A DNA stretch of 63,347 bases from Aquincola sp. (lineage in GTDB: Bacteria > Pseudomonadota > Gammaproteobacteria > Burkholderiales > Burkholderiaceae_C), in NCBI GenBank assembly GCA_022841885.1, contig JALHQP010000009.1:1-63347 (forward strand), written 5' to 3'. A program made the position numbers and the translations under genes. Positions 1 to 63,347 of the stretch are shown one piece after another. A model generated the notes under the pieces. That model made no database searches. It saw only the letters and a program-made list of their open reading frames with translations, and had not been told where the DNA came from. The stretch's first letter is position 1, and every line of letters begins with the position of its first letter.

Positions 1-1080
1 TGGCTCGCGTTCGCGGCGCCACGCGTCCTCGAGCGCCGCAGCGACGGCTGCGCTGGCGGGCGAGTCGGCCTTCATCGCCGCCACCAGCGCGTCCCGGCTC
101 GCCCCCGGCAAGGCGGCACGCAGCCAGGCCATCAGGCGCCCGGCGGCGCGGGTGGTGGAAAGGGTCCAGCCCGTCTCGTCGTTGATCGCCACCCCGGCAC
201 GGTCGAGCAGTGCACGGGTGCGGCGCACGACGAGACGGTCCTCGGCCACCAGGGCCACCGGCAGCCGGCCCTCGTCGATGGCCTGCAGCACGGCCAGCGC
301 GGCGGCACTGGCCTCGTCCTCGAGATCGTCGGCGCACTCGCAGCAAGGCGCCGCCAGCGACGCGGCGGCGTCGAACAGGGCGTCGCCCGGCGGGTCGCCG
401 CTGAGGCACAGCGCCGGCTGGTCGCGAGCAGCGGCGTGGTCCAGCAGGGCCGCGATCAACGGATCTTCGCCGGCCCGCTCGACGCCGATCCAGGCGGCGG
501 GGTCGAGCGACCACAGGCGCTCAGTGGGTGGCGGATCGGCCAACGCCGCCCACTCGAGGGCGATGCGTGCCAGCTGCCGCTCGGCGGCACCCGGGCCCTG
601 CAGCGGCGGCAGCGCGTCGCGCAGGTCGGCCCACCAGGTCGCACGCGCAGCCGGCGCCCGCTGTTGGGCGGCGCGGGCCAGCACGTGGGCGGTGTCCACC
701 AGGGCCGCCACCGATTCGTCGAACAGGCGCGGGTCGCGCTCGCGCCACGCCGCGAAGCCGCTCTGGCCTCGCAGCAACGCCGCGGCGCTCAACCGATCGA
801 CCACCCGGTCGCCGGTCAAGGCGCCCGCGCCGGGCGACGACGCAGGCCCCAGCCTCTCGGCCAGCGTGACCGGCGTCTCGATGCGTGGCTGCCAGCCGCC
901 GAGGCGCGCGAAGGCCGCGCGCGCGGGCGCGAGTTGGCCGGCCTGGGGCAGCAGCAGCACGGTGTCGCGTGTGGCGAGGCCGTGCCGTGCAAGCCAATCG
1001 GAGGCGGCGGTCGCCAACGCCGGCCAGAAGCCGGGATCGACGGCGGCGTGGTCGAGCCGGTGGCGCGCTATCGCTGTCAT
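1..1080 (-). CDS. AddB-like PD-(D/E)XK nuclease family protein, N-terminal part
   Basis: The reading frame begins at ATG 1080 and runs off the left edge, giving the first 360 residues. The visible part has the look of the inactivated UvrD-like helicase region of AddB-type double-strand-break repair proteins: an early VLLLPQAG strand and later VALVAEDRL followed by INDETGWTLSTT, which resembles the AddB motif around the D-x-x-G-x-x-L-x-x-T signature. The nuclease domain would lie beyond the edge. In Burkholderiales a nuclease of this type commonly sits divergent from trxA-rho with a UvrD-like helicase partner. The family name is an inference from these motifs and the context; the C-terminal catalytic residues cannot be seen. 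Confidence 0.72.
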   Translation of the reverse strand, partial: MTAIARHRLDHAAVDPGFWPALATAASDWLARHGLATRDTVLLLPQAGQLAPARAAFARLGGWQPRIETPVTLAERLGPASSPGAGALTGDRVVDRLSAAALLRGQSGFAAWRERDPRLFDESVAALVDTAHVLARAAQQRAPAARATWWADLRDALPPLQGPGAAERQLARIALEWAALADPPPTERLWSLDPAAWIGVERAGEDPLIAALLDHAAARDQPALCLSGDPPGDALFDAAASLAAPCCECADDLEDEASAAALAVLQAIDEGRLPVALVAEDRLVVRRTRALLDRAGVAINDETGWTLSTTRAAGRLMAWLRAALPGASRDALVAAMKADSPASAAVAAALEDAWRREREP

Positions 1081-1180
1081 TGGGGTCAAGCGGTCGGCAC
1101 GGGCACGGCCGAATCGATGCTTGTGTCAGAATCATTGTGCCCGTGCGCAGTGCCTGCGACGGACCCGCAAAGGAAGGCCG

Positions 1181-1510
1181 ATGAGCAGCGACACCATCAA
1201 GCACGTCACCGACGCCTCGTTCGAAGGCGACGTCCTGAAGTCCGACAAGCCGGTGCTGGTGGACTACTGGGCGGAATGGTGCGGCCCCTGCAAGATGATC
1301 GCGCCGATCCTCGACGAGCTGTCCAAGCAGTACGGCGACAAGTTGCAGATCGCCAAGATGAACGTCGACGAGAACCAGGAAGTGCCGGGCAAGTTCGGCA
1401 TCCGGGGCATCCCGACCCTGATGCTGTTCAAGGGCGGCCAGCTCGCCGGCACGCTGGTGGGCGCCCATCCGAAGGCCAAGTTCGCGGCTTTCATCGACAG
1501 TCACCTATAA
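1181..1510 (+). CDS. trxA: thioredoxin 1
   Basis: A 109-residue cytosolic thioredoxin that reduces disulfides in client proteins such as ribonucleotide reductase and is itself recharged by thioredoxin reductase. The active site WCGPCK places the redox cysteines at residues 34 and 37, and the conserved cis-proline lies in the later GIPT stretch. Length matches the family. The start is ATG 1181, preceded by AAGGA about 6 bases upstream; upstream in-frame residues do not look like thioredoxin. A CAGAAT hexamer at 1127-1132 could be its -10 element. The next gene on the same strand is rho, a common neighbour of trxA in proteobacteria. Confidence 0.97.
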   Translation: MSSDTIKHVTDASFEGDVLKSDKPVLVDYWAEWCGPCKMIAPILDELSKQYGDKLQIAKMNVDENQEVPGKFGIRGIPTLMLFKGGQLAGTLVGAHPKAKFAAFIDSHL

Positions 1511-1521
1511 TCCGCCGCAAT

Positions 1522-1539
1522 GCCGGCCTGAGGGCCGGC
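1522..1539 (+). other. hairpin between trxA and rho
   Basis: GCCGGCC and GGCCGGC form a perfect 7-bp stem around a TGAG loop, 11 bases after the trxA stop. No T-run follows, so it is a weak terminator at best. It may be a 3' stabiliser of trxA mRNA or part of the 242-base rho leader (1511-1752). I see no other clear feature in that leader. Confidence 0.4.
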
Positions 1540-1752
1540 CCCAGATTGCCACCGCGGCGCCGGACGACAGCTTCCTGAAGTACCCAGGGGCACCCGGCAC
1601 ACGGTTCCGGCCCCTCCCCTGACGTCCCGCCTCGAACGCGCCACCCGCGTGCTCGTCGCAGGCCCAGGGCGCGATCACCCCCTTTGCTCGGGGCCGACCA
1701 CGGACGGCAGCGCTTGGCAGGCGCGCCGTCGCATCGAGGGTCCACCCTTCCC

Positions 1753-3018
1753 ATGCATCTTTCCGAACTCAAAGCACAGCACGTCTCCGCCCTGATCAAG
1801 ATGGGCGAGGAGCTGGAGATCGAGAACGTCGCCCGCCTGCGCAAGCAGGAGCTGATGTTCGCGATCATGAAGAAGCGCGCCAAGGCCGGCGAGCAGGTCT
1901 TCGGCGACGGCGTGCTCGAGGTGCTGCCCGACGGCTTCGGCTTCCTGCGCTCGATCGAGGCCAGCTACATGGCGTCGACCGACGACATCTACCTGTCGCC
2001 GAGCCAGGTGCGCCGTTTCAACCTGCACACCGGCGACATGATCGAAGGCGAGGTGCGGGTACCCAAGGACGGCGAACGCTACTTTGCGCTGGTCAAGGTG
2101 GACCGCGTCAACGGCGTGACCCCCGAGGAGAACAAGCACAAGATCATGTTCGAGAACTTGACGCCGCTGTTCCCGAAGGAACAGTTCAAGCTCGAGCGTG
2201 ACGGCCTGAAGGCCGAGGAGAACATCACCAGCCGCATCATCGACCTGGTGGCGCCGATCGGCAAAGGCCAGCGCGCGCTGCTGGTGGCGCAGCCCAAGAC
2301 CGGCAAGACGGTGATGATGCAGCAGCTGGCGCATGCGCTGGTGGCCAATCACCCCGACGTGCACCTGATCGTGCTGCTGGTCGACGAGCGGCCGGAAGAA
2401 GTGACCGAGATGGTGCGCACCGTGCGCGGCGAGGTCATCAGCTCGACCTTCGACGAGCCCGCAGCGCGCCACGTGCAGGTGGCCGAGATGGTGATCGAGC
2501 GCGCCAAGCGCCTGGTCGAACTCGGCAAGGACGTGATCATCCTGCTCGACTCGATCACGCGCCTGGCCCGCGCCTACAACAACGTGCTGCCTTCTTCGGG
2601 CAAGGTGCTGACCGGCGGCGTCGACGCCAACGCACTGCAGCGCCCCAAGCGTTTCTTCGGTGCGGCGCGCAACGTCGAGGAAGGTGGCTCGCTGACCATC
2701 ATCGGCACCGCGCTGATCGACACCGGCTCCAAGATGGACGAGGTGATCTACGAAGAGTTCAAGGGCACCGGCAACTGCGAGATCCACCTCGACCGCCGCA
2801 TGGCCGAGAAGCGCGTCTACCCGTCGATCCTGATCAACAAGAGCGGCACGCGGCGCGAGGAGCTGCTGCTCAAGCCCGAGATCCTGCAAAAGACCTGGAT
2901 CTTGCGCAAACTGCTGTATCCGATGGACGAGATCGAGGCGATGGAGTTCATCCTCGACAAGATGAAGGCCTCGAAGAACAACCTCGACTTCTTCGACATG
3001 ATGCGGCGTGGCGGCTGA
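1753..3018 (+). CDS. rho: transcription termination factor Rho
   Basis: A 421-residue hexameric RNA-dependent ATPase/helicase that ends transcription at Rho-dependent sites. The N-terminal helical domain ([15 protein letters not shown]) and the cold-shock-like RNA-binding domain ([17 protein letters not shown], residues about 55-75) are followed by the RecA-like motor. The P-loop is QPKTGKT near residues 179-185, the Walker B aspartate lies in [14 protein letters not shown], and the Q-loop/R-loop region is near [11 protein letters not shown]. Length is close to E. coli Rho (419). I chose ATG 1753 because the protein begins exactly as other Rho proteins do; the frame stays open further upstream but the added residues are unrelated. 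The long leader would allow the autoregulation known for rho. Confidence 0.97.
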
Positions 3019-3031
3019 CGCCCGGTTCCGC

Positions 3032-3037
3032 TAGAAT
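3032..3037 (+). promoter_or_regulatory. candidate -10 element of rpmE2
   Basis: TAGAAT within CGCTAGAATTCG, about 75 bases ahead of the rpmE2 start codon. The same CTAGAAT core precedes ftsH, the Bax1-like gene and the thrS leader. No convincing -35 box is present at 16-18 bases. Confidence 0.4.
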
Positions 3038-3112
3038 TCGCGTTTACCCGCAACGGGCAAGTGCGCCATGCATCCATGGCGTGGCTGCCCAAAAACCCAG
3101 CGAGAGTTCCCC

Positions 3113-3370
3113 ATGAAAGAAGGCATCCATCCCGCCTACCGTGACGTGGTCTTCCAGGACCTGTCCAACGGTTTTCAGTTCACGACCCGTTCGACGGTCC
3201 AGACCAAGGACTCCATCAAGCTCGACGACGGCCGCGAGTTGCCGCTGTTCAAGATGGAAACCTCCAGCGAGTCGCACCCGTTCTACACCGGTACGCAGAA
3301 GAGCGTCGACAGCCTGGGCGGCCGGGTCGAGAAGTTCCGCAACAAGTTCAAGGTCGGCATCAAGAAGTGA
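3113..3370 (+). CDS. rpmE2: 50S ribosomal protein L31, type B
   Basis: An 85-residue large-subunit ribosomal protein. It lacks the CxxC zinc motif of the ordinary (type A) L31, so it is the zinc-independent paralogue, which in several bacteria replaces zinc-bound L31 when zinc is scarce. The start is ATG 3113 ([14 protein letters not shown], the typical beginning of type B). The lysine-rich C terminus ([11 protein letters not shown]) fits rRNA binding. It lies 94 bases after rho on the same strand, has its own candidate -10 (TAGAAT at 3032-3037) and ends in a clear terminator. I see no Zur-type operator that I could defend. Confidence 0.95.
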
Positions 3371-3394
3371 TCGGTCGCCGGACCCGCACGATCA

Positions 3395-3420
3395 GGGCAG
3401 CCTCGGCTGCCCTTTTTGTT
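3395..3420 (+). terminator. intrinsic terminator after rpmE2
   Basis: GGGCAGCC and GGCTGCCC form an 8-bp stem with a very short loop, followed immediately by TTTTTGTT. It lies 24 bases after the rpmE2 stop. Confidence 0.9.
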
Positions 3421-3442
3421 GGCCGCAGTCGATGATCCGCGC

Positions 3443-5104
3443 GTGACTCCCATCACGCCCACTCCGGCCCTGGTGACGCAGCGCGCAGTACAGCGCCTGC
3501 CGCGCCCGGCCTTGTTGCTGTTCTGCGCGGGCTATGTGCTGCCGGGCGTGTTCGGCCGCGACCCCTGGCGCAATGCCGACCAGGCCGCCTTCGGCTACAT
3601 GCTGGCGATGGCCGAGGGCCGCACCTCCTGGCTCGCGCCGACGGTGGGCGGCCTGCCGCTGGAGAACGCGCTGCTGCCGCACTGGTTGGGCGCGGGTGCG
3701 ATCGCCCTGCTCTCGCCGTGGGTGGAAGCGCCGCTGGCCGCCCGCCTGCCGTTCGCTGCGCTGCTCGCGCTGGTGCTCGTGCTCACCTGGTACGCCACCT
3801 TCCAGCTCGCGCGCACCGAAGCGGCCCAACCGGTGGCCTTCGCCTTCGGCGGCGAGGCCGACCCGGTGGGCTACGCACGTGCGATGGCCGATGGCGCCCT
3901 GCTGGCCCTGATCGCCACCTTGGGTCTGCTGCAACTGGGCCACGAGACCACGCCCGAACTGGTTCAGCTCTTCGCCGCCTCGCTCGCCCTGTGGGCGTTG
4001 GCCGCCGCGCCGTTCCGGCACTGGCGCGCGCGTATCGTCGCGCTCGTGGCGTTGCCGCTGCTCGCCGCCAGCGGTGCGCCGACGATGGCCCTGTTGTTCG
4101 GGGTGGCCGGCACGGTCATCGCGGCCCGCTCGACCTATTCCGAAGGCCGAGCCTTCGCGGCGTGGATCGGCACCGCCACCCTCGCTGCGGTGCTCGTGGC
4201 CTGGCTCGGCGCCACCTGGGGCTGGCGCGTCGGGCTGGAGGCCAGCACGGCGCAGGCGCTGAAGCTGTCGCGCCTCTTCTTGTGGTTCCTCTGGCCCGCC
4301 TGGCTGCTGGCGCTGTGGACCCTGTGGCGCTGGCGCCATCACCTCGCGCGGCGCCATGTCTCGGTGCCGCTGGCGCTGGCGCTGGTGTCGCTCGTCGCCT
4401 GCGTGGCCGGCGGCGGCTTCGACCGGGCGCTGATGGTCGGCCTGCCGGCCTTCGCCGTCCTGGCCGCCTTCGCACTGCCCACGCTCAAGCGCAGCGCCAC
4501 ATCGGCGATCGACTGGTTCTCGGTCTTCGCTTTCAGCATCAGCGCGATCGCGATCTGGGTCATCTACGCGGCGATGGTCACGGGCGCACCAGCCAAGACC
4601 GCCGCCAACATCGCCAAGCTGGCGCCGGGCTTCGAGGGTCGCTTCGCTGCGCTGCCTTTTGCGGTGGCGGTCATGGCCACGCTGGCTTGGCTGGCCCTGG
4701 TGCGCTGGCGCACCGGGCGTCATCAGCAGGCGTTGTGGAAGAGCCTGGTGCTGCCGGCCGGCGGCGTGGCACTCGCCTGGCTGCTGCTGACCACGCTGTG
4801 GCTGCCGCTGCTCGACTACGCACGCAGCAACCGCCCCTGGGTCGCGCGCATCGCGCCCCATGTGCCCGCCGGGGCCTGCGTCGCCGCACCGGGCTACCCG
4901 CGCTCGGCCGTGGCCTCGCTCGAGCAGTACGGGCGCTGGCGCGTCGAGGCGCAGCCCGACGTGCCGTCGCGCTGCACGGTGCGGTTGCAGCAGGTTCGCC
5001 GCGGCGAAGGGCTGGCGGCGAGTGCAGGGTGGGAGATCGTCGCCCGCGTGCGCCGACCGACCGACCGCGACGAAGCGACCGTCATCCTGCGCCGCGAACG
5101 CTGA
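3443..5104 (+). CDS. polytopic membrane protein, ArnT/PMT glycosyltransferase-like
   Basis: A 553-residue hydrophobic protein with a dozen or so predicted membrane segments. The GRDPWRNADQAA stretch just after the first segment resembles the acidic first-loop motif of the GT-C superfamily (PMT/ArnT, glycosyltransferase family 39), and the soluble tail (residues about 465-553) would be periplasmic. Such enzymes move sugars from polyprenyl-phosphate carriers to lipid A or other acceptors, but I cannot name a substrate. I chose GTG 3443 over an upstream TTG at 3416 because the latter lies in the rpmE2 terminator. The gene converges with phoR (1-base gap), so it is probably monocistronic. Confidence 0.6.
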   Translation: MTPITPTPALVTQRAVQRLPRPALLLFCAGYVLPGVFGRDPWRNADQAAFGYMLAMAEGRTSWLAPTVGGLPLENALLPHWLGAGAIALLSPWVEAPLAARLPFAALLALVLVLTWYATFQLARTEAAQPVAFAFGGEADPVGYARAMADGALLALIATLGLLQLGHETTPELVQLFAASLALWALAAAPFRHWRARIVALVALPLLAASGAPTMALLFGVAGTVIAARSTYSEGRAFAAWIGTATLAAVLVAWLGATWGWRVGLEASTAQALKLSRLFLWFLWPAWLLALWTLWRWRHHLARRHVSVPLALALVSLVACVAGGGFDRALMVGLPAFAVLAAFALPTLKRSATSAIDWFSVFAFSISAIAIWVIYAAMVTGAPAKTAANIAKLAPGFEGRFAALPFAVAVMATLAWLALVRWRTGRHQQALWKSLVLPAGGVALAWLLLTTLWLPLLDYARSNRPWVARIAPHVPAGACVAAPGYPRSAVASLEQYGRWRVEAQPDVPSRCTVRLQQVRRGEGLAASAGWEIVARVRRPTDRDEATVILRRER

Positions 5105-5105
5105 C

Positions 5106-6446
5106 CTAGGGGTGCGTCGCGAGTGCGGCCGCGCTGCGCTGGCGCACACGCGCGGCCGGGAACACGAGGCGAAAGCGCGAGCCCCTGCCCGGTTCGCTCT
5201 CGACCTGCAGTTCGCCGCCGTGGCGCTGCACCACATGCTTGACGATCGCCAGACCGAGGCCGGTGCCGCCGGTGTCGCGCGAGCGGCTGCCGTCGACGCG
5301 GTAGAAGCGCTCGGTCAGTCGTGACAGGTGCTCGCGCGCAATGCCGATCCCGGTGTCGGCCACCTCGAACACGGCGCAGCCGTCGCCCTCGCGCAGGGAC
5401 CATCGCACGTCGATCCGGCCACCGTCGGGCGTGTAACGCACGGCGTTGGACAGCAGGTTGCCCATCGCACTGGCCAGCTCGCCCTCGGCACCGGCCAGGT
5501 CCACATCTGCCGCCTTGTCCAGGTGCAGGTCGTGCCGCCCTGCCGAGAGCAGTTCGGCATCGGTCATCGCCGTGGCCAGCAAGGCATCGGCGCTGACCCA
5601 GCGATCGGCGCCGGGGCGCGGGCTGCCCTCGAGCTTGGCCAGCGTCAGCAGGTCGTCGACCAGGGTCTGGATGCGCGTGGTCTGCTGGCGCATCAGGTTC
5701 AGCACACGCGGTTGTTCGATGGTCGACAGCGGCACGCTGGCCAGGGTTTCGACGAAGCCAGCCAGCACCGTCAGCGGCGTGCGGATCTCGTGCGACACGT
5801 TGGCGACGAAGTCGCGCCGCATCGTGTCCATGCGGTCGCGCTCGGTCACGTCCTGCGACAGCACCAGTTTCAGGCCATCACCATATGAGCGCACCAGCAC
5901 CGACAGCGTCGTGCGGCCCTCCGGTCCCGTGAACTCGACCGCCTCGTCGAACGCCCCGCCCTGCAGGTGTGCGACGAAAGCCGGCGCACGCAGCAGGTTG
6001 GTGAGCTTCTGCCTGCGGTCACGCTGCGGATCGAGGCCAAAGTGGTCGGCCGCTCGCGCGTTGCACCACTCGATGCAGTCACCGGCATCGAGCAGCAGCA
6101 CGCCGTTTGGCGAAGCCTCGATGGCCCGAAGAAACTGGCGCAAGCGCTCGCGCTCCGCCTCGGTCTCGCGTTCGCGCAGACGCAGCGCCCGCTCGACGCG
6201 GTAGCCCACCTCGCCCCAGAAGCCGGCATCGCGCGGCGCTGGGGTCGCCTGCGCGCCTCGCAACCACTCCAGGAAGCGGGCCGCGCGCGCGGCCTCACGC
6301 AAACCAACCACCAGCACGCCCAAGAAGGCTCCGACACCTGCGCCCCAGGCAGCGGTGTTCGAGAACGATCCGATGAGCCACCCTAGCCCGGCGCCCAGCG
6401 CGAGGCCGAGCAGCGCGGCCGCCAGGCGGCCCAGCGAGAGGTTCAT
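5106..6446 (-). CDS. phoR: phosphate regulon sensor histidine kinase PhoR
   Basis: A 446-residue inner-membrane kinase that phosphorylates PhoB when phosphate is low. Two hydrophobic segments near the N terminus (about 6-25 and 32-50) anchor it without a large periplasmic domain, as in E. coli PhoR. A PAS domain follows (AIEASPNGVLLLDAGDCIEWCN), then the HisKA box FVANVSHEIRTPLT with the phospho-acceptor at His219, and the HATPase domain with NLLSNAVRYTPDGG (N box), DTGIGI (G1) and GGTGLGLAI (G2). ATG 6446 lies 7 bases after the phoB stop, and no hydrophobic residues would be gained by starting further upstream. It is the last gene of the seven-gene pst-pho run. Confidence 0.95.
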   Translation of the reverse strand: MNLSLGRLAAALLGLALGAGLGWLIGSFSNTAAWGAGVGAFLGVLVVGLREAARAARFLEWLRGAQATPAPRDAGFWGEVGYRVERALRLRERETEAERERLRQFLRAIEASPNGVLLLDAGDCIEWCNARAADHFGLDPQRDRRQKLTNLLRAPAFVAHLQGGAFDEAVEFTGPEGRTTLSVLVRSYGDGLKLVLSQDVTERDRMDTMRRDFVANVSHEIRTPLTVLAGFVETLASVPLSTIEQPRVLNLMRQQTTRIQTLVDDLLTLAKLEGSPRPGADRWVSADALLATAMTDAELLSAGRHDLHLDKAADVDLAGAEGELASAMGNLLSNAVRYTPDGGRIDVRWSLREGDGCAVFEVADTGIGIAREHLSRLTERFYRVDGSRSRDTGGTGLGLAIVKHVVQRHGGELQVESEPGRGSRFRLVFPAARVRQRSAAALATHP

Positions 6447-6453
6447 GACCGAC

Positions 6454-7170
6454 TCATGCGGGCGCCATGGCCCGCGGCGCCAAGCGGTAGCCTGCACCAC
6501 GTACCGTCTCGACCAGGTGCGCGCACTGCAGCGGCGTCAGGGCCTCGCGCAGGCGCTTGATGTGCACGTCGACCGTGCGCTCCTCGATAAACACATGGTC
6601 GCCCCACACACGGTCTAGCAGCTGGGCCCGGCTGTGCACGCGCTCGGGATGCGTCATCAGGAAGTGAAGCAGGCGGAACTCGGTGGGGCCGACCTTGGCC
6701 TCGAACGGCCTGCCGTCCATCACACGTGTGACGCGGCGCGTGGCCGGGTCGAGCACCAGGCCGGCCACGTCCACCGCCTCGTCCAGCGCCTGTGGCGCCT
6801 TGCGCCGCAGCACCGCGCGCACGCGCGCCAGCAGCTCCTTGGGCGAGAATGGCTTGGTGATGTAGTCGTCGGCGCCGCCATCCAGGCCGGCCAGCTTGTC
6901 GGTTTCGTCGGCGCGCGCCGTCAGCATGATGATCGGCAGCACCTTGGTGCGCGGATCGGCGCGCCAGCCCTTCGCGAGCGCGAGGCCGGACTGGCCCGGC
7001 AGCATCCAGTCGAGCAGCACCAGATCCGGCAGTACGCGGTCGACGGCGGCCAGTGCGGTGTCGGCATCGGCCGCGATGCTGACCTCGAAGCCTGCGTGGC
7101 GCAGGTTGATCGCCACCAGCTCGGCGATTGCGGGTTCGTCCTCGACCAGCAGCACGCGCGTCATCGGCAT
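6454..7170 (-). CDS. phoB: phosphate regulon response regulator PhoB
   Basis: A 238-residue OmpR/PhoB-type regulator. The receiver domain has the acidic pair E10/D11, the phospho-acceptor D54 in LVLLDWMLPG, the switch Thr in MLTARAD and the conserved Lys in YITKPFSP. The C-terminal winged helix (FRLLHFLMTHPERVHSRAQLLDRVWG, given here only as its position near residues 165-195) binds Pho boxes such as the one at 11825-11842. A second Met at residue 3 (MTRVLLVEDEP) is an equally possible start. It lies between phoU and phoR in one transcription unit with the transporter, so the regulator is part of its own regulon. Confidence 0.95.
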   Translation of the reverse strand: MPMTRVLLVEDEPAIAELVAINLRHAGFEVSIAADADTALAAVDRVLPDLVLLDWMLPGQSGLALAKGWRADPRTKVLPIIMLTARADETDKLAGLDGGADDYITKPFSPKELLARVRAVLRRKAPQALDEAVDVAGLVLDPATRRVTRVMDGRPFEAKVGPTEFRLLHFLMTHPERVHSRAQLLDRVWGDHVFIEERTVDVHIKRLREALTPLQCAHLVETVRGAGYRLAPRAMAPA

Positions 7171-7178
7171 CGTCCCCT

Positions 7179-7886
7179 TCAGCGCACCGCGTCTTCGACG
7201 TCGGCCATCGAAGTGTGCCGCACGTCGGTGCCCTTGACGATGTAGATCACCGCTTCGGCAAGGTTCTTGGCGTGGTCGCCCACACGTTCGATCGCCTTTG
7301 CGACGAACACCAGGTCGATCGACGAGGAGATGGTGCGCGGGTCTTCCATCATGTAGGTGATCAGCTTGCGCAGCAGGCCGTCGAACTCCTGGTCGATCTG
7401 GTCATCGCCCTTCAGCACGTGCAGCGCCTGCTCGGTGTCCAGGCGAGCAAAGGCGTCGAGCGCCTTGCGCAACTGCGCGATGGCCAGGTCGGCCTCGAAG
7501 CCGAGGTCGGCCACGGGCAGGCGCAGCCGGCTCGACACGCCGGTGTTGATCAGGCGTTGCACGGTACGCGCGATCCGCGCCGCCTCGTCGCCGACGCGCT
7601 CGAGGTTGGCAATGGTCTTGCTGATCGCGATCAGCAGACGCAGGTCGCGTGCGGTGGGCTGGCGGCGCGCGATGATGGCCGAGAGATCGCGGTCGATCTC
7701 GACTTCCATCTGGTTGACGCGCTCTTCCTGCTGCAACACCTGCGTGGACGTCTCGCCGCTGAACTTGGACAGCGCATAGACCGCCTGCGCGACCTGCGAC
7801 TCCACCAGCCCCCCCATCTCGAGCACGCGGTTGGAAATGCCGGCCAGCTCGGCATCGAACTGGGTCGAAAGGTGCTTGTCGGGCAT
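7179..7886 (-). CDS. phoU: phosphate transport system regulatory protein PhoU
   Basis: A 235-residue all-helical cytosolic protein with two tandem PhoU domains of about 100 residues each, each carrying the metal-binding E/D-x-x-x-D pattern (for example VNQMEVEIDRD and DDQIDQEFDG). PhoU links the transporter PstSCAB to the kinase PhoR and silences the Pho response when phosphate is plentiful. The gene sits between pstB (19-base gap) and phoB (8-base gap), so transporter, silencer and two-component system are coordinated. Length and N terminus (MPDKHLSTQFDAELAGI) match the family. Confidence 0.96.
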   Translation of the reverse strand: MPDKHLSTQFDAELAGISNRVLEMGGLVESQVAQAVYALSKFSGETSTQVLQQEERVNQMEVEIDRDLSAIIARRQPTARDLRLLIAISKTIANLERVGDEAARIARTVQRLINTGVSSRLRLPVADLGFEADLAIAQLRKALDAFARLDTEQALHVLKGDDQIDQEFDGLLRKLITYMMEDPRTISSSIDLVFVAKAIERVGDHAKNLAEAVIYIVKGTDVRHTSMADVEDAVR

Positions 7887-7905
7887 GTCGTGAGCTCCCT
7901 GCCGG

Positions 7906-8691
7906 TCAGCCGAAGCGGCCGGTGATGTAGTCCTCGGTTTCCTTCTTCGTCGGCTTCATGAACAGCTCGCTCGTCGGTCCGAACTCGATCAGGTCACCCA
8001 GGTACATGTAGGCGGTGTAGTCCGACACGCGAGCCGCCTGCTGCATGTTGTGCGTGACGATCACCACCGTGTAGTCGGCCTTTAGCTCGTGGATCAGCTC
8101 CTCGATCTTGCCGGTCGAGATGGGGTCGAGCGCCGAGCAGGGTTCGTCGAGCAACAGCACCTCGGGCTTGATCGCGATGCCGCGCGCGATGCACAGGCGC
8201 TGCTGCTGGCCGCCTGACAGGCCCGCCCCGCTCTGGTTGAGCTTGTCCTTGACTTCGTTCCACAGCGCAGCCTTCTTGAGCGCCCACTCGACGCGCTCGT
8301 CCATTTCGACGCGCGGCAGGGTCTCGAACAGGCGCACGCCGAAGGCGATGTTGTCGTAGATCGACATCGGGAACGGCGTCGGCTTCTGGAACACCATGCC
8401 GACCTTGGCGCGGATCAACGAGATGTCCTCCTTCGAGGTCAGCAGGTTCTCGCCGTCCATCGTGATCTGACCCTCGGCGCGCTGCTCGGGGTAGAGCTCG
8501 AACATGCGGTTGAAGGTGCGCAGCAAGGTCGACTTGCCGCAGCCCGAGGGGCCGATGAAGGCGGTGACCTTGCGCTCAGGAATGTCGAGGTTGATGTTCT
8601 TCAGGGCATGGAAGCTGCCGTAGTAGAAGTTCAGGTTGCGTACCGAGAGCTTGGCCTTCTCGGTCACGCTGAGGTCCACTTTGGCGTCCAT
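7906..8691 (-). CDS. pstB: phosphate ABC transporter ATP-binding protein PstB
   Basis: A 261-residue cytosolic ATPase that drives high-affinity phosphate import through the PstC-PstA channel. Visible motifs are the Walker [10 protein letters not shown] near residue 50, the Q-loop [12 protein letters not shown], the ABC signature [13 protein letters not shown], Walker [14 protein letters not shown] and the switch histidine in VIVTHNMQQ. Length is normal for PstB. The start codon is ATG 8691, 18 bases downstream of the pstA stop. The conserved order pstS-pstC-pstA-pstB-phoU leaves no doubt about substrate. Confidence 0.98.
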
Positions 8692-8709
8692 CAGGCGCTC
8701 CTTGCCGGG

Positions 8710-9597
8710 TCATTGTTTGTTGCGGAACAGCACGCGAGCCAGGATGTTGAGCACCAGCACACCGAAGGTGATCAGGAACACCCCGGCCCAGGCCAGCTTC
8801 TGCCAGTTCTCGTAGGGGCTCATCGCGAACTTGAAGATCGTCACCGGCAGGCTGGCCATTGGCTGTGTCAGGTCACTGGTCCAGAACTGGTTCGACAGCG
8901 CCGTGAACAACAAGGGTGCGGTCTCACCGGCGATGCGCGCCAGCGCCAGCAGGATGCCGGTGACGACGCCGGCACGCGCGGCCTTCAGCGTCACGGTCAG
9001 GATCACACGCCACTTCGGCGTGCCCAGCGCGTAGGCCGCCTCGCGCAGCGCGTTCGGTATCAGGCTCAGCATGTTCTCCGTGGTCCGGATCACCACCGGA
9101 ATCACGATCAGCGCCAGCGCCAGCACACCTGCGAGGCCGGAGAAGCTCTTGACCTGTGCCACCACGACGGCATAGATGAACAGGCCGATCACGATCGACG
9201 GCGCCGACAGCAGGATGTCGTTGATGAAGCGCGTGGTCGACCCCAACCAGGTCTTCTGACCGTACTCGGCCAGATAGATACCCGCCAGGATGCCGATCGG
9301 CGTGCCCAGCGCCGTGGCCAGCAGCACCATCACCAGCGAGCCGAAGATCGCGTTGGCCAGGCCCCCCGTCTCGGCCTGCGGCGGCGGCGTCATCTCGGTG
9401 AACAGCGCGAGCGACATGCCGCCGATGCCGAGCCAGATCGTCTCGAACAGGATCCAGATCAGCCACACCAGGCCGAAAACCATCGCCGCCAGCGACAGCG
9501 TCAAAGCGATCGTGTTGACCCGCTTGCGGCGCGCGTGCATCGCCGTGCGCTGGCTGTGCAGGGCCGCCTTGGCGGCCGGCATCGGAACGGCACTCAT
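8710..9597 (-). CDS. pstA: phosphate ABC transporter permease PstA
   Basis: A 295-residue inner-membrane permease with about six membrane segments and the binding-protein-dependent transport signature ([20 protein letters not shown] region, residues about 195-215) that docks on PstB. It forms the phosphate pore with PstC. The start ATG 9597 overlaps the pstC stop by ATGA, so the two are translationally coupled and made in equal amounts. The frame stays open well upstream, inside pstC, but those residues are a shadow of that gene. Confidence 0.96.
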
Positions 9598-10616
9598 GCG
9601 ACCCTCCCCTCGCCCTTCTTGAGCTGCGACAGCAGCAGCTTGGACAGCGCCAGCACCACGAAGGTGATGAAGAACAGCACCAACCCCAGGTAGATCAACG
9701 AGGCCTGGTGCAACCCTTCGTTGGCCTCGGCGAACTCGTTGGCCAGCGCTGAGGTGATGCTGTTGGCCGCCTCGAACAGCGACAGCGAATTGAGCTGGTT
9801 GAAGTTGCCGATGACGAAGGTCACGGCCATCGTCTCGCCCAGTGCACGGCCGAGGCCGAGCATGATGCCGCCGATCACGCCGGTCTTGGTGTACGGCAAC
9901 ACCACCTTCCAGGTGACCTCCCAGGTGGTGGAGCCGAGCGCGTAGGCGGACTCCTTGAGCATGGGCGGGGTGACCTCGAACACGTCGCGCATCACCGCGG
10001 CGATGAACGGGATCACCATGATCGCCAGGATGATGCCGGCCGACAGCAGCCCGATGCCCACCGGCGGCCCGGAGAACAGCGTGCCCAGCAGCGGCACGTT
10101 GCCGAACGCGCCCTGCAGCGGCTGCTGCACCCAGGTCGACAGGATCGGCGCGAACACGAGCAGGCCCCACATGCCGTAGACGATGGAGGGGACGGCCGCG
10201 AGCAGTTCGATCGCCGTGCCGAGCGGCCGCCGCAACCAGGACGGCGACAGTTCGGTCAGGAACAGGGCGATGCCGAAGCTGACCGGCACCGCAATCAGCA
10301 GCGCGATGAAGGAGGTCATCAGCGTGCCGTAGATCATCACCAGGCCACCGAACTTCTCCTGCACCGGGTCCCACTCGGCGCTCGTCAGGAAGCCGAGCCC
10401 GAACGTCTGGATGGCCGGGGCCGCGCCGATGACCAACGAAATGATGATCCCGACCAGCAGCGCCAGCGTGAGCCAGGCCGCGCCATGGGTCAGAACCGAG
10501 AAGACGGTGTCGGCCCAGGGCAGGGTCTGCCGCCGGGACGGTGACCCGTTCTTCGGTTCCGATCGCGTCATGTTCTTGTCGTCGGAGTACGGGGAGGCAG
10601 GCAGTGTAGCGGCCAC
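9594..10616 (-). CDS. pstC: phosphate ABC transporter permease PstC
   Basis: A 340-residue inner-membrane permease, partner of PstA. Six hydrophobic segments and the EAA loop ([20 protein letters not shown] region) are visible. I chose the GTG at 10616 because AGGAG lies 8 bases upstream of it; an ATG at 10571 (MTRSEPKNG) would give 325 residues but has no ribosome binding site. It overlaps pstA by 4 bases. A 108-base gap with a hairpin separates it from pstS, which fits the usual excess of binding protein over permease. Confidence 0.95.
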
Positions 10617-10682
10617 GTTGCGGGCTCCTGTCGAACGGAGCAGGGCGCACGCCTCGCGGCGCGACCCGCCCTGTGGTCTGCC

Positions 10683-10702
10683 CCGACGCTCCTCGGCGTC
10701 GG
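10683..10702 (-). other. hairpin between pstS and pstC
   Basis: CCGACGC and GCGTCGG make a 7-bp stem with a 6-base loop in the 108-base gap after the pstS stop. No T-run follows on the minus strand. It could protect the 3' end of pstS mRNA or partly terminate, and so give more PstS than PstCAB. Confidence 0.5.
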
Positions 10703-10724
10703 AACAGGTGGTCGGCCGCGCCGA

Positions 10725-11771
10725 TTACTTGTAGGCGATCGGCTTGCCCGACGCGTCCTTGATGTTGTCGGCCCACTGCTTGCGAACCAGCGCCTTCACC
10801 GAGTCCGGCATCGGCACGTAGTCCAGATCCGAAGCCATCTTGTCGCCGCTGGCATAGGCCCAGTCGAAGAACTTGAGCGCGTTGGCAGCGCTCTGCGGCT
10901 TGTCCTGGGTCTTGTACATCAGGATGAAGGTGGCACCGCTGATCGGCCAAGTGTCCTTGCCCGGCTGCTCGGTCAGCACCTGGTAGAAGCTCTTATCCCA
11001 CTGCGCACCGGCCGCCGCCGCCTTGAAGTTGTCCTCGTCCGGGGCTGCGAAGTTGCCGTCCTTGTTCTTCAGCAGCACGTACGACATCTTGTTCTGCTTG
11101 GCGTAGGCGTACTCGACGTAGCCGATCGAGTTGGGCAGGCGCTGCACGAAGGCCGAGACGCCTTCGTTGCCCTTGCCGCCGGCACCGGTGGGCCAGTTGA
11201 CTGCCGTGCCCTCACCGACCTTGTCCTTCCACTCGGCGTTCACCTTCGACAGGTAGTTGGTGAACAGGAAGGAGGTGCCCGAGCCGTCGGCGCGGCGCAC
11301 CGGCGAAATGGCCGCGTCGGGCAGCTTGACACCGGGGTTCAGCGCCGTCAGCGCCGGGTCGTTCCACTTCGTGATCTTGCCGAGGTAGATGTCACCCAGC
11401 ACCTGGCCGGTCATCTTGATCTGCCCGGGGGCGATGCCCTGGATGTTGACCACGGGCACGACGCCACCGATCACGGTGGGGAACTGGATCATGCCGTCCT
11501 TGGCGAGTTCGTCGTCCTTCAGGGGCGCATCGGAGGCGCCGAAGTCGACGGTCTTGGCCTTGATCTGCTTGATGCCGCCGCCCGAACCGATCGACTGGTA
11601 GTTGAGGCGGGCGCCCGTGGCCTTGTTGTAGGCGTCAGCCCACTTGGCATAGACAGGGGCCGGGAAAGAGGCACCGGCACCCGTGATGTCTTGGGCCTGA
11701 GCGAGGCCGCTGGCAGCCAGACCGAACACGGCGGCGGCAATCAGGGAGCGGTAGGGAGTGGCGAGGCGCAT
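10725..11771 (-). CDS. pstS: phosphate-binding periplasmic protein PstS
   Basis: A 348-residue periplasmic protein that captures phosphate and delivers it to PstCAB. The signal peptide ([20 protein letters not shown], cleavage after AQA near residue 26) is followed by [14 protein letters not shown], the standard mature start. Phosphate-contacting stretches [18 protein letters not shown] and RADGSGTSF are all present. I chose ATG 11771 because it starts the signal peptide; the open frame extends 27 codons upstream through the promoter and Pho box. First gene of the operon. Confidence 0.97.
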
Positions 11772-11808
11772 GGTCGTGCCTTTCGTGGAGTAGGTCATCG
11801 ATAAGTGC

Positions 11809-11814
11809 ACTCTA
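11809..11814 (-). promoter_or_regulatory. candidate -10 element of pstS
   Basis: TAGAGT on the minus strand, 10 bases downstream of the Pho box. This is the spacing expected when PhoB replaces the -35 contact. The start codon follows about 37 bases later. Confidence 0.6.
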
Positions 11815-11824
11815 GGCACCGTAG

Positions 11825-11842
11825 ATGACATCCCCGTGACAA
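11825..11842 (-). promoter_or_regulatory. Pho box of the pstS promoter
   Basis: On the minus strand TTGTCAC-GGGG-ATGTCAT is a 7-4-7 direct repeat, matching the PhoB consensus of two CTGTCAT-like heptamers 11 bases apart. It points toward pstS and ends 10 bases before the candidate -10 element, so it is correctly placed for PhoB activation. Confidence 0.85.
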
Positions 11843-11871
11843 GCGGATGCACGCCAGAAGGTGCCGCGCCA

Positions 11872-11889
11872 ATGTCACGTCACTGTCAC
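11872..11889 (+). promoter_or_regulatory. second Pho-box-like repeat in opposite orientation
   Basis: On the plus strand ATGTCAC-GTCA-CTGTCAC is another 7-4-7 direct repeat of the PhoB type, 29 bases upstream of the first box and pointing away from pstS. No plus-strand gene or -10 element follows it, so its role is open. Confidence 0.55.
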
Positions 11890-11944
11890 AACCGCACACT
11901 TGGCCGCCTCGAGCCCGCGCGGTCGAGGCGCCGCGCTACCCCGC

Positions 11945-13272
<1,328 letters not shown>

Positions 13273-13276
<4 letters not shown>

Positions 13277-14115
13277 CGTGTTGTCCTCTCGTCGTTCGGA
13301 TTCACCGCGCACCACAGCTTCACCGCATCCACCGTCGCGGCCACATCGTGCACGCGCACGATGCGCGCGCCGCGCCCGACCGCCATCAGCGCAGCCGCCA
13401 CGCTGACCGCCTGCCGCTCACCGACCGGCCGGCCCGTCACCGTGCCCAGCGTCGACTTGCGCGACCAGCCCACCAGCAGCGGACGGCCGAGCGCCAGCAG
13501 ATCGCGCTGCCGCGCCAGCAGGGCGAGATTGTGCGCGACGGTCTTGCCGAAGCCGATCCCCGGGTCGAGCGCGATCCGTGCGGCGTCGATGCCCGCGGCC
13601 AACGCGGCATCCCTTCGCGTCGCGAGGAAGGCCGCCACCTCGGCCACCACGTCGTCGTAGTGCGGCGCAGCCTGCATCGCGCCCGGCTCGCCCTGCATGT
13701 GCATCAGGCAGGCGCCGGCGCTCGGATGCGCCGCCACGGCCTCGAGCGCGCCGGGCCGCCGCAAGGCCCGCACGTCGTTGACGATGTCGACCCCGAGATC
13801 GAGCGCCACCCGCATCACGGCCGGCTGGCTGGTGTCCACGGAGACCGGCACGCCGAGCGTGACCGCGTGGCGCAGCACCGGCAGCACACGCGCCAACTCC
13901 TCGTCGGCCGACGGGGTACGCGCGCCAGGCCGTGTCGACTCGCCGCCGATGTCCAGCAGGTCGGCGCCTTCGCTCAGCAGGGTCTCGCAATGGTCGATCG
14001 CCGCCGCGGCGTCGCGCCCGCCGTCGGAGAACGAATCCGGCGTCACGTTGACGATGCCCATCACGCGCGGGCGCCCGAGGTCGATGGCGAAGCGCGCGGT
14101 TTGCCAGAGGTTCAT
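13273..14115 (-). CDS. folP: dihydropteroate synthase
   Basis: A 280-residue enzyme that joins p-aminobenzoate to 6-hydroxymethyl-dihydropterin pyrophosphate in folate synthesis, the target of sulfonamides. TIM-barrel motifs include [15 protein letters not shown] at residues about 19-33, [11 protein letters not shown], and [10 protein letters not shown]; the pABA-loop region and the C-terminal GWSRKS and RVHDV strands are all visible. Length is normal. ATGA overlap with glmM couples translation. It begins after the ftsH terminator, so it may have a promoter in the 60-base gap or depend on read-through. Confidence 0.97.
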
Positions 14116-14130
14116 CGGCGGCGTTTCAAA

Positions 14131-14155
14131 GCAAAACGGGGCCGAGGCCCCGTTC
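14131..14155 (-). terminator. intrinsic terminator after ftsH
   Basis: On the minus strand AACGGGGCC and GGCCCCGTT form a 9-bp stem with a 2-base loop, followed by TTGCTTTG. It lies about 20 bases after the ftsH stop. Confidence 0.75.
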
Positions 14156-14175
14156 TCCGGCGTTCGCGACGGCCC

Positions 14176-16062
<1,887 letters not shown>

Positions 16063-16119
16063 CGCGGCTCCTTACGCCGTTGCCCCACGCGAACTGCGCG
16101 CCGGGTCCAGATGGTGCCG

Positions 16120-16125
16120 ATTCTA
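16120..16125 (-). promoter_or_regulatory. candidate -10 element of ftsH
   Basis: On the minus strand GACTAGAATCGG contains TAGAAT 58 bases ahead of the ftsH start. TTGACG lies only 4 bases upstream of it, too close to be its -35. A heat-shock promoter cannot be excluded from sequence alone. Confidence 0.35.
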
Positions 16126-16179
16126 GTCGCGTCAAGAGCGGGGCCGCGCGGCAGGATTCGAGGCCAAACCCGCGTCAGA

Positions 16180-16854
16180 TCAAGCTTTTTTCAGACCGAT
16201 CCCGACGATGAAAGTTTCCGATGAGCGGTCGCGGCTGGCCTTGGGCTTGATTGGCTTGACGACGCGGAAGGTTTGCTTGAACAGCTGGACCAGCTGGCTG
16301 TAGCCGCTGCCGTGAAAGACCTTGACCACCAGGACCCCGTCGGGCTTGAGGTGGCGCAGCGAGAAGTCCAGCGCCAGCTCGACCAGGTGGGCGATGCGCG
16401 CCGAGTCGGCGCTCTCGATGCCCGACAGGTTGGGCGCCATGTCCGACACCACCAGATCGACCGGCTGGCCCGCGAGCGCCGCCTCCAGCTCGGCGACCAC
16501 GGCATCTTCGCGGAAGTCGCCCTGGATGAACTGCACGCCTTCGATCGGCTCGAAGGGCAGCAGGTCCAGCGCGATGATCCTGCCGTCGAGTTCGCCCACG
16601 GCCGCGCCACCTGCACCGGCCGACCTGGGCGCGAAGCGCCGCCGCAGGTACTGGCTCCAGGCGCCCGGCACGGCCCCCAGGTCGACGACCACCTGGCCCG
16701 GCCTGATCAGGCCCAGGGCCTCGTCGATCTCCTTGAGCTTGTAGGCCGCGCGAGCGCGGTAGCCCTCGCGCTGCGCCAGCTTCACATAGGGGTCGTTGAC
16801 ATGGTCGTTCAGCCACGCCTTGTTGACCTTCTTGCTTTTGGTCTTGACTTTCAT
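16180..16854 (-). CDS. rlmE: 23S rRNA (uridine(2552)-2'-O)-methyltransferase RlmE
   Basis: A 224-residue SAM-dependent enzyme that methylates U2552 in the ribosomal A-loop, late in 50S assembly. The catalytic K-D-K-E set is represented by the Lys in AAYKLKEID, the Asp in VVSDMAPN, the Lys in LVVKVFHG and the Glu in SSETFIV. The SAM motif reads [10 protein letters not shown], where the family more often has GAAPGGW; the change is conservative. An Ala/Gly-rich insertion near residues 80-88 is not in E. coli RrmJ. It is divergent from yhbY, with only 20 bases between the start codons, and upstream of ftsH. Confidence 0.96.
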
Positions 16855-16874
16855 TGCCCGTCGATAATGCCCGA

Positions 16875-17357
16875 ATGCCTGCCCTCACCCTGACCGCCGC
16901 CCAGCGTCGCGAGCACCGCGCCGCCTCGCATCATCTCGATCCCGTCGTCGCCGTCGGCGGCGAGGGGCTGACCGACGCGGTGCGCAAGGAGACCGACGCC
17001 GCGCTCAAGGCCCATGGCCTGATCAAGGTACGCGTCTTCAGCGACGACCGTGCCGCGCGCGACGCCATGCTGGCCGAGCTGGCCGACACACTCAACGCCG
17101 CACCAGTGCAGCACATCGGCAAGCTGCTTGTGCTGTGGCGCCCGATCCCGCCCAAACCCAAGGCCGAGCGAGAGGACCGCGGTGCGGCGCCCAAGGTCGT
17201 GAAGATCCTCAAGTTCAGCAAGAGCGGCAACCACCGACCCCAGGTCAAGAAGCTCACGGTGCGTGGCAACGAGCGCCTGACCGCCGGCGGCCTGGTCAAG
17301 CGCGCGAAGAAGCGGCCGGCCCAGACCAGCGCCAAGAAGAAGGCCCTGCAGACCTAG
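16875..17357 (+). CDS. yhbY: YhbY-family RNA-binding protein
   Basis: A 160-residue protein with an N-terminal CRM domain (residues about 1-95; [28 protein letters not shown], the GxxG loop being VGGEG) that binds 23S rRNA precursors during 50S assembly. The C-terminal 60 residues are a basic, low-complexity tail ([16 protein letters not shown]) absent from the 97-residue E. coli YhbY and likely to strengthen RNA binding. ATG 16875 gives the usual MPALTLT start. Its divergent position to rlmE, another 50S maturation factor, is conserved in proteobacteria. Confidence 0.92.
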
Positions 17358-17361
17358 CGCC

Positions 17362-17838
17362 TCAGACGTAGCGGACGTCGATGATCTCGTAGCTCTTGCT
17401 GCCGCCGGGGGCGTCGTACTCGGCCATGTCGCCGGCCTCCTTGCCGATCATCGAGCGCGCGATCGGCGAGCTGATCGAGATCAGGCCCAGCTTCAGGTCG
17501 GCCTCGTCGTCGCCGACGATCTGGTAGGTGACCCTGGCGCCGCTGTCCTCGTCCTCGAGGTCGACCGTGGCGCCGAACACCACGCGGCCACCGGCGTCGA
17601 GCGCCGATGGGTCGATGACCTGCGCCGCCGCGAGCTTGGATTCCAGCTCGAGGATGCGACCCTCGATGAAGCCCTGCTTGTCCTTGGCCGCCTCGTACTC
17701 GGCGTTCTCCGACAGGTCGCCCTGCGCGCGCGCCTCGGCAATGGCCTGGATCACGGCATGGCGCTCGACGGACTTCAGGCGCTGCAGTTCGGCCTTGAGC
17801 TTTTCCGCGCCGCGCACGGTGAGGGGAACGGTAGCCAT
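17362..17838 (-). CDS. greA: transcription elongation factor GreA
   Basis: A 158-residue factor that enters the RNA polymerase secondary channel and stimulates cleavage of backtracked RNA. The N-terminal coiled coil (residues 1-75) carries the tip acidic pair in [13 protein letters not shown], and the C-terminal FKBP-like domain holds [14 protein letters not shown]. Length equals E. coli GreA. It converges with yhbY (4-base gap) and follows carB. The carA-carB-greA order is widespread in proteobacteria. Its leader holds a large hairpin, see 17870-17898. Confidence 0.97.
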
Positions 17839-17869
17839 GGCAGTGGTTGGGGAGGTCTCTGAAACAGCG

Positions 17870-17898
17870 CCGCCGCCGAGGCCAAGCCCCGGCGGCGG
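17870..17898 (-). terminator. large GC hairpin in the carB-greA gap
   Basis: On the minus strand CCGCCGCCG and CGGCGGCGG pair, and the stem continues through a G-T pair and three more base pairs to a 3-base loop, 13 pairs in all. Only a short GTTTC follows, so it would terminate imprecisely. It lies after the carB stop and in front of greA. Confidence 0.55.
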
Positions 17899-17914
17899 TG
17901 GAATAGGCCTAATT

Positions 17915-21160
<3,246 letters not shown>

Positions 21161-21165
21161 GGCGA

Positions 21166-22290
21166 CTAGGAATCGTGAAGTGGGAGCAGGCCGGCCGCAT
21201 GGAGCTGCCGTAGCATGGGTTTCTGAGCGTGCGCACGCACGATCGATGAGACGTGGTCGAGACCTCGCCGCGCTTCCTGGTGCCGGGCCGCGGCCGCCAG
21301 CGCCAGGGCGTGGTCCGCCGTGGCCATTGCCAACGCGGTCCAGACGGCCGGCTGCTGATGCCACGCGAGAAATGCGCCGACGGCCTGGCTCAAGGTCTGC
21401 ACCGCCTGCGCTTCGCCGCGCCGACGTTGGCAAAGGCCGTGCGCCCAATGCACGAAGCCATCGCCATGCGGTGGTAGCAAAGAGGCGTCCAATGCGCCAA
21501 GCAGCGCCGTCGCGCGCTCGACATCACCGAAGCGCGCGTGCGCCAGAGCCGTGTCGAGCTGGCGCGACGGTTCTGCCGGAGCGGCAGCCAGCGCCTCCTC
21601 CATGAGACGAACGAAACCCGCCTCGTCGCCGGCCGCGTGGTAGACCGACGCAATGCGGTTCTCGAACATGCCGTGTTGCTCGACGAGCCGCGCACGCCAA
21701 GGCTCGAGCGTCCTCAAGGCTTGCTCGAGCTGACCCTGCCGGGCCAGCAAGCAGCCCACTCGAATGTCGAGGTCAAACGCCATGACCGGCTTGTCGGCGG
21801 ACACGGAGCGTAGTTGTTCGATCAAGGCGCTCGCCTCGTCCCAGCGGCCTACGGAATAGGCTTCGATCATGCGCAAGTAGCGATCAGTGTGTCGAAAGCC
21901 CCAGACCGTCAGCGCGAACGGCAGTGCCAGCCCGATCCCCCCGGCCGCAACCCACCAGAAGCTGCCGCTGTACCAGCCGTACCCGATCAGGGCCGCGTCG
22001 ACCAGCATCCAAAACCAGTGCCGGCGTACCACTTCGGCTATCAACGGGCGCAACCCCGGCGCTTGCATCACCTTCAACCTCAAACGCGCCAGCGCCTGAA
22101 GGTGCTTCTCGGACAGGCCGCGAAGTTCAGCGGCGTTTGAGCGCGCAATCGACAGGTCCTCGTGCAAGACCACATCGCGAAGCCCTCGCCCCAGCAGTTG
22201 CTCGCGCGCGGCCGCCAGGCTGTCGGCGTCCACATAGCCTTCGAGCCTCTGGCCGTCGGCAGCGGTTGCGGAATAGAGCAGCTTGGGCAT
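21166..22290 (-). CDS. unrecognised membrane protein: GspF-like N terminus, two TM segments, TPR-like C terminus
   Basis: A 374-residue protein I cannot name. Residues 1-45 ([20 protein letters not shown], then [12 protein letters not shown]) resemble the short N-terminal motif of GspF/PilC secretion platform proteins: an aromatic-x-A strand, a DG-x-x-x-G turn and a helix ending in LxxxGL. Two membrane segments follow at about 92-107 and 111-132. The rest (140-374) is helical and reads like degenerate TPR repeats ([40 protein letters not shown]). It starts 8 bases after carA and ends 5 bases before carB, so it is co-transcribed with them. Codon use looks the same as the neighbours. A scaffold or membrane tether is possible but unproved. 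Confidence 0.8.
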
Positions 22291-22298
22291 CGGAGGGA

Positions 22299-23450
22299 TC
22301 AGCGCGCCTGCATGAGCGAGACGAACCGATCGAAAAGGTAGGCGATGTCGTGCGGGCCAGGGCTCGCCTCCGGGTGGCCCTGGAAACAGAACGCCGGCTT
22401 GTCGGTGCGCGCGAGCCCCTGCAGCGTGCCGTCGAACAGGCTGACGTGCGTCGGCCGCAGGTTGCTGCCGAGCGTCTTCTCGTCGACCGCGAAGCCGTGG
22501 TTCTGGCTCGTGATGCTGACGCGGCCGGTGTCGAGATCCTTCACAGGGTGGTTGGCGCCGTGGTGGCCGAACTTCATCTTGAAGGTCTTGGCGCCCGACG
22601 CCAGGGCCAGGATCTGGTGCCCGAGGCAGATGCCCAAGGTCGGCACACCACGGTCGATGATCGTTCGCGTGGCGGCGATCGCGTAGTCGCAAGGTTCGGG
22701 GTCGCCCGGGCCGTTGCTGAGGAACACACCATCGGGCTTCAGTGCCAGCACCTCGGCCGCACCCGTCTGCGCCGGCACCACCGTGATGCGGCAGCCGCGC
22801 GAGGCGAGCATGCGCAGGATGTTGCGCTTGACGCCGAAGTCATACGCCACGACATGGAAGCGTCCGGCGGACTGCGCACCGTAGCCGGCACCGAGCGCCC
22901 ACTCGGTCTCGGTCCATTCGTACGGTGCGTCAGCGGACACCACCTTCGCCAGGTCCAGCCCGGCCATGTTCGGCGCCGCGCGCGCGGCGGCCAGCGCTTC
23001 GTCGATCTGCGCCTGACCGACCGACGTGCCGGCCGCGAAGGCCAGGATGGCGCCGTTCTGCGCGCCCTTGCTGCGCAGCAGGCGCGTCAGCTTGCGCGTG
23101 TCGATGTCGGCGATCGCCACCGTGCCCTCGCGCACGAGGTAGTCCGACAGCGTGAGCCCGGCACGGAAGTTGGACACCCGCACCGGCAGGTCCTTGATCA
23201 CCAGGCCGGCCGCGAACACCTTGCGCGACTCGACGTCCTCGGGGTTGACGCCGTAGTTGCCGATGTGCGGATACGTCAGCGTGACGATCTGCTGGCAGTA
23301 ACTCGGGTCGGTCAGGATTTCCTGGTAACCGGTGAGCGCGGTGTTGAACACCACCTCGCCGACGGTGCGACCGGTGGCGCCAATCGAGGTGCCGTGAAAG
23401 ACCGTGCCGTCAGCGAGGGCGAGCACGGCAGGGGGCAGGACGGGCAGCAA
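22299..23450 (-). CDS. carA: carbamoyl-phosphate synthase small (glutaminase) subunit
   Basis: A 383-residue glutamine amidotransferase that hydrolyses glutamine and channels ammonia to CarB. The class I triad is visible: Cys in [13 protein letters not shown], and His/Glu in [11 protein letters not shown] near the C terminus. The N-terminal CarA domain begins with [15 protein letters not shown]. Length matches E. coli CarA (382). First gene of the carA-orf-carB unit; a TATACT -10 candidate lies at 23575-23580. Confidence 0.98.
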
Positions 23451-23555
23451 ATCAGGCTCCGGGGCGAAGCGCGCCCGGTTTCTCCACCACCGCCCCGATG
23501 TCGAGGCGGCGGATTGCTGGACCGTCTTGGGGTGCTGGAAAACCGGGTGCGCGGG

Positions 23556-23580
23556 GCTGGCAAAAAAGCCAGCGAGTATA
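23556..23580 (-). promoter_or_regulatory. candidate carA promoter with start-site hairpin
   Basis: On the minus strand TATACT (23580-23575) is a good -10 hexamer. It is followed by GCTGGC-TTTTTT-GCCAGC (23573-23556), a 6-bp stem with an all-T loop that would lie at the very 5' end of the transcript. The T-run at the start site suggests possible UTP-sensitive initiation, as known for E. coli car and pyr genes, but this is inference. The rest of the 156-base gap shows nothing clear. Confidence 0.45.
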
Positions 23581-23606
23581 GCCGGGTGCCCCTGCGCACC
23601 GACACC

Positions 23607-24020
23607 CTACATCCCAAGGGCCGCGATGCCCGCACGCGCGATCTGTGCGTCCTCGGTCGACTTCACACCGCTCACCCCCACCGCGCCGATGCAATGGCCT
23701 TGCACCATCACCGGCACGCCGCCTTCGAGCATGCCTTCGATCGCGGGCGCACTCAGGAAGGCCGTGCGGCCGCCATTGATGATCTCTTCGTAGACCTTGG
23801 ACTCGCGGCGCCCAAGCGCCGCAGTGTGCGCCTTGGCCGGCGCAATGTGCGCGGACACCGGCGGTGCACCGTCGAGCCGCTGCAACCACAGCAGATGCCC
23901 GCCGTCGTCGACCACGGCGATCGTCACGCCCCATTGGTGGGCCCGGGCCTCGGCTTCGGCCGCGGCCGCGATGCGCCGGGCGTCGTCGTGGGTCAGATAC
24001 GGCTTCGATTGCAGCGCCAT
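23607..24020 (-). CDS. GlcG/HbpS family heme-binding-like protein
   Basis: A 137-residue protein of the GlcG/HbpS (DUF336) family. The signature VTIAVVDDGGHLLWLQRLDGA near residues 31-50 and the closing VPVMVQGHCIGAVGVSGV are typical. Some members bind heme and sense redox stress, others are encoded with glycolate or diol metabolism; no such neighbours are present here, so the role is open. There is no signal peptide, which suggests a cytosolic protein. It lies upstream of carA on the same strand but with a 156-base gap, probably a separate unit. Confidence 0.85.
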   Translation of the reverse strand: MALQSKPYLTHDDARRIAAAAEAEARAHQWGVTIAVVDDGGHLLWLQRLDGAPPVSAHIAPAKAHTAALGRRESKVYEEIINGGRTAFLSAPAIEGMLEGGVPVMVQGHCIGAVGVSGVKSTEDAQIARAGIAALGM

Positions 24021-24119
24021 CGCTCCTCCGGATTCGGCAAGGGCTGCACTGTACGGCCGTCACGCCACGCGATTGCCTGCCGTGAATTGCGGTCATTCCT
24101 GACTGCCAAGGTAGGGAAC

Positions 24120-24125
24120 TAGAAT
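24120..24125 (+). promoter_or_regulatory. candidate -10 element of the Bax1-like gene
   Basis: TAGAAT in AACTAGAATCCG, 52 bases before the start codon of the downstream membrane protein. It matches the CTAGAAT core seen ahead of rpmE2, ftsH and the thrS leader. Confidence 0.4.
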
Positions 24126-24176
24126 CCGCTGTGCAGGCTCATAGCTTGCGTCACTTCACAGATGGAGGCTTGTGAC

Positions 24177-24875
24177 ATGAATGACCGCCTGCAACCCGTC
24201 TACGCCGGCCCGGCTGGCTCCGGCGCGCTGACCGGCGAACGCAACCGCGTCCTGCGCAACACCTATTGGCTGCTGGCCCTGTCGCTGGTGCCGACGGTGC
24301 TCGGGGCCTGGGTCGGCGTGACCACCGGCGTGATGGCCCGCATGGGCATGGGCCTGTCCACCGTGATCTTTCTGGTGGGTGCGTTCGGCCTGATGTTCGC
24401 AATCGAGAAGTTCAAGAACTCCGGCACCGGCGTCGCGCTGCTGCTGGGCTTCACCTTCTTCATGGGCCTGATGCTGTCGCGCCTGATCGGGGCGGTGCTC
24501 GGCTTCTCCAACGGCTCGTCGCTGATCATGATGGCCTTCGGCGGCACCGCGGCCGTGTTCTTCGCGATGGCGAGCCTGGCCACGGTGATCAAGCGCGACC
24601 TGTCGAACATGGGCAAGTTCCTGTTCGTCGGCGCGATCATGTTGCTCGTCGCCGGCCTGATCAACCTGTTCGTGCAGTCGAGCGCGCTGATGATCACGCT
24701 GTCGGTCATCGCGATCGGCCTGTTCTCGGCCTTCATGCTGTACGACCTGAAGCGCGTGATCGACGGCGGCGAGACGAACTACGTCAGCGCCACGCTGGCG
24801 ATCTACCTGGACGTCTACAACGTGTTCCAGAGCCTGCTCGCGCTGCTGGGCATCTTCGGCGGCGAACGAGAGTAA
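24177..24875 (+). CDS. Bax inhibitor-1/YccA family membrane protein
   Basis: A 232-residue inner-membrane protein with seven hydrophobic segments, the usual number for the Bax inhibitor-1 (UPF0005) family. The closing ATLAIYLDVYNVFQSLLALLGIFGG carries the D-x-x-N signature typical of bacterial YccA/YbhL members, which are linked to FtsH modulation or calcium leak. ATG 24177 is chosen because GGAGG lies 8 bases upstream; an upstream in-frame start would place it within that site. It stands alone between GlcG-like and rlmD genes and ends in a terminator. Confidence 0.93.
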   Translation: MNDRLQPVYAGPAGSGALTGERNRVLRNTYWLLALSLVPTVLGAWVGVTTGVMARMGMGLSTVIFLVGAFGLMFAIEKFKNSGTGVALLLGFTFFMGLMLSRLIGAVLGFSNGSSLIMMAFGGTAAVFFAMASLATVIKRDLSNMGKFLFVGAIMLLVAGLINLFVQSSALMITLSVIAIGLFSAFMLYDLKRVIDGGETNYVSATLAIYLDVYNVFQSLLALLGIFGGERE

Positions 24876-24896
24876 TACGACGCTTCGCTGAGTCGA

Positions 24897-24923
24897 CAAG
24901 GCCCCTCGGGGCCTTGTTCTTTT
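24897..24923 (+). terminator. intrinsic terminator between the Bax1-like gene and rlmD
   Basis: CAAGGCCCC and GGGGCCTTG form a 9-bp stem with a 2-base loop, followed by TTCTTTT. It ends at the rlmD stop codon, so it may also serve the minus strand poorly. Confidence 0.88.
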
Positions 24924-26262
24924 AGCGACGGTCAAAAACCGCGATCGACTCCACGTGTGCCGTGTGCGGGAACATGTTGACGGCGCCCGCGGCCGTGCAG
25001 CGATAGCCCGCCTGGTGCACCAGCAGGCCGGCGTCGCGCGCCAGCGTCGACGGGTTGCAACTGACGTAGACGATGCGCGCCGGCGGCGTCCAGCCGCTGC
25101 CTGACTGCACCAGTTCGGCCGCCGCCTTGGCCAGCGCAAAGGCCCCTTCGCGCGGTGGATCGACCAGCCACTTGTCGGTCTGGCCGTCGGCAGCGAGCGC
25201 GTCGGGCGTCAGTTCGAACAGATCGCGCGTCGCGAACGTTGCCGACAGCCCGTTGTAGCGTGCGTTCTCCTGTGCGCGCTGCACCAGCGTCTCGCTGCCT
25301 TCGATGCCCAGCACCTCGCGCGCGCGCGTCGCCAGCGGCAGCGTGAAGTTGCCCAGGCCGCAGAACCAGTCGATCACCCGTTCGTGCCGCTGTACGTCCA
25401 GCAGGTTCACCGCACGCTGCACCAGCACGCGGTTGATCTGCGGGTTGACCTGGGTGAAGTCGGTCGGCTTGAAAGGCATTTCGACGCCGTACTCGGGCAA
25501 CGCATAGGCAAGCCGTGGCCCAGCTTCGTCAAGCAGGCACACGCTGTCCGGCCCCTTCGGCTGCAGCCACCACTGCACGCCATGCGTTGCGCCGAAGGCG
25601 CGCAGCCGCGCCAGGTCGGCTGCGCTGAGGGGTTCGAGATGGCGCAGCACCAGCGCCAGCACCGTATCGCCCATCGCCAGCTCGATCTGCGGCAGCGTCT
25701 CGCGCGCCTCCATCGCCATCACGAGCTCGCGCAGCGGCAGCAGCAGCGCGCTGACCTGCGGCGGCAGCACATGGCACTCGCGCATGTCGGCGATGTAGCG
25801 CGACTTGCGCTCGTGGAAGCCCACCAGCACCGTGCCCTTCTTGGCCACGAATCGCACCGACAGTCGCGCGCGATAACGGTAGCCCCAGGCCGGCCCTTCG
25901 ATCGGTCGCAGCACCCGTTGCGGCTTCACCTTGCCCAGGTGCCACAGGTTGTCTTCCAGCGTGCGCTGCTTGACCGCGACCTGGGCCGTCGGATGCAGGT
26001 GCTGCATCTTGCAGCCGCCGCAGGCGCCGGCGTGCAGGCCGAAGTGCGGGCAGGCCGGGCGCACGCGCTGGGCGCTCTCGCGCGCCATCGCCGTCAGGCT
26101 GGCCTGCTCCCAGTTGTTCTTGCGCCGGTGCACCTGCACCTGCACGCGTTCGCCCGGCAAGGCGCCTTCGATGAAGACCACCTTGCCCTCGGCGTTGTGC
26201 GCCACGCCCTGCGCCTCGAGGTCGAGCGATTCGACCTCCAGCCATTCGTCCTTTGCGGTCAT
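24922..26262 (-). CDS. rlmD: 23S rRNA (uracil(1939)-C(5))-methyltransferase RlmD
   Basis: A 446-residue SAM-dependent enzyme that makes m5U1939 in 23S rRNA. An N-terminal TRAM domain (residues about 6-60) is followed by the iron-sulfur cluster region with [17 protein letters not shown] (Cys-x-x-x-x-x-x-x-Cys-x-x-Cys type) and a fourth Cys in RECHVLP. The methylase has SAM motif [16 protein letters not shown], the DPPREGA loop and the catalytic Cys in [12 protein letters not shown]. Start ATG 26262. It is followed after 26 bases upstream by the exonuclease gene on the same strand, probably one transcript. Confidence 0.95.
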
Positions 26263-26288
26263 GGGTCCGGATTATCCGGACCCCGCTT

Positions 26289-27068
26289 TCAGCCCCAGGC
26301 CGCGAGGTACTCGGGCCAGGGCGCTTCGCCCGAACCGGTCAAGGTCTCGCGCACGAGCGCGATCTCGCGTTCGTGCTCGGCCTCGGTGAAGCCGCCGCGC
26401 ATCTTCTGGAAGCGGCAGTACAGCAGGTAGGTGTTCATCACGTCCGTCTCGCAGTAGCGGCGGATGTCCTCGAGCTTGCCGTTCAGGTAGGCCGGATAGA
26501 CCTGCGAGCCGTCCATGCCCAGCTTGCCCGGCAGCCCGCATAACTTGGCCATCGCGTCCAGCGGCGCGTTGGCGCGGGGCTGGTACAGCGCCAGCAGGTC
26601 CATCAGGTCGAGGTGGCGCGTGTGGTAGCGCGAGATGTAGTTGTTCCACTTGTACTCGCGGTCGTCCTCGCCGAGATCCCAGTACTTGTCGGCGACGATG
26701 CCGTGGCGCAGGCCGCGGTAGTGCAGCACCGGCAGGTCGAAGCCGCCGCCGTTCCAGCTCACGAGCTGCGGCTGGTGCTTCTCGATCTTTTCGAAGAAGG
26801 TCTGGATCACGGCACCTTCTTCGTTGCCGCTGCGGTCGACGAAGGATTGCACCGTCACGCCCTTGGCGTTGCGGAACACGCAGGAGATGACCAGCACGCG
26901 CTGCAGGTACAGCGGCAGCATGTCGCTCTTGCCGCCCTCCTTGCGCTCGGCCTGCTCGGCCGCGAACACCTCGGCGTCCGACAGCGTGGCCTCTGCGCCG
27001 CGCAGGGCGCGCAGCCCTGCGATGTCCGGAATCGTCTCGATGTCGAAGACGAGGACCGACGCCGCCAT
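26289..27068 (-). CDS. predicted 3'-5' exonuclease, PolB-like DEDDy family
   Basis: A 259-residue protein of the PolB-like predicted 3'-5' exonuclease group. The three exonuclease motifs are visible: FDIETIPD near residue 9 (DxE), VSWNGGGFDLPVL near 103 (the second Asp), and YCETDVMNTYLLY near 208 with Tyr/Asp spacing of the DEDDy type. Such stand-alone proofreading-like nucleases are thought to act on DNA or RNA ends, but no substrate is established for this group. It lies 11 bases after rpoS and ahead of rlmD, so it may be expressed in stationary phase with rpoS. Confidence 0.85.
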   Translation of the reverse strand: MAASVLVFDIETIPDIAGLRALRGAEATLSDAEVFAAEQAERKEGGKSDMLPLYLQRVLVISCVFRNAKGVTVQSFVDRSGNEEGAVIQTFFEKIEKHQPQLVSWNGGGFDLPVLHYRGLRHGIVADKYWDLGEDDREYKWNNYISRYHTRHLDLMDLLALYQPRANAPLDAMAKLCGLPGKLGMDGSQVYPAYLNGKLEDIRRYCETDVMNTYLLYCRFQKMRGGFTEAEHEREIALVRETLTGSGEAPWPEYLAAWG

Positions 27069-27079
27069 GCGCGTGGGCG

Positions 27080-28075
27080 TCAGAACACGCTGTCGCGGTC
27101 GATGCCGCGGCGCGCCATGTGGCGCTTGAGCTTCAGCAGCGCCTCCTGCTGGATCTGGCGCACGCGCTCGCGCGTCAGCCCCAGGCGCTCGGCCAGAGCT
27201 TCGAGCGTCTCGGGCTCGCTGTTGTGCAGGCCGAAGCGGCCGGTCAGCACCTCGCGCTCGCGCCGGCTCAGCTCGAGCAGTTCACCCTCGAGCAGCGACC
27301 CGAGCTCGTGGTGCAGCAGGCGACCCTCGGGGTCGTCGTTGCCGTCGTCGGCCACGCCGTCGAGCAGCGACTCGCCAGCGTCGCCGTCGCGCGCGGTGGC
27401 ATCGCGTGGCGCGTCCAGCGACGCCGGCTGCTCGGCGTAGCGCAGCAGGTCGGCCACCTCCTGCACCGGACGCCCCAGCTTTTCGGCGATGCGCTCCACG
27501 CGCACCGGTCGGTCGTCGGCCTCGGCGGCCAGCGCACGCTGGCCCTCGAGCGCGCGGCGCGCGCGCAGCACCTGGTTGAGCTCGCGCACCACATGCACCG
27601 GCAGCCGCACCAGACGCGCCTGATGCATGATCGCGCGCTCGATCGACTGGCGGATCCACCACGACGCATAGGTCGAGAAGCGAAAGCCCCGTTCGGGCTC
27701 GAACTTGGCCGTGGCATGCATCAGGCCGAGGTTGCCCTCCTCGATCAGGTCGGTCAGCGGCAGACCGCGGCCGAGGTAGTTCTTCGCGATGCTGACCACC
27801 AGGCGCAGGTTGCGCTCGATCATCGCCTGGCGGGCCTCGAAGTCGCCCGCGCGCGCGCGCACCGCAGTCGCGTACTCCTCTTGCGGGCTGAACAGCGGCG
27901 CGCGACGGATCTCGCGCAGATAGGTTTGCAGCGTGTCGGCCGCGTCGCCTTCGTCGGCGCTCCAGTCGACGGCAGCCACTTCGACCGGCACGAGTGCGGC
28001 GCCTTCGATGCCGCCCAGACCCAGCACCGCAGCCGATGCGCCGGCGTCGCTGGGGTCGTGCGGCAGCACGCTCAT
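27080..28075 (-). CDS. rpoS: RNA polymerase sigma factor RpoS
   Basis: A 331-residue sigma-70 family protein, the general stress and stationary-phase sigma. Region 1.2/2 runs from [16 protein letters not shown] through [13 protein letters not shown] and [17 protein letters not shown] (2.3-2.4, melting and -10 binding). Region 4.2 near the C terminus carries [15 protein letters not shown] (-35 helix). The 48-residue N-terminal region is variable. Identity as RpoS rather than RpoD rests on size and on the classic surE-pcm-nlpD-rpoS order. Transcription may come from promoters within nlpD, as in other proteobacteria. Confidence 0.95.
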
Positions 28076-28085
28076 GGCAGGCTCG

Positions 28086-28985
28086 CTAGCGCGGTGGCAA
28101 AAGTCGTCCGGGGTCGACCGGCTTGCCGAGGCGGCGGATCTCGAAGTGCAGTTGCACGCGCTCGGCGTCGCTCGATCCCATCTCGGCGATCTTCTGGCCC
28201 TTGCGCACCACCTGGTCTTCCTTGACCAGCAATGTTTGATTGTGCGCGTAGGCGGTCAGGTAGCTGTTGTTGTGCTTGACGATCACCATGTTGCCGTAGC
28301 CGCGCAGGCCGGAGCCGGCGTAGATCACGCGGCCGTCGGCGGCGGCCAGCACTGCGTCGCCGGCCTTGCCGCCGAACACAAGGCCTTTGGTGCGCACCTC
28401 ATCGAAGGCCGCGACCACGTTGCCGCCGGCAGGCCAGCCCCAGGCAATGTCGTCGTCAGCCTCGCGCGGCGTGGCGGCCCCCGGGGCAGGTGCCGGCGGG
28501 GCGACCACCGGCGCCGATGCAGCCCCTGGTGGGGTCCGGGGGGCATCGAGCGGTCGCGCTTCCACCTTGGCGGCCACGCCGGGCACGGCGCGCGGCGCCG
28601 CCGCCGACGCATCGACGCCGGGCGGCAGCACCCGCAGCACTTGGCCCACCTCGAGCGAACTCGGATTCTCGATACCGTTCCAGCGCCCGATGTCGCGCCA
28701 GTTCTGCCCCGTTTCGAGGCCGATGCGCATCAGCGTGTCACCGGGCTTTACCGCGTAGTAGCCGGGCTTGCCGAGGTTCTCGCTGCCCGGCGGCAGCTTG
28801 ACCGCTTCCACGGCGGCGACGCCTGGCGCTGTCGTGGTCGCGCCGGCCACGGCGGGACGGCCGGGCGCGCGGTCCTCGACCGGCGCGCGGTGCGTCGGCG
28901 ACGCGCAGCCAACCAGCACGGTCAGCAGCGCGGCGGCCGCGGTCAGTCGCAGAGTGGCCATCGTCGAAAAGGGAGCGCAAGTCAT
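28086..28985 (-). CDS. nlpD: LysM/M23 lipoprotein NlpD
   Basis: A 299-residue outer-membrane lipoprotein that activates cell-separation amidases. Signal peptide with lipobox LVGC places the acylated Cys at residue 27. A LysM peptidoglycan-binding domain follows ([20 protein letters not shown]), then a Pro/Ala-rich linker, then a C-terminal M23 domain (about 190-299). The M23 domain appears to lack the HxH catalytic pair in its final strand ([11 protein letters not shown] keeps only one His), as in amidase activators. ATG 28985 overlaps the pcm stop by 4 bases, which supports this start over ATG 28961. Confidence 0.93.
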
Positions 28986-29737
28986 GCTGTGCCTGATCTT
29001 AACGGCACGAAGCGCACGCCTTCGTGAACGCGCCGTGACCAGCCGTTCTCGTCGCGGTCCACGCTCACCAGCACTTGAGCGGCTCCTGCGCCGGTATGCA
29101 TCGGCGCAACGAGGCGCCCCCCCACCGCCAGCTGATCGAGCCAAGCCTGCGGCAGGTCCTCGCCGCCGGCGGCACTGACGATGGCATCGTACGGCGCATT
29201 GGGCGCATGGCCGAGCTTGCCGTCGCCGTACACCAGCCGCAGGTTGTGCTGGCGCAGCGCCGCGAGGTTGTCGCGCGCCTTGTCGTGCAAAGGTCGCAGG
29301 CGCTCGATCGAGATCACCTGCGTGGCCAGGCACGACAGCAGCGCGGCCTGGTAGCCGCAGCCGGTGCCGATCTCGAGCACGCGGCCGAGCCGCTGCGCAC
29401 CGGGCCGGCGCTCGAACAGCAGCGCCAGCATGCGCGCCACGACCGAGGGCTTGGAAATGGTCTGCCCGTGACCGATCGGCAGGCTGGTGTCCTCGTAGGC
29501 CTGCGCGGCAAGCCCCGGGTCGACGAAACCATGCCGAGGCACCTGCGACAGCGCCTGCAGCACCGGCTCGCAGTGGATGCCTTCGGCGCGAATGCGCTCG
29601 ACCATGCGCACGCGCACCGCATGCGAATCGAGGCCCAGGCCGGCCGTCGCGGCGGGCGCGGCAGCGGCCGGCACCCGCGCGCCGATGCGATCGAGCGGCA
29701 GCGGGAACCGCGGCTTGCGTGGCCGCTCGTCCATCAC
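28982..29737 (-). CDS. pcm: protein-L-isoaspartate O-methyltransferase
   Basis: A 251-residue SAM enzyme that repairs isoaspartyl damage in ageing proteins. The SAM motif [15 protein letters not shown] (near residue 120), the family signature [12 protein letters not shown], and the DAIVSAAGG strand are visible. It is longer than E. coli Pcm (208) because of about 40 extra N-terminal residues (Ala/Pro-rich), which is common in Burkholderiales. It overlaps surE and nlpD by 4 bases on each side, so the stress-survival operon is tightly coupled. Confidence 0.95.
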
Positions 29738-30486
29738 CGTGGCGCGGGGAACAGGCTGCCCCAGCTGCCGAGCGCGTCGTGATCGGTCAGGTCCACCTGC
29801 AGCGGTGTGATCGACACCACGTCGTTGGCGGCAGCATGGAAGTCGGTGCCCTCGCCGGCTTCGCGCACGTCGCCGGCCGGGCCGATCCAGTAGATCGTGT
29901 CGCCACGCGGGCTCTGCTGCTTGATGACCGGCTCGCTCGCATGGCGCCGGCCGAGGCGGGTCACGCGCCGCGGCAGCGCCAGTGCGTCGGCCCGGTTGGG
30001 CACGTTCACGTTGAGCAGGAAAGGCTTCGACAGCGGCCGCGCGGCCAGCACCGACTCGACCACCGAACGTGCGACCGCGGCCGCGGCGTCGAGGTGGCCC
30101 CAGCCCTTGTCGACCTGCGAGAACGCGATCGCGGGGATGCCGAACAGGAAACCCTCCATCGCGGCGGCCACGGTGCCCGAGTACAGCGTGTCGTCACCCA
30201 TGTTGGCGCCGTTGTTGATGCCCGAGAGCACCAGGTCGGGACGTTGCGGCAGCAGACCGGTCAGCGCGACGTGCACGCAGTCCGACGGCGTGCCGTTGAC
30301 GTACAGAAAGCCGTTCGTGCCGCGGTACACCGACAGCGGCCGGTGCAGCGACAACGCGTTGGAGGTACCGCTTGAGTTCTGCTCCGGCGCGATCACGTCG
30401 ATCTCGCCCAGTCCCTGCATGGCCTGCACCAGGGCCGCGAGGCCGGGTGCGAGATAACCATCGTCGTTGGCGATCAGAATACGCAT
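29734..30486 (-). CDS. surE: 5'-nucleotidase SurE
   Basis: A 250-residue metal-dependent nucleoside monophosphatase. The metal site is in [16 protein letters not shown] (Asp8-Asp9), with Ser in [10 protein letters not shown] and Asn in [13 protein letters not shown]. Length matches the family. ATG 30486 starts the conserved peptide. First gene of surE-pcm-nlpD-rpoS, divergent from the quinone oxidoreductase gene with 46 bases between start codons. Confidence 0.97.
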
Positions 30487-30532
30487 GCGGACCATTGTAG
30501 GGACGACGCATTCAACACAAGAGGAGATGGCG

Positions 30533-31501
30533 ATGCAGGCGTGGCTGTGCGAGAACCCGGTCGGTGTCGAGGCCCTGCGTTGGACCGAACTGCCGACGCC
30601 CGAGCCTGCGCCCGGGCAGGTACGCGTCGCGGTGCACGCGGCGAGCCTGAACTTCCCCGACCTGCTGACGGTGCAGGCCAAGTACCAGGTCAAGCCGCCG
30701 CTGCCCTTCGTGCCCGGCAGCGAGTTCGCCGGCGTGGTCGAGGCCGTCGGTGACGGCGTCAAGCATCTCAAACCCGGCCAGCCCGTGGCCTCGCTGGGCG
30801 TGACGGGCGGCTTCGCGACGCACGCCTGCGTCGACGCGCGTCAGGTGCTGCCGGTGCCGCCCGGCTTCGACCTCGGCGATGCGGCGGCCTTCGCGTTCAC
30901 CTACGGCACCTCGCACCACGCACTGATCGACCGCGCGCAGCTCAAGGCCGGCGAGACCGTGCTCGTGCTCGGTGCCGCCGGCGGCGTGGGCAGCGCGGCG
31001 GTGCAGATCGCCAAAGCCGCCGGTGCGCGCGTGATCGCCGCCGCGTCGAGCGCCGACAAGCTCGAGTTCTGCCGCCGCCTCGGTGCCGATACGCTGATCG
31101 ACACCTCGCGCGAGAACCTGCGCGACGCGCTCAGGGCCGCCGGTGCGGCTCCCGACGTGGTCTACGACCCGGTGGGCGGCGAATTGGCCGAGCCCGCGTT
31201 CCGTTCGATCGGCTGGCGCGGGCGTTACCTGGTGGTGGGCTTCGCCGCCGGCCCGATCCCGGCCCTGCCGTGGAACCTGGCGTTGCTCAAGGGTGCGTCG
31301 ATTGTCGGTGTGTTCTGGGGCGACTTCGTGCGCCGCGAGCCGGAGGCCTTCCAGCAGGGCATGGCCGAGCTGATCGGCTGGTATGCCAAGGGACTGGTCA
31401 AGCCTGCGATCGATGCGCGCCTGCCGATGGCCCAGTTGCCCGAGGCCTATGCGCGCATGGCCTCGCGTCGAGTGATGGGCAAGCTGCTGCTGGTGAACTA
31501 A
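30533..31501 (+). CDS. NADPH:quinone oxidoreductase family protein
   Basis: A 322-residue medium-chain dehydrogenase/reductase without the structural zinc Cys cluster, as in zeta-crystallin-like quinone reductases. The N-terminal GroES-like domain carries [18 protein letters not shown], and the Rossmann fold has [20 protein letters not shown] near residues 142-161. ATG 30533 is chosen because GAGGAG ends 6 bases upstream; an in-frame ATG at 30527 directly abuts that site. Substrate unknown. Likely monocistronic or first of a unit with the response regulator 25 bases downstream. Confidence 0.9.
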
Positions 31502-31526
31502 GATCGGCTGCCTCGGGAGCGACAAG

Positions 31527-32261
31527 ATGGCCGTCAAGGTTCTGATCCTCGAAGACAACCCGGTGGCGCGGGCTTTCCTGTGCCGCGTCGTGCGGGAGAG
31601 CTTCAGCGACGTCATCACGATCACCGAGGCCGGCGATCTCGAGGCCGCGCGACAGCAGATCTCCCTGGCCGGTGGTGCCAGCGGCATGCACGGCACCGAC
31701 CCCTTCAAGCTGATCCTGGTCGACCTCGAGTTGCCCGACGGCAACGGCATGGACCTGTTGTCCGAACTGGTGCACTACCCGGCCACCAAGATCGTCACCA
31801 CGCTGTACTCCGACGACGATCACCTGTTCCCGGCGCTGCAGCGCGGCGCTGATGGCTACCTGCTGAAGGAGGACCGCTTCGAGGTCCTGGTCGAGGAACT
31901 GCAGAAGATCGTGCGCGGCCAGCCTCCGCTGTCGCCGGCGATCGCGCGCCGCCTGCTGACCCACTTTCGCTCAGGCAGCGACGGCGATGCAGGCAGGGCC
32001 ACCGGCCTGTCGAGCGCCGGCTTCACGACCAGCAAGCCGGTGCCGTTGGTCGAAAAGCCGCTGGACCACGAACGCCTGACACCGCGTGAGAGCGAGGTGC
32101 TGACCTACCTCAGCAAGGGCTTCACGATCAAGGAGATCGCCAGCCTGATGGGCATCAAGTGGTTCACCGTCAACGACCACATCAAGTCCATCTACAAGAA
32201 GCTCAACGTCTCGAGCCGCGCCGAGGCGGCGGTGCTGGCGAGCAAGCAGGGCCTGGTCTGA
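31527..32261 (+). CDS. LuxR/NarL-type response regulator
   Basis: A 244-residue two-component regulator. The receiver has Glu9/Asp10 (LILEDN), phospho-acceptor Asp in LILVDLELPDG, Thr in IVTTLYSDD and Lys in GYLLKED. An interdomain linker of about 45 residues (Ser/Gly-rich) precedes the C-terminal LuxR helix-turn-helix LTPRESEVLTYLSKGFTIKEIA and VNDHIKSIYKKLNV. The partner kinase follows 36 bases downstream. The regulated genes are unknown; no candidate operator stands out nearby. Confidence 0.93.
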   Translation: MAVKVLILEDNPVARAFLCRVVRESFSDVITITEAGDLEAARQQISLAGGASGMHGTDPFKLILVDLELPDGNGMDLLSELVHYPATKIVTTLYSDDDHLFPALQRGADGYLLKEDRFEVLVEELQKIVRGQPPLSPAIARRLLTHFRSGSDGDAGRATGLSSAGFTTSKPVPLVEKPLDHERLTPRESEVLTYLSKGFTIKEIASLMGIKWFTVNDHIKSIYKKLNVSSRAEAAVLASKQGLV

Positions 32262-32297
32262 CGACCGGCCGGCGCTGACGGCGCGGCCGTCTACCGA

Positions 32298-34553
32298 ATG
32301 TCCGCCCTGCCCCCCGTGACCGGCCCGCGCCCGCCCCACGGCAGCGCGGGCGGCGACCCGGCATTCGAAGAGAGCACCTGGGAGCGCCGCACCCGGCGCC
32401 GGTCACCTTCGGCACGCTGGATCGGCTGGCGCCTGCGCGGCCTGGTGCTGGCCGCGCTGGTGGGCTGCATCGCGATGTTCCTGTTGCTGCGCACGCTGGC
32501 TGCCGTGCCGGCCCTCGACGCACAGCTGCGCGTCGACGACGCCGGTGCGCTGCACCTGGTGGGGCCGACACCCTCGCCGGCACTGCAGTCCTTGATCGGC
32601 GCCGACGGGCAGGTCCATCCGATCGACGCGCTGCTGGTGCAGCGCTCGGCGCGCTGGCTGGCGCTCGACGAAGACCGTGCCAGCCAGGCGCGCCAGCACG
32701 ACCTGCTGGCCGGGGCGCTGGCCAAGGGCACGGTGCGCCTTGTCGACACCGGGGGCCGCATGCACAGCGTCCAGGCCACGCCGCGTGGCGCGGCGGGCAT
32801 GGGTTGGCTGTATTGGCTGCTCTCCACCTTCGCCTTGCTGCTGTACCAGGTCACGATGGTGGTGCTGCTGGCGCGACCCGAGCCGCGCAATGCGCTGTTC
32901 GCCGTCATGGCCTTCGCCCAGGTGGGCAACCTGCTCTTCCTGGCCGCACTCTCGACGCCCGCGCTGGGCTGGCCTGCCGGCTTCATGCGCTGGGAGCAGG
33001 GCTTGCGCACGCTGTTCGACCTGGTCACCGCCGCAGCGCTGGTGCACGTGACCAACCTGCATCCGCGCCGTCTGCCCGGCGGCGGTCTGCGCTCCGTGCT
33101 GGCCTGGCTGGTCGTGGGCCTCATGCTGGCCGCCACGTGGACCGAGGTACTGGCCCATGGCTGGTGGTGGACCCAGGGCCTGGCGATCGGCGGGGCATTG
33201 GCGGCGATCGGGCAGCTGGCCTGGATGCAGCGCCGCGACCCGCATCCGGTCGCGCTGCAGCTGTTGCGCTTCTGCACCGTGGCGGTGGCCACGCTGGTGC
33301 TGCTGACCGCGACCGTGGCCGCGCTCGGGCCGGCCCTGTCAGCGCGCGGCCAGGCCGCGGCGATCGGCTCGACGGTGTGGGTGGTGTTCCTGGCCGCGAT
33401 GCTGTTGCTGCTGCCCTTCCTGTCGCGCACCCAGCAGCTGATGCGCGAGTTTTCGCTGGTGGCCGGCGTCAGCACCGTGGCCACCGCGCTCGACCTGCTG
33501 TTCGTCGCCGTGTTCTCGCTCGGCAACTTCGCATCGCTGACGCTGGCGCTGTTCATCTCGCTGGCGGTCTATGCCGGCGCGCGCCAGTGGCTGCTGGCGC
33601 AAGTGATGTCGCGCCAACGCCTGACCACCGAGCGCATGTTCGAGCACCTGTACCGCGTGGCGCGTGAGGTGCAAGTGCAGCCACGCAGTGTCGGCGAGCA
33701 CCTCGATCGCCTGCTGCGCGAGCTGTTCGAGCCCTTGAGCGTGCAGTTCGCCGCGCGCCGCACGCGGCGCTCGCGGGTCGTCAGCGACGGCGCCAACCTC
33801 GTCGTGCCGGTACCCCGGCTCGATGCCGCGGCGGGCAGCGCCGCCGAACCGCATGGCGCGCTGGTGCTCGGTTTTGCGGAGCGCGGCCGGCGCCTCTTCA
33901 CCGAAGACGACGCGCGCCTGGCGGACCGCATCGTCGAGCAGATTGCGCGCGCGGTGGCCTTCGACCAGGCCGTCGAACGCGGGCGCAGCGAGGAGCGCGT
34001 GCGCATCGCCCAGGACCTGCACGACGACATCGGCGCCCGCCTGCTGACCCTGATGTACCAGGCGCCGACGCCCGAGATGGAGGACTATCTGCGCCACACG
34101 CTGAAGGATCTGAAGACCCTGACGCGCGGGCTGGCGGCACCGAGCCACCCGCTGTCGCATGCGATCGCCGAGTGGAAGGCCGACATCGCCCAGCGTGCCG
34201 CCGCCGCCGACTGCGAACTCGGCTGGGCCTTCGCTTACGAGCGCGACTTCCAGTTGAGCGTGGTGCAGTGGTCGGCGCTGACGCGCGTGCTGCGCGAGTT
34301 GGTCAGCAATGCGCTGGCGCATGCCCACGCGACGCGCATCGATGTCGAGGCCAGCATCGGCGACGGGGCGTTGGTGCTGTCGGTCATCGACAACGGCAGC
34401 GGGCGCGCGCCGCAGACCTGGTCGCACGGCCTGGGCCTGGGTGGTGTACGCAAGCGCGTCAAGCAGCTCGGCGGCGAAGTGCTGTGGCGCGAGAACGGCG
34501 AGCGTGGCATCGTCTGCCGCGTCACCGTGCCTGGCTTCGGCCCGTCGCGCTGA
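32298..34553 (+). CDS. polytopic sensor histidine kinase, NarX/DesK-type (HisKA_3)
   Basis: A 751-residue kinase, partner of the preceding regulator. One N-terminal membrane segment (about 46-68), a roughly 110-residue outer domain, then seven to eight more segments (about 168-430), an arrangement like 7TM-type sensors. A degenerate GAF-like stretch precedes the HisKA_3 box ERVRIAQDLHDDIGARLLTL (phospho-acceptor His near residue 574). The ATPase domain shows LRELVSNALAHAHAT (N box), VIDNGSGR and HGLGLGGVRKRVKQLGG. The signal is unknown. No good ribosome binding site lies before ATG 32298, so the start may be further in. Confidence 0.88.
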   Translation: MSALPPVTGPRPPHGSAGGDPAFEESTWERRTRRRSPSARWIGWRLRGLVLAALVGCIAMFLLLRTLAAVPALDAQLRVDDAGALHLVGPTPSPALQSLIGADGQVHPIDALLVQRSARWLALDEDRASQARQHDLLAGALAKGTVRLVDTGGRMHSVQATPRGAAGMGWLYWLLSTFALLLYQVTMVVLLARPEPRNALFAVMAFAQVGNLLFLAALSTPALGWPAGFMRWEQGLRTLFDLVTAAALVHVTNLHPRRLPGGGLRSVLAWLVVGLMLAATWTEVLAHGWWWTQGLAIGGALAAIGQLAWMQRRDPHPVALQLLRFCTVAVATLVLLTATVAALGPALSARGQAAAIGSTVWVVFLAAMLLLLPFLSRTQQLMREFSLVAGVSTVATALDLLFVAVFSLGNFASLTLALFISLAVYAGARQWLLAQVMSRQRLTTERMFEHLYRVAREVQVQPRSVGEHLDRLLRELFEPLSVQFAARRTRRSRVVSDGANLVVPVPRLDAAAGSAAEPHGALVLGFAERGRRLFTEDDARLADRIVEQIARAVAFDQAVERGRSEERVRIAQDLHDDIGARLLTLMYQAPTPEMEDYLRHTLKDLKTLTRGLAAPSHPLSHAIAEWKADIAQRAAAADCELGWAFAYERDFQLSVVQWSALTRVLRELVSNALAHAHATRIDVEASIGDGALVLSVIDNGSGRAPQTWSHGLGLGGVRKRVKQLGGEVLWRENGERGIVCRVTVPGFGPSR

Positions 34554-34556
34554 GGC

Positions 34557-34979
34557 TCAGCGCGGCGCCGGCCGGAAGTGCAGGACCCGCGCCTCGTCCT
34601 CGCTCAGCAGGCATTCGTAGAGGCGTTCACCCTCGTAGGCACCGTAGGCATTGCGCGCATTGATGCGCAGGCCGTAGGTGCGCGCCGCGATCAGCTCCTG
34701 GTGCAGCTTCCAGGGCTTGGCGCCGAGGTACTGCACGCCGGCGATGCGCAGGCTCTCGGGGTCGGCAAAGGCAGTGCCGGAACGCGCATGGGCCTCGCAC
34801 AAGGCAGCGCCGCGTGCGGCGCTCATCGATGTGTCGCTGCGAGCGGCAGGCGACGCACCATCGACCCGCTTGCCGTCGTTGCAGGGCTGCTGCTGAAACA
34901 CGACGCGCCCGCCGACGTCGCAGCGGTAGGCCTGCGCGGCCGCTGCCAGCGGCAGCATCAGCGCCAGCCAGGCCAGCAC
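34557..34979 (-). CDS. small exported protein with DUF4124-like N terminus
   Basis: About 140 residues, converging with the histidine kinase. A hydrophobic leader (LAWLALMLPLAAAAQA) is followed by YRCDVGGRVVFQQQPC, the Tyr-x-Cys...Pro-Cys pattern of DUF4124, a common beta/gammaproteobacterial periplasmic domain of unknown role. A C-terminal part ends in YECLLSEDEARVLHF. The start is uncertain: I give GTG 34979, as no ATG precedes the leader and the small zinc-ribbon gene ends 22 bases upstream. Function unknown. Confidence 0.65.
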   Translation of the reverse strand: MLAWLALMLPLAAAAQAYRCDVGGRVVFQQQPCNDGKRVDGASPAARSDTSMSAARGAALCEAHARSGTAFADPESLRIAGVQYLGAKPWKLHQELIAARTYGLRINARNAYGAYEGERLYECLLSEDEARVLHFRPAPR

Positions 34980-35001
34980 CGAGCGCGCTGCGCCCAGTGC
35001 C

Positions 35002-35208
35002 TTACTCGAAGCTCTGGCAGTTGGGTGCGCAGACCATCTCGGTGCGGCCGAGCAGGCGCTTGGACCGCAACTGGGCCGCCTGGCGGTGCTTGCCGCACAG
35101 AAAGCAGGAACGCGTGGTGCCCGTGCCGACGAAGGGCGAGCCCGGTGCCTTGGCCCCGTAGCGCAGGCCATCCGCGGAGAGCTTGGTCGTGACGACTTTT
35201 GATGACAT
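35002..35208 (-). CDS. small putative zinc-ribbon protein
   Basis: A 68-residue basic protein with two Cys pairs, CFLCGKH near residue 35 and VCAPNC near residue 59, which could hold one zinc ion. I do not recognise it. It has ATG 35208 and is on the same strand as the DUF4124-like gene that follows 22 bases later. A role in nucleic-acid binding is possible from the charge and cysteines, but is only a guess. Confidence 0.65.
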   Translation of the reverse strand: MSSKVVTTKLSADGLRYGAKAPGSPFVGTGTTRSCFLCGKHRQAAQLRSKRLLGRTEMVCAPNCQSFE

Positions 35209-35269
35209 GGCTCGATTGTCGCAGCCAGCGATGCGGCGGCCAGGCCGACGCCGTTGGCTGTCATGTGAA

Positions 35270-35300
35270 ACGGGTTAGCAGCAACATGCTGCTAACCCGT
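35270..35300 (-). terminator. perfect 14-bp inverted repeat after tRNA-Pro
   Basis: ACGGGTTAGCAGCA and TGCTGCTAACCCGT pair completely around a 3-base loop, starting 9 bases after the tRNA 3' end in its direction of transcription. Only TTTC follows, so it is a terminator with a short T-tract or a tRNA 3' processing structure. Confidence 0.75.
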
Positions 35301-35309
35301 CGACTGCAA

Positions 35310-35386
35310 TGGTCGGGGTGGCGGGATTCGAACTCGCGACCCCTTGCACCCCATGCAAGTGCGCTACCAGGCTGCGCTACACCCCG
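35310..35386 (-). tRNA. tRNA-Pro (anticodon GGG)
   Basis: A 77-base cloverleaf on the minus strand. The acceptor 5' arm CGGGGTG pairs with CACCCCG, CCA is encoded, the T arm has GTTCGAATC, and the anticodon stem CTTGC/GCAAG encloses ATGGGGT, giving anticodon GGG for CCC/CCU codons. It lies after merR in the pheST-ihfA-merR-tRNA order seen widely in proteobacteria. Confidence 0.97.
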
Positions 35387-35428
35387 ACGAAGTGGTGAAT
35401 TATACCGGGCCCTCATGTCGGGCCCGGC

Positions 35429-35836
35429 TCAGGGTTCCAGCAGCTCGCGTACCGCGAGCAACTCGGCGCGCAATTGCAGCGTCGATAGTTCAGAGACGTC
35501 GGGCAGCGGCATCGGCGCGTCTTCGTCTTCGACGGCCGGCATGTCGCTGCGCACGAGTTCGTGGCCGTTGCCGATGGCGCCACCGGCCTCCGCCAGCCGG
35601 TTGCGCGCGCCGCTGATGGTGAAGCCCTGCTCGTACAGCAGATCGCGGATGCGCCGGATCAGCAGCACCTCGTGGTGCTGGTAGTAGCGGCGGTTGCCGC
35701 GCCGCTTCATCGGCTTGAGCTGCGTGAACTCCTGTTCCCAGTAGCGCAGCACGTACGGCTTGACGCCGCACAGCTCGCTCACCTCACCGATGGTGAAGTA
35801 GCGTCTGGCTGGAATCGCCGGCAGCGCTTTCTCCAT
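35429..35836 (-). CDS. MerR family transcriptional regulator
   Basis: A 135-residue regulator with the winged helix at the N terminus: FTIGEVSELCGVKPYVLRYWEQEF (residues 14-37) and RRGNRRYYQ. The C-terminal part is short and lacks metal-binding Cys pairs, so it is not a metal sensor of the classical type. This is the conserved merR that follows ihfA in beta- and gammaproteobacteria; its targets are not established. ATG 35836 is preferred to a TTG three codons upstream. It lies 35 bases after ihfA. Confidence 0.9.
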   Translation of the reverse strand: MEKALPAIPARRYFTIGEVSELCGVKPYVLRYWEQEFTQLKPMKRRGNRRYYQHHEVLLIRRIRDLLYEQGFTISGARNRLAEAGGAIGNGHELVRSDMPAVEDEDAPMPLPDVSELSTLQLRAELLAVRELLEP

Positions 35837-35871
35837 TGAAATCAACAGGTTTCAGCGGGAAAGCTCAGAAT

Positions 35872-36240
35872 CTACTCGAAGTCGTCGCCGGTGGAGATGT
35901 CGCCTTGCACGAGGCCCTTCAATTTGTGGCTTGCGTGAAATGTGACCACGTTGCGGGCCTTGATCGGGATCGCTTCGCCGGTGCGCGGGTTGCGACCGGG
36001 CCGCGGCGCCTTGCGCCGGATGTTGAAGTTTCCGAAGCCCGACAGCTTGACGTCGTCGCCCGTGACCAGCGCGCCGTGCAGGATGTCGAAGAAGGCCTCG
36101 ACCATGTCCTTCGACTCACGTTTGTTCAGGCCGAGGTGGTCGAACAGAAGTTCGGCCAGTTCGGCCTTGGTCAGCGTCGGGGTTTCCAGCGAAGGCAGCA
36201 CCACGCCGCCCTTGGCCGGTGTCGCGTTGGGGGGGTTCAT
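35872..36240 (-). CDS. ihfA: integration host factor subunit alpha
   Basis: A 122-residue DNA-bending protein that acts as a heterodimer with IhfB in promoters, replication and recombination. The core is [28 protein letters not shown], then [24 protein letters not shown], with the Pro of the intercalating beta-arm. An N-terminal extension of about 20 residues (Pro/Thr-rich) before the core is usual in this order. It lies 28 bases after pheT, as in E. coli. Confidence 0.96.
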
Positions 36241-36268
36241 CGACCGTTTCCTCCCTGTCTCGTGACCA

Positions 36269-38695
36269 TCATGCGCGAAGTCTGGCGCCCAGGCGCTGGC
36301 CCGCCCGGGCCAAGGCTTCGGCCAGCGCCGCGTCGATGCGTTCGTCGGTCAGCGTGGCATCGTCGTCGCGCAGTTCCAGGCGCACGGCCATGCTGCGCTC
36401 GCCCGCCGCCCAGCCCACGCTGTCGGCCTTGGGTTTGTACAGATCGAACAACTGCGCCGACCGCACCAGCCCGCTGGCGTCGTCGGTCAGTGCTGCCATC
36501 AAGGCATCGTGCGTCACGCCCTCGCCCACCACCAGCGCGAGGTCGCGCAGCGCGGACTGCTGGCGCGGCAGCGGGTGCGCCGCGGGCAGCGGCCGCCCGC
36601 TCAGCGGTTCGAGATCCAGCTCGAACACCACCGGTGCCTGCGCCAACTCGTAGCCCTGGCACCAGCGCGGATGCAGTTCACCGACCCAACCGATCGCCCG
36701 ACCGTCGACCTCGACGCGGGCGCTGCGCCCCGGGTGCAGCGCCGGATGCGGCGCGGGGGCGAAGCGCACCCGGACCGGCTCGAACAGGGACTCGACATCT
36801 CCCTTGACGTCGAAGAAGTCGACGCCGCGCTCGCCGGACCCCCATTGCAGCGCGTCGGCAGCGCCCCAGGCCAGGCCGGCCACCCGCATGGGCTGGTCGA
36901 TGCCCGCCACTGCCACGTCGCCGTCCCGTGCCTGAGGGTCGCGCCGGTAGGTGCGACCGACCTCGAACACGCGCACGCGAGGCGCCCGGCGTGTCAGGTT
37001 GTGGCGCAGCGTCGCCACCAGGCTGCCGATCAGGCTCGAGCGCATCACCGACAGCGGCGCGGCAATCGGGTTCAGCACACGGATCGGATCGCCGTTGCCC
37101 GCCAGCTCGCGCTCCCAGCGCTCCTCGACGAAGGAGAACGAGATCGTCTCCTGGTAGTCCAGCGCCACGAGCGCGCGCCGCACCGCGTGCGTGTCGCGCT
37201 GTGATTCGGCCCTCGCCCGGGCGCGCACGGGGGCCAGCGGCGCACTGCCCGGCAGCTTGTCGTACCCGTGCACGCGGATCACCTCTTCGATCAGGTCCTC
37301 CTCGATCGCGAGGTCGAAGCGCCATGAGGGCGGAGTCACCGTGATGGCGCCGTCGCCCTCGGTGAAGGCCAGGCCAAGGCGCTTCATCACGTCGACACAT
37401 TGCGCCTGCGTGAGCGGCAGGCCGATCACCTTGGCCGCACGCGCGACGCGCAGCGTGACCGGCTTGCGCTCGGGCATCGCCGGTTGCTGATCGTCCATCG
37501 GGCCGGCCTGGCCGCCACAGATGTCCAGGATCAGCTGCGTGATGCGCTCGATGTGCTCGGCCATGCCCTGCGGGTCCACACCGCGCTCGAAGCGGTGCCC
37601 GGCATCGGTGGAGAAGGCGTAGCGACGCGAACGCCCCTGGATCGCCTCCGGCCACCAGAAGGCCGCCTCGACATAGACGTTGCCGGTGTCGTCGCCGACC
37701 GCCGTGGCGTCGCCGCCCATGATGCCGGCCAGCGACTCGACCTTGCCGCTGGCATCGGCGATCACACCGACCTGGTCGTCGAGCTCGACCGTATTGCCGT
37801 TGAGCAGCTTGAGCGTCTCGCCTTGGCGGCCCCAGCGCACGATCAGCTCGCGGTCGATCTTGTCGAGGTCGAAGATGTGCGACGGCCGGCCGAACTCGAA
37901 CATCACGTAGTTCGAGATGTCGACCAGCGCCGAGACACTCCGCTGGCCGCAGCGCGCCAGGCGATCGACCATCCATGCCGGCGTCCTGGCCTTCGGGTTC
38001 ACGCCGCGCACGGTGCGGCCGGAGAAGCGACCGCACAGATCCTGGGCCTCGACGCGCACCGGCAACTTGCTGTCCTGCGCCACAGCCACCGGGCGGAAGA
38101 CGGGCGCCTTCAGCGGCGCCCCCGTCAAGGCCGACACCTCGCGCGCGATGCCGAAGACCGACAGGCAGTGGCCCAGATTGGGCGTGAGCTTGAGCGTGAA
38201 CAAGTGATCGTCGAGCGTGAGGACCTTGCGCACGTCCTCGCCGAGCGGTGCATCGGCTGCCAGTTCGAGCAGGCCGCCGTGGTCATCGGAAAGTTTCAAC
38301 TCGCGCGCCGAGCACAACATGCCCAGACTCTCGACGCCGCGCAGCTTGCCGACGCCGATCTGGAAGGGCGTGCCGTCCTCGCCCGCCGGAAGTTCGGCGC
38401 CGACCAGCGCCAGCGGCACGCGGATGCCCACGCGCGCATTGGGCGCGCCGCAGACGATCTGCAGCGGGCCGTCCTTCGAGTGCAGGCCCGCATTCACCCG
38501 GCAGACGCGCAGCTTGTCGGCATTGGGGTGCGGTTCGGCCTCGACGATCTCGGCCACGACGACGCGCGAGAACGGCGGTGCCACCGGGCGGCACTCCTCG
38601 ACCTCCATGCCCGACATCGTCAGCAGCTCGGCCAGTTGCGTCGTCGACAGCGGCGGGTCGCAGAACTCGCGCAGCCAGCTTTCGGGGAATTGCAT
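36269..38695 (-). CDS. pheT: phenylalanine-tRNA ligase subunit beta
   Basis: An 808-residue subunit of the (alpha-beta)2 enzyme that charges tRNA-Phe. In order: tRNA-binding EMAP-like domain ([21 protein letters not shown], about 45-65), B3/B4 editing domain, B5 domain, a catalytic-like core, and the C-terminal FDX-ACB anticodon domain ending in [14 protein letters not shown]. Length matches the family (about 795-810). It follows pheS by 10 bases on the same strand. Confidence 0.97.
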
Positions 38696-38705
38696 CGTCG
38701 TCTTC

Positions 38706-39749
38706 TTACTTGAACTGGGACAGGAAACGCAGGTCGTTCTCGAAGAACGCCCGCAGGTCGTTCACGCCGTAGCGCAGCATGGCCAGGCGGTCGATGCCCG
38801 AGCCGAAGGCAAAGCCGATGTGCCGCTCCGGATCGAGGCCGAAGTTGCGCACCACGTTCGGATGGACCTGCCCCGAACCGGCCACTTCCAGCCACTTGCC
38901 CTTCAGCGGGCCGCGGTCGAACCGGACGTCGATTTCCGCGCTCGGCTCGGTGAACGGGAAGTAGCTGGGGCGGAAGCGCAGCGCCAGCTCCGAGGTCTCG
39001 AAGAAGGCCCGCATGAACTCGAGGTACATGAACTTCAGGTCCTTGAAGCTCACGTTCTCGCCGATCCACAGGCCTTCGACCTGGTGGAACATCGGCGAAT
39101 GCGTCGCGTCGCTGTCGACGCGGTAGGTGCGGCCCGGCGCGATGACGCGGATCTCGGGCATCGGGTCCGCGCCAGCGTACTTGCGTGCATGGGCGCGCGC
39201 GTAGCGCACCTGCATCGGGCTGGTGTGCGGGCGCAGATTGAGCCAGCGGCCTTCGGCGTCCTTCATGTCGACGTAGAAGGTGTCCTGCATCGAGCGCGCC
39301 GGATGGTTCTCGGGGTTGTTCAGCGCCGTGAAGCTCATCCAGTCGGTCTCGATCTCGGGGCCGTCGGCCACGTCGAAGCCCATCGATCCGAAGATGGCCT
39401 CGATGCGCTCCATCGTGCGGCTCACCGGGTGCAGGCCACCGACGCCACGACGGCGACCCGGCAGCGTGACGTCCAACGCTTCGGCCTTCAGCTGCGCGTT
39501 CAGTTCGGCCTCGGCCAGCGCCTCGCGCGAGCGCGCCAGCGCGGCCTCGATCTGCTGCTTGGTCGCGTTGATCTCGGCGCCGCGCGCCTTCTTCTCCTCG
39601 ACCGACAGGCTGCCGAGCGCCTTCAGCAGCTCGGTCACGCGGCCGCCCTTGCCAAGGTAGCGCGCCTTGGCGTTTTCGAGTTCGGCCGGCGTCGTTGCCG
39701 CGGCGAAGTCGCTGCGGGCATCGCGGACCAGGGAATCGAGATCGCTCAT
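38706..39749 (-). CDS. pheS: phenylalanine-tRNA ligase subunit alpha
   Basis: A 347-residue catalytic subunit. An N-terminal coiled coil (residues 1-85) is followed by the class II core: motif 1 near [14 protein letters not shown], motif 2 [22 protein letters not shown], and motif 3 [13 protein letters not shown] near the end. The start ATG 39749 gives [15 protein letters not shown], like other PheS. No clear ribosome binding site precedes it, because a terminator T-run lies there (see 39769-39801). Confidence 0.97.
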
Positions 39750-39768
39750 CGTGATTCGAATGACAGAC

Positions 39769-39801
39769 AAAAAAAAGGCCGCCACCAAGGTGACGGCCTT
39801 T
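39769..39801 (-). terminator. strong intrinsic terminator between rplT and pheS
   Basis: On the minus strand AAAGGCCG pairs with CGGCCTTT, the stem continues through a U-G pair and CACC/GGTG, and eight T residues follow. It ends only about 20 bases before the pheS start codon, so pheST expression must pass through it. Confidence 0.88.
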
Positions 39802-39840
39802 GACGCTTCGTACCGAGCGCCGCTCGCGCGGCGCCAGGAC

Positions 39841-40197
39841 TCAAGCCAGCTGGGCCTTCACCTTGGCAACGATGCTGCCAAATGCGGCCGGGTCGTTCAC
39901 GGCCATGTCGGCCAGCACCTTGCGGTCGATGCCGATCTGGGCCTTCTTCAGGCCGGCCATGAACTTGCTGTAGCTGACCCCCAGCTCGCGGCTCGCCGCA
40001 TTGATGCGGGCGATCCACAGTTGCCGGAAGACGCGCTTCTTGGTGCGGCGGTCACGGTAGGCGTACTGACCCGCCTTCATCACCGCCTCCTTGGCGATGC
40101 GGAAGACGTTCTTGCGGCGGCCGCGGAAACCCTTGGCTAGCGCGAGGACCTTCTTGTGACGAGCACGGGCGGTGACACCACGTTTGACGCGAGGCAT
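39841..40197 (-). CDS. rplT: 50S ribosomal protein L20
   Basis: A 118-residue rRNA-binding protein that starts [18 protein letters not shown], the invariant L20 beginning; the N-terminal extension is very basic. In E. coli L20 also represses translation of rpmI-rplT by binding the leader mRNA. It lies 22 bases after rpmI. The hairpin that follows may separate it from pheST. Confidence 0.98.
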
Positions 40198-40219
40198 ATG
40201 CTTTCTCCTTTACCTGTGG

Positions 40220-40423
40220 TCAGAGACCGGCGAAGGGCAACATCTGCGCGATGTGGCCCATGTTGGTCTCGTGCACGTTGACGGCACCACGCAGGTGGCG
40301 CTTGTTCTTCGTGGACTTCTTGGTGAGGATGTGGCGCTTGAACGCCTGACCGCGCTTGACGGTGCCACCCGGACGGACGCGAAAACGCTTCTTCGCGCCG
40401 CTCTTGGTCTTCATCTTGGGCAT
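40220..40423 (-). CDS. rpmI: 50S ribosomal protein L35
   Basis: A 67-residue basic protein beginning [25 protein letters not shown], given here as its position at residues 1-25, the standard L35 start. The preceding 121-base gap after infC could hold the L20 repression site known in E. coli. AAGGAG lies 8 bases before ATG 40423. Confidence 0.97.
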
Positions 40424-40544
40424 TTCACTGCTCCTTGCTTTGACACCCCTGCAGGCGACCGCCGTTCGACGGTACTTGATGGCCTACAGCGGCTTCTCTT
40501 CAGTGCGGCGGCGACCAGACCACCACACGGAATCCTTCGTCTGT

Positions 40545-41096
40545 CTACTGCTTCCTCTTCGGGGCCAGCACCATGATCATCTGGCGCCCTTCCAGCTTGG
40601 GCATGTGCTCGACCACCGAGACGTCAGCCAGTTCGTCGCGGATTCGCTCCAGCAATCGCATGCCGATGTCCTGGTGCGTGATCTCGCGGCCGCGGAAGCG
40701 AAGCGTTACCTTGCCCTTGTCGCCGTCCTCCGCGATGAAGCGGCGCAGGTTGCGCATCTTGATGTTGTAGTCGCCTTCGTCGGTGCCGGGGCGGAACTTC
40801 ACTTCCTTGATCTCGATGACCTTCTGCTTGCTCTTGGCCTCCGCCGCCTTCTTCTGCTCCTGATACTTGAACTTGCCGTAGTCCATCAAGCGGCACACCG
40901 GGGGCACCGCGGTGGCGGCGATCTCCACCAGGTCCACATCGTGCTCGCCGGAGAGGCGCAGCGCCTCCATGATGCTCACGATGCCGAGTTGTTCGCCTTC
41001 GGGGCCGAGCAGACGCACCTCGGGGACGGTGATCTCGCGGTTCAAGCGGTGCTTGCGTTCGACGTTGGGAGTACGACGGTCAAGGAAAGTAGCGAT
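40545..41096 (-). CDS. infC: translation initiation factor IF-3, rare ATC start
   Basis: A 183-residue factor that keeps subunits apart and proofreads the start codon. The N-terminal domain begins [20 protein letters not shown], the linker is Lys/Glu-rich, and the C-terminal domain ends VLAPKRKQ. The start codon is ATC at 41096: the AGAGG site lies 8 bases upstream, and 17 conserved residues precede the first ordinary in-frame start (TTG 41045). A non-canonical start is the basis of IF-3 autoregulation in E. coli, which uses AUU. It follows thrS by 68 bases. Confidence 0.95.
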
Positions 41097-41113
41097 GGCG
41101 GCAACCTCTTCGC

Positions 41114-41170
41114 GGACTTGAGGCCAGCAAGTCCGAACAAAAAACGAAACGCGCCTGAAGCTTGTCAGGC
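41114..41170 (-). other. hairpins in the thrS-infC gap
   Basis: Two structures on the minus strand: GCCTGA/TCAGGC (41170-41153), which includes the thrS stop and is followed at a distance by six T residues, and GGACTTG/CAAGTCC (41134-41114), just ahead of the infC ribosome binding site. The first is at most a weak terminator; the second could influence infC initiation. Confidence 0.45.
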
Positions 41171-43072
41171 CTTGGCGTGAATGGCTTGCTCGATCTTCTG
41201 GACGAAGGCTTCGAGGGGCATCACGCCGAGGTCCTGGTTGCCCCGGGCGCGCACGGCGACAGCGCTGTTGGCCTTCTCCTTGTCGCCCACGACAAGGATG
41301 AACGGCGCTTTCTGCAACGAATGCTCGCGGATTTTATACGTGATTTTCTCGTTCCGCAAATCGACCTGGGCTCTAACTCCTTGTTTTTGAAGCCTTTTCG
41401 CGACTTCCCGGGCGTAGTCCGCCTGCGCGTCCGTGATCGAGGCCACCACCGCCTGCACCGGGGACAGCCAGACCGGCAGCGCCCCGGCGTGCTGCTCGAT
41501 CAGGATGCCGATGAAGCGCTCAAGGCTGCCGACAATGGCCCGATGCAGCATCACCGGTGGCTTGCGCTCGCCGGATTCTGTTACATATTCAGCCCCGAGG
41601 CGTTCGGCCATCGAGAAGTCAACCTGCATCGTGCCGCACTGCCATTGGCGGCCCAGCGCGTCCTTCAGCGTGTACTCGATCTTCGGGCCGTAGAAGGCGC
41701 CGTCGCCCGGCGCGATCTCGAACTCGCAGCCCGAGCGGCGCAGGCTTTCCATCAACGCGTGCTCGGCCTTGTCCCAGCTCTCGTCCGAGCCGATGCGCTG
41801 CGCCGGCCGCGTGGCGACCTTGTAGATGATGTCCTTGAAGCCGAAGTCGGCGTAGACCTTCTGCAGCAGCGCCGTATAGGCCACGCACTCGGGCAGGATC
41901 ATGTCCTCGGTGCAGAAGACGTGGCCGTCGTCCTGCGTGAAGGCGCGCACCCGCATGATGCCGTGCAGCCCGCCCGTGGGCTCGTTGCGGTGGCAGTTGC
42001 CGAACTCGCCGTAGCGCAGCGGCAGGTCGCGGTAGCTCTTGATGCCCTGCTTGAAGATCAGGATGTGGCCGGGACAGTTCATCGGCTTCAGCGCGTAGTC
42101 GCGCTTCTCCGACTCGGTCGTGAACATGTTGTCGCGGTACTTGTCCCAATGGCCCGTGGCCTCCCACAGCGAGCGGTCCAGGATCTGCGGCCCCTTCACC
42201 TCCTGGTAGCCGTTGTCGCGGTAGACGCGGCGCATGTACTGCTCAACCTCCTGCCACACCGTCCAGCCCTTGGGGTGCCAGAACACCGTGCCCGGGCTGT
42301 GCTCGTCAAGGTGGAACAGGTCGAGCTCGCGGCCGAGCTTGCGGTGGTCGCGCTTCTCGGCCTCTTCCAGCATCGTCAGGTACTGCTGCAGGTCCTCCTT
42401 CGTCGCCCACGCCGTGCCGTAGATGCGCTGCAGCATCTCGTTGCGGTGGTCGCCGCGCCAGTAGGCGCCGGCCACCTTCATCAGCTTGAAGTGCTTGAGC
42501 TTGCCCGTGCTGGGCACGTGCGGGCCGCGGCACAGGTCCTCGAAGCTGCCCTCGCGGTACAGGCTCACGTCCTCGCCGGCCGGGATGCTGGCGATAATCT
42601 CGGCCTTGTAGTGCTCGCCCAGGCCCTTGAAGTACGCCACCGCCTCGTCGCGTGGCAGCACACGACGTTCGACCGGTTCGTTCTTGGCCGCGAGTTCGCC
42701 CATGCGTTTCTCGATCGCCGCCAGGTCTTCCGGCGTGAACGGGCGCTTGTACGAGAAGTCGTAATAGAAGCCGTTCTCGATCACCGGCCCGATCGTCACT
42801 TGCGCGTCGGGGAACAAATCCTTGACCGCGTAGGCCAGCAGGTGCGCCGTCGAGTGGCGGATCAGCTCCAACCCATCGGCGCCCTTGTCAGTGATGATCG
42901 CCAACTGGGCGTCGCGCTCGATGCGGTGCGACAGGTCCACCAGCTTGCCGTCGACGCGCCCGCCGAGCGCGGCCTTGGCCAGCCCGGCGCCGATCGATGC
43001 GGCCACCTCACCGACCGTGACTGGCGCGGCGAACTCCCGCTTCGAGCCGTCGGGCAATTGAATCGAAATCAT
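41165..43072 (-). CDS. thrS: threonine-tRNA ligase
   Basis: A 635-residue class II enzyme charging tRNA-Thr. In order: TGS domain (residues 1-62), editing domain with the metal motif [11 protein letters not shown] near 75, catalytic core with the zinc Cys in [11 protein letters not shown], motif 2 [14 protein letters not shown], and motif 3 followed by the anticodon domain. Start ATG 43072. Preceded by a terminator and a Thr-rich leader ORF, see below. First gene of thrS-infC-rpmI-rplT-pheST-ihfA-merR. Confidence 0.98.
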
Positions 43073-43086
43073 CGTGGCAACTCCAG

Positions 43087-43117
43087 AAAAGAAAAAGCGC
43101 GGACCAGGCCGCGCTTT
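43087..43117 (-). terminator. terminator hairpin in the thrS leader
   Basis: On the minus strand AAAGCGCGG pairs with CCGCGCTTT around a 6-base loop, followed by TTCTTTT. It ends about 15 bases before the thrS start, after the leader ORF stop at 43159, as expected for a transcription attenuator. Confidence 0.85.
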
Positions 43118-43146
43118 CGTGAGGGAGAAAAGTGGAAGCGGTGGAC

Positions 43147-43190
43147 GTGCGCGAACGACTACACCGCAGCAGCGGTGCCAAGAGTTCGCG
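43147..43190 (-). promoter_or_regulatory. thrS leader pause and antiterminator segments
   Basis: CGCGAAC (43190-43184, inside the leader ORF at its Thr codons) pairs with GTTCGCG (43156-43150), 7 bp. The same downstream segment, CGCGC (43153-43149), can instead pair with GCGCG (43114-43110) in the first arm of the terminator. This gives mutually exclusive 1-2 and 2-3 pairings of a classical attenuator. The alternative pairing is short (5 GC pairs), so its strength is uncertain. Confidence 0.55.
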
Positions 43191-43206
43191 GTGTCATAAC
43201 CGTCAT
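43159..43206 (-). CDS. putative thrS leader peptide, 15 residues
   Basis: An [18 protein letters not shown] with four Thr among 15 codons (ACG, ACA, ACT, ACC). It has GAGAAAGG just upstream of ATG 43206 and lies between a candidate -10 (43240-43245) and the terminator ahead of thrS. Low charged tRNA-Thr would stall a ribosome here and free the downstream segment. The peptide itself probably has no function. Confidence 0.7.
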
Positions 43207-43239
43207 GCCTTTCTCGCCCTTGTGATCCAAGTTGCCACG

Positions 43240-43245
43240 ATTCTA
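43240..43245 (-). promoter_or_regulatory. candidate -10 element of the thrS leader
   Basis: On the minus strand AACTAGAATCGT contains TAGAAT, 34 bases before the leader ORF start. It begins 3 bases after the stop of the upstream lipoprotein gene. A matching -35 is not obvious. Confidence 0.45.
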
Positions 43246-43247
43246 GT

Positions 43248-43697
43248 TCAGAGCCGGACGAGCTGCGAGCCTTCGACACGCACACGGTCGCCCACACGCA
43301 GGCTGCCGGGCTCGCGGAAGTCGAAGCTGCGCAAGCCGCCCTGGTCGAGCTGAACCGTGATGCGCACGCCGCCGTGATCACGCCGCGCGTTCTTCTCGAT
43401 CTCGTTGCCGACCACGGCCCCGCCCACGGCGCCGGCCACCGTGCCGACGTTCTTGCCCGAGCTGCTGTTGCCGAACTGGCGGCCGATCACCGCGCCGACG
43501 ATGCCGCCCACCACCGCGCCCGCACCCTGCGGCTGCTCCGCGGGGATGCCGATCGGGTCGATGCTGCGCACCTGGCCATAGGCCACACCCGCTTGACCGC
43601 CGCCGTACACCGGCGCGCCGCGTGGTGCGGGGCTCGCGCAGGCGCCCAGCAAAGCCAGGCAGATGGCGGGGACGACGAGGCGGATCGTTCGATGCAT
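43248..43697 (-). CDS. glycine-zipper lipoprotein (SlyB/17-kDa antigen-like)
   Basis: A 149-residue exported lipoprotein: signal peptide ending LLGAC (acylated Cys at residue 20). The middle part has a glycine zipper, [18 protein letters not shown] followed by [16 protein letters not shown], forming two membrane-associated helices, as in SlyB/PcP outer-membrane lipoproteins. A C-terminal beta-rich part follows ([17 protein letters not shown]). Likely envelope integrity. Ends 3 bases before the thrS leader promoter. Confidence 0.85.
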
Positions 43698-43789
43698 GAG
43701 GCGCTCCTGCGCAAGCGGCCCAAGCCGCGACCACCGGGCAACGCCCGCAAGCGCCGCCCGGTTGATTGCTGGAACGTAAAGCTGCCGCG

Positions 43790-44047
43790 TCAGCCGCCCA
43801 TGTCCTGCGGCTCGTCGGTGTCCGAGGTCGGCGGAACGAAGCCGTTCAGCGACAGCGGTTCGCGTGCCTCGGCATCGAGCGGCGGCAAGGCGCCGAGGTA
43901 GCTCACCATGCCTTGCGTCGACTGGCTCGCGCTCGCCGGCACGGCCGTCAGCGGATCGACGGCCTGCGGCGTGTCGTCATATCCGCCGCCACCGCAGGCC
44001 GCCAGCAGCAGCGCCGTGGTCGAGACTGCCATCAGTTGCGTCTTCAT
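43790..44047 (-). CDS. small putative lipoprotein
   Basis: An 85-residue protein with a lipoprotein signal LLAAC (Cys at residue 18) followed by GGGG, and then an Asp/Pro-rich tail with no recognised domain. It lies 10 bases after the DUF4331 gene on the same strand, so the two may form one transcription unit. Function unknown. Confidence 0.7.
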   Translation of the reverse strand: MKTQLMAVSTTALLLAACGGGGYDDTPQAVDPLTAVPASASQSTQGMVSYLGALPPLDAEAREPLSLNGFVPPTSDTDEPQDMGG

Positions 44048-44057
44048 GTAGCCCTCC

Positions 44058-45575
44058 TCACCGCGCGCCCGGGGTGGGCGTGCTCAGGTAGGGGAAGCGC
44101 GGCAGCAGCGGCACCACGGCCTGGTCGACCGCGTCGTGCAGTCGCAGCGAAGTGGCGCCCAACGGCACGTTCGCCGGCCGGCAGTTGGCACCCAGGCCGA
44201 GGCCGTTGTTGTCGCCGTTGAGCATGCACAGGCCGCCCATCACCGCGACCAGCGAGATGTCGACCACGTCGTCCTTCGGCCGGCGCCCGTTCGGGAAACC
44301 CGCCGCGTCGCCTCCGGCCAGACCGAGGCGATGCTGCTGGGCTTCGGGCGTGGGCACCGTGTCGGTGTTCATGCGCAGCATCTCCGACGCCACCGCGTTG
44401 CGCGGCTGGTTGACGCCGGGGATGCCAGTCAGGAAGGTCGTCACGAGGTCGGTGCGCGGCAGGTTGCGCGGCGCCGTGTTCGGCAGATTCAGCGCAATCT
44501 CGAGCAGCGCCGGCAGCGTCGGGTGGGTCACGTAGTCGGCAAACTGGCTGTCGTCGCGTGGCTTGCTCGAGTTGAAGCGGTCCTTGTCGGGCAGGCCGAT
44601 CACCACCTCGTTGACCAGCGGCATGCCCAGTCGCGACACCTGGGTCCAGGCGCCACCGGAGACCTCGGTCGTCTGGTGGCCGCGGCGCGGTGTCGGATCG
44701 AGCAACGAGCCCTGGCGCAGGCTGGCCGTGGTCCAGCCACCGATCACCGGCTCGTTGTTGCGCGTCAGGCAGGTCTTGTGCACCTCCATCGCCAGCGTCG
44801 TGACGTTGGCGTCATCGATGGTGTTCGGCGCCGCATTGATCAGCGCCGGATCGGTGATGACGCCCACGGGTGCGTTGACCAGGTCGAAGATCGTGCCCAG
44901 GTTGACCGCGAACGCCTCCTTGCGCTGGCCGACGAACAGCCTGCCCGGCATGGCACAGCCCGGGATGTTGACGTTGTAGACATGCTGTCCCGCATAGGCC
45001 GCATAGTCGGGAATCGTCTTGGTGCCGATGTTGTCGACCGGCTTGTCGAAGCGGGCCGAGCCGCCGGCGGCATTGGTGACTGCCTGGCGCTGGCCGCCGC
45101 GGCGGTCGCCGCGCATGACGTCGACCGTGAAGCTCTCGTTCAGGTTCAGCGCGGCAGCATTCGGCGCCGTAACGCCGCCAGCCTGGATCAGCGGGATCGC
45201 GACGTTCTTGTCGCCGATCGGCAGCGTGATGCCCTTCAGGTTGTTACGAAAGCGGAACTGGAATGTCAGATCCTCGCGCGCGTCGCCGTCGTTGTCGATG
45301 TGGATCTCGTACAGCGCGTTCGGGTCCATCGAGAAGTAGTTCGGCCCGCCGTAGGGGGCCTGCAGCGGCTGGTAGTTGGCGATCAGGGTCACGTAGTCGC
45401 CACGGCCCGGCTCGTAGCTCTTGAACAGGTAGAAGTCGGTGCCGTCCACCTTGGGCTGCGTCGTGATGTACGGCGCTTCGCGGTGGCTGGATGCATTGGC
45501 CATGGGCAGCGCCAGGCTCGCCACGGCGGCAGCCGCGGCGAGCGCCAGGGGCGTGAGGGAACGGGGCTTCATCAT
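44058..45575 (-). CDS. DUF4331 family exported protein
   Basis: A 505-residue protein with a signal peptide cleaved after ANA, then SSHREAPYITTQPKVDGTDFYLFKSYEPG, the opening that marks the DUF4331 family (SSHREAP is diagnostic). Regular beta-strands with FNSSKPRDD, and repeated DNDGD-type loops near 95 suggest calcium binding. Function of the family is not established. ATG 45575 and 45572 are both possible; AAGGA lies 5 or 8 bases upstream. Divergent from the fumarase gene; followed by a tiny lipoprotein. Confidence 0.9.
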   Translation of the reverse strand: MMKPRSLTPLALAAAAAVASLALPMANASSHREAPYITTQPKVDGTDFYLFKSYEPGRGDYVTLIANYQPLQAPYGGPNYFSMDPNALYEIHIDNDGDAREDLTFQFRFRNNLKGITLPIGDKNVAIPLIQAGGVTAPNAAALNLNESFTVDVMRGDRRGGQRQAVTNAAGGSARFDKPVDNIGTKTIPDYAAYAGQHVYNVNIPGCAMPGRLFVGQRKEAFAVNLGTIFDLVNAPVGVITDPALINAAPNTIDDANVTTLAMEVHKTCLTRNNEPVIGGWTTASLRQGSLLDPTPRRGHQTTEVSGGAWTQVSRLGMPLVNEVVIGLPDKDRFNSSKPRDDSQFADYVTHPTLPALLEIALNLPNTAPRNLPRTDLVTTFLTGIPGVNQPRNAVASEMLRMNTDTVPTPEAQQHRLGLAGGDAAGFPNGRRPKDDVVDISLVAVMGGLCMLNGDNNGLGLGANCRPANVPLGATSLRLHDAVDQAVVPLLPRFPYLSTPTPGAR

Positions 45576-45683
45576 CTCGGTCCTTTCGGAGGTGGTTGAC
45601 GGGTGCACTGCCTTACGCGGCGCTTGCGCAACCGGATGCAGGACAATTCGCTTTTCCCGTTTCGCCCGCCCCGAGAGCCCGCC

Positions 45684-48573
<2,890 letters not shown>

Positions 48574-48582
48574 CCCGAAGGA

Positions 48583-48618
48583 GCCATCGGCCGCCGCGCA
48601 CGCAGCGCGGCCGATGGC
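48583..48618 (+). repeat. inverted repeat downstream of argG
   Basis: GCCATCGGCCGC (48583-48594) and GCGGCCGATGGC (48607-48618) are a perfect 12-bp inverted repeat with a 12-base spacer. It starts 10 bases after the argG stop. No T-run follows. Its 3' arm merges with the shared element that begins at 48613. Confidence 0.65.
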
Positions 48619-48662
48619 CCATCGTGGCGATGCGCGGCGGGCCCGTGCCCGCAACACTGGCG
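48613..48662 (+). promoter_or_regulatory. copy A of the shared 50-bp element
   Basis: Blocks GATGGCCC, GGCGATG, GCGGC and GCAACACTGGCG with spacers of 5, 1 and 12 bases. The same blocks with identical spacing occur at 51861-51910. By my count 37 of 50 positions agree. The element ends 32 bases before the start of the small membrane protein gene. Confidence 0.75.
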
Positions 48663-48694
48663 GCACCTTGATTCACCCGCTGCCGGAGTCCGCC

Positions 48695-48868
48695 ATGCCC
48701 GTCGTCACCCCCACCCGCCTGCCCTTGGTCCAGACCCTGCGGCAGCACGCGGCCACGCTGCGCAGCGACCCTGCACTCGGCGCTGTCGTGGTGGCCACGC
48801 TGTGCGCCGCCGGCCTCGTCGTCGCGCTCGGTCCGCTGCCGGTGCAGACCTTGCTCAGCTGCTCCTGA
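48695..48868 (+). CDS. small single-pass membrane protein
   Basis: A 57-residue protein from ATG 48695 with GGAG 6 bases upstream. One hydrophobic segment lies near residues 30-48 (LGAVVVATLCAAGLVVALG), after a basic-polar start; the end is LPVQTLLSCS. I do not recognise it. The shared 50-bp element in front and its position directly before the large LuxR-type regulator suggest that it is a real, regulated gene rather than a spurious frame. Confidence 0.55.
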   Translation: MPVVTPTRLPLVQTLRQHAATLRSDPALGAVVVATLCAAGLVVALGPLPVQTLLSCS

Positions 48869-48969
48869 GTCCGCGTTTCGACAGGCCGATGCCACGGCCT
48901 GTCGCGGTCGTGCGCGTTTCATCGCATGCCGGTGGCCCGCGCAGGGCGCGCCTCGCACAATGCGCGCCC

Positions 48970-51783
48970 ATGCCCGATGCCGTCTTCGCCGAGCCCCGCC
49001 CGCCGCGCCACGCGCTGGCACCCTGGCGAGCCGCTGCAGACAGGCGCGCTGCGCGGCCCCCAAGGCACAATCATGAGCCCGAACAGCCGCGCTCGCGTGC
49101 CGTGCTCAGCTTCGCCCGCACCAAGATCCAACCGCCGCGCCCCCGCGCGCTGGTCGACCGGCCTGTGCTGCGCGAGAGCCTCGTGCGCGCGTTGTCGACG
49201 CAGCCGCTGGTGCTGATCACCGCCGCTGCCGGCTTCGGCAAGACCTCGGTGCTGGCGCAGGCCCTGGCCGCCCTGCCTGCGGGCACGGCCCAGGCCTGGG
49301 TTTCCTGCGACACCGGCGACCACCCACTGCAACTCTTCGCCTGCCTGGTTGCAGCGCTCGAACCGTTCGACCTGCCCTGGCGCGTTGCGCCAGATGCGCT
49401 GATCACCGCCGCTGCGGCTGCCGACGACACGCCCGCCGGGCGCGCCAGGACCCAACGTGCGATCGCCGTCGAACTGATCAACGCGCTGGACGCCTGCGAA
49501 GTACCGCATGGCGTGATCGCGGTCGACGACCTGCACCGAATCGAGCATCCCGGTGTCTACGAATTCATCGATCAGCTGCTCGAGCGCATGACGCCCCGCT
49601 GGACCCTGGCTATCGCCAGCCGTGAGCTGCCGCCAATCGCGCTGGCCCGCCTGCGCGCGGCCGGCGAGGTGTCCGACTTCAGCCTCGATGCGCTGCGCTT
49701 CGATGCCGACGAGACGCGCGCGTTGGCGGCCACCGTCGGCCTCGGCGCCGACGCAGCCCAGGCCCTGCAAGAGCGCACAGCCGGCTGGCCCGCCGGCCTG
49801 CGCCTGGCGCTCAACGTATTGAAGTCGACACCCGGGGCCAGCCTTGAAGGGTCGGCGCCGCTCATCGACCGCCAGGTCTTCGACTTCCTTGCCACCGAGG
49901 TGCTCGACCGCCTGCCCACCGAGCTGCGCGAATTTCTGCTCGCCACCTCAGTGCTGCCCGAGCTCACTGCCTCGCGCTGTGCCGCGCTCACTGGCGATGA
50001 GCGCGCGGCCGAACGCATCGATGCCATAGAGCGCGCCGGCCTTTTTGCCCAGGTCGTCGAAGCGCCCGAGCCGACGCTGCGCCTGCACGACCTGTTCCGC
50101 GACGCGCTCGAACACCGCCTGCGACGCGAGCGACCCGACGCCTGGCCCGAGTTGCTGCGCCGAGCCGCCACGCAGGAGCCCGATGCGCTGCGTCGCATCG
50201 GCGGACTGATGCGCGCCGAGGCGTGGCCCGAGGCCGAGGCTGCACTGCTCTGCGTCGGCGAGTCGCTGCTCATAGACGGCGACAACGCCGTCGTCGACAC
50301 CCTGCTGGCGCGCTTTCCCATCGAGCGCCGCACGGCCTCGGGTGGGATGCTGTTTCTCGGCTCCAAGCTGGCCTGGACGCGTTGGGATTGGCCAGCGATG
50401 CGCGACGGCGCCGTTGCTGCCGCCGAGGCCTACCGTCGCGCGGGCGATGCACGCAGCGAAGCCCTAGCCCAGTCCTACCTCGCACTGGCCTTGGCCAGCA
50501 CCGGCCGCGTCGACGAAGCGCGCGCCTTGGCCAATGCGCTGCTCGCGAACCCCGCGCTCGAAGACCTCGCTGCCGCGCGCGCGCTGATGGCGCTCGCCTG
50601 GATTGAGTTCAGCCATGGAGATCAGCGGGCCATCGCACCGCTGTGGTCGCGCATGACGCAGCACCTTGAACAGACGCCGGACGTCGTCGGCTGGTACGAG
50701 TGCATGCCGATCCCCTCCTACGCCAATCTGGCCGGCATGCGAGCGCCGCTTCTGCGCTATGTGCGCGCTGCGCAGCGCCGCTGGCCCGAGCGGCCTTCGC
50801 CAGCGCGCGGCATGTGTACGGTGATCGAAGGCCTGCTTCACCTGTGGGCCGATGACTTGGTGGCCGCCGAGGCCTGTGCCGCACAGGCCTCCGACGACGC
50901 GCGCTGGCTCGCCCGACCACCCAATCTCGAAGCCTTCGTCACCCTGCTGCCCGCCCTGCTGGCCGCCGTGCGGGGCCGCAGCGGCGAAGCGCAGGCCCTG
51001 GTGCAGCGGCGCATCAACGAGGTCATGCAGAGCGGCGAACCGGCGCGCATCGGCCTGTACCGCGGCGTCTTCGTCTACGCCGCGCTGCGTTGCGCCGCTG
51101 CGGCCGACGACATGGCGGTCGTGGCTCAGCGCGCGGCCGAGTTGCAGGCCGCGATGCGCACGCCCTCCCCCGCGTTGCCCACGGGTCTGGCACGCCAGTA
51201 CAGCACGGCCGGGCGCGCCTACGCGGCCCTGGCCGCAGGAGATGACGTTGCGGCCTGCATGGCGTGGCAGGACATGATCGACCGCGAGCACGAGTGCGAC
51301 CACTACGCGCAAGTGCCCGAGGCCCGGCTGCGCCTGGCCGACGCCAAACTGCGCGCGGGCCACCCGCTGGCCGAAGGCGCCGCGCCGCTGGTCCCGCTGT
51401 TCGAGCGCATCGCCGCCAGCGGCGAGATCGGCCTGCTGCGCATGGCCGGCCCCTCCACGCTGGCCCGGCTCGCCGCGGTCAATTGGGAGGGCCGCCTGGC
51501 GGACAACACCGTGCGCGCGCTGCGCCGCTGGGCTGGCACGGCAACCGAACCGTCGGTCGCGCGCGATGCACCCACAGCCGCCCCCACCCTTGCGGGCGGC
51601 CTGTCCGAGCGCGAGCACCAGGTCTTGCAGCGCATCGCGGCCGGCGACAGCAACAAGCTGATCGCGCGTGAGTTCGACCTCTCGCCCCACACGGTCAAGC
51701 GCCACGTCGCCAACATCCTCGACAAGCTCGACCTGCGCTCACGCGGCCAAGCCGCAGCCTGGTTCCACGAGCATCACGGCTAG
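48970..51783 (+). CDS. MalT-type LuxR family ATP-dependent regulator
   Basis: A 937-residue STAND-class activator. An AAA/NB-ARC ATPase at the N terminus (AAAGFGKTSVL, near residue 84-95; AVDDLHRIEHP as Walker B), winged-helix and a long TPR-like superhelix, then a C-terminal LuxR helix-turn-helix, GLSEREHQVLQRIAAGDSNKLI and HTVKRHVANILDKLDLRS. Such proteins are switched on by a small ligand and ATP. Start is uncertain: ATG 48970 gives about 44 residues before the conserved part; GTG 49102 (MLSFARTKIQPP) would be closer to the family. Flanked by genes with the shared 50-bp element. Confidence 0.9.
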   Translation: MPDAVFAEPRPPRHALAPWRAAADRRAARPPRHNHEPEQPRSRAVLSFARTKIQPPRPRALVDRPVLRESLVRALSTQPLVLITAAAGFGKTSVLAQALAALPAGTAQAWVSCDTGDHPLQLFACLVAALEPFDLPWRVAPDALITAAAAADDTPAGRARTQRAIAVELINALDACEVPHGVIAVDDLHRIEHPGVYEFIDQLLERMTPRWTLAIASRELPPIALARLRAAGEVSDFSLDALRFDADETRALAATVGLGADAAQALQERTAGWPAGLRLALNVLKSTPGASLEGSAPLIDRQVFDFLATEVLDRLPTELREFLLATSVLPELTASRCAALTGDERAAERIDAIERAGLFAQVVEAPEPTLRLHDLFRDALEHRLRRERPDAWPELLRRAATQEPDALRRIGGLMRAEAWPEAEAALLCVGESLLIDGDNAVVDTLLARFPIERRTASGGMLFLGSKLAWTRWDWPAMRDGAVAAAEAYRRAGDARSEALAQSYLALALASTGRVDEARALANALLANPALEDLAAARALMALAWIEFSHGDQRAIAPLWSRMTQHLEQTPDVVGWYECMPIPSYANLAGMRAPLLRYVRAAQRRWPERPSPARGMCTVIEGLLHLWADDLVAAEACAAQASDDARWLARPPNLEAFVTLLPALLAAVRGRSGEAQALVQRRINEVMQSGEPARIGLYRGVFVYAALRCAAAADDMAVVAQRAAELQAAMRTPSPALPTGLARQYSTAGRAYAALAAGDDVAACMAWQDMIDREHECDHYAQVPEARLRLADAKLRAGHPLAEGAAPLVPLFERIAASGEIGLLRMAGPSTLARLAAVNWEGRLADNTVRALRRWAGTATEPSVARDAPTAAPTLAGGLSEREHQVLQRIAAGDSNKLIAREFDLSPHTVKRHVANILDKLDLRSRGQAAAWFHEHHG

Positions 51784-51810
51784 GCGCGGCGCGGCCGTCG
51801 CCTTCCCAGC

Positions 51811-51852
51811 CGGGCCATGGCCCGAACGGGCCATGGCCCGGGCGGGCCCGCC
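51811..51852 (+). repeat. tandem palindromes between the regulator and hemerythrin genes
   Basis: CGGGCCATGGCCCG occurs twice (51811-51824 and 51827-51840), each a perfect 14-bp palindrome, 16 bases centre to centre, followed by GGCGGGCCCGCC (51841-51852), a 12-bp palindrome. They lie just after the regulator stop and before the shared element. They could be an operator array or a terminator of the regulator mRNA. Confidence 0.7.
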
Positions 51853-51860
51853 ACACACGC

Positions 51861-51910
51861 GATGGCCCTTCAAGGCGATGTGCGGCACCCCTCGAATCGC
51901 AACACTGGCG
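51861..51910 (+). promoter_or_regulatory. copy B of the shared 50-bp element
   Basis: GATGGCCC, GGCGATG, GCGGC and GCAACACTGGCG with the same spacing as copy A at 48613-48662. It ends 47 bases before the hemerythrin gene start. The last block could overlap a -10 region, but no standard promoter hexamers are certain. Confidence 0.75.
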
Positions 51911-51957
51911 CCCTGCCCGGAGCAAGGTGCCCCGGGCCCGATCCAGGAGCCCGCGCC

Positions 51958-52686
51958 ATGCCTTTCGCCGATTCGTCCGCCGCCCCCGCCAAGGCCGCAG
52001 CCGCCGCCCCGCGTATCGACCTCTACAGCAGCATTCACAAGGCGCTGCGCCTGTTCATGACCGACACGCTGGTGCGCGTGGGCCGCCTGGACACCGGCGA
52101 CGCCGACGAGCTGGCCGCCACGCTGGCGCAGCTGCGCTCGCTGCTCGAACTGTGCCGCACGCACGTCGCGCACGAGAACGAGTTCGTGCACGCCGCGATC
52201 GAGGCGCGCCGCCCCGGCGCCAGCCAGCGCATCGCCGCCGAGCATGTGGAGCACCTCGACGCGATCGCCGCCCTCGAGGCCGAGGTCGCCGCGCTGGCCG
52301 CGCTGCCGCGCGAGCCGGCCGCGCAGCGCCTGTACCGCCACCTCGCGCGCTTCGTCGGCGAGAACTTCGAGCACATGCATGTCGAGGAGAGCTCGCACAA
52401 CGCAACGCTGTGGTCGCTCTACAGCGACGCCGAACTGGTCGAGATCCACCAGCGCATCCTGGCCGCGGTCGACCCGGCCGAGATGGGCCTGGTGCTGCGC
52501 TGGATGGTGCCGGCGATGAGCCCTGCCGAGCGCGCCGAGTTGCTGGGCGACATGCAGCGCCAGCTGCCCCCCGAGGCAATGCGCGGCGTGATCGACACCG
52601 TGCGCCCGCACCTCAACGACAGCGCCTGGGGCAAGTTGGCGCGCGCGCTGAACCTGCCGATCGCCCCCGGCCTGACCACGCGCTGA
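51958..52686 (+). CDS. hemerythrin-domain protein
   Basis: A 242-residue cytosolic protein with a hemerythrin-like four-helix bundle: His ligands in SSIHKALR (about 27), CRTHVAHENEFVHAAI (about 63-73), AEHVEHLDAIAAL (about 93) and FEHMHVEESSHN (about 140-149). Such non-heme diiron proteins bind oxygen or NO or help repair iron-sulfur clusters. The C-terminal 90 residues (LRWMVPAMSPAERAELLGDM) are a helical extension. ATG 51958 with AGGAG 8 bases upstream. First of a same-strand run with GST, VOC and cytochrome genes. Confidence 0.88.
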   Translation: MPFADSSAAPAKAAAAAPRIDLYSSIHKALRLFMTDTLVRVGRLDTGDADELAATLAQLRSLLELCRTHVAHENEFVHAAIEARRPGASQRIAAEHVEHLDAIAALEAEVAALAALPREPAAQRLYRHLARFVGENFEHMHVEESSHNATLWSLYSDAELVEIHQRILAAVDPAEMGLVLRWMVPAMSPAERAELLGDMQRQLPPEAMRGVIDTVRPHLNDSAWGKLARALNLPIAPGLTTR

Positions 52687-52702
52687 CGAGGCAACCCGAC
52701 CC

Positions 52703-53374
52703 ATGAAGCTCTACCACCACCCGGCCTCCACCACGAGCCGGCCCATCCTGCTGCTGGCTGCCGAGGCCGGCCTCGCGCTCGACCTGCAGGTGGTCGACCT
52801 GTTCGCGGGCGAGCACCTGCAGCCGGCCTACGCAGCGATCAATCCGAACCGCCTGGTGCCGGTGCTCGAGGACGGCAAGTTCCGCCTGACCGAGCACGCG
52901 GCGATCATGAAGTACCTGGCCGAGAAGGCCGGCTCGCCGCTCTACCCGCGCGCGCTGCAGGCGCGTGCGCGCGTCGACGAGCGCATGGACTGGGTCAACA
53001 CCCAACTCTGCCGCGACCTCGCCTACGGTGTCGTGTACCCGCAGATCTTTCCACCGCACCGGCGCCGCAGCGACGAGGCCCAGCAGGCCACGCTGCAATG
53101 GGGCCTGGAGCGCGCCCGCGGCTGGATCGAGGTGCTGGATCGCCACATGCTGGCCGGTCAGCCCTTCCTGTGCGGCGACGCGATGACGCTGCCCGACCTG
53201 CAGGCTGCCTGCTTCGTCGCGCTGGGCGAGACCATCGGCTGCGACTACGCCGCGCAGCCGAACCTGCGTCGTTGGCTCACGCGGATGAAGGCACTGCCGA
53301 GCTGGACCAAGGTGCACTCGGTGATCGACGGCTATGCCGCCACGCTCGACCGTGCGTCGATGCTCTCGCTGTGA
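52703..53374 (+). CDS. glutathione S-transferase
   Basis: A 223-residue cytosolic GST. The thioredoxin-like N-terminal domain starts MKLYHHPASTTSRP (catalytic Ser/Tyr region) with the cis-Pro in RLVPVLEDG, and the all-helical C-terminal domain follows from about residue 88. Substrate unknown. It begins 16 bases after the hemerythrin gene, so the two are likely co-transcribed. Confidence 0.9.
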   Translation: MKLYHHPASTTSRPILLLAAEAGLALDLQVVDLFAGEHLQPAYAAINPNRLVPVLEDGKFRLTEHAAIMKYLAEKAGSPLYPRALQARARVDERMDWVNTQLCRDLAYGVVYPQIFPPHRRRSDEAQQATLQWGLERARGWIEVLDRHMLAGQPFLCGDAMTLPDLQAACFVALGETIGCDYAAQPNLRRWLTRMKALPSWTKVHSVIDGYAATLDRASMLSL

Positions 53375-53382
53375 GGCCCGCG

Positions 53383-53874
53383 ATGATCCGCAAGCTGCAC
53401 CATGGCGCCTTCCGCTGCCGCGACTCCGAGGCCACGCGCCGCTTCTACGAGGACTTCCTGGGCCTGCCGCTGGCCGGCGCGCTGCCGATCCGCCAGACGC
53501 AGACCGGCCGCCCCACCGACACGCTGCACACCTTCTACCGCCTCGGCGACGGCTCGTTCATCGCCTTCTTCGAGGCGCCGGACCTGCCCTTCGAGTTCCG
53601 GCACCAGCACGACTTCGACCTGCACCTTGCTCTCGAGGTCGACGCCGACACGCTGCGCACGATGATGGCGCGCGGCCGCGCCGAAGGTATCGAGGTGCGC
53701 GGCCCGTCGGATCACGGGTTCATCGACTCGGCCTACTTCCGTGACCCCAACGGCTACGTGGTCGAGCTGTGTGCCAAGCGCGCCGGCCACGACGAGGCGA
53801 TGGACCCGCGCCTGAACGGCGCGCGCAAGACCCTCGACCGCTGGACCGCGACGCGCGAGCTGGTGAGGCCCTGA
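53383..53874 (+). CDS. VOC superfamily protein (glyoxalase/bleomycin-resistance type)
   Basis: A 163-residue protein with two beta-alpha-beta-beta-beta modules: metal ligands are probably His in KLHHGAFRC, Asp/Glu in FDLHLALEV and Glu in NGYVVELCAKR. The fold is shared by glyoxalase I, dioxygenases and resistance proteins; the substrate cannot be told. Its stop overlaps the next start (TGATG), giving translational coupling with the diheme cytochrome gene. The C-terminal tail carries DPRLNGARKTLDRWTATREL, absent from short relatives. Confidence 0.85.
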   Translation: MIRKLHHGAFRCRDSEATRRFYEDFLGLPLAGALPIRQTQTGRPTDTLHTFYRLGDGSFIAFFEAPDLPFEFRHQHDFDLHLALEVDADTLRTMMARGRAEGIEVRGPSDHGFIDSAYFRDPNGYVVELCAKRAGHDEAMDPRLNGARKTLDRWTATRELVRP

Positions 53875-54842
53875 TGAAATCCTGGCGTGGCCTGCTGGCG
53901 TTCGCCTGCGCGCTCCTGGTCTTCGCGGACCAGGCGCGCGCGGCCGAGCCGCCGCGCACGCTGCGTGAGACCGGCTTCTTCGACGCGTCGAGTCCCAAGC
54001 TGCCGTTCTCGCCCCAGTACCCGCTGTGGTCCGACGGCGCCGACAAGCAGCGTTTCATCGCGCTGCCGCCGGGCACGGCGATCGATGCCTCGAACCCCGA
54101 CGCCTGGGACTTCCCGCGCGGCACGCGGCTGTGGAAGACCTTCACGCACGGCGGCCGGCCGGTCGAGACACGCCTCATCGAGCGCCAGGCCGACGGCGCC
54201 TGGCAGTTCGCTGCCTACGTCTGGGACGCCGAGGGCCGCAGCGCCGAGCTCGCCCCGCCGCGCGGCACGATACTCGTCGTGCCCTCCGCGCCCGGCGGCC
54301 GCTACGTCGTGCCAGGCCGCGGCGACTGCCTGGCCTGCCACGGCGGTGCGCCGTCGCCGGTGCTGGGCTTCGCCGCGCTACAGCTCGCGCCCGAGTTGCG
54401 CGCGCTGGTCGAGCGCGGCTGGTTGCGCGGGCTGCCGCACGAGCTGCTGGCCACTACACCGCGCATCGCCGCGGCGTCTTCCGTCGAGCGCGCCGCGCTC
54501 GGCACGTTGCACGGCAATTGCGCGCACTGCCATCACGCAGGCCCCGGCCGCGTGCCGCTGCGCCTGACGCTGCAGCAGCGTGTCGCCGACCCCGAGGTCA
54601 GCGCTGCCGAAGTGCTGCGCTCGATGGTCGGCGCCCGCAGCCGCTACCAACCGGACCCGCAGGCCGACGCCCGCATCGTCGTGCCGGGCGATGCGGCCGC
54701 CAGCGTGCTGCTGCGGCGCATGCGCTCGCGCGACCCGCGCGTGCAGATGCCGCCGCTGGGCACCGAACACGCCGACGAGCAGGCCCTGGCCCTGCTCGCT
54801 CACTGGATCAGCCAGGACCTCTCCCGCCACAAGGAACCTTGA
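53874..54842 (+). CDS. exported diheme c-type cytochrome-like protein
   Basis: A 322-residue secreted protein: signal peptide cleaved after ARA (about residue 24), and two heme sites C-x-x-C-H at residues 152-156 (CLACH) and 216-220 (CAHCH). The N-terminal half ([31 protein letters not shown]) is characteristic of a group of Shewanella SO_2930-like proteins of unknown role. It probably passes electrons in the periplasm. Starts by TGATG overlap with the VOC gene; followed after 3 bases by a cytochrome c. Confidence 0.82.
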
Positions 54843-54845
54843 CCC

Positions 54846-55412
54846 ATGAAGACCGCCCTCCTCCCCGTGACCGCTGTCGCCGGCTTGCTGCTGCTCGCCT
54901 ATGTCGGTGCCGCCGGCGCACAGACCGCCATGACCGTCGAGAAGGCCGCGCGCGGCAAGTACCTCGTCGCGACCTCAGGCTGCATGGACTGCCACACCCC
55001 GTTCAAGATGGGACCCAAAGGCCCCGAGCCCGACATGAGCCGCATGCTGTCGGGCCACCCGCAGGACCTGAAGATGCCGCCCGTGCCTGCACTGCCGCCA
55101 GGCAGCCCCTGGGTCATCATCGGCGCGGGCACCAACACCGCCTGGGCCGGGCCCTGGGGTGTGAGCTTCACCGCCAACCTGACGCCGGACAAGGAGACCG
55201 GCCTGGGCGACTGGACGGCTGACGACTTCAAGAAGACGATCCGCACCGGCCGCCACCTCGGCCGCGGTCGCGAGATCCTGCCGCCGATGCCGATCCCGGT
55301 GTACAGCCAGATGACCGACGAGGACCTCGAGTCGATCTTCGCCTACCTGCGCACGCTCCCGGCGATCAAGAACCGCGTGCCCGAGCCCTGGGCGCCCACG
55401 GCAGCCAAGTGA
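54846..55412 (+). CDS. monoheme cytochrome c
   Basis: A 188-residue periplasmic cytochrome: signal peptide ending AGAQ, one CMDCH heme site (Cys46, Cys49, His50) and an axial Met probably in ILPPMPIPVYSQMTD. The second half looks like the small c-type domain of quinol-dehydrogenase subunits. It follows the diheme protein by 3 bases, and the two may work as partners. Last of the plus-strand run; convergent with the SGNH gene (1-base gap). Confidence 0.85.
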   Translation: MKTALLPVTAVAGLLLLAYVGAAGAQTAMTVEKAARGKYLVATSGCMDCHTPFKMGPKGPEPDMSRMLSGHPQDLKMPPVPALPPGSPWVIIGAGTNTAWAGPWGVSFTANLTPDKETGLGDWTADDFKKTIRTGRHLGRGREILPPMPIPVYSQMTDEDLESIFAYLRTLPAIKNRVPEPWAPTAAK

Positions 55413-55413
55413 G

Positions 55414-56739
55414 CTAGGGCTTCAAGGTCGGCCGGGCGCTGCCGTGCGAAGACAGTGACGATGTGGCGAGATGACGGGAGAGCACGCCCGCCACAGCACG
55501 GGCGCCAGCCTCGTTAAAGTGGACATCGTCGTAGAACAGGCTCGTGTCCTGATCGATCGTCGCAAGGTCGACGCAGTCGATCGCCTCGGCGCGGCAGACG
55601 TCCAGCATCGCCCGGTTGTAGCGCTGCAGGCCGCCACGCAGGGCGGCCGCGCTGTAGTAGGGCTGACCCGGCAGGCGCTGGAAGTCGCCCACGCCACCGA
55701 ACCACAGCAGGTTCTCCAGCGCTGGTGGCAGGTCCGCTCGCCACAACGTGGGCTGCGTCATGAAGATCAAGCGCACGCCACGCGCCTTGGCGATCGCATG
55801 CATCGACCGCAGGTTGCGCGTGTACTCTTCGAGTGCCGTGGACAAGTCCGGTAGCTGAGGCCTCAGTTCGGAAGCAGAACGCCGATGCCGGCGCCAGGTC
55901 TCGAAGATCGAGCCGCCGGCATCCTGGGCCCCAGATCCCGGGTTGTCACGCAACCACCCTGCCTTGACACGCCGAAGGGCCTGCCAGATGGCCGTGCGCT
56001 TGAGCGGGGAGTCGTGCGCACGGCCATAGGTCAAGCCACGGAATGTCTCCTCCATGAGGTGCGCGCGCGTCGGCCCGTCGTCGAGCGCCGTGGGGTTGTA
56101 GGCATCTTCCTGGGACAGCCTGATCGACAGATCGTTGACGCCTGCCAGCACGACCACGACGTCGATCGACATCTCGTCGAGCGGCAGGTGCTGCAGGGCA
56201 AGCAGGTGGTGGCGGCTGTTGCGGGCGCTCATGCCCGCATTGCCCACCCAGGTCGACCCCTGGCCTTCGCGACGCTCGAGCGCGTCCTGCAGCAACTGCG
56301 TCCACGTCTCGCTTTGATCGAGATAGAGGCATTCCGTCGTGCTGCCCCCGATCGCCAGGATCCGATGTCGGTGCGTCGGCAGCAACTCGTCGGCGCGCAC
56401 TCCCCATCGATTTGTCCGGAACCGCGACTCGCCGGACACTCCCGGCATGATCCGTGTCACAGGCGTAAACGAGTAGCTGGTCGCCGGCTGGTAGATCATG
56501 TAGCCGCGCGGCAGGATCTGTCTGAGCACCAGCTCCGCAACACCAAGCGCCAGTGCGCAGGACAGAGTCAGCAAACCCACGGCTTCGACCCAGCGCCGTG
56601 CATGGCCATGCGGCGACCTCTCTGCGTGCGCCCTTGTGTCCAATCGGTGGGTACCGTCGTCTCTTCCATGGCAGTCTATCGACCGCGCCCTGCTCCCGGA
56701 TCGGCAGCAACCCTGTCTAGCGGGCGCTGTGGACGACAC
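55414..56739 (-). CDS. membrane-anchored SGNH/GDSL-like hydrolase
   Basis: About 441 residues. An N-terminal membrane segment (near VEAVGLLTLSCALALGVAEL) precedes an SGNH fold: Ser in ILAIGGSTTECLYLDQ (block I), Gly in GNAGMSARN, Asn in VVLAGVNDLS (block III), and the DxxH pair in FYDDVHFNEAGARAV. Such enzymes remove or transfer acyl groups, often on envelope sugars. The GTG start at 56739 overlaps the MscS gene by 23 bases and lacks a good ribosome binding site; the true start may be TTG at 56643. Confidence 0.75.
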   Translation of the reverse strand: MSSTAPARQGCCRSGSRARSIDCHGRDDGTHRLDTRAHAERSPHGHARRWVEAVGLLTLSCALALGVAELVLRQILPRGYMIYQPATSYSFTPVTRIMPGVSGESRFRTNRWGVRADELLPTHRHRILAIGGSTTECLYLDQSETWTQLLQDALERREGQGSTWVGNAGMSARNSRHHLLALQHLPLDEMSIDVVVVLAGVNDLSIRLSQEDAYNPTALDDGPTRAHLMEETFRGLTYGRAHDSPLKRTAIWQALRRVKAGWLRDNPGSGAQDAGGSIFETWRRHRRSASELRPQLPDLSTALEEYTRNLRSMHAIAKARGVRLIFMTQPTLWRADLPPALENLLWFGGVGDFQRLPGQPYYSAAALRGGLQRYNRAMLDVCRAEAIDCVDLATIDQDTSLFYDDVHFNEAGARAVAGVLSRHLATSSLSSHGSARPTLKP

Positions 56740-57991
56740 GCTGCGGGTACGGAATCTCGACCCCCGCCTCGTTTAGCGCGCGCAGGATCGCCAGGTTGAC
56801 GTCGCTCTTGACGTTGCCCTGCCCGTTCTCGGCGTCGCGGATCCAGAAGCCGACCTGCAGGTCCAGCCCGTCGGCGCCGAAGCCGGCAAGCTGCACCGCA
56901 GGCGCCGGGTCGGCAATCACGCGCGGCACTTGCGCCACCGCGTGGACGATGCGCGGGAACAGCGTGTCGAGGTCGCTGCCATAGGCCACCTGCACCTGGG
57001 TGTTGATCGACACCTTGGGGTCGGCCAGCGACGAGTTCTCCACGCGCTGCGTGATCAGCATCTCGTTGGGCACGATCGACTCGCGCCCATTGAGCGCACG
57101 CACGACCGTGAAGCGCGTGTTGATGTCGGTGATGCGGCCCTCGAAGCCATCCACCTTGACCATGTCGCCGATGCGCAGGCTGCGTTCGGCCAGGATCACG
57201 AAACCGCTCACGTAGTTGGCGGCCAGCTTCTGCAGGCCGAAGCCGATGCCCACGCCGACCGCACCGCCGAGCACCGACAGCGCGCCGAGCGGGATGCCGG
57301 CCGCCGTCAGCGCCAGCAGCAGGCCCACCAGCAGCAGCAGCGCGCGCACCGCGTTGGCCGCGATCTTGCGCACCGACAGGTTGTCGGTGGCAGCGGCCAG
57401 CAGGCGCGACTCGATCGCGGCCGACACCCACAGTGCGGCCACCAGCACCACCGCCGCCGACAGCGCACCCTCGAGCAGGCTGCGCAGGCTGACGTCCACG
57501 CCACCCACCTTCCAGTGCAAGGCATCGAGCTCGTCGAGCAGCAGCGGCAGCAGCCCGGTGACCCACAGCACGAGCGCGATCCAGACCAGCCACGACACCG
57601 TGCGCTCGATCACGCGCACCGCGTGCGACTGCGGGAAGGCCACGCGCAGCACGCGCACCGCGACGCGGATCATCAGCAGCGACGCGAGGATCGGCACCGC
57701 GAGGCGGAAAACCGCCAGCACGTCGACGGTGCCGCTGCGCGCCAGCAGCCAGCGCGCCGCGACGGCGAACCCCAACGCCAGCACCGGGAACAGCACGCCG
57801 TCGACGATGCGGTCGCCGAACCAGACGCTCGACGGCCGCGCCGCATTGCCGCGCAACAGCCGCACCGCCAGCCAGGCCAGGCCCAGGCAGGCCGCCAGCA
57901 CGGCCAGCTCGATCAGCGCGTCGGCGCGCTGCAGCGAGTCGATCAGCGCGCCGAGGTCCACCACCGGCGCGAACGCCCCCTCCGCCGCCAT
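56717..57991 (-). CDS. MscS-type mechanosensitive ion channel
   Basis: A 424-residue inner-membrane channel. Five or six hydrophobic segments occupy residues 30-260; the pore-lining helix is ALSVLGGAVGVGIGFGLQKLAANYVSGFVIL, with the Gly/Ala packing of MscS TM3. A beta-domain follows (SLRIGDMVKVDGFEGRITDI, VPNEMLITQRVEN), and the C-terminal mixed domain. It relieves turgor on osmotic downshock. ATG 57991 overlaps the stop of the upstream deacetylase-like gene. Confidence 0.93.
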   Translation of the reverse strand: MAAEGAFAPVVDLGALIDSLQRADALIELAVLAACLGLAWLAVRLLRGNAARPSSVWFGDRIVDGVLFPVLALGFAVAARWLLARSGTVDVLAVFRLAVPILASLLMIRVAVRVLRVAFPQSHAVRVIERTVSWLVWIALVLWVTGLLPLLLDELDALHWKVGGVDVSLRSLLEGALSAAVVLVAALWVSAAIESRLLAAATDNLSVRKIAANAVRALLLLVGLLLALTAAGIPLGALSVLGGAVGVGIGFGLQKLAANYVSGFVILAERSLRIGDMVKVDGFEGRITDINTRFTVVRALNGRESIVPNEMLITQRVENSSLADPKVSINTQVQVAYGSDLDTLFPRIVHAVAQVPRVIADPAPAVQLAGFGADGLDLQVGFWIRDAENGQGNVKSDVNLAILRALNEAGVEIPYPQRVVHSAR

Positions 57992-58929
57992 CAGTCCAGG
58001 CCGCCGAGCACGCGCAGGTGCGCCGCCACGCTGCGTGCCAGCGCACCCAGGTGGTAGCCGCCCTCGAGGCAGGACACGATGCGGCCCTGGGCGTGACGCC
58101 CGGCGAGCGTGACGAGCTGGCGCGTGATCCAGGCGTAGTCGTCCTCGACCAGGCCGAGCTGGCCGAGTTCGTCCTCGCGGTGGGCGTCGAAGCCGGCCGA
58201 GACGAAGATCATCTGCGGCTTGAACTCTTCCAGCCGCGGCAGCCACATCTGCTCGATCGCCTCGCGCACCTGCGGCCCGCGCGCATAGGGCGGGATCGGC
58301 ACGTTGACCATGTTGGTGCCCTTGGGCACCGCGCCGCTGTACGGGTACAGCGGGTGCTGGAAGAAGCTGGTCATCAGGATACGTTCGTCGCCGGCGACGA
58401 TGTCCTCGGTGCCGTTGCCGTGGTGCACGTCGAAGTCGATCACCGCCACGCGCTGCAGGCCGCGCACGTCCAGCGCATGGCGCGCCGCCACCGCCACGTT
58501 GTTGAAGAAGCAGAAGCCCATCGCCGCGTCGCGCGTCGCGTGGTGGCCGGGCGGGCGCACCGCACAGAAGGCCGTGTTCGCGCTGCCGTCGATCACCGCG
58601 TCGGTGGCGGCCACCGCGGCACCGGCGGCCCGCAGGGCGGCCTGCCAACTGCCGGGGCCGGCGCTCGTGTCGGGGTCGATCTGGCAGTGCTCGCCGCTCT
58701 GGCGCAGCGGCTCCATCGCGGCGCGCAGTTCGCGCACATGCAGCGCGGCATGGGCGCGGGCGAGCTGCGCCTCGTCGGCCAGCGGCGGCTCGCGCAGGTC
58801 CAGCGCGTCGATCAGGCCGGTGGCGATCAGGTGGTCCGAGATCGCGTCCAGCCGCTCCGGGCATTCCGGGTGGCCGCGGCCCATGAAATGCGCACGGCAA
58901 TCGGCGTGGCTGTAGAAGGCGAGGGTCAT
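57991..58929 (-). CDS. histone deacetylase family protein
   Basis: A 312-residue zinc enzyme of the class II deacetylase/acetylpolyamine amidohydrolase fold. Active-site residues: HH in RPPGHHAT, zinc Asp/His in DFDVHHGNGTED, Asp in SAGFDAHRED and the catalytic Tyr in LEGGYHLG. Bacterial members act on acetyl-polyamines or acetyl-lysine, or in acetoin metabolism; no such partners lie here. It overlaps mscS by 4 bases, and diverges from moxR by 24 bases. Confidence 0.92.
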   Translation of the reverse strand: MTLAFYSHADCRAHFMGRGHPECPERLDAISDHLIATGLIDALDLREPPLADEAQLARAHAALHVRELRAAMEPLRQSGEHCQIDPDTSAGPGSWQAALRAAGAAVAATDAVIDGSANTAFCAVRPPGHHATRDAAMGFCFFNNVAVAARHALDVRGLQRVAVIDFDVHHGNGTEDIVAGDERILMTSFFQHPLYPYSGAVPKGTNMVNVPIPPYARGPQVREAIEQMWLPRLEEFKPQMIFVSAGFDAHREDELGQLGLVEDDYAWITRQLVTLAGRHAQGRIVSCLEGGYHLGALARSVAAHLRVLGGLD

Positions 58930-58953
58930 GCGAATTGAAGTATCGTGAGGCGC

Positions 58954-59898
58954 ATGGACATGAAGCATGGCGCGGATGCGGCACTGGTCGCCCAGCTGGC
59001 ACGCCTGACGGATCAGATTAGCACGGTCATCGTCGGCAAGCGCCCGCAGATCGAGGACTGCATCGCCTGCCTGCTGGCCGGCGGCCACCTGCTGATCGAA
59101 GACGTCCCGGGGGTGGGCAAGACGACCCTGGCGCACGCACTGGCGGTCAGCCTGGGCCTGGACTTCCGGCGCGTGCAGTTCACGGCCGACATGATGCCCA
59201 GCGACCTGGTCGGCGTCTCGGTGTTCGAGCGGAGCCGCGAGCAGTTCGTGTTCCACCCCGGCCCCGTGTTCGCCCAGGTGCTGCTCGCCGACGAGATCAA
59301 CCGCGCCGGGCCCAAGACCCAGAGCGCACTGCTCGAGGCCATGGAGGAGCACCAGGTGACGGTCGAGAACGAGACCCGCGCCCTGCCCGCGCCCTTCTTC
59401 GTGATCGCCACCCAGAACCCGACCGACCAGCTCGGCACCTACCCGCTGCCGGAGAGCCAGCTCGACCGCTTCCTGATGTGCATCACACTCGGCTACCCGG
59501 ACCGCGGGAGTGAACGCGCGTTGCTGGCCGGCGCCGACCGGCGCGCGGTGATCGATCGCCTGTCGCCGGTGATGACGCCGGCCGAGTTGCAGGCCGCACA
59601 GCGCAGCGTGCTCGCGGTGCATGCCGGCGACGCCCTGCTCGACTACCTGCAGACCTTGATCGCGGCCACCCGCAGCGGCCAGTGGTTCACCGAGGGCCTG
59701 AGCCCACGCGCCGGCATCGCGGTGCTGCGTGCGGCCAAGGCGCATGCGCTGATGGACCGGCGCGACTACGTGGCGCCCGACGACGTGCAGGCCGTGCTGG
59801 TGCAGACCGCGGCGCATCGCCTGGTGCCGGTGCCCGGCGCCGGGCGCGGCGCGGCCGAGCAGGTGCTGGCGATGGTGAAGTCGATCGCCGTCCAGTAG
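58954..59898 (+). CDS. MoxR family AAA+ ATPase
   Basis: A 314-residue chaperone-like ATPase. Walker A PGVGKTT (residues 52-58), Walker B VLLADEINRAGPKTQ, sensor 1 ATQNP and the arginine finger region PLPESQLDRFL are all in place. MoxR proteins help assemble VWA-domain or envelope complexes, usually next to DUF58 and TgpA genes as here. Start ATG 58954; GTG 58945 and ATG 58960 are alternatives around the GAGG at 58946-58949. Confidence 0.93.
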   Translation: MDMKHGADAALVAQLARLTDQISTVIVGKRPQIEDCIACLLAGGHLLIEDVPGVGKTTLAHALAVSLGLDFRRVQFTADMMPSDLVGVSVFERSREQFVFHPGPVFAQVLLADEINRAGPKTQSALLEAMEEHQVTVENETRALPAPFFVIATQNPTDQLGTYPLPESQLDRFLMCITLGYPDRGSERALLAGADRRAVIDRLSPVMTPAELQAAQRSVLAVHAGDALLDYLQTLIAATRSGQWFTEGLSPRAGIAVLRAAKAHALMDRRDYVAPDDVQAVLVQTAAHRLVPVPGAGRGAAEQVLAMVKSIAVQ

Positions 59899-59908
59899 GT
59901 CCGCCGCG

Positions 59909-60532
59909 ATGCTGAAGGTCCTCGGCCGCGTGTCGTCGATCAACGTGCGCAAGGTGCTGTGGACCTGCGCCGAGATCGGCCTGCCCTTCGAGCGCGAGGA
60001 CTGGGGCATCGGCTTCCGGCCCACCCGCGATCCGGCCTTCACCGCGCTGAACCCGAACGCGCTGGTGCCGGTGGCGGTCGACGGCGAGTTCGTGCTCTGG
60101 GAGTCGAACACCATCTGCCGCTGGCTCGCCGCCGAACACGGACGCAGCGATCTGCTGCCGACGGCGCCGCGCGCGCGTGCCCTCGTCGAGCGCTGGATGG
60201 ACTGGCAACTCGGCGACCTGAACAACGCCTGGCGCTACGCCTTCATGGCGCTGGTGCGCCAGAGCCCCGCACACCGTGACCCGGCAGCCATCGGCGCCAG
60301 CGCCGCGGAGTGGAACCGTCTGATGGTCCTGCTCGACGCGCACTTGCGGAGCGGCGGTCCGCACGCCGTCGGCGCCGGCTTCACGCTCGCCGACATGGTG
60401 CTCGGATTGGCGGTGCAACGCTGGCGCCGCACGCCGATCACGCATGCAGCGCTGCCGGCGCTCGACAACTACTTGCAGCGACTGCAGTCGCGCCCGGCCT
60501 TTGCCGCCACCGGTGGCGCGGAGCAACCGTGA
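59909..60532 (+). CDS. glutathione S-transferase inserted in the moxR operon
   Basis: A 207-residue GST: N-terminal thioredoxin fold starting MLKVLGRVSSINVRKVLW (Ser-type), cis-Pro in NALVPVAVDG and a helical domain ending LQRLQSRPAF. The fold and PAFTALNPN are typical of beta-class-like bacterial GSTs. It lies 10 bases after moxR and its TGA overlaps the GTG start of the DUF58 gene, so it sits inside the moxR-DUF58-tgpA operon, where it is not usual. Substrate unknown. Confidence 0.9.
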   Translation: MLKVLGRVSSINVRKVLWTCAEIGLPFEREDWGIGFRPTRDPAFTALNPNALVPVAVDGEFVLWESNTICRWLAAEHGRSDLLPTAPRARALVERWMDWQLGDLNNAWRYAFMALVRQSPAHRDPAAIGASAAEWNRLMVLLDAHLRSGGPHAVGAGFTLADMVLGLAVQRWRRTPITHAALPALDNYLQRLQSRPAFAATGGAEQP

Positions 60533-61485
60533 TCGGGCCCCTGCGGCGCCGATTGCGCGCCTGGTTCGAGCAGCGCCTGCCGCGCAGCGACACCTGGACG
60601 CTGACCCAGCGCAACATCTACATCCTGCCCACGCGCGCCGGGCTGACCTTCGTGCTGGTGCTGCTGGTGATGCTGCTGGCCTCGATCAACTACCAGTTGA
60701 GCCTCGGCTACGTGCTGACCTTCCTGCTCGCCGGCGCGGGCTTCGTGTCGATGCACCTGACGCACAACACGCTGCGCGGCGTGACGCTGCACCTGAAGCC
60801 ACCCGCGTCCGGCTTCGCGGGCGAGCCGATGACGCTGGAGATCCTGCTCGCCAGCCCGACGCGCACGCAGCACGGCCTGGGCCTGAGCTTCGAGGACGCG
60901 CCGGACCGCGCGCACGATGTGTTCGTCGACGTGCCGGCCGGCGGCCAGGTGGCGGCGCACCTGGCCTTCGTACCGCCGCGACGCGGCCTGCATGGGTTGC
61001 CGACCCTGCATGTCGAGACGCGCTACCCGCTCGGATTGTTCCGTGCCTGGACCGTGTGGCGCCCGGCGGCGCAGGCCCTGGCCTGGCCACGGCCCGAAAC
61101 CCCGCTCGCGCCGTGGCCGGCGTCGCCCGCCGCGGCCGGCGACGCCGCGCCACAACAGCGCAGCAGCAGCGGCGAATTCGACGGCGTGCGCAGCTACCGG
61201 CGCGGCGACCCGCTCAAGCGCATCGTGTGGAAGAAGGTCGCCAAGGGGGGTGACCTCGTGAGCCGCGACCATGTCAGTGCGGTGCAGCAGGAGCTCTGGC
61301 TCGAATGGCAGCACGCGCAGTTGCCCGGCACCGAGCCCAAGCTGTCGCGCCTCGCGGCCTGGGTCGTGGCGGCCGACGCGGCGGGTGTGCCGCATGGCCT
61401 GCGCCTGCCCGGCCTCGAACTCGCGCCCGGCCACGGGGCGGCGCACCGCCGTGCCAGCCTGGACGCGCTGGCGGCTTGGTCATGA
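60529..61485 (+). CDS. DUF58 domain protein
   Basis: A 318-residue membrane protein. Two hydrophobic segments near residues 36-78 are followed by a soluble domain of the DUF58 type, with GVRSYRRGDPLKRIVWKKVAKGG near residue 216-238 (the RxYxxGDxxRxIxWxxxA signature). Its start is GTG 60529, overlapping the GST stop (GTGA). It overlaps the TgpA-like gene by ATGA. DUF58 and MoxR are usual partners of TgpA in envelope maintenance. Confidence 0.88.
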   Translation: MIGPLRRRLRAWFEQRLPRSDTWTLTQRNIYILPTRAGLTFVLVLLVMLLASINYQLSLGYVLTFLLAGAGFVSMHLTHNTLRGVTLHLKPPASGFAGEPMTLEILLASPTRTQHGLGLSFEDAPDRAHDVFVDVPAGGQVAAHLAFVPPRRGLHGLPTLHVETRYPLGLFRAWTVWRPAAQALAWPRPETPLAPWPASPAAAGDAAPQQRSSSGEFDGVRSYRRGDPLKRIVWKKVAKGGDLVSRDHVSAVQQELWLEWQHAQLPGTEPKLSRLAAWVVAADAAGVPHGLRLPGLELAPGHGAAHRRASLDALAAWS

Positions 61486-63347
61486 CGGCCTCCGCCTTGC
61501 GTTGGCCGGGCTGGGCCCACCTGCCACGCGACGCGCGCGACGTGCTGTTCCTGCTCGCGGTGATCGCCTGGACCGTCGCACCGCACTTCGTGCACCTGCC
61601 GGCCTGGTGCCTCGTGCTGACCGCGGCCGTGGTCCTGTGGCGCGCCCGCCTGGCGGTGGCCAACGCGCCGCTGCCGGGGCGCTGGCCACTGATCGCCGTG
61701 CTGGCCATCGCGCTGGTGCTGACCGCGTGGACGCACCGCACGCTGCTCGGCAAGGACGCTGGCATCACGCTGCTGGTGGTGCTGATGGTGCTGAAGACGC
61801 TCGAGCTGCGCGCGCGGCGCGATGCGCTCGTCGTGTTCTTCCTCGGCTTCTTCATCGTGTTGACGAACTTCCTGTACGCGCAGACGCTGCTGGTCGCGGC
61901 CGCGATGCTGGTCTCGGTGTGGGGCCTGCTGACCGCGTTGGTGCTGGCGCACATGCCGGTCGGCCGGCCACCGATCGTGCGCGCGGGCGCGGTGGCCGCC
62001 AAGGCGGCGCTGCTCGGTGCGCCGATCATGCTGGTGCTGTTCATGCTCTTCCCGCGCATGGCGCCGCTGTGGGCGGTGCCACAGGAAGGCCAGGCCAAGA
62101 CCGGCCTGTCGGGCACGCTGCGCATGGGCGAGCTGGCCGAGCTGGCGGTCGACGACAACATCGCACTGCGCGTGCGCTTCGACGGTCCGGCGCCGCCGAC
62201 GGGGCAGCTCTACTTCCGCGGCCCGGTGCTGTCGCGCTTCGACGGTCGCGAGTGGCACCGGGCCGACGAGTTCCGCGGCCTGCCGCCCAATGCCGGCCTG
62301 GCGCTGCGGGGCGAGCCGCTGGCCTACGAGATGACGCTCGAGCCGCACCGCCTGCCGATGCTGCCGCTGCTCGAGGCCACGCCCGACACGCGGGGCGACG
62401 CCCCTGTCATCGAGAACCTGCGCACCTACCTGCGCGGCGACCTGCAGTGGCAGACGCACCGCCCCGTGACCGAGCGCCTGCGCTTTTCGGCGCGCGCCTG
62501 GCTCGACTTCGAACACGGCCCGCGCCGGGACGGCCTGCTGCTGCGCGCCGACACCGACCTGCCGGCCGGGTACAACCCGCGCACCCTGGCCTGGGCCGAG
62601 GCCTGGTCGCGGCGGCCCGAGTGGGCGAACGCCGATGCCGAGCAGAAGGTGCGCAGCGTGCTCGAGCACATCCGCCGCGCGAACTTCGTCTACACCCTGA
62701 CGCCCGGCGCCTACGGCGACGACGAAGGCCGCCATGCGATCGACGAGTTCTGGCTCGACCGTCGCGAAGGCTTCTGCGAGCACTTCAGCGCCGCCTTCGT
62801 CGTCGTGATGCGCGCGCTCGACATCCCGGCGCGCATCGTCACCGGCTACCAGGGCGCCGACGCCGTGCCGCAGGACGGCTGGATCGTCGTGCGCAACAGC
62901 CACGCGCATGCCTGGGCCGAGGTCTGGCTCGACGGCCGCGGCTGGGTGCGGGTCGACCCGACGGCCGCGGTCGCGCCCGACCGCATCCGCCTCGCGCGTT
63001 CGCTGCGGCCGCAGCCCGGCCTGGTGGCCGGCGCGCTGGGCGCGTTGAACCCGGCCCTGATGGAGAGCCTGCGCGGCGCCTGGGAGCGCCTGAACAACCG
63101 CTGGAACCAGTGGGTGCTGAACTACTCGCGCAACGACCAGCTCGACCTGCTGCAGCGCCTGGGCTGGCGCTCGCCCGAGTGGACGGATCTGGCATACCTG
63201 CTGATCGCGCTGCTGTCGGGGGGTGCGCTGGCCGGCGCGGCCTGGGCCTGGTGGGACCGGCACCGGCGCGACCCTTGGCAACGCCTCGCACAGCGCATCG
63301 CGTCGCGCCTCGCGGCACTGGGCGTCGAGGCTCCCGCGCACGAGGGC
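61482..63347 (+). CDS. TgpA-like membrane transglutaminase (DUF3488), right end cut
   Basis: The first 622 residues of an inner-membrane protein. About six hydrophobic segments lie within residues 15-200 (DVLFLLAVIAW, LLVVLMVLKTL, VVFFLGFFIVLTNFLY, MLVLFMLFPRMAPLW). The transglutaminase-like domain shows the triad: Cys432 in REGFCEHFS, His in RNSHAHAWAEVW, Asp in VRVDPTAAVAP. A further segment appears near 570-590 (LAYLLIALLSGGALAGAA), and the frame runs off the right edge. In Pseudomonas TgpA is essential; here it closes the moxR-GST-DUF58 operon. Confidence 0.92.
   Translation, partial: MTASALRWPGWAHLPRDARDVLFLLAVIAWTVAPHFVHLPAWCLVLTAAVVLWRARLAVANAPLPGRWPLIAVLAIALVLTAWTHRTLLGKDAGITLLVVLMVLKTLELRARRDALVVFFLGFFIVLTNFLYAQTLLVAAAMLVSVWGLLTALVLAHMPVGRPPIVRAGAVAAKAALLGAPIMLVLFMLFPRMAPLWAVPQEGQAKTGLSGTLRMGELAELAVDDNIALRVRFDGPAPPTGQLYFRGPVLSRFDGREWHRADEFRGLPPNAGLALRGEPLAYEMTLEPHRLPMLPLLEATPDTRGDAPVIENLRTYLRGDLQWQTHRPVTERLRFSARAWLDFEHGPRRDGLLLRADTDLPAGYNPRTLAWAEAWSRRPEWANADAEQKVRSVLEHIRRANFVYTLTPGAYGDDEGRHAIDEFWLDRREGFCEHFSAAFVVVMRALDIPARIVTGYQGADAVPQDGWIVVRNSHAHAWAEVWLDGRGWVRVDPTAAVAPDRIRLARSLRPQPGLVAGALGALNPALMESLRGAWERLNNRWNQWVLNYSRNDQLDLLQRLGWRSPEWTDLAYLLIALLSGGALAGAAWAWWDRHRRDPWQRLAQRIASRLAALGVEAPAHEG

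Follow-up and report, generated by a model that had tools for sequence, protein, structure and literature searches.

The genes around a 50-bp element that occurs twice in the window, by which we mean the whole 63,347-nucleotide stretch of Aquincola sp. DNA analyzed here, are very probably part of a gene-control circuit that has not been described before. This view comes from sequence comparison: the element recurs with the same layout before genes for oxygen-binding proteins and cytochromes where one type of regulator occurs. We consider it likely that this element works as an activator-dependent promoter of composite structure, in a regulon that includes hemerythrin, c-type cytochromes, and others and is controlled by a LAL (MalT-like LuxR) regulator. 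A literature search covering titles and the beginnings of abstracts gave, among the matches listed, no description of this site or regulon.

Two copies of the element around a MalT-like regulator gene

The sequence-only reading had reported two copies of a four-block pattern, one on each side of a large regulator gene. Both copies lie where it had placed them, on the plus strand (Table 1), with 0 mismatches to the pattern, and 37 of 50 positions agree when the 50-mers are read side by side. Shuffling the window 100 times with dinucleotides preserved gave no match to the pattern, with up to 3 mismatches allowed. Rather than occurring at random positions, the pattern had only two matches at this threshold in the whole assembly (4.08 Mb in 240 contigs, 97.5% complete; control, 0), both at this locus. 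A refined family pattern found the same two sites (control, 1), and copy 2 has 0 mismatches to it. The 12-mer GCAACACTGGCG alone occurred at chance level (14 matches with up to 2 mismatches, 14.5 expected). Thus, the significance rests on the combination of blocks. A scan of positions 48540 to 52000 for consensus sigma70 promoters found none, a result that fits only a promoter dependent on an activator.

Table 1. Features of the locus, in window coordinates
Feature	Position	Strand	Remarks
Inverted repeat GCCATCGGCCGC/GCGGCCGATGGC	48583..48618	+	Overlaps start of copy 1; arms 48583-48594 and 48607-48618
Element copy 1	48613..48662	+	Operator ATGGCCC-N4-TGGCGAT, 48614-48631; -10-like AACACT, 48653-48658; start ~48665 (-10 and start predicted from family conservation)
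57-aa ORF with hydrophobic stretch	48695..48868	+	32 nt past copy 1; putative coding
Stable hairpin without U-run	48879..48904	+	Between 57-aa ORF and regulator
MalT-like (LAL) LuxR-type regulator, 893 aa	49102..51783	+	GTG start picked by homologue comparison; C-terminal GerE HTH
Perfect palindrome ATGGCCC-GAAC-GGGCCAT	51817..51834	+	Upstream of copy 2, 26 nt between
Element copy 2	51861..51910	+	Operator ATGGCCC-N4-AGGCGAT, 51862-51879; -10-like AACACT, 51901-51906; start ~51913 (-10 and start predicted from family conservation)
Hemerythrin-domain protein, 242 aa	51958..52686	+	First gene past copy 2
GST	52703-53374	+	Probable copy 2 transcription unit (52703..55412)
VOC-like ORF	53383-53874	+	Probable copy 2 transcription unit
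SO2930-like c-type cytochrome	53874-54842	+	Probable copy 2 transcription unit
Cytochrome c	54846-55412	+	Probable copy 2 transcription unit

The hemerythrin behind copy 2 scored 25.2 bits against Pfam PF01814, just below the 25.3 cut-off. The four genes that follow it, one of which we take to be VOC-like, overlap or are separated by at most 16 nt and probably continue the copy 2 transcription unit. This genome has a second hemerythrin homologue, on contig C14 (L185), with no element in front of it.

It had been suggested that the hemerythrin and the 57-aa peptide form a local two-gene regulon. The hemerythrin side of this suggestion is supported by comparison; the peptide is unconserved. In 41 genomes searched, its own included, we found no convincing homologue in the 40 others, 37 of which gave weak matches only (E 0.03 to 1), and we rejected it as a conserved target. 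Therefore, copy 1 may in fact serve the regulator gene, or else an ORF particular to this lineage. The word "local" also proved too narrow: element-bearing genomes have 1 to 5 sites each, many of them distant from the regulator, and thus the regulon is wider.

Element architecture across relatives

Alignment of the relatives' sites gave a core of ATGGCYC-N4-RRSCGATG, 21 nt, and AnACTG. The spacing between operator and AnACTG was 21 in all 31 cases in which AnACTG was found within 0 to 40 nt. Columns were counted in 37 of 38 sites, one being dropped for its short flank, and eleven positions were invariant (2, 3, 4, 7, 16 to 19, 41, 43, and 45). Among these, A41, A43, and T45 (37/37) cover the places of the A at -11 and the T at -7 of a sigma70 -10 box. 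The last block therefore resembles a -10 box, and the 18-bp operator would by this resemblance be centered at about -42.5. An operator that overlaps -35 at a fixed distance from a box with this conserved A and T is the arrangement expected of a sigma70 promoter under class II activation.

We found both of the palindromes that had been noted beside the copies. At copy 1 there is an inverted repeat with 12-nt, 100% matching arms, the second of which ends in GATGGC and overlaps the copy; near copy 2 there is a perfect 18-bp palindrome. The identical 18 bp occur in a divergent intergenic region of another genome (G034). This palindrome is likely an auxiliary operator, a function suggested by the enrichment of half-sites near the element: within 200 bp upstream we counted 61 half-sites in 7,321 bp, compared with 2 in 11,600 bp for element-negative cases (shuffles in the spacing and half-site analysis were made within blocks of 20 bases). 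The extra half-sites occur in both orientations, and perfect 7-4-7 pairs among them are rare (2 cases). This rarity weakens the idea of a strictly palindromic operator. Conservation within the core is mirror-like, with positions 1, 2, 4, 6, and 7 pairing with 18, 17, 15, 13, and 12, but the promoter-proximal half departs from the mirror at position 16 in 37/37 sites. Given this break and the few perfect pairs, a reading as a direct repeat, with GATG recurring 16 bp apart, is also possible.

Fixed-spacing blocks with weak similarity to consensus sigma70 hexamers could also mark an alternative (ECF-type) sigma promoter that travels with the cluster while the LAL regulator acts elsewhere. However, a two-box sigma promoter does not need a block as far upstream as -51 to -45, the approximate place of the third block, ATGGCYC. 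Extra ATGGCYC half-sites in both orientations upstream, the A and T retained at -11 and -7 in the last block, and the tracking of the LAL regulator by the element, down to a protein with the HTH only (see below), also speak against it, and we regard such a promoter as quite improbable. We also considered an RNA-level leader, a hairpin or riboswitch-like structure. The element ends 24 to 69 nt before the nearest in-frame ATG in 32/38 cases, and its partial dyad could fold. However, position 14 is C in 14/37 sites and would pair with position 5, itself C in 35/37, so that the pair fails in at least 12. In addition, folding the 3' flanks of copies 1 and 2 gave no stability beyond that of shuffled sequences (z = 0.42 and -0.78), and half-sites recur in either orientation, which leaves a leader of this kind extremely improbable compared with a DNA site.

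Co-occurrence of element and regulator

We compared the regions upstream of 96 hemerythrin-homologue matches, kept after alignments shorter than 90 aa were dropped (95 sources, G197 giving two; a further comparison omitted 2 of the 96 rows, shorter than 150 aa, and used 94). The element was present with 0 to 2 mismatches in 38 and had 6 to 10 mismatches in 58; none had 3 to 5. With at most 1 mismatch, there were 84 sites in 40 of 399 family genomes and 1 site for a backwards control. A short core pattern at 3 mismatches matched in 30/399 genomes, mostly at scattered places; by coordinates, the matches of G034 and G233 precede hemerythrins, as copy 2 does. The presence of only two copies in their own genome would fit similarity by chance or by duplication between two functionless intergenic regions. 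However, the blocks are conserved in 22 genera while the spacers have diverged, and together with the 84 sites against 1 this already refutes a chance or duplication origin.

The element occurs where the regulator does. A full-length homologue of the MalT-like regulator (E ≤ 1e-40) was found in 39/399 family genomes, and element and regulator occurred together in 38/399, that is, in 38 of the 40 element genomes (Fisher, 1.4e-49). Among 12 genera with mixed presence, five genomes sampled from each, the two agreed in 59/60 genomes, a level reached by 0 of 20,000 within-genus shuffles. The regulator lay inside the fetched stretch in 24/38 element-positive and 2/58 element-negative cases; these stretches were mostly about 10.7 kb, with seven of 15 to 17 kb, ten of 4.4 to 9.8 kb, and the window whole. 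Thus, the sites precede genes (by predicted ORF starts), are rare otherwise, and occur with the regulator, as in a regulon with one operator.

The window regulator carries AAAGFGKTS, a Walker A motif read from its sequence, near the N terminus and matches the MalT structure PDB 8bob over residues 17 to 356 (E = 2.6e-25); its score against Pfam AAA_16 is 28.7 bits, below the 32.6 cut-off. The C-terminal LuxR/GerE HTH scores 61.8 bits against PF00196 (cut-off, 23.5) and matches NarL structures. In regulators at element loci of the family, identity to the window protein (best local) is 59 to 85% in the HTH, 38 to 65% in the NTPase part, and 22 to 38% in the middle, compared with 37 to 54% for the HTHs of other LuxR-type proteins. 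Since fragments of further regulators in the same genome have 78 to 85% identical HTHs, the acting protein could be the window regulator or a paralogue. The contigs with these fragments (C186, C90, C62, C227, and C145) were scanned for elements and gave background scores only (17 to 18 of 24).

Co-occurrence alone cannot name the binder, and the operator could be real and yet belong to a transcription factor outside the LAL family that is inherited along with the cluster. Consistent with this, the fetched stretch lacks a regulator in 14/38 element-positive cases, and one genome (G046) has a 1-mismatch site but lacks a close homologue of the regulator (32% at best, over part of the protein; HTH, 37%), although that site may be a chance occurrence. 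Against it stand the joint presence in 38/399 genomes, the 59/60 agreement inside mixed genera, and a degree of conservation in the HTH far above that in other parts of the protein. The pairing also survives in reduced form: G133 has the element and a hemerythrin and no full-length regulator, and about 5 kb from the element it encodes a 125-aa, HTH-only ORF with 80% HTH identity. In a Hydrocarboniphaga MAG of another class (L301), the regulator, the element, and a SnoaL-like gene stand in a row, and this gene is 48% identical to the one behind an element in G392. Outside the order, this MAG is the only support, and it may be contaminated; neither regulator nor hemerythrin was seen in the stretches examined from Steroidobacter and Bacteroidales. 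On balance, we think ownership by another factor unlikely. The earlier proposal of a promoter with a site for the LuxR-type activator thus gained comparative support from the fixed spacing, the 38/96 hemerythrin matches, the 38 shared genomes, the HTH-only protein, and the MAG.

Proposed mechanism and related systems

We propose that the LAL regulator, the one in the window or a paralogue, binds through its C-terminal HTH to an 18-bp LuxR-type operator made of the 7-bp half-sites ATGGCYC and RRSCGAT around 4 bp. Binding would occur when the sensor part of the regulator meets an inducer, to which searches of Pfam, NCBIfam, and PDB gave no clue. The operator would overlap a poor -35 (aTGycg), 17 bp from a weak -10 (RAnACT), and the bound regulator would recruit sigma70 RNA polymerase by class II activation. 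The extra half-sites, often 21 to 23 bp upstream, may let the regulator bind cooperatively. A hemerythrin-GST-VOC-cytochrome operon would be transcribed from copy 2, and copy 1 would serve the short ORF and perhaps, by autoregulation, the regulator gene.

MalT of Escherichia coli is likewise a large ATP-binding LuxR regulator, which the N-terminal part of the window protein matches, and its activator site lies close to -35. However, against the MalT equivalog NF003420 the window regulator reached 184.3 bits (residues 10 to 482), under the 537-bit cut-off, and its predicted targets are hemerythrin and cytochromes instead of maltose genes. The lux box has a class II position near -42.5, and GerE-type HTHs bind it as an imperfect inverted repeat. 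By description rather than by sequence, the element is like lux-box and NarL-type sites in its imperfect inverted repeat and predicted GerE-type binder, and like the lux box in its predicted position near -42.5, whereas its regulator would be a large ATPase-type protein and not an autoinducer-binding protein or a response regulator. One paper describes NarL sites as inverted heptamers and the MalT site as two decanucleotides in direct repeat (PMC6099782); the element, in contrast to the MalT box, looks in its wider conservation like an imperfect inverted repeat of 7-mers. The same paper describes the tetramethylpyrazine promoter of Rhodococcus jostii TMP1, controlled by the LAL regulator TpdR, as having two 7-bp inverted repeats four nucleotides apart (at -45 to -39 and at -34 to -28), of which one overlaps the -35 region, and an essential 15-bp direct repeat, box A (PMC6099782). 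A LAL regulator, predicted in the case of the element, and an apparent 7-4-7 inverted repeat link the two systems, again by description and not by sequence; the operator position differs, and TpdR serves an actinobacterial catabolic operon.

To our knowledge, few LAL operators have been defined. Comparison would here resolve one predicted LAL site to single bases, together with a predicted start, binder, and target list, in a family that a published abstract terms poorly studied (PMC3282765). If the proposal is true, proteins of unclear role, hemerythrins and c cytochromes of the SO2930 type, share a control circuit, and a reporter on the promoter would be a direct way to find the inducer. Genera with cultured strains are among those that bear the element (Piscinibacter, Methylibium, Aquabacterium, and Ideonella).

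A more speculative extension, which we hold only tentatively, is that a single operator is shared by a whole family of MalT-like sensors, with HTH-only proteins acting as competitors or constitutive activators. The Aquincola genome has one complete regulator, fragments of several paralogues, and only two operator sites; other genomes have one or two strong regulator homologues (at most two were scored in each) and 1 to 5 sites, and one has the bare HTH protein. With nearly identical HTHs among paralogues and few operator sites, several signals could therefore converge on one hemerythrin/cytochrome c promoter.

The element in the window and before hemerythrin genes

The sequence-only reading had placed a 50-bp element on either side of the MalT-like (LAL) LuxR-type regulator gene. 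Both 50-mers stand exactly as described, with 37 of 50 positions identical when counted side by side, and the genome search that it had proposed gave these two matches only in the window and the whole assembly. The 3' block alone has no significance by itself. Behind copy 1 come a 57-aa ORF, for which a homologue search gave no convincing match, and, about 440 bp further, the regulator gene.

Coordinates of the element copies and of the features discussed with them
Feature	Stretch	Coordinates	Strand	Remark
Element, copy 1	window	48613-48662	+	
57-aa ORF	window	48695-48868		
Hairpin	window	48879-48904		9-bp stem
Regulator	window	49102-51783	+	893 aa, C-terminal GerE HTH
Element, copy 2	window	51861-51910	+	
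Hemerythrin	window	51958-52686	+	242 aa
SO2930-like cytochrome	window	53874-54842		
Cytochrome c	window	54846-55412		
HTH-only ORF	L308 (G133)	7881-8258		complete, 125 aa
Short hydrophobic ORF	L263 (G192)	669-818		50 aa
Short hydrophobic ORF	L232 (G046)	2445-2561		39 aa

A looser core pattern matched in 30 of 399 same-family genomes (own included), mostly at scattered places. In genome G034, the match lies between a homologue of the window regulator (41% identical) and a divergent hemerythrin gene; the entire 50-mer can be aligned there to the window element with its spacing kept, and upstream the two share an identical 18-bp palindrome, ATGGCCCGAACGGGCCAT. The match in G233 is immediately upstream of a hemerythrin gene. 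Homologues of the window hemerythrin (E<=1e-10) occur in 85/399 genomes, and we took the best element score in the 330 bp upstream of 96 such matches. The scores split cleanly, 38 at 17-25 of 25 and 58 at 12-16. Internal stretches scored 12-17, as did the opposite strand of the upstream stretch, except for six element-positive cases (18-21). With the refined pattern, the minimum number of mismatches was 0 (20 matches), 1 (15) or 2 (3) and then, after a gap, 6-10 (58). The second hemerythrin homologue of the own genome (L185) is without the element. On the hemerythrin tree, 8 changes of element label were needed, versus about 30 when labels were shuffled, and well-supported branches force at least 3 changes. 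Thus, the element is clustered on the tree, yet with more than one gain or loss. By eye, several element-free hemerythrins (L107, L113, L116, L124, and L131) show a different motif upstream, CTTAAG-N-ATT..TTAG in kind and repeated in part; it resembles a site for another regulator.

Co-occurrence of element and regulator

Allowing at most one mismatch, we found 84 element sites in 40/399 genomes, while the backwards control gave one. A regulator homologue (E<=1e-40) was present in 39/399, and the two occurred together in 38 (Fisher, 1.4e-49). At these thresholds, G046 and G104 had the element alone and G387 the regulator alone; G104 has a C-terminal regulator part at a contig edge, adjoining its element, and G387 has the element at two mismatches (L105). 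In 12 genera with mixed presence, five genomes sampled from each, element and regulator agreed in 59/60 genomes, and none of 20,000 within-genus shuffles was as high. Therefore, kinship alone fails to account for the co-occurrence. The regulator lay inside the fetched stretch in 24/38 element-positive versus 2/58 element-negative cases. The HTH is the best-conserved part of the regulators at element loci: its local identity to the window regulator is 59-85% in the family, versus 38-65% for the NTPase part, 22-38% for the middle, and 37-54% for other LuxR-type HTHs in the same scan.

Genome G133 has the element at two mismatches before a hemerythrin gene, and no full-length regulator homologue was found in it. 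About 5 kb from this element, next to a gene cluster of similar type to that in the window, is an ORF with only a LuxR-type HTH, which shares 80% identity with the HTH of the window regulator. The genes in between include an SO2930-like cytochrome (50% identity to the window ORF of this type) and a cytochrome c (67% identity to its window ORF).

An exact-pattern scan of an 84,980-species collection, in which near relatives of the window were possibly left out, gave 35 stretches, several of them from genomes already among the 399. By genus names we take 32 of the 35 to be Burkholderiales; the others are from Hydrocarboniphaga, Steroidobacter, and Bacteroidales MAGs. A regulator or hemerythrin homologue was present in 27/35 fetched stretches (8 kb or less). 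On the Hydrocarboniphaga stretch, a MalT-like regulator gene (identity, 32%; E 3e-70; HTH, 55%) is followed after about 60 bp by the element and then by a SnoaL-like gene, which shares 48% identity with the gene that follows an element in G392. The Steroidobacter and Bacteroidales stretches had neither homologue, and these matches may be due to chance.

The own genome holds further regulator fragments, N-terminal on contigs C186, C90, and C62 and C-terminal on C227 and C145 (HTH identity, 85% and 78%). They are 54-62% identical to the window regulator and stop at contig edges or close to them. This suggests a family of paralogues, with the assembly breaking in their similar interiors. Because of these fragments, the predicted binder could be the window regulator or a paralogue.

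Layout of the putative operator and promoter

In column counts over 37 sites, the order was ATGGCYC, C-T-TY, GG-SCGATG, a variable stretch of 20 bases, and RAnACTG; 11 positions never varied. The spacing between operator and AnACTG was 21 in 31/31 cases. If A41 and T45 are taken as -11 and -7, the operator would have its center at -42.5, with the TG of CGATG on that of a -35 box. Within 200 bp on the upstream side of the element, there are 61 further half-sites, ATGG[CG][CT]C, in 7,321 bp (32 and 29 by orientation). Element-negative cases had 2 in 11,600 bp, and shuffles predicted about 4. Of the 61, at least 15 sit 21-23 bp upstream of the element. Only two perfect 7-4-7 pairs occur among them; therefore, an exact symmetry of the operator unit can be proposed only tentatively.

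The window regulator is MalT-like but is not MalT. The closest described promoter that we found is that of the LAL regulator TpdR, which is reported to have two inverted repeats of 7 bp with 4 nt between them. Among the matches listed in a literature search that covered subscription journals thinly, none dealt with this operator or with LAL control of hemerythrin. Binding of the regulator to the element, control of the genes, and the starts are predicted from comparative sequence evidence throughout.

Genes behind the sites

A hemerythrin match follows within 330 bp at 35/84 sites. By Pfam, the ORFs examined behind other sites included a cupin near the regulator (of several such ORFs, one went into the scan), an E1 dehydrogenase component, c-type cytochromes, two PEP-CTERM proteins, an outer-membrane efflux protein, a PLD-like protein, and a DAPG-hydrolase-like protein. 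Of the 20 proteins covered by two of the scans, 7 matched no Pfam family. A SnoaL-like protein (Pfam) and an SO2930-like cytochrome (NCBIfam) scored under the cutoff, and lipoprotein-like ORFs were judged by eye. A second regulator gene in G366 has a site 9 nt upstream of it. In the window, hemerythrin, cytochrome c, and the genes between them (51958-55412) stand close together and probably form one unit behind copy 2. The G199 homologue of the window SO2930-like gene (53% identical) has its own element.

On G034 contig C9 (L063, minus strand), two genes behind the element and hemerythrin resemble, by eye, acetoin/pyruvate dehydrogenase E1 alpha and beta, hinting at a ketone-type inducer; the E1 family scan covered a similar gene behind an element in G197. 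Short hydrophobic ORFs lie directly behind elements in G192 and G046, similar in size to the window 57-aa ORF and with no visible homology to it. Between that ORF and the regulator gene, the window has a stable hairpin, which may be an attenuator or a terminator, without a U-run (62-nt fold, -29.1 kcal/mol, z -2.6).
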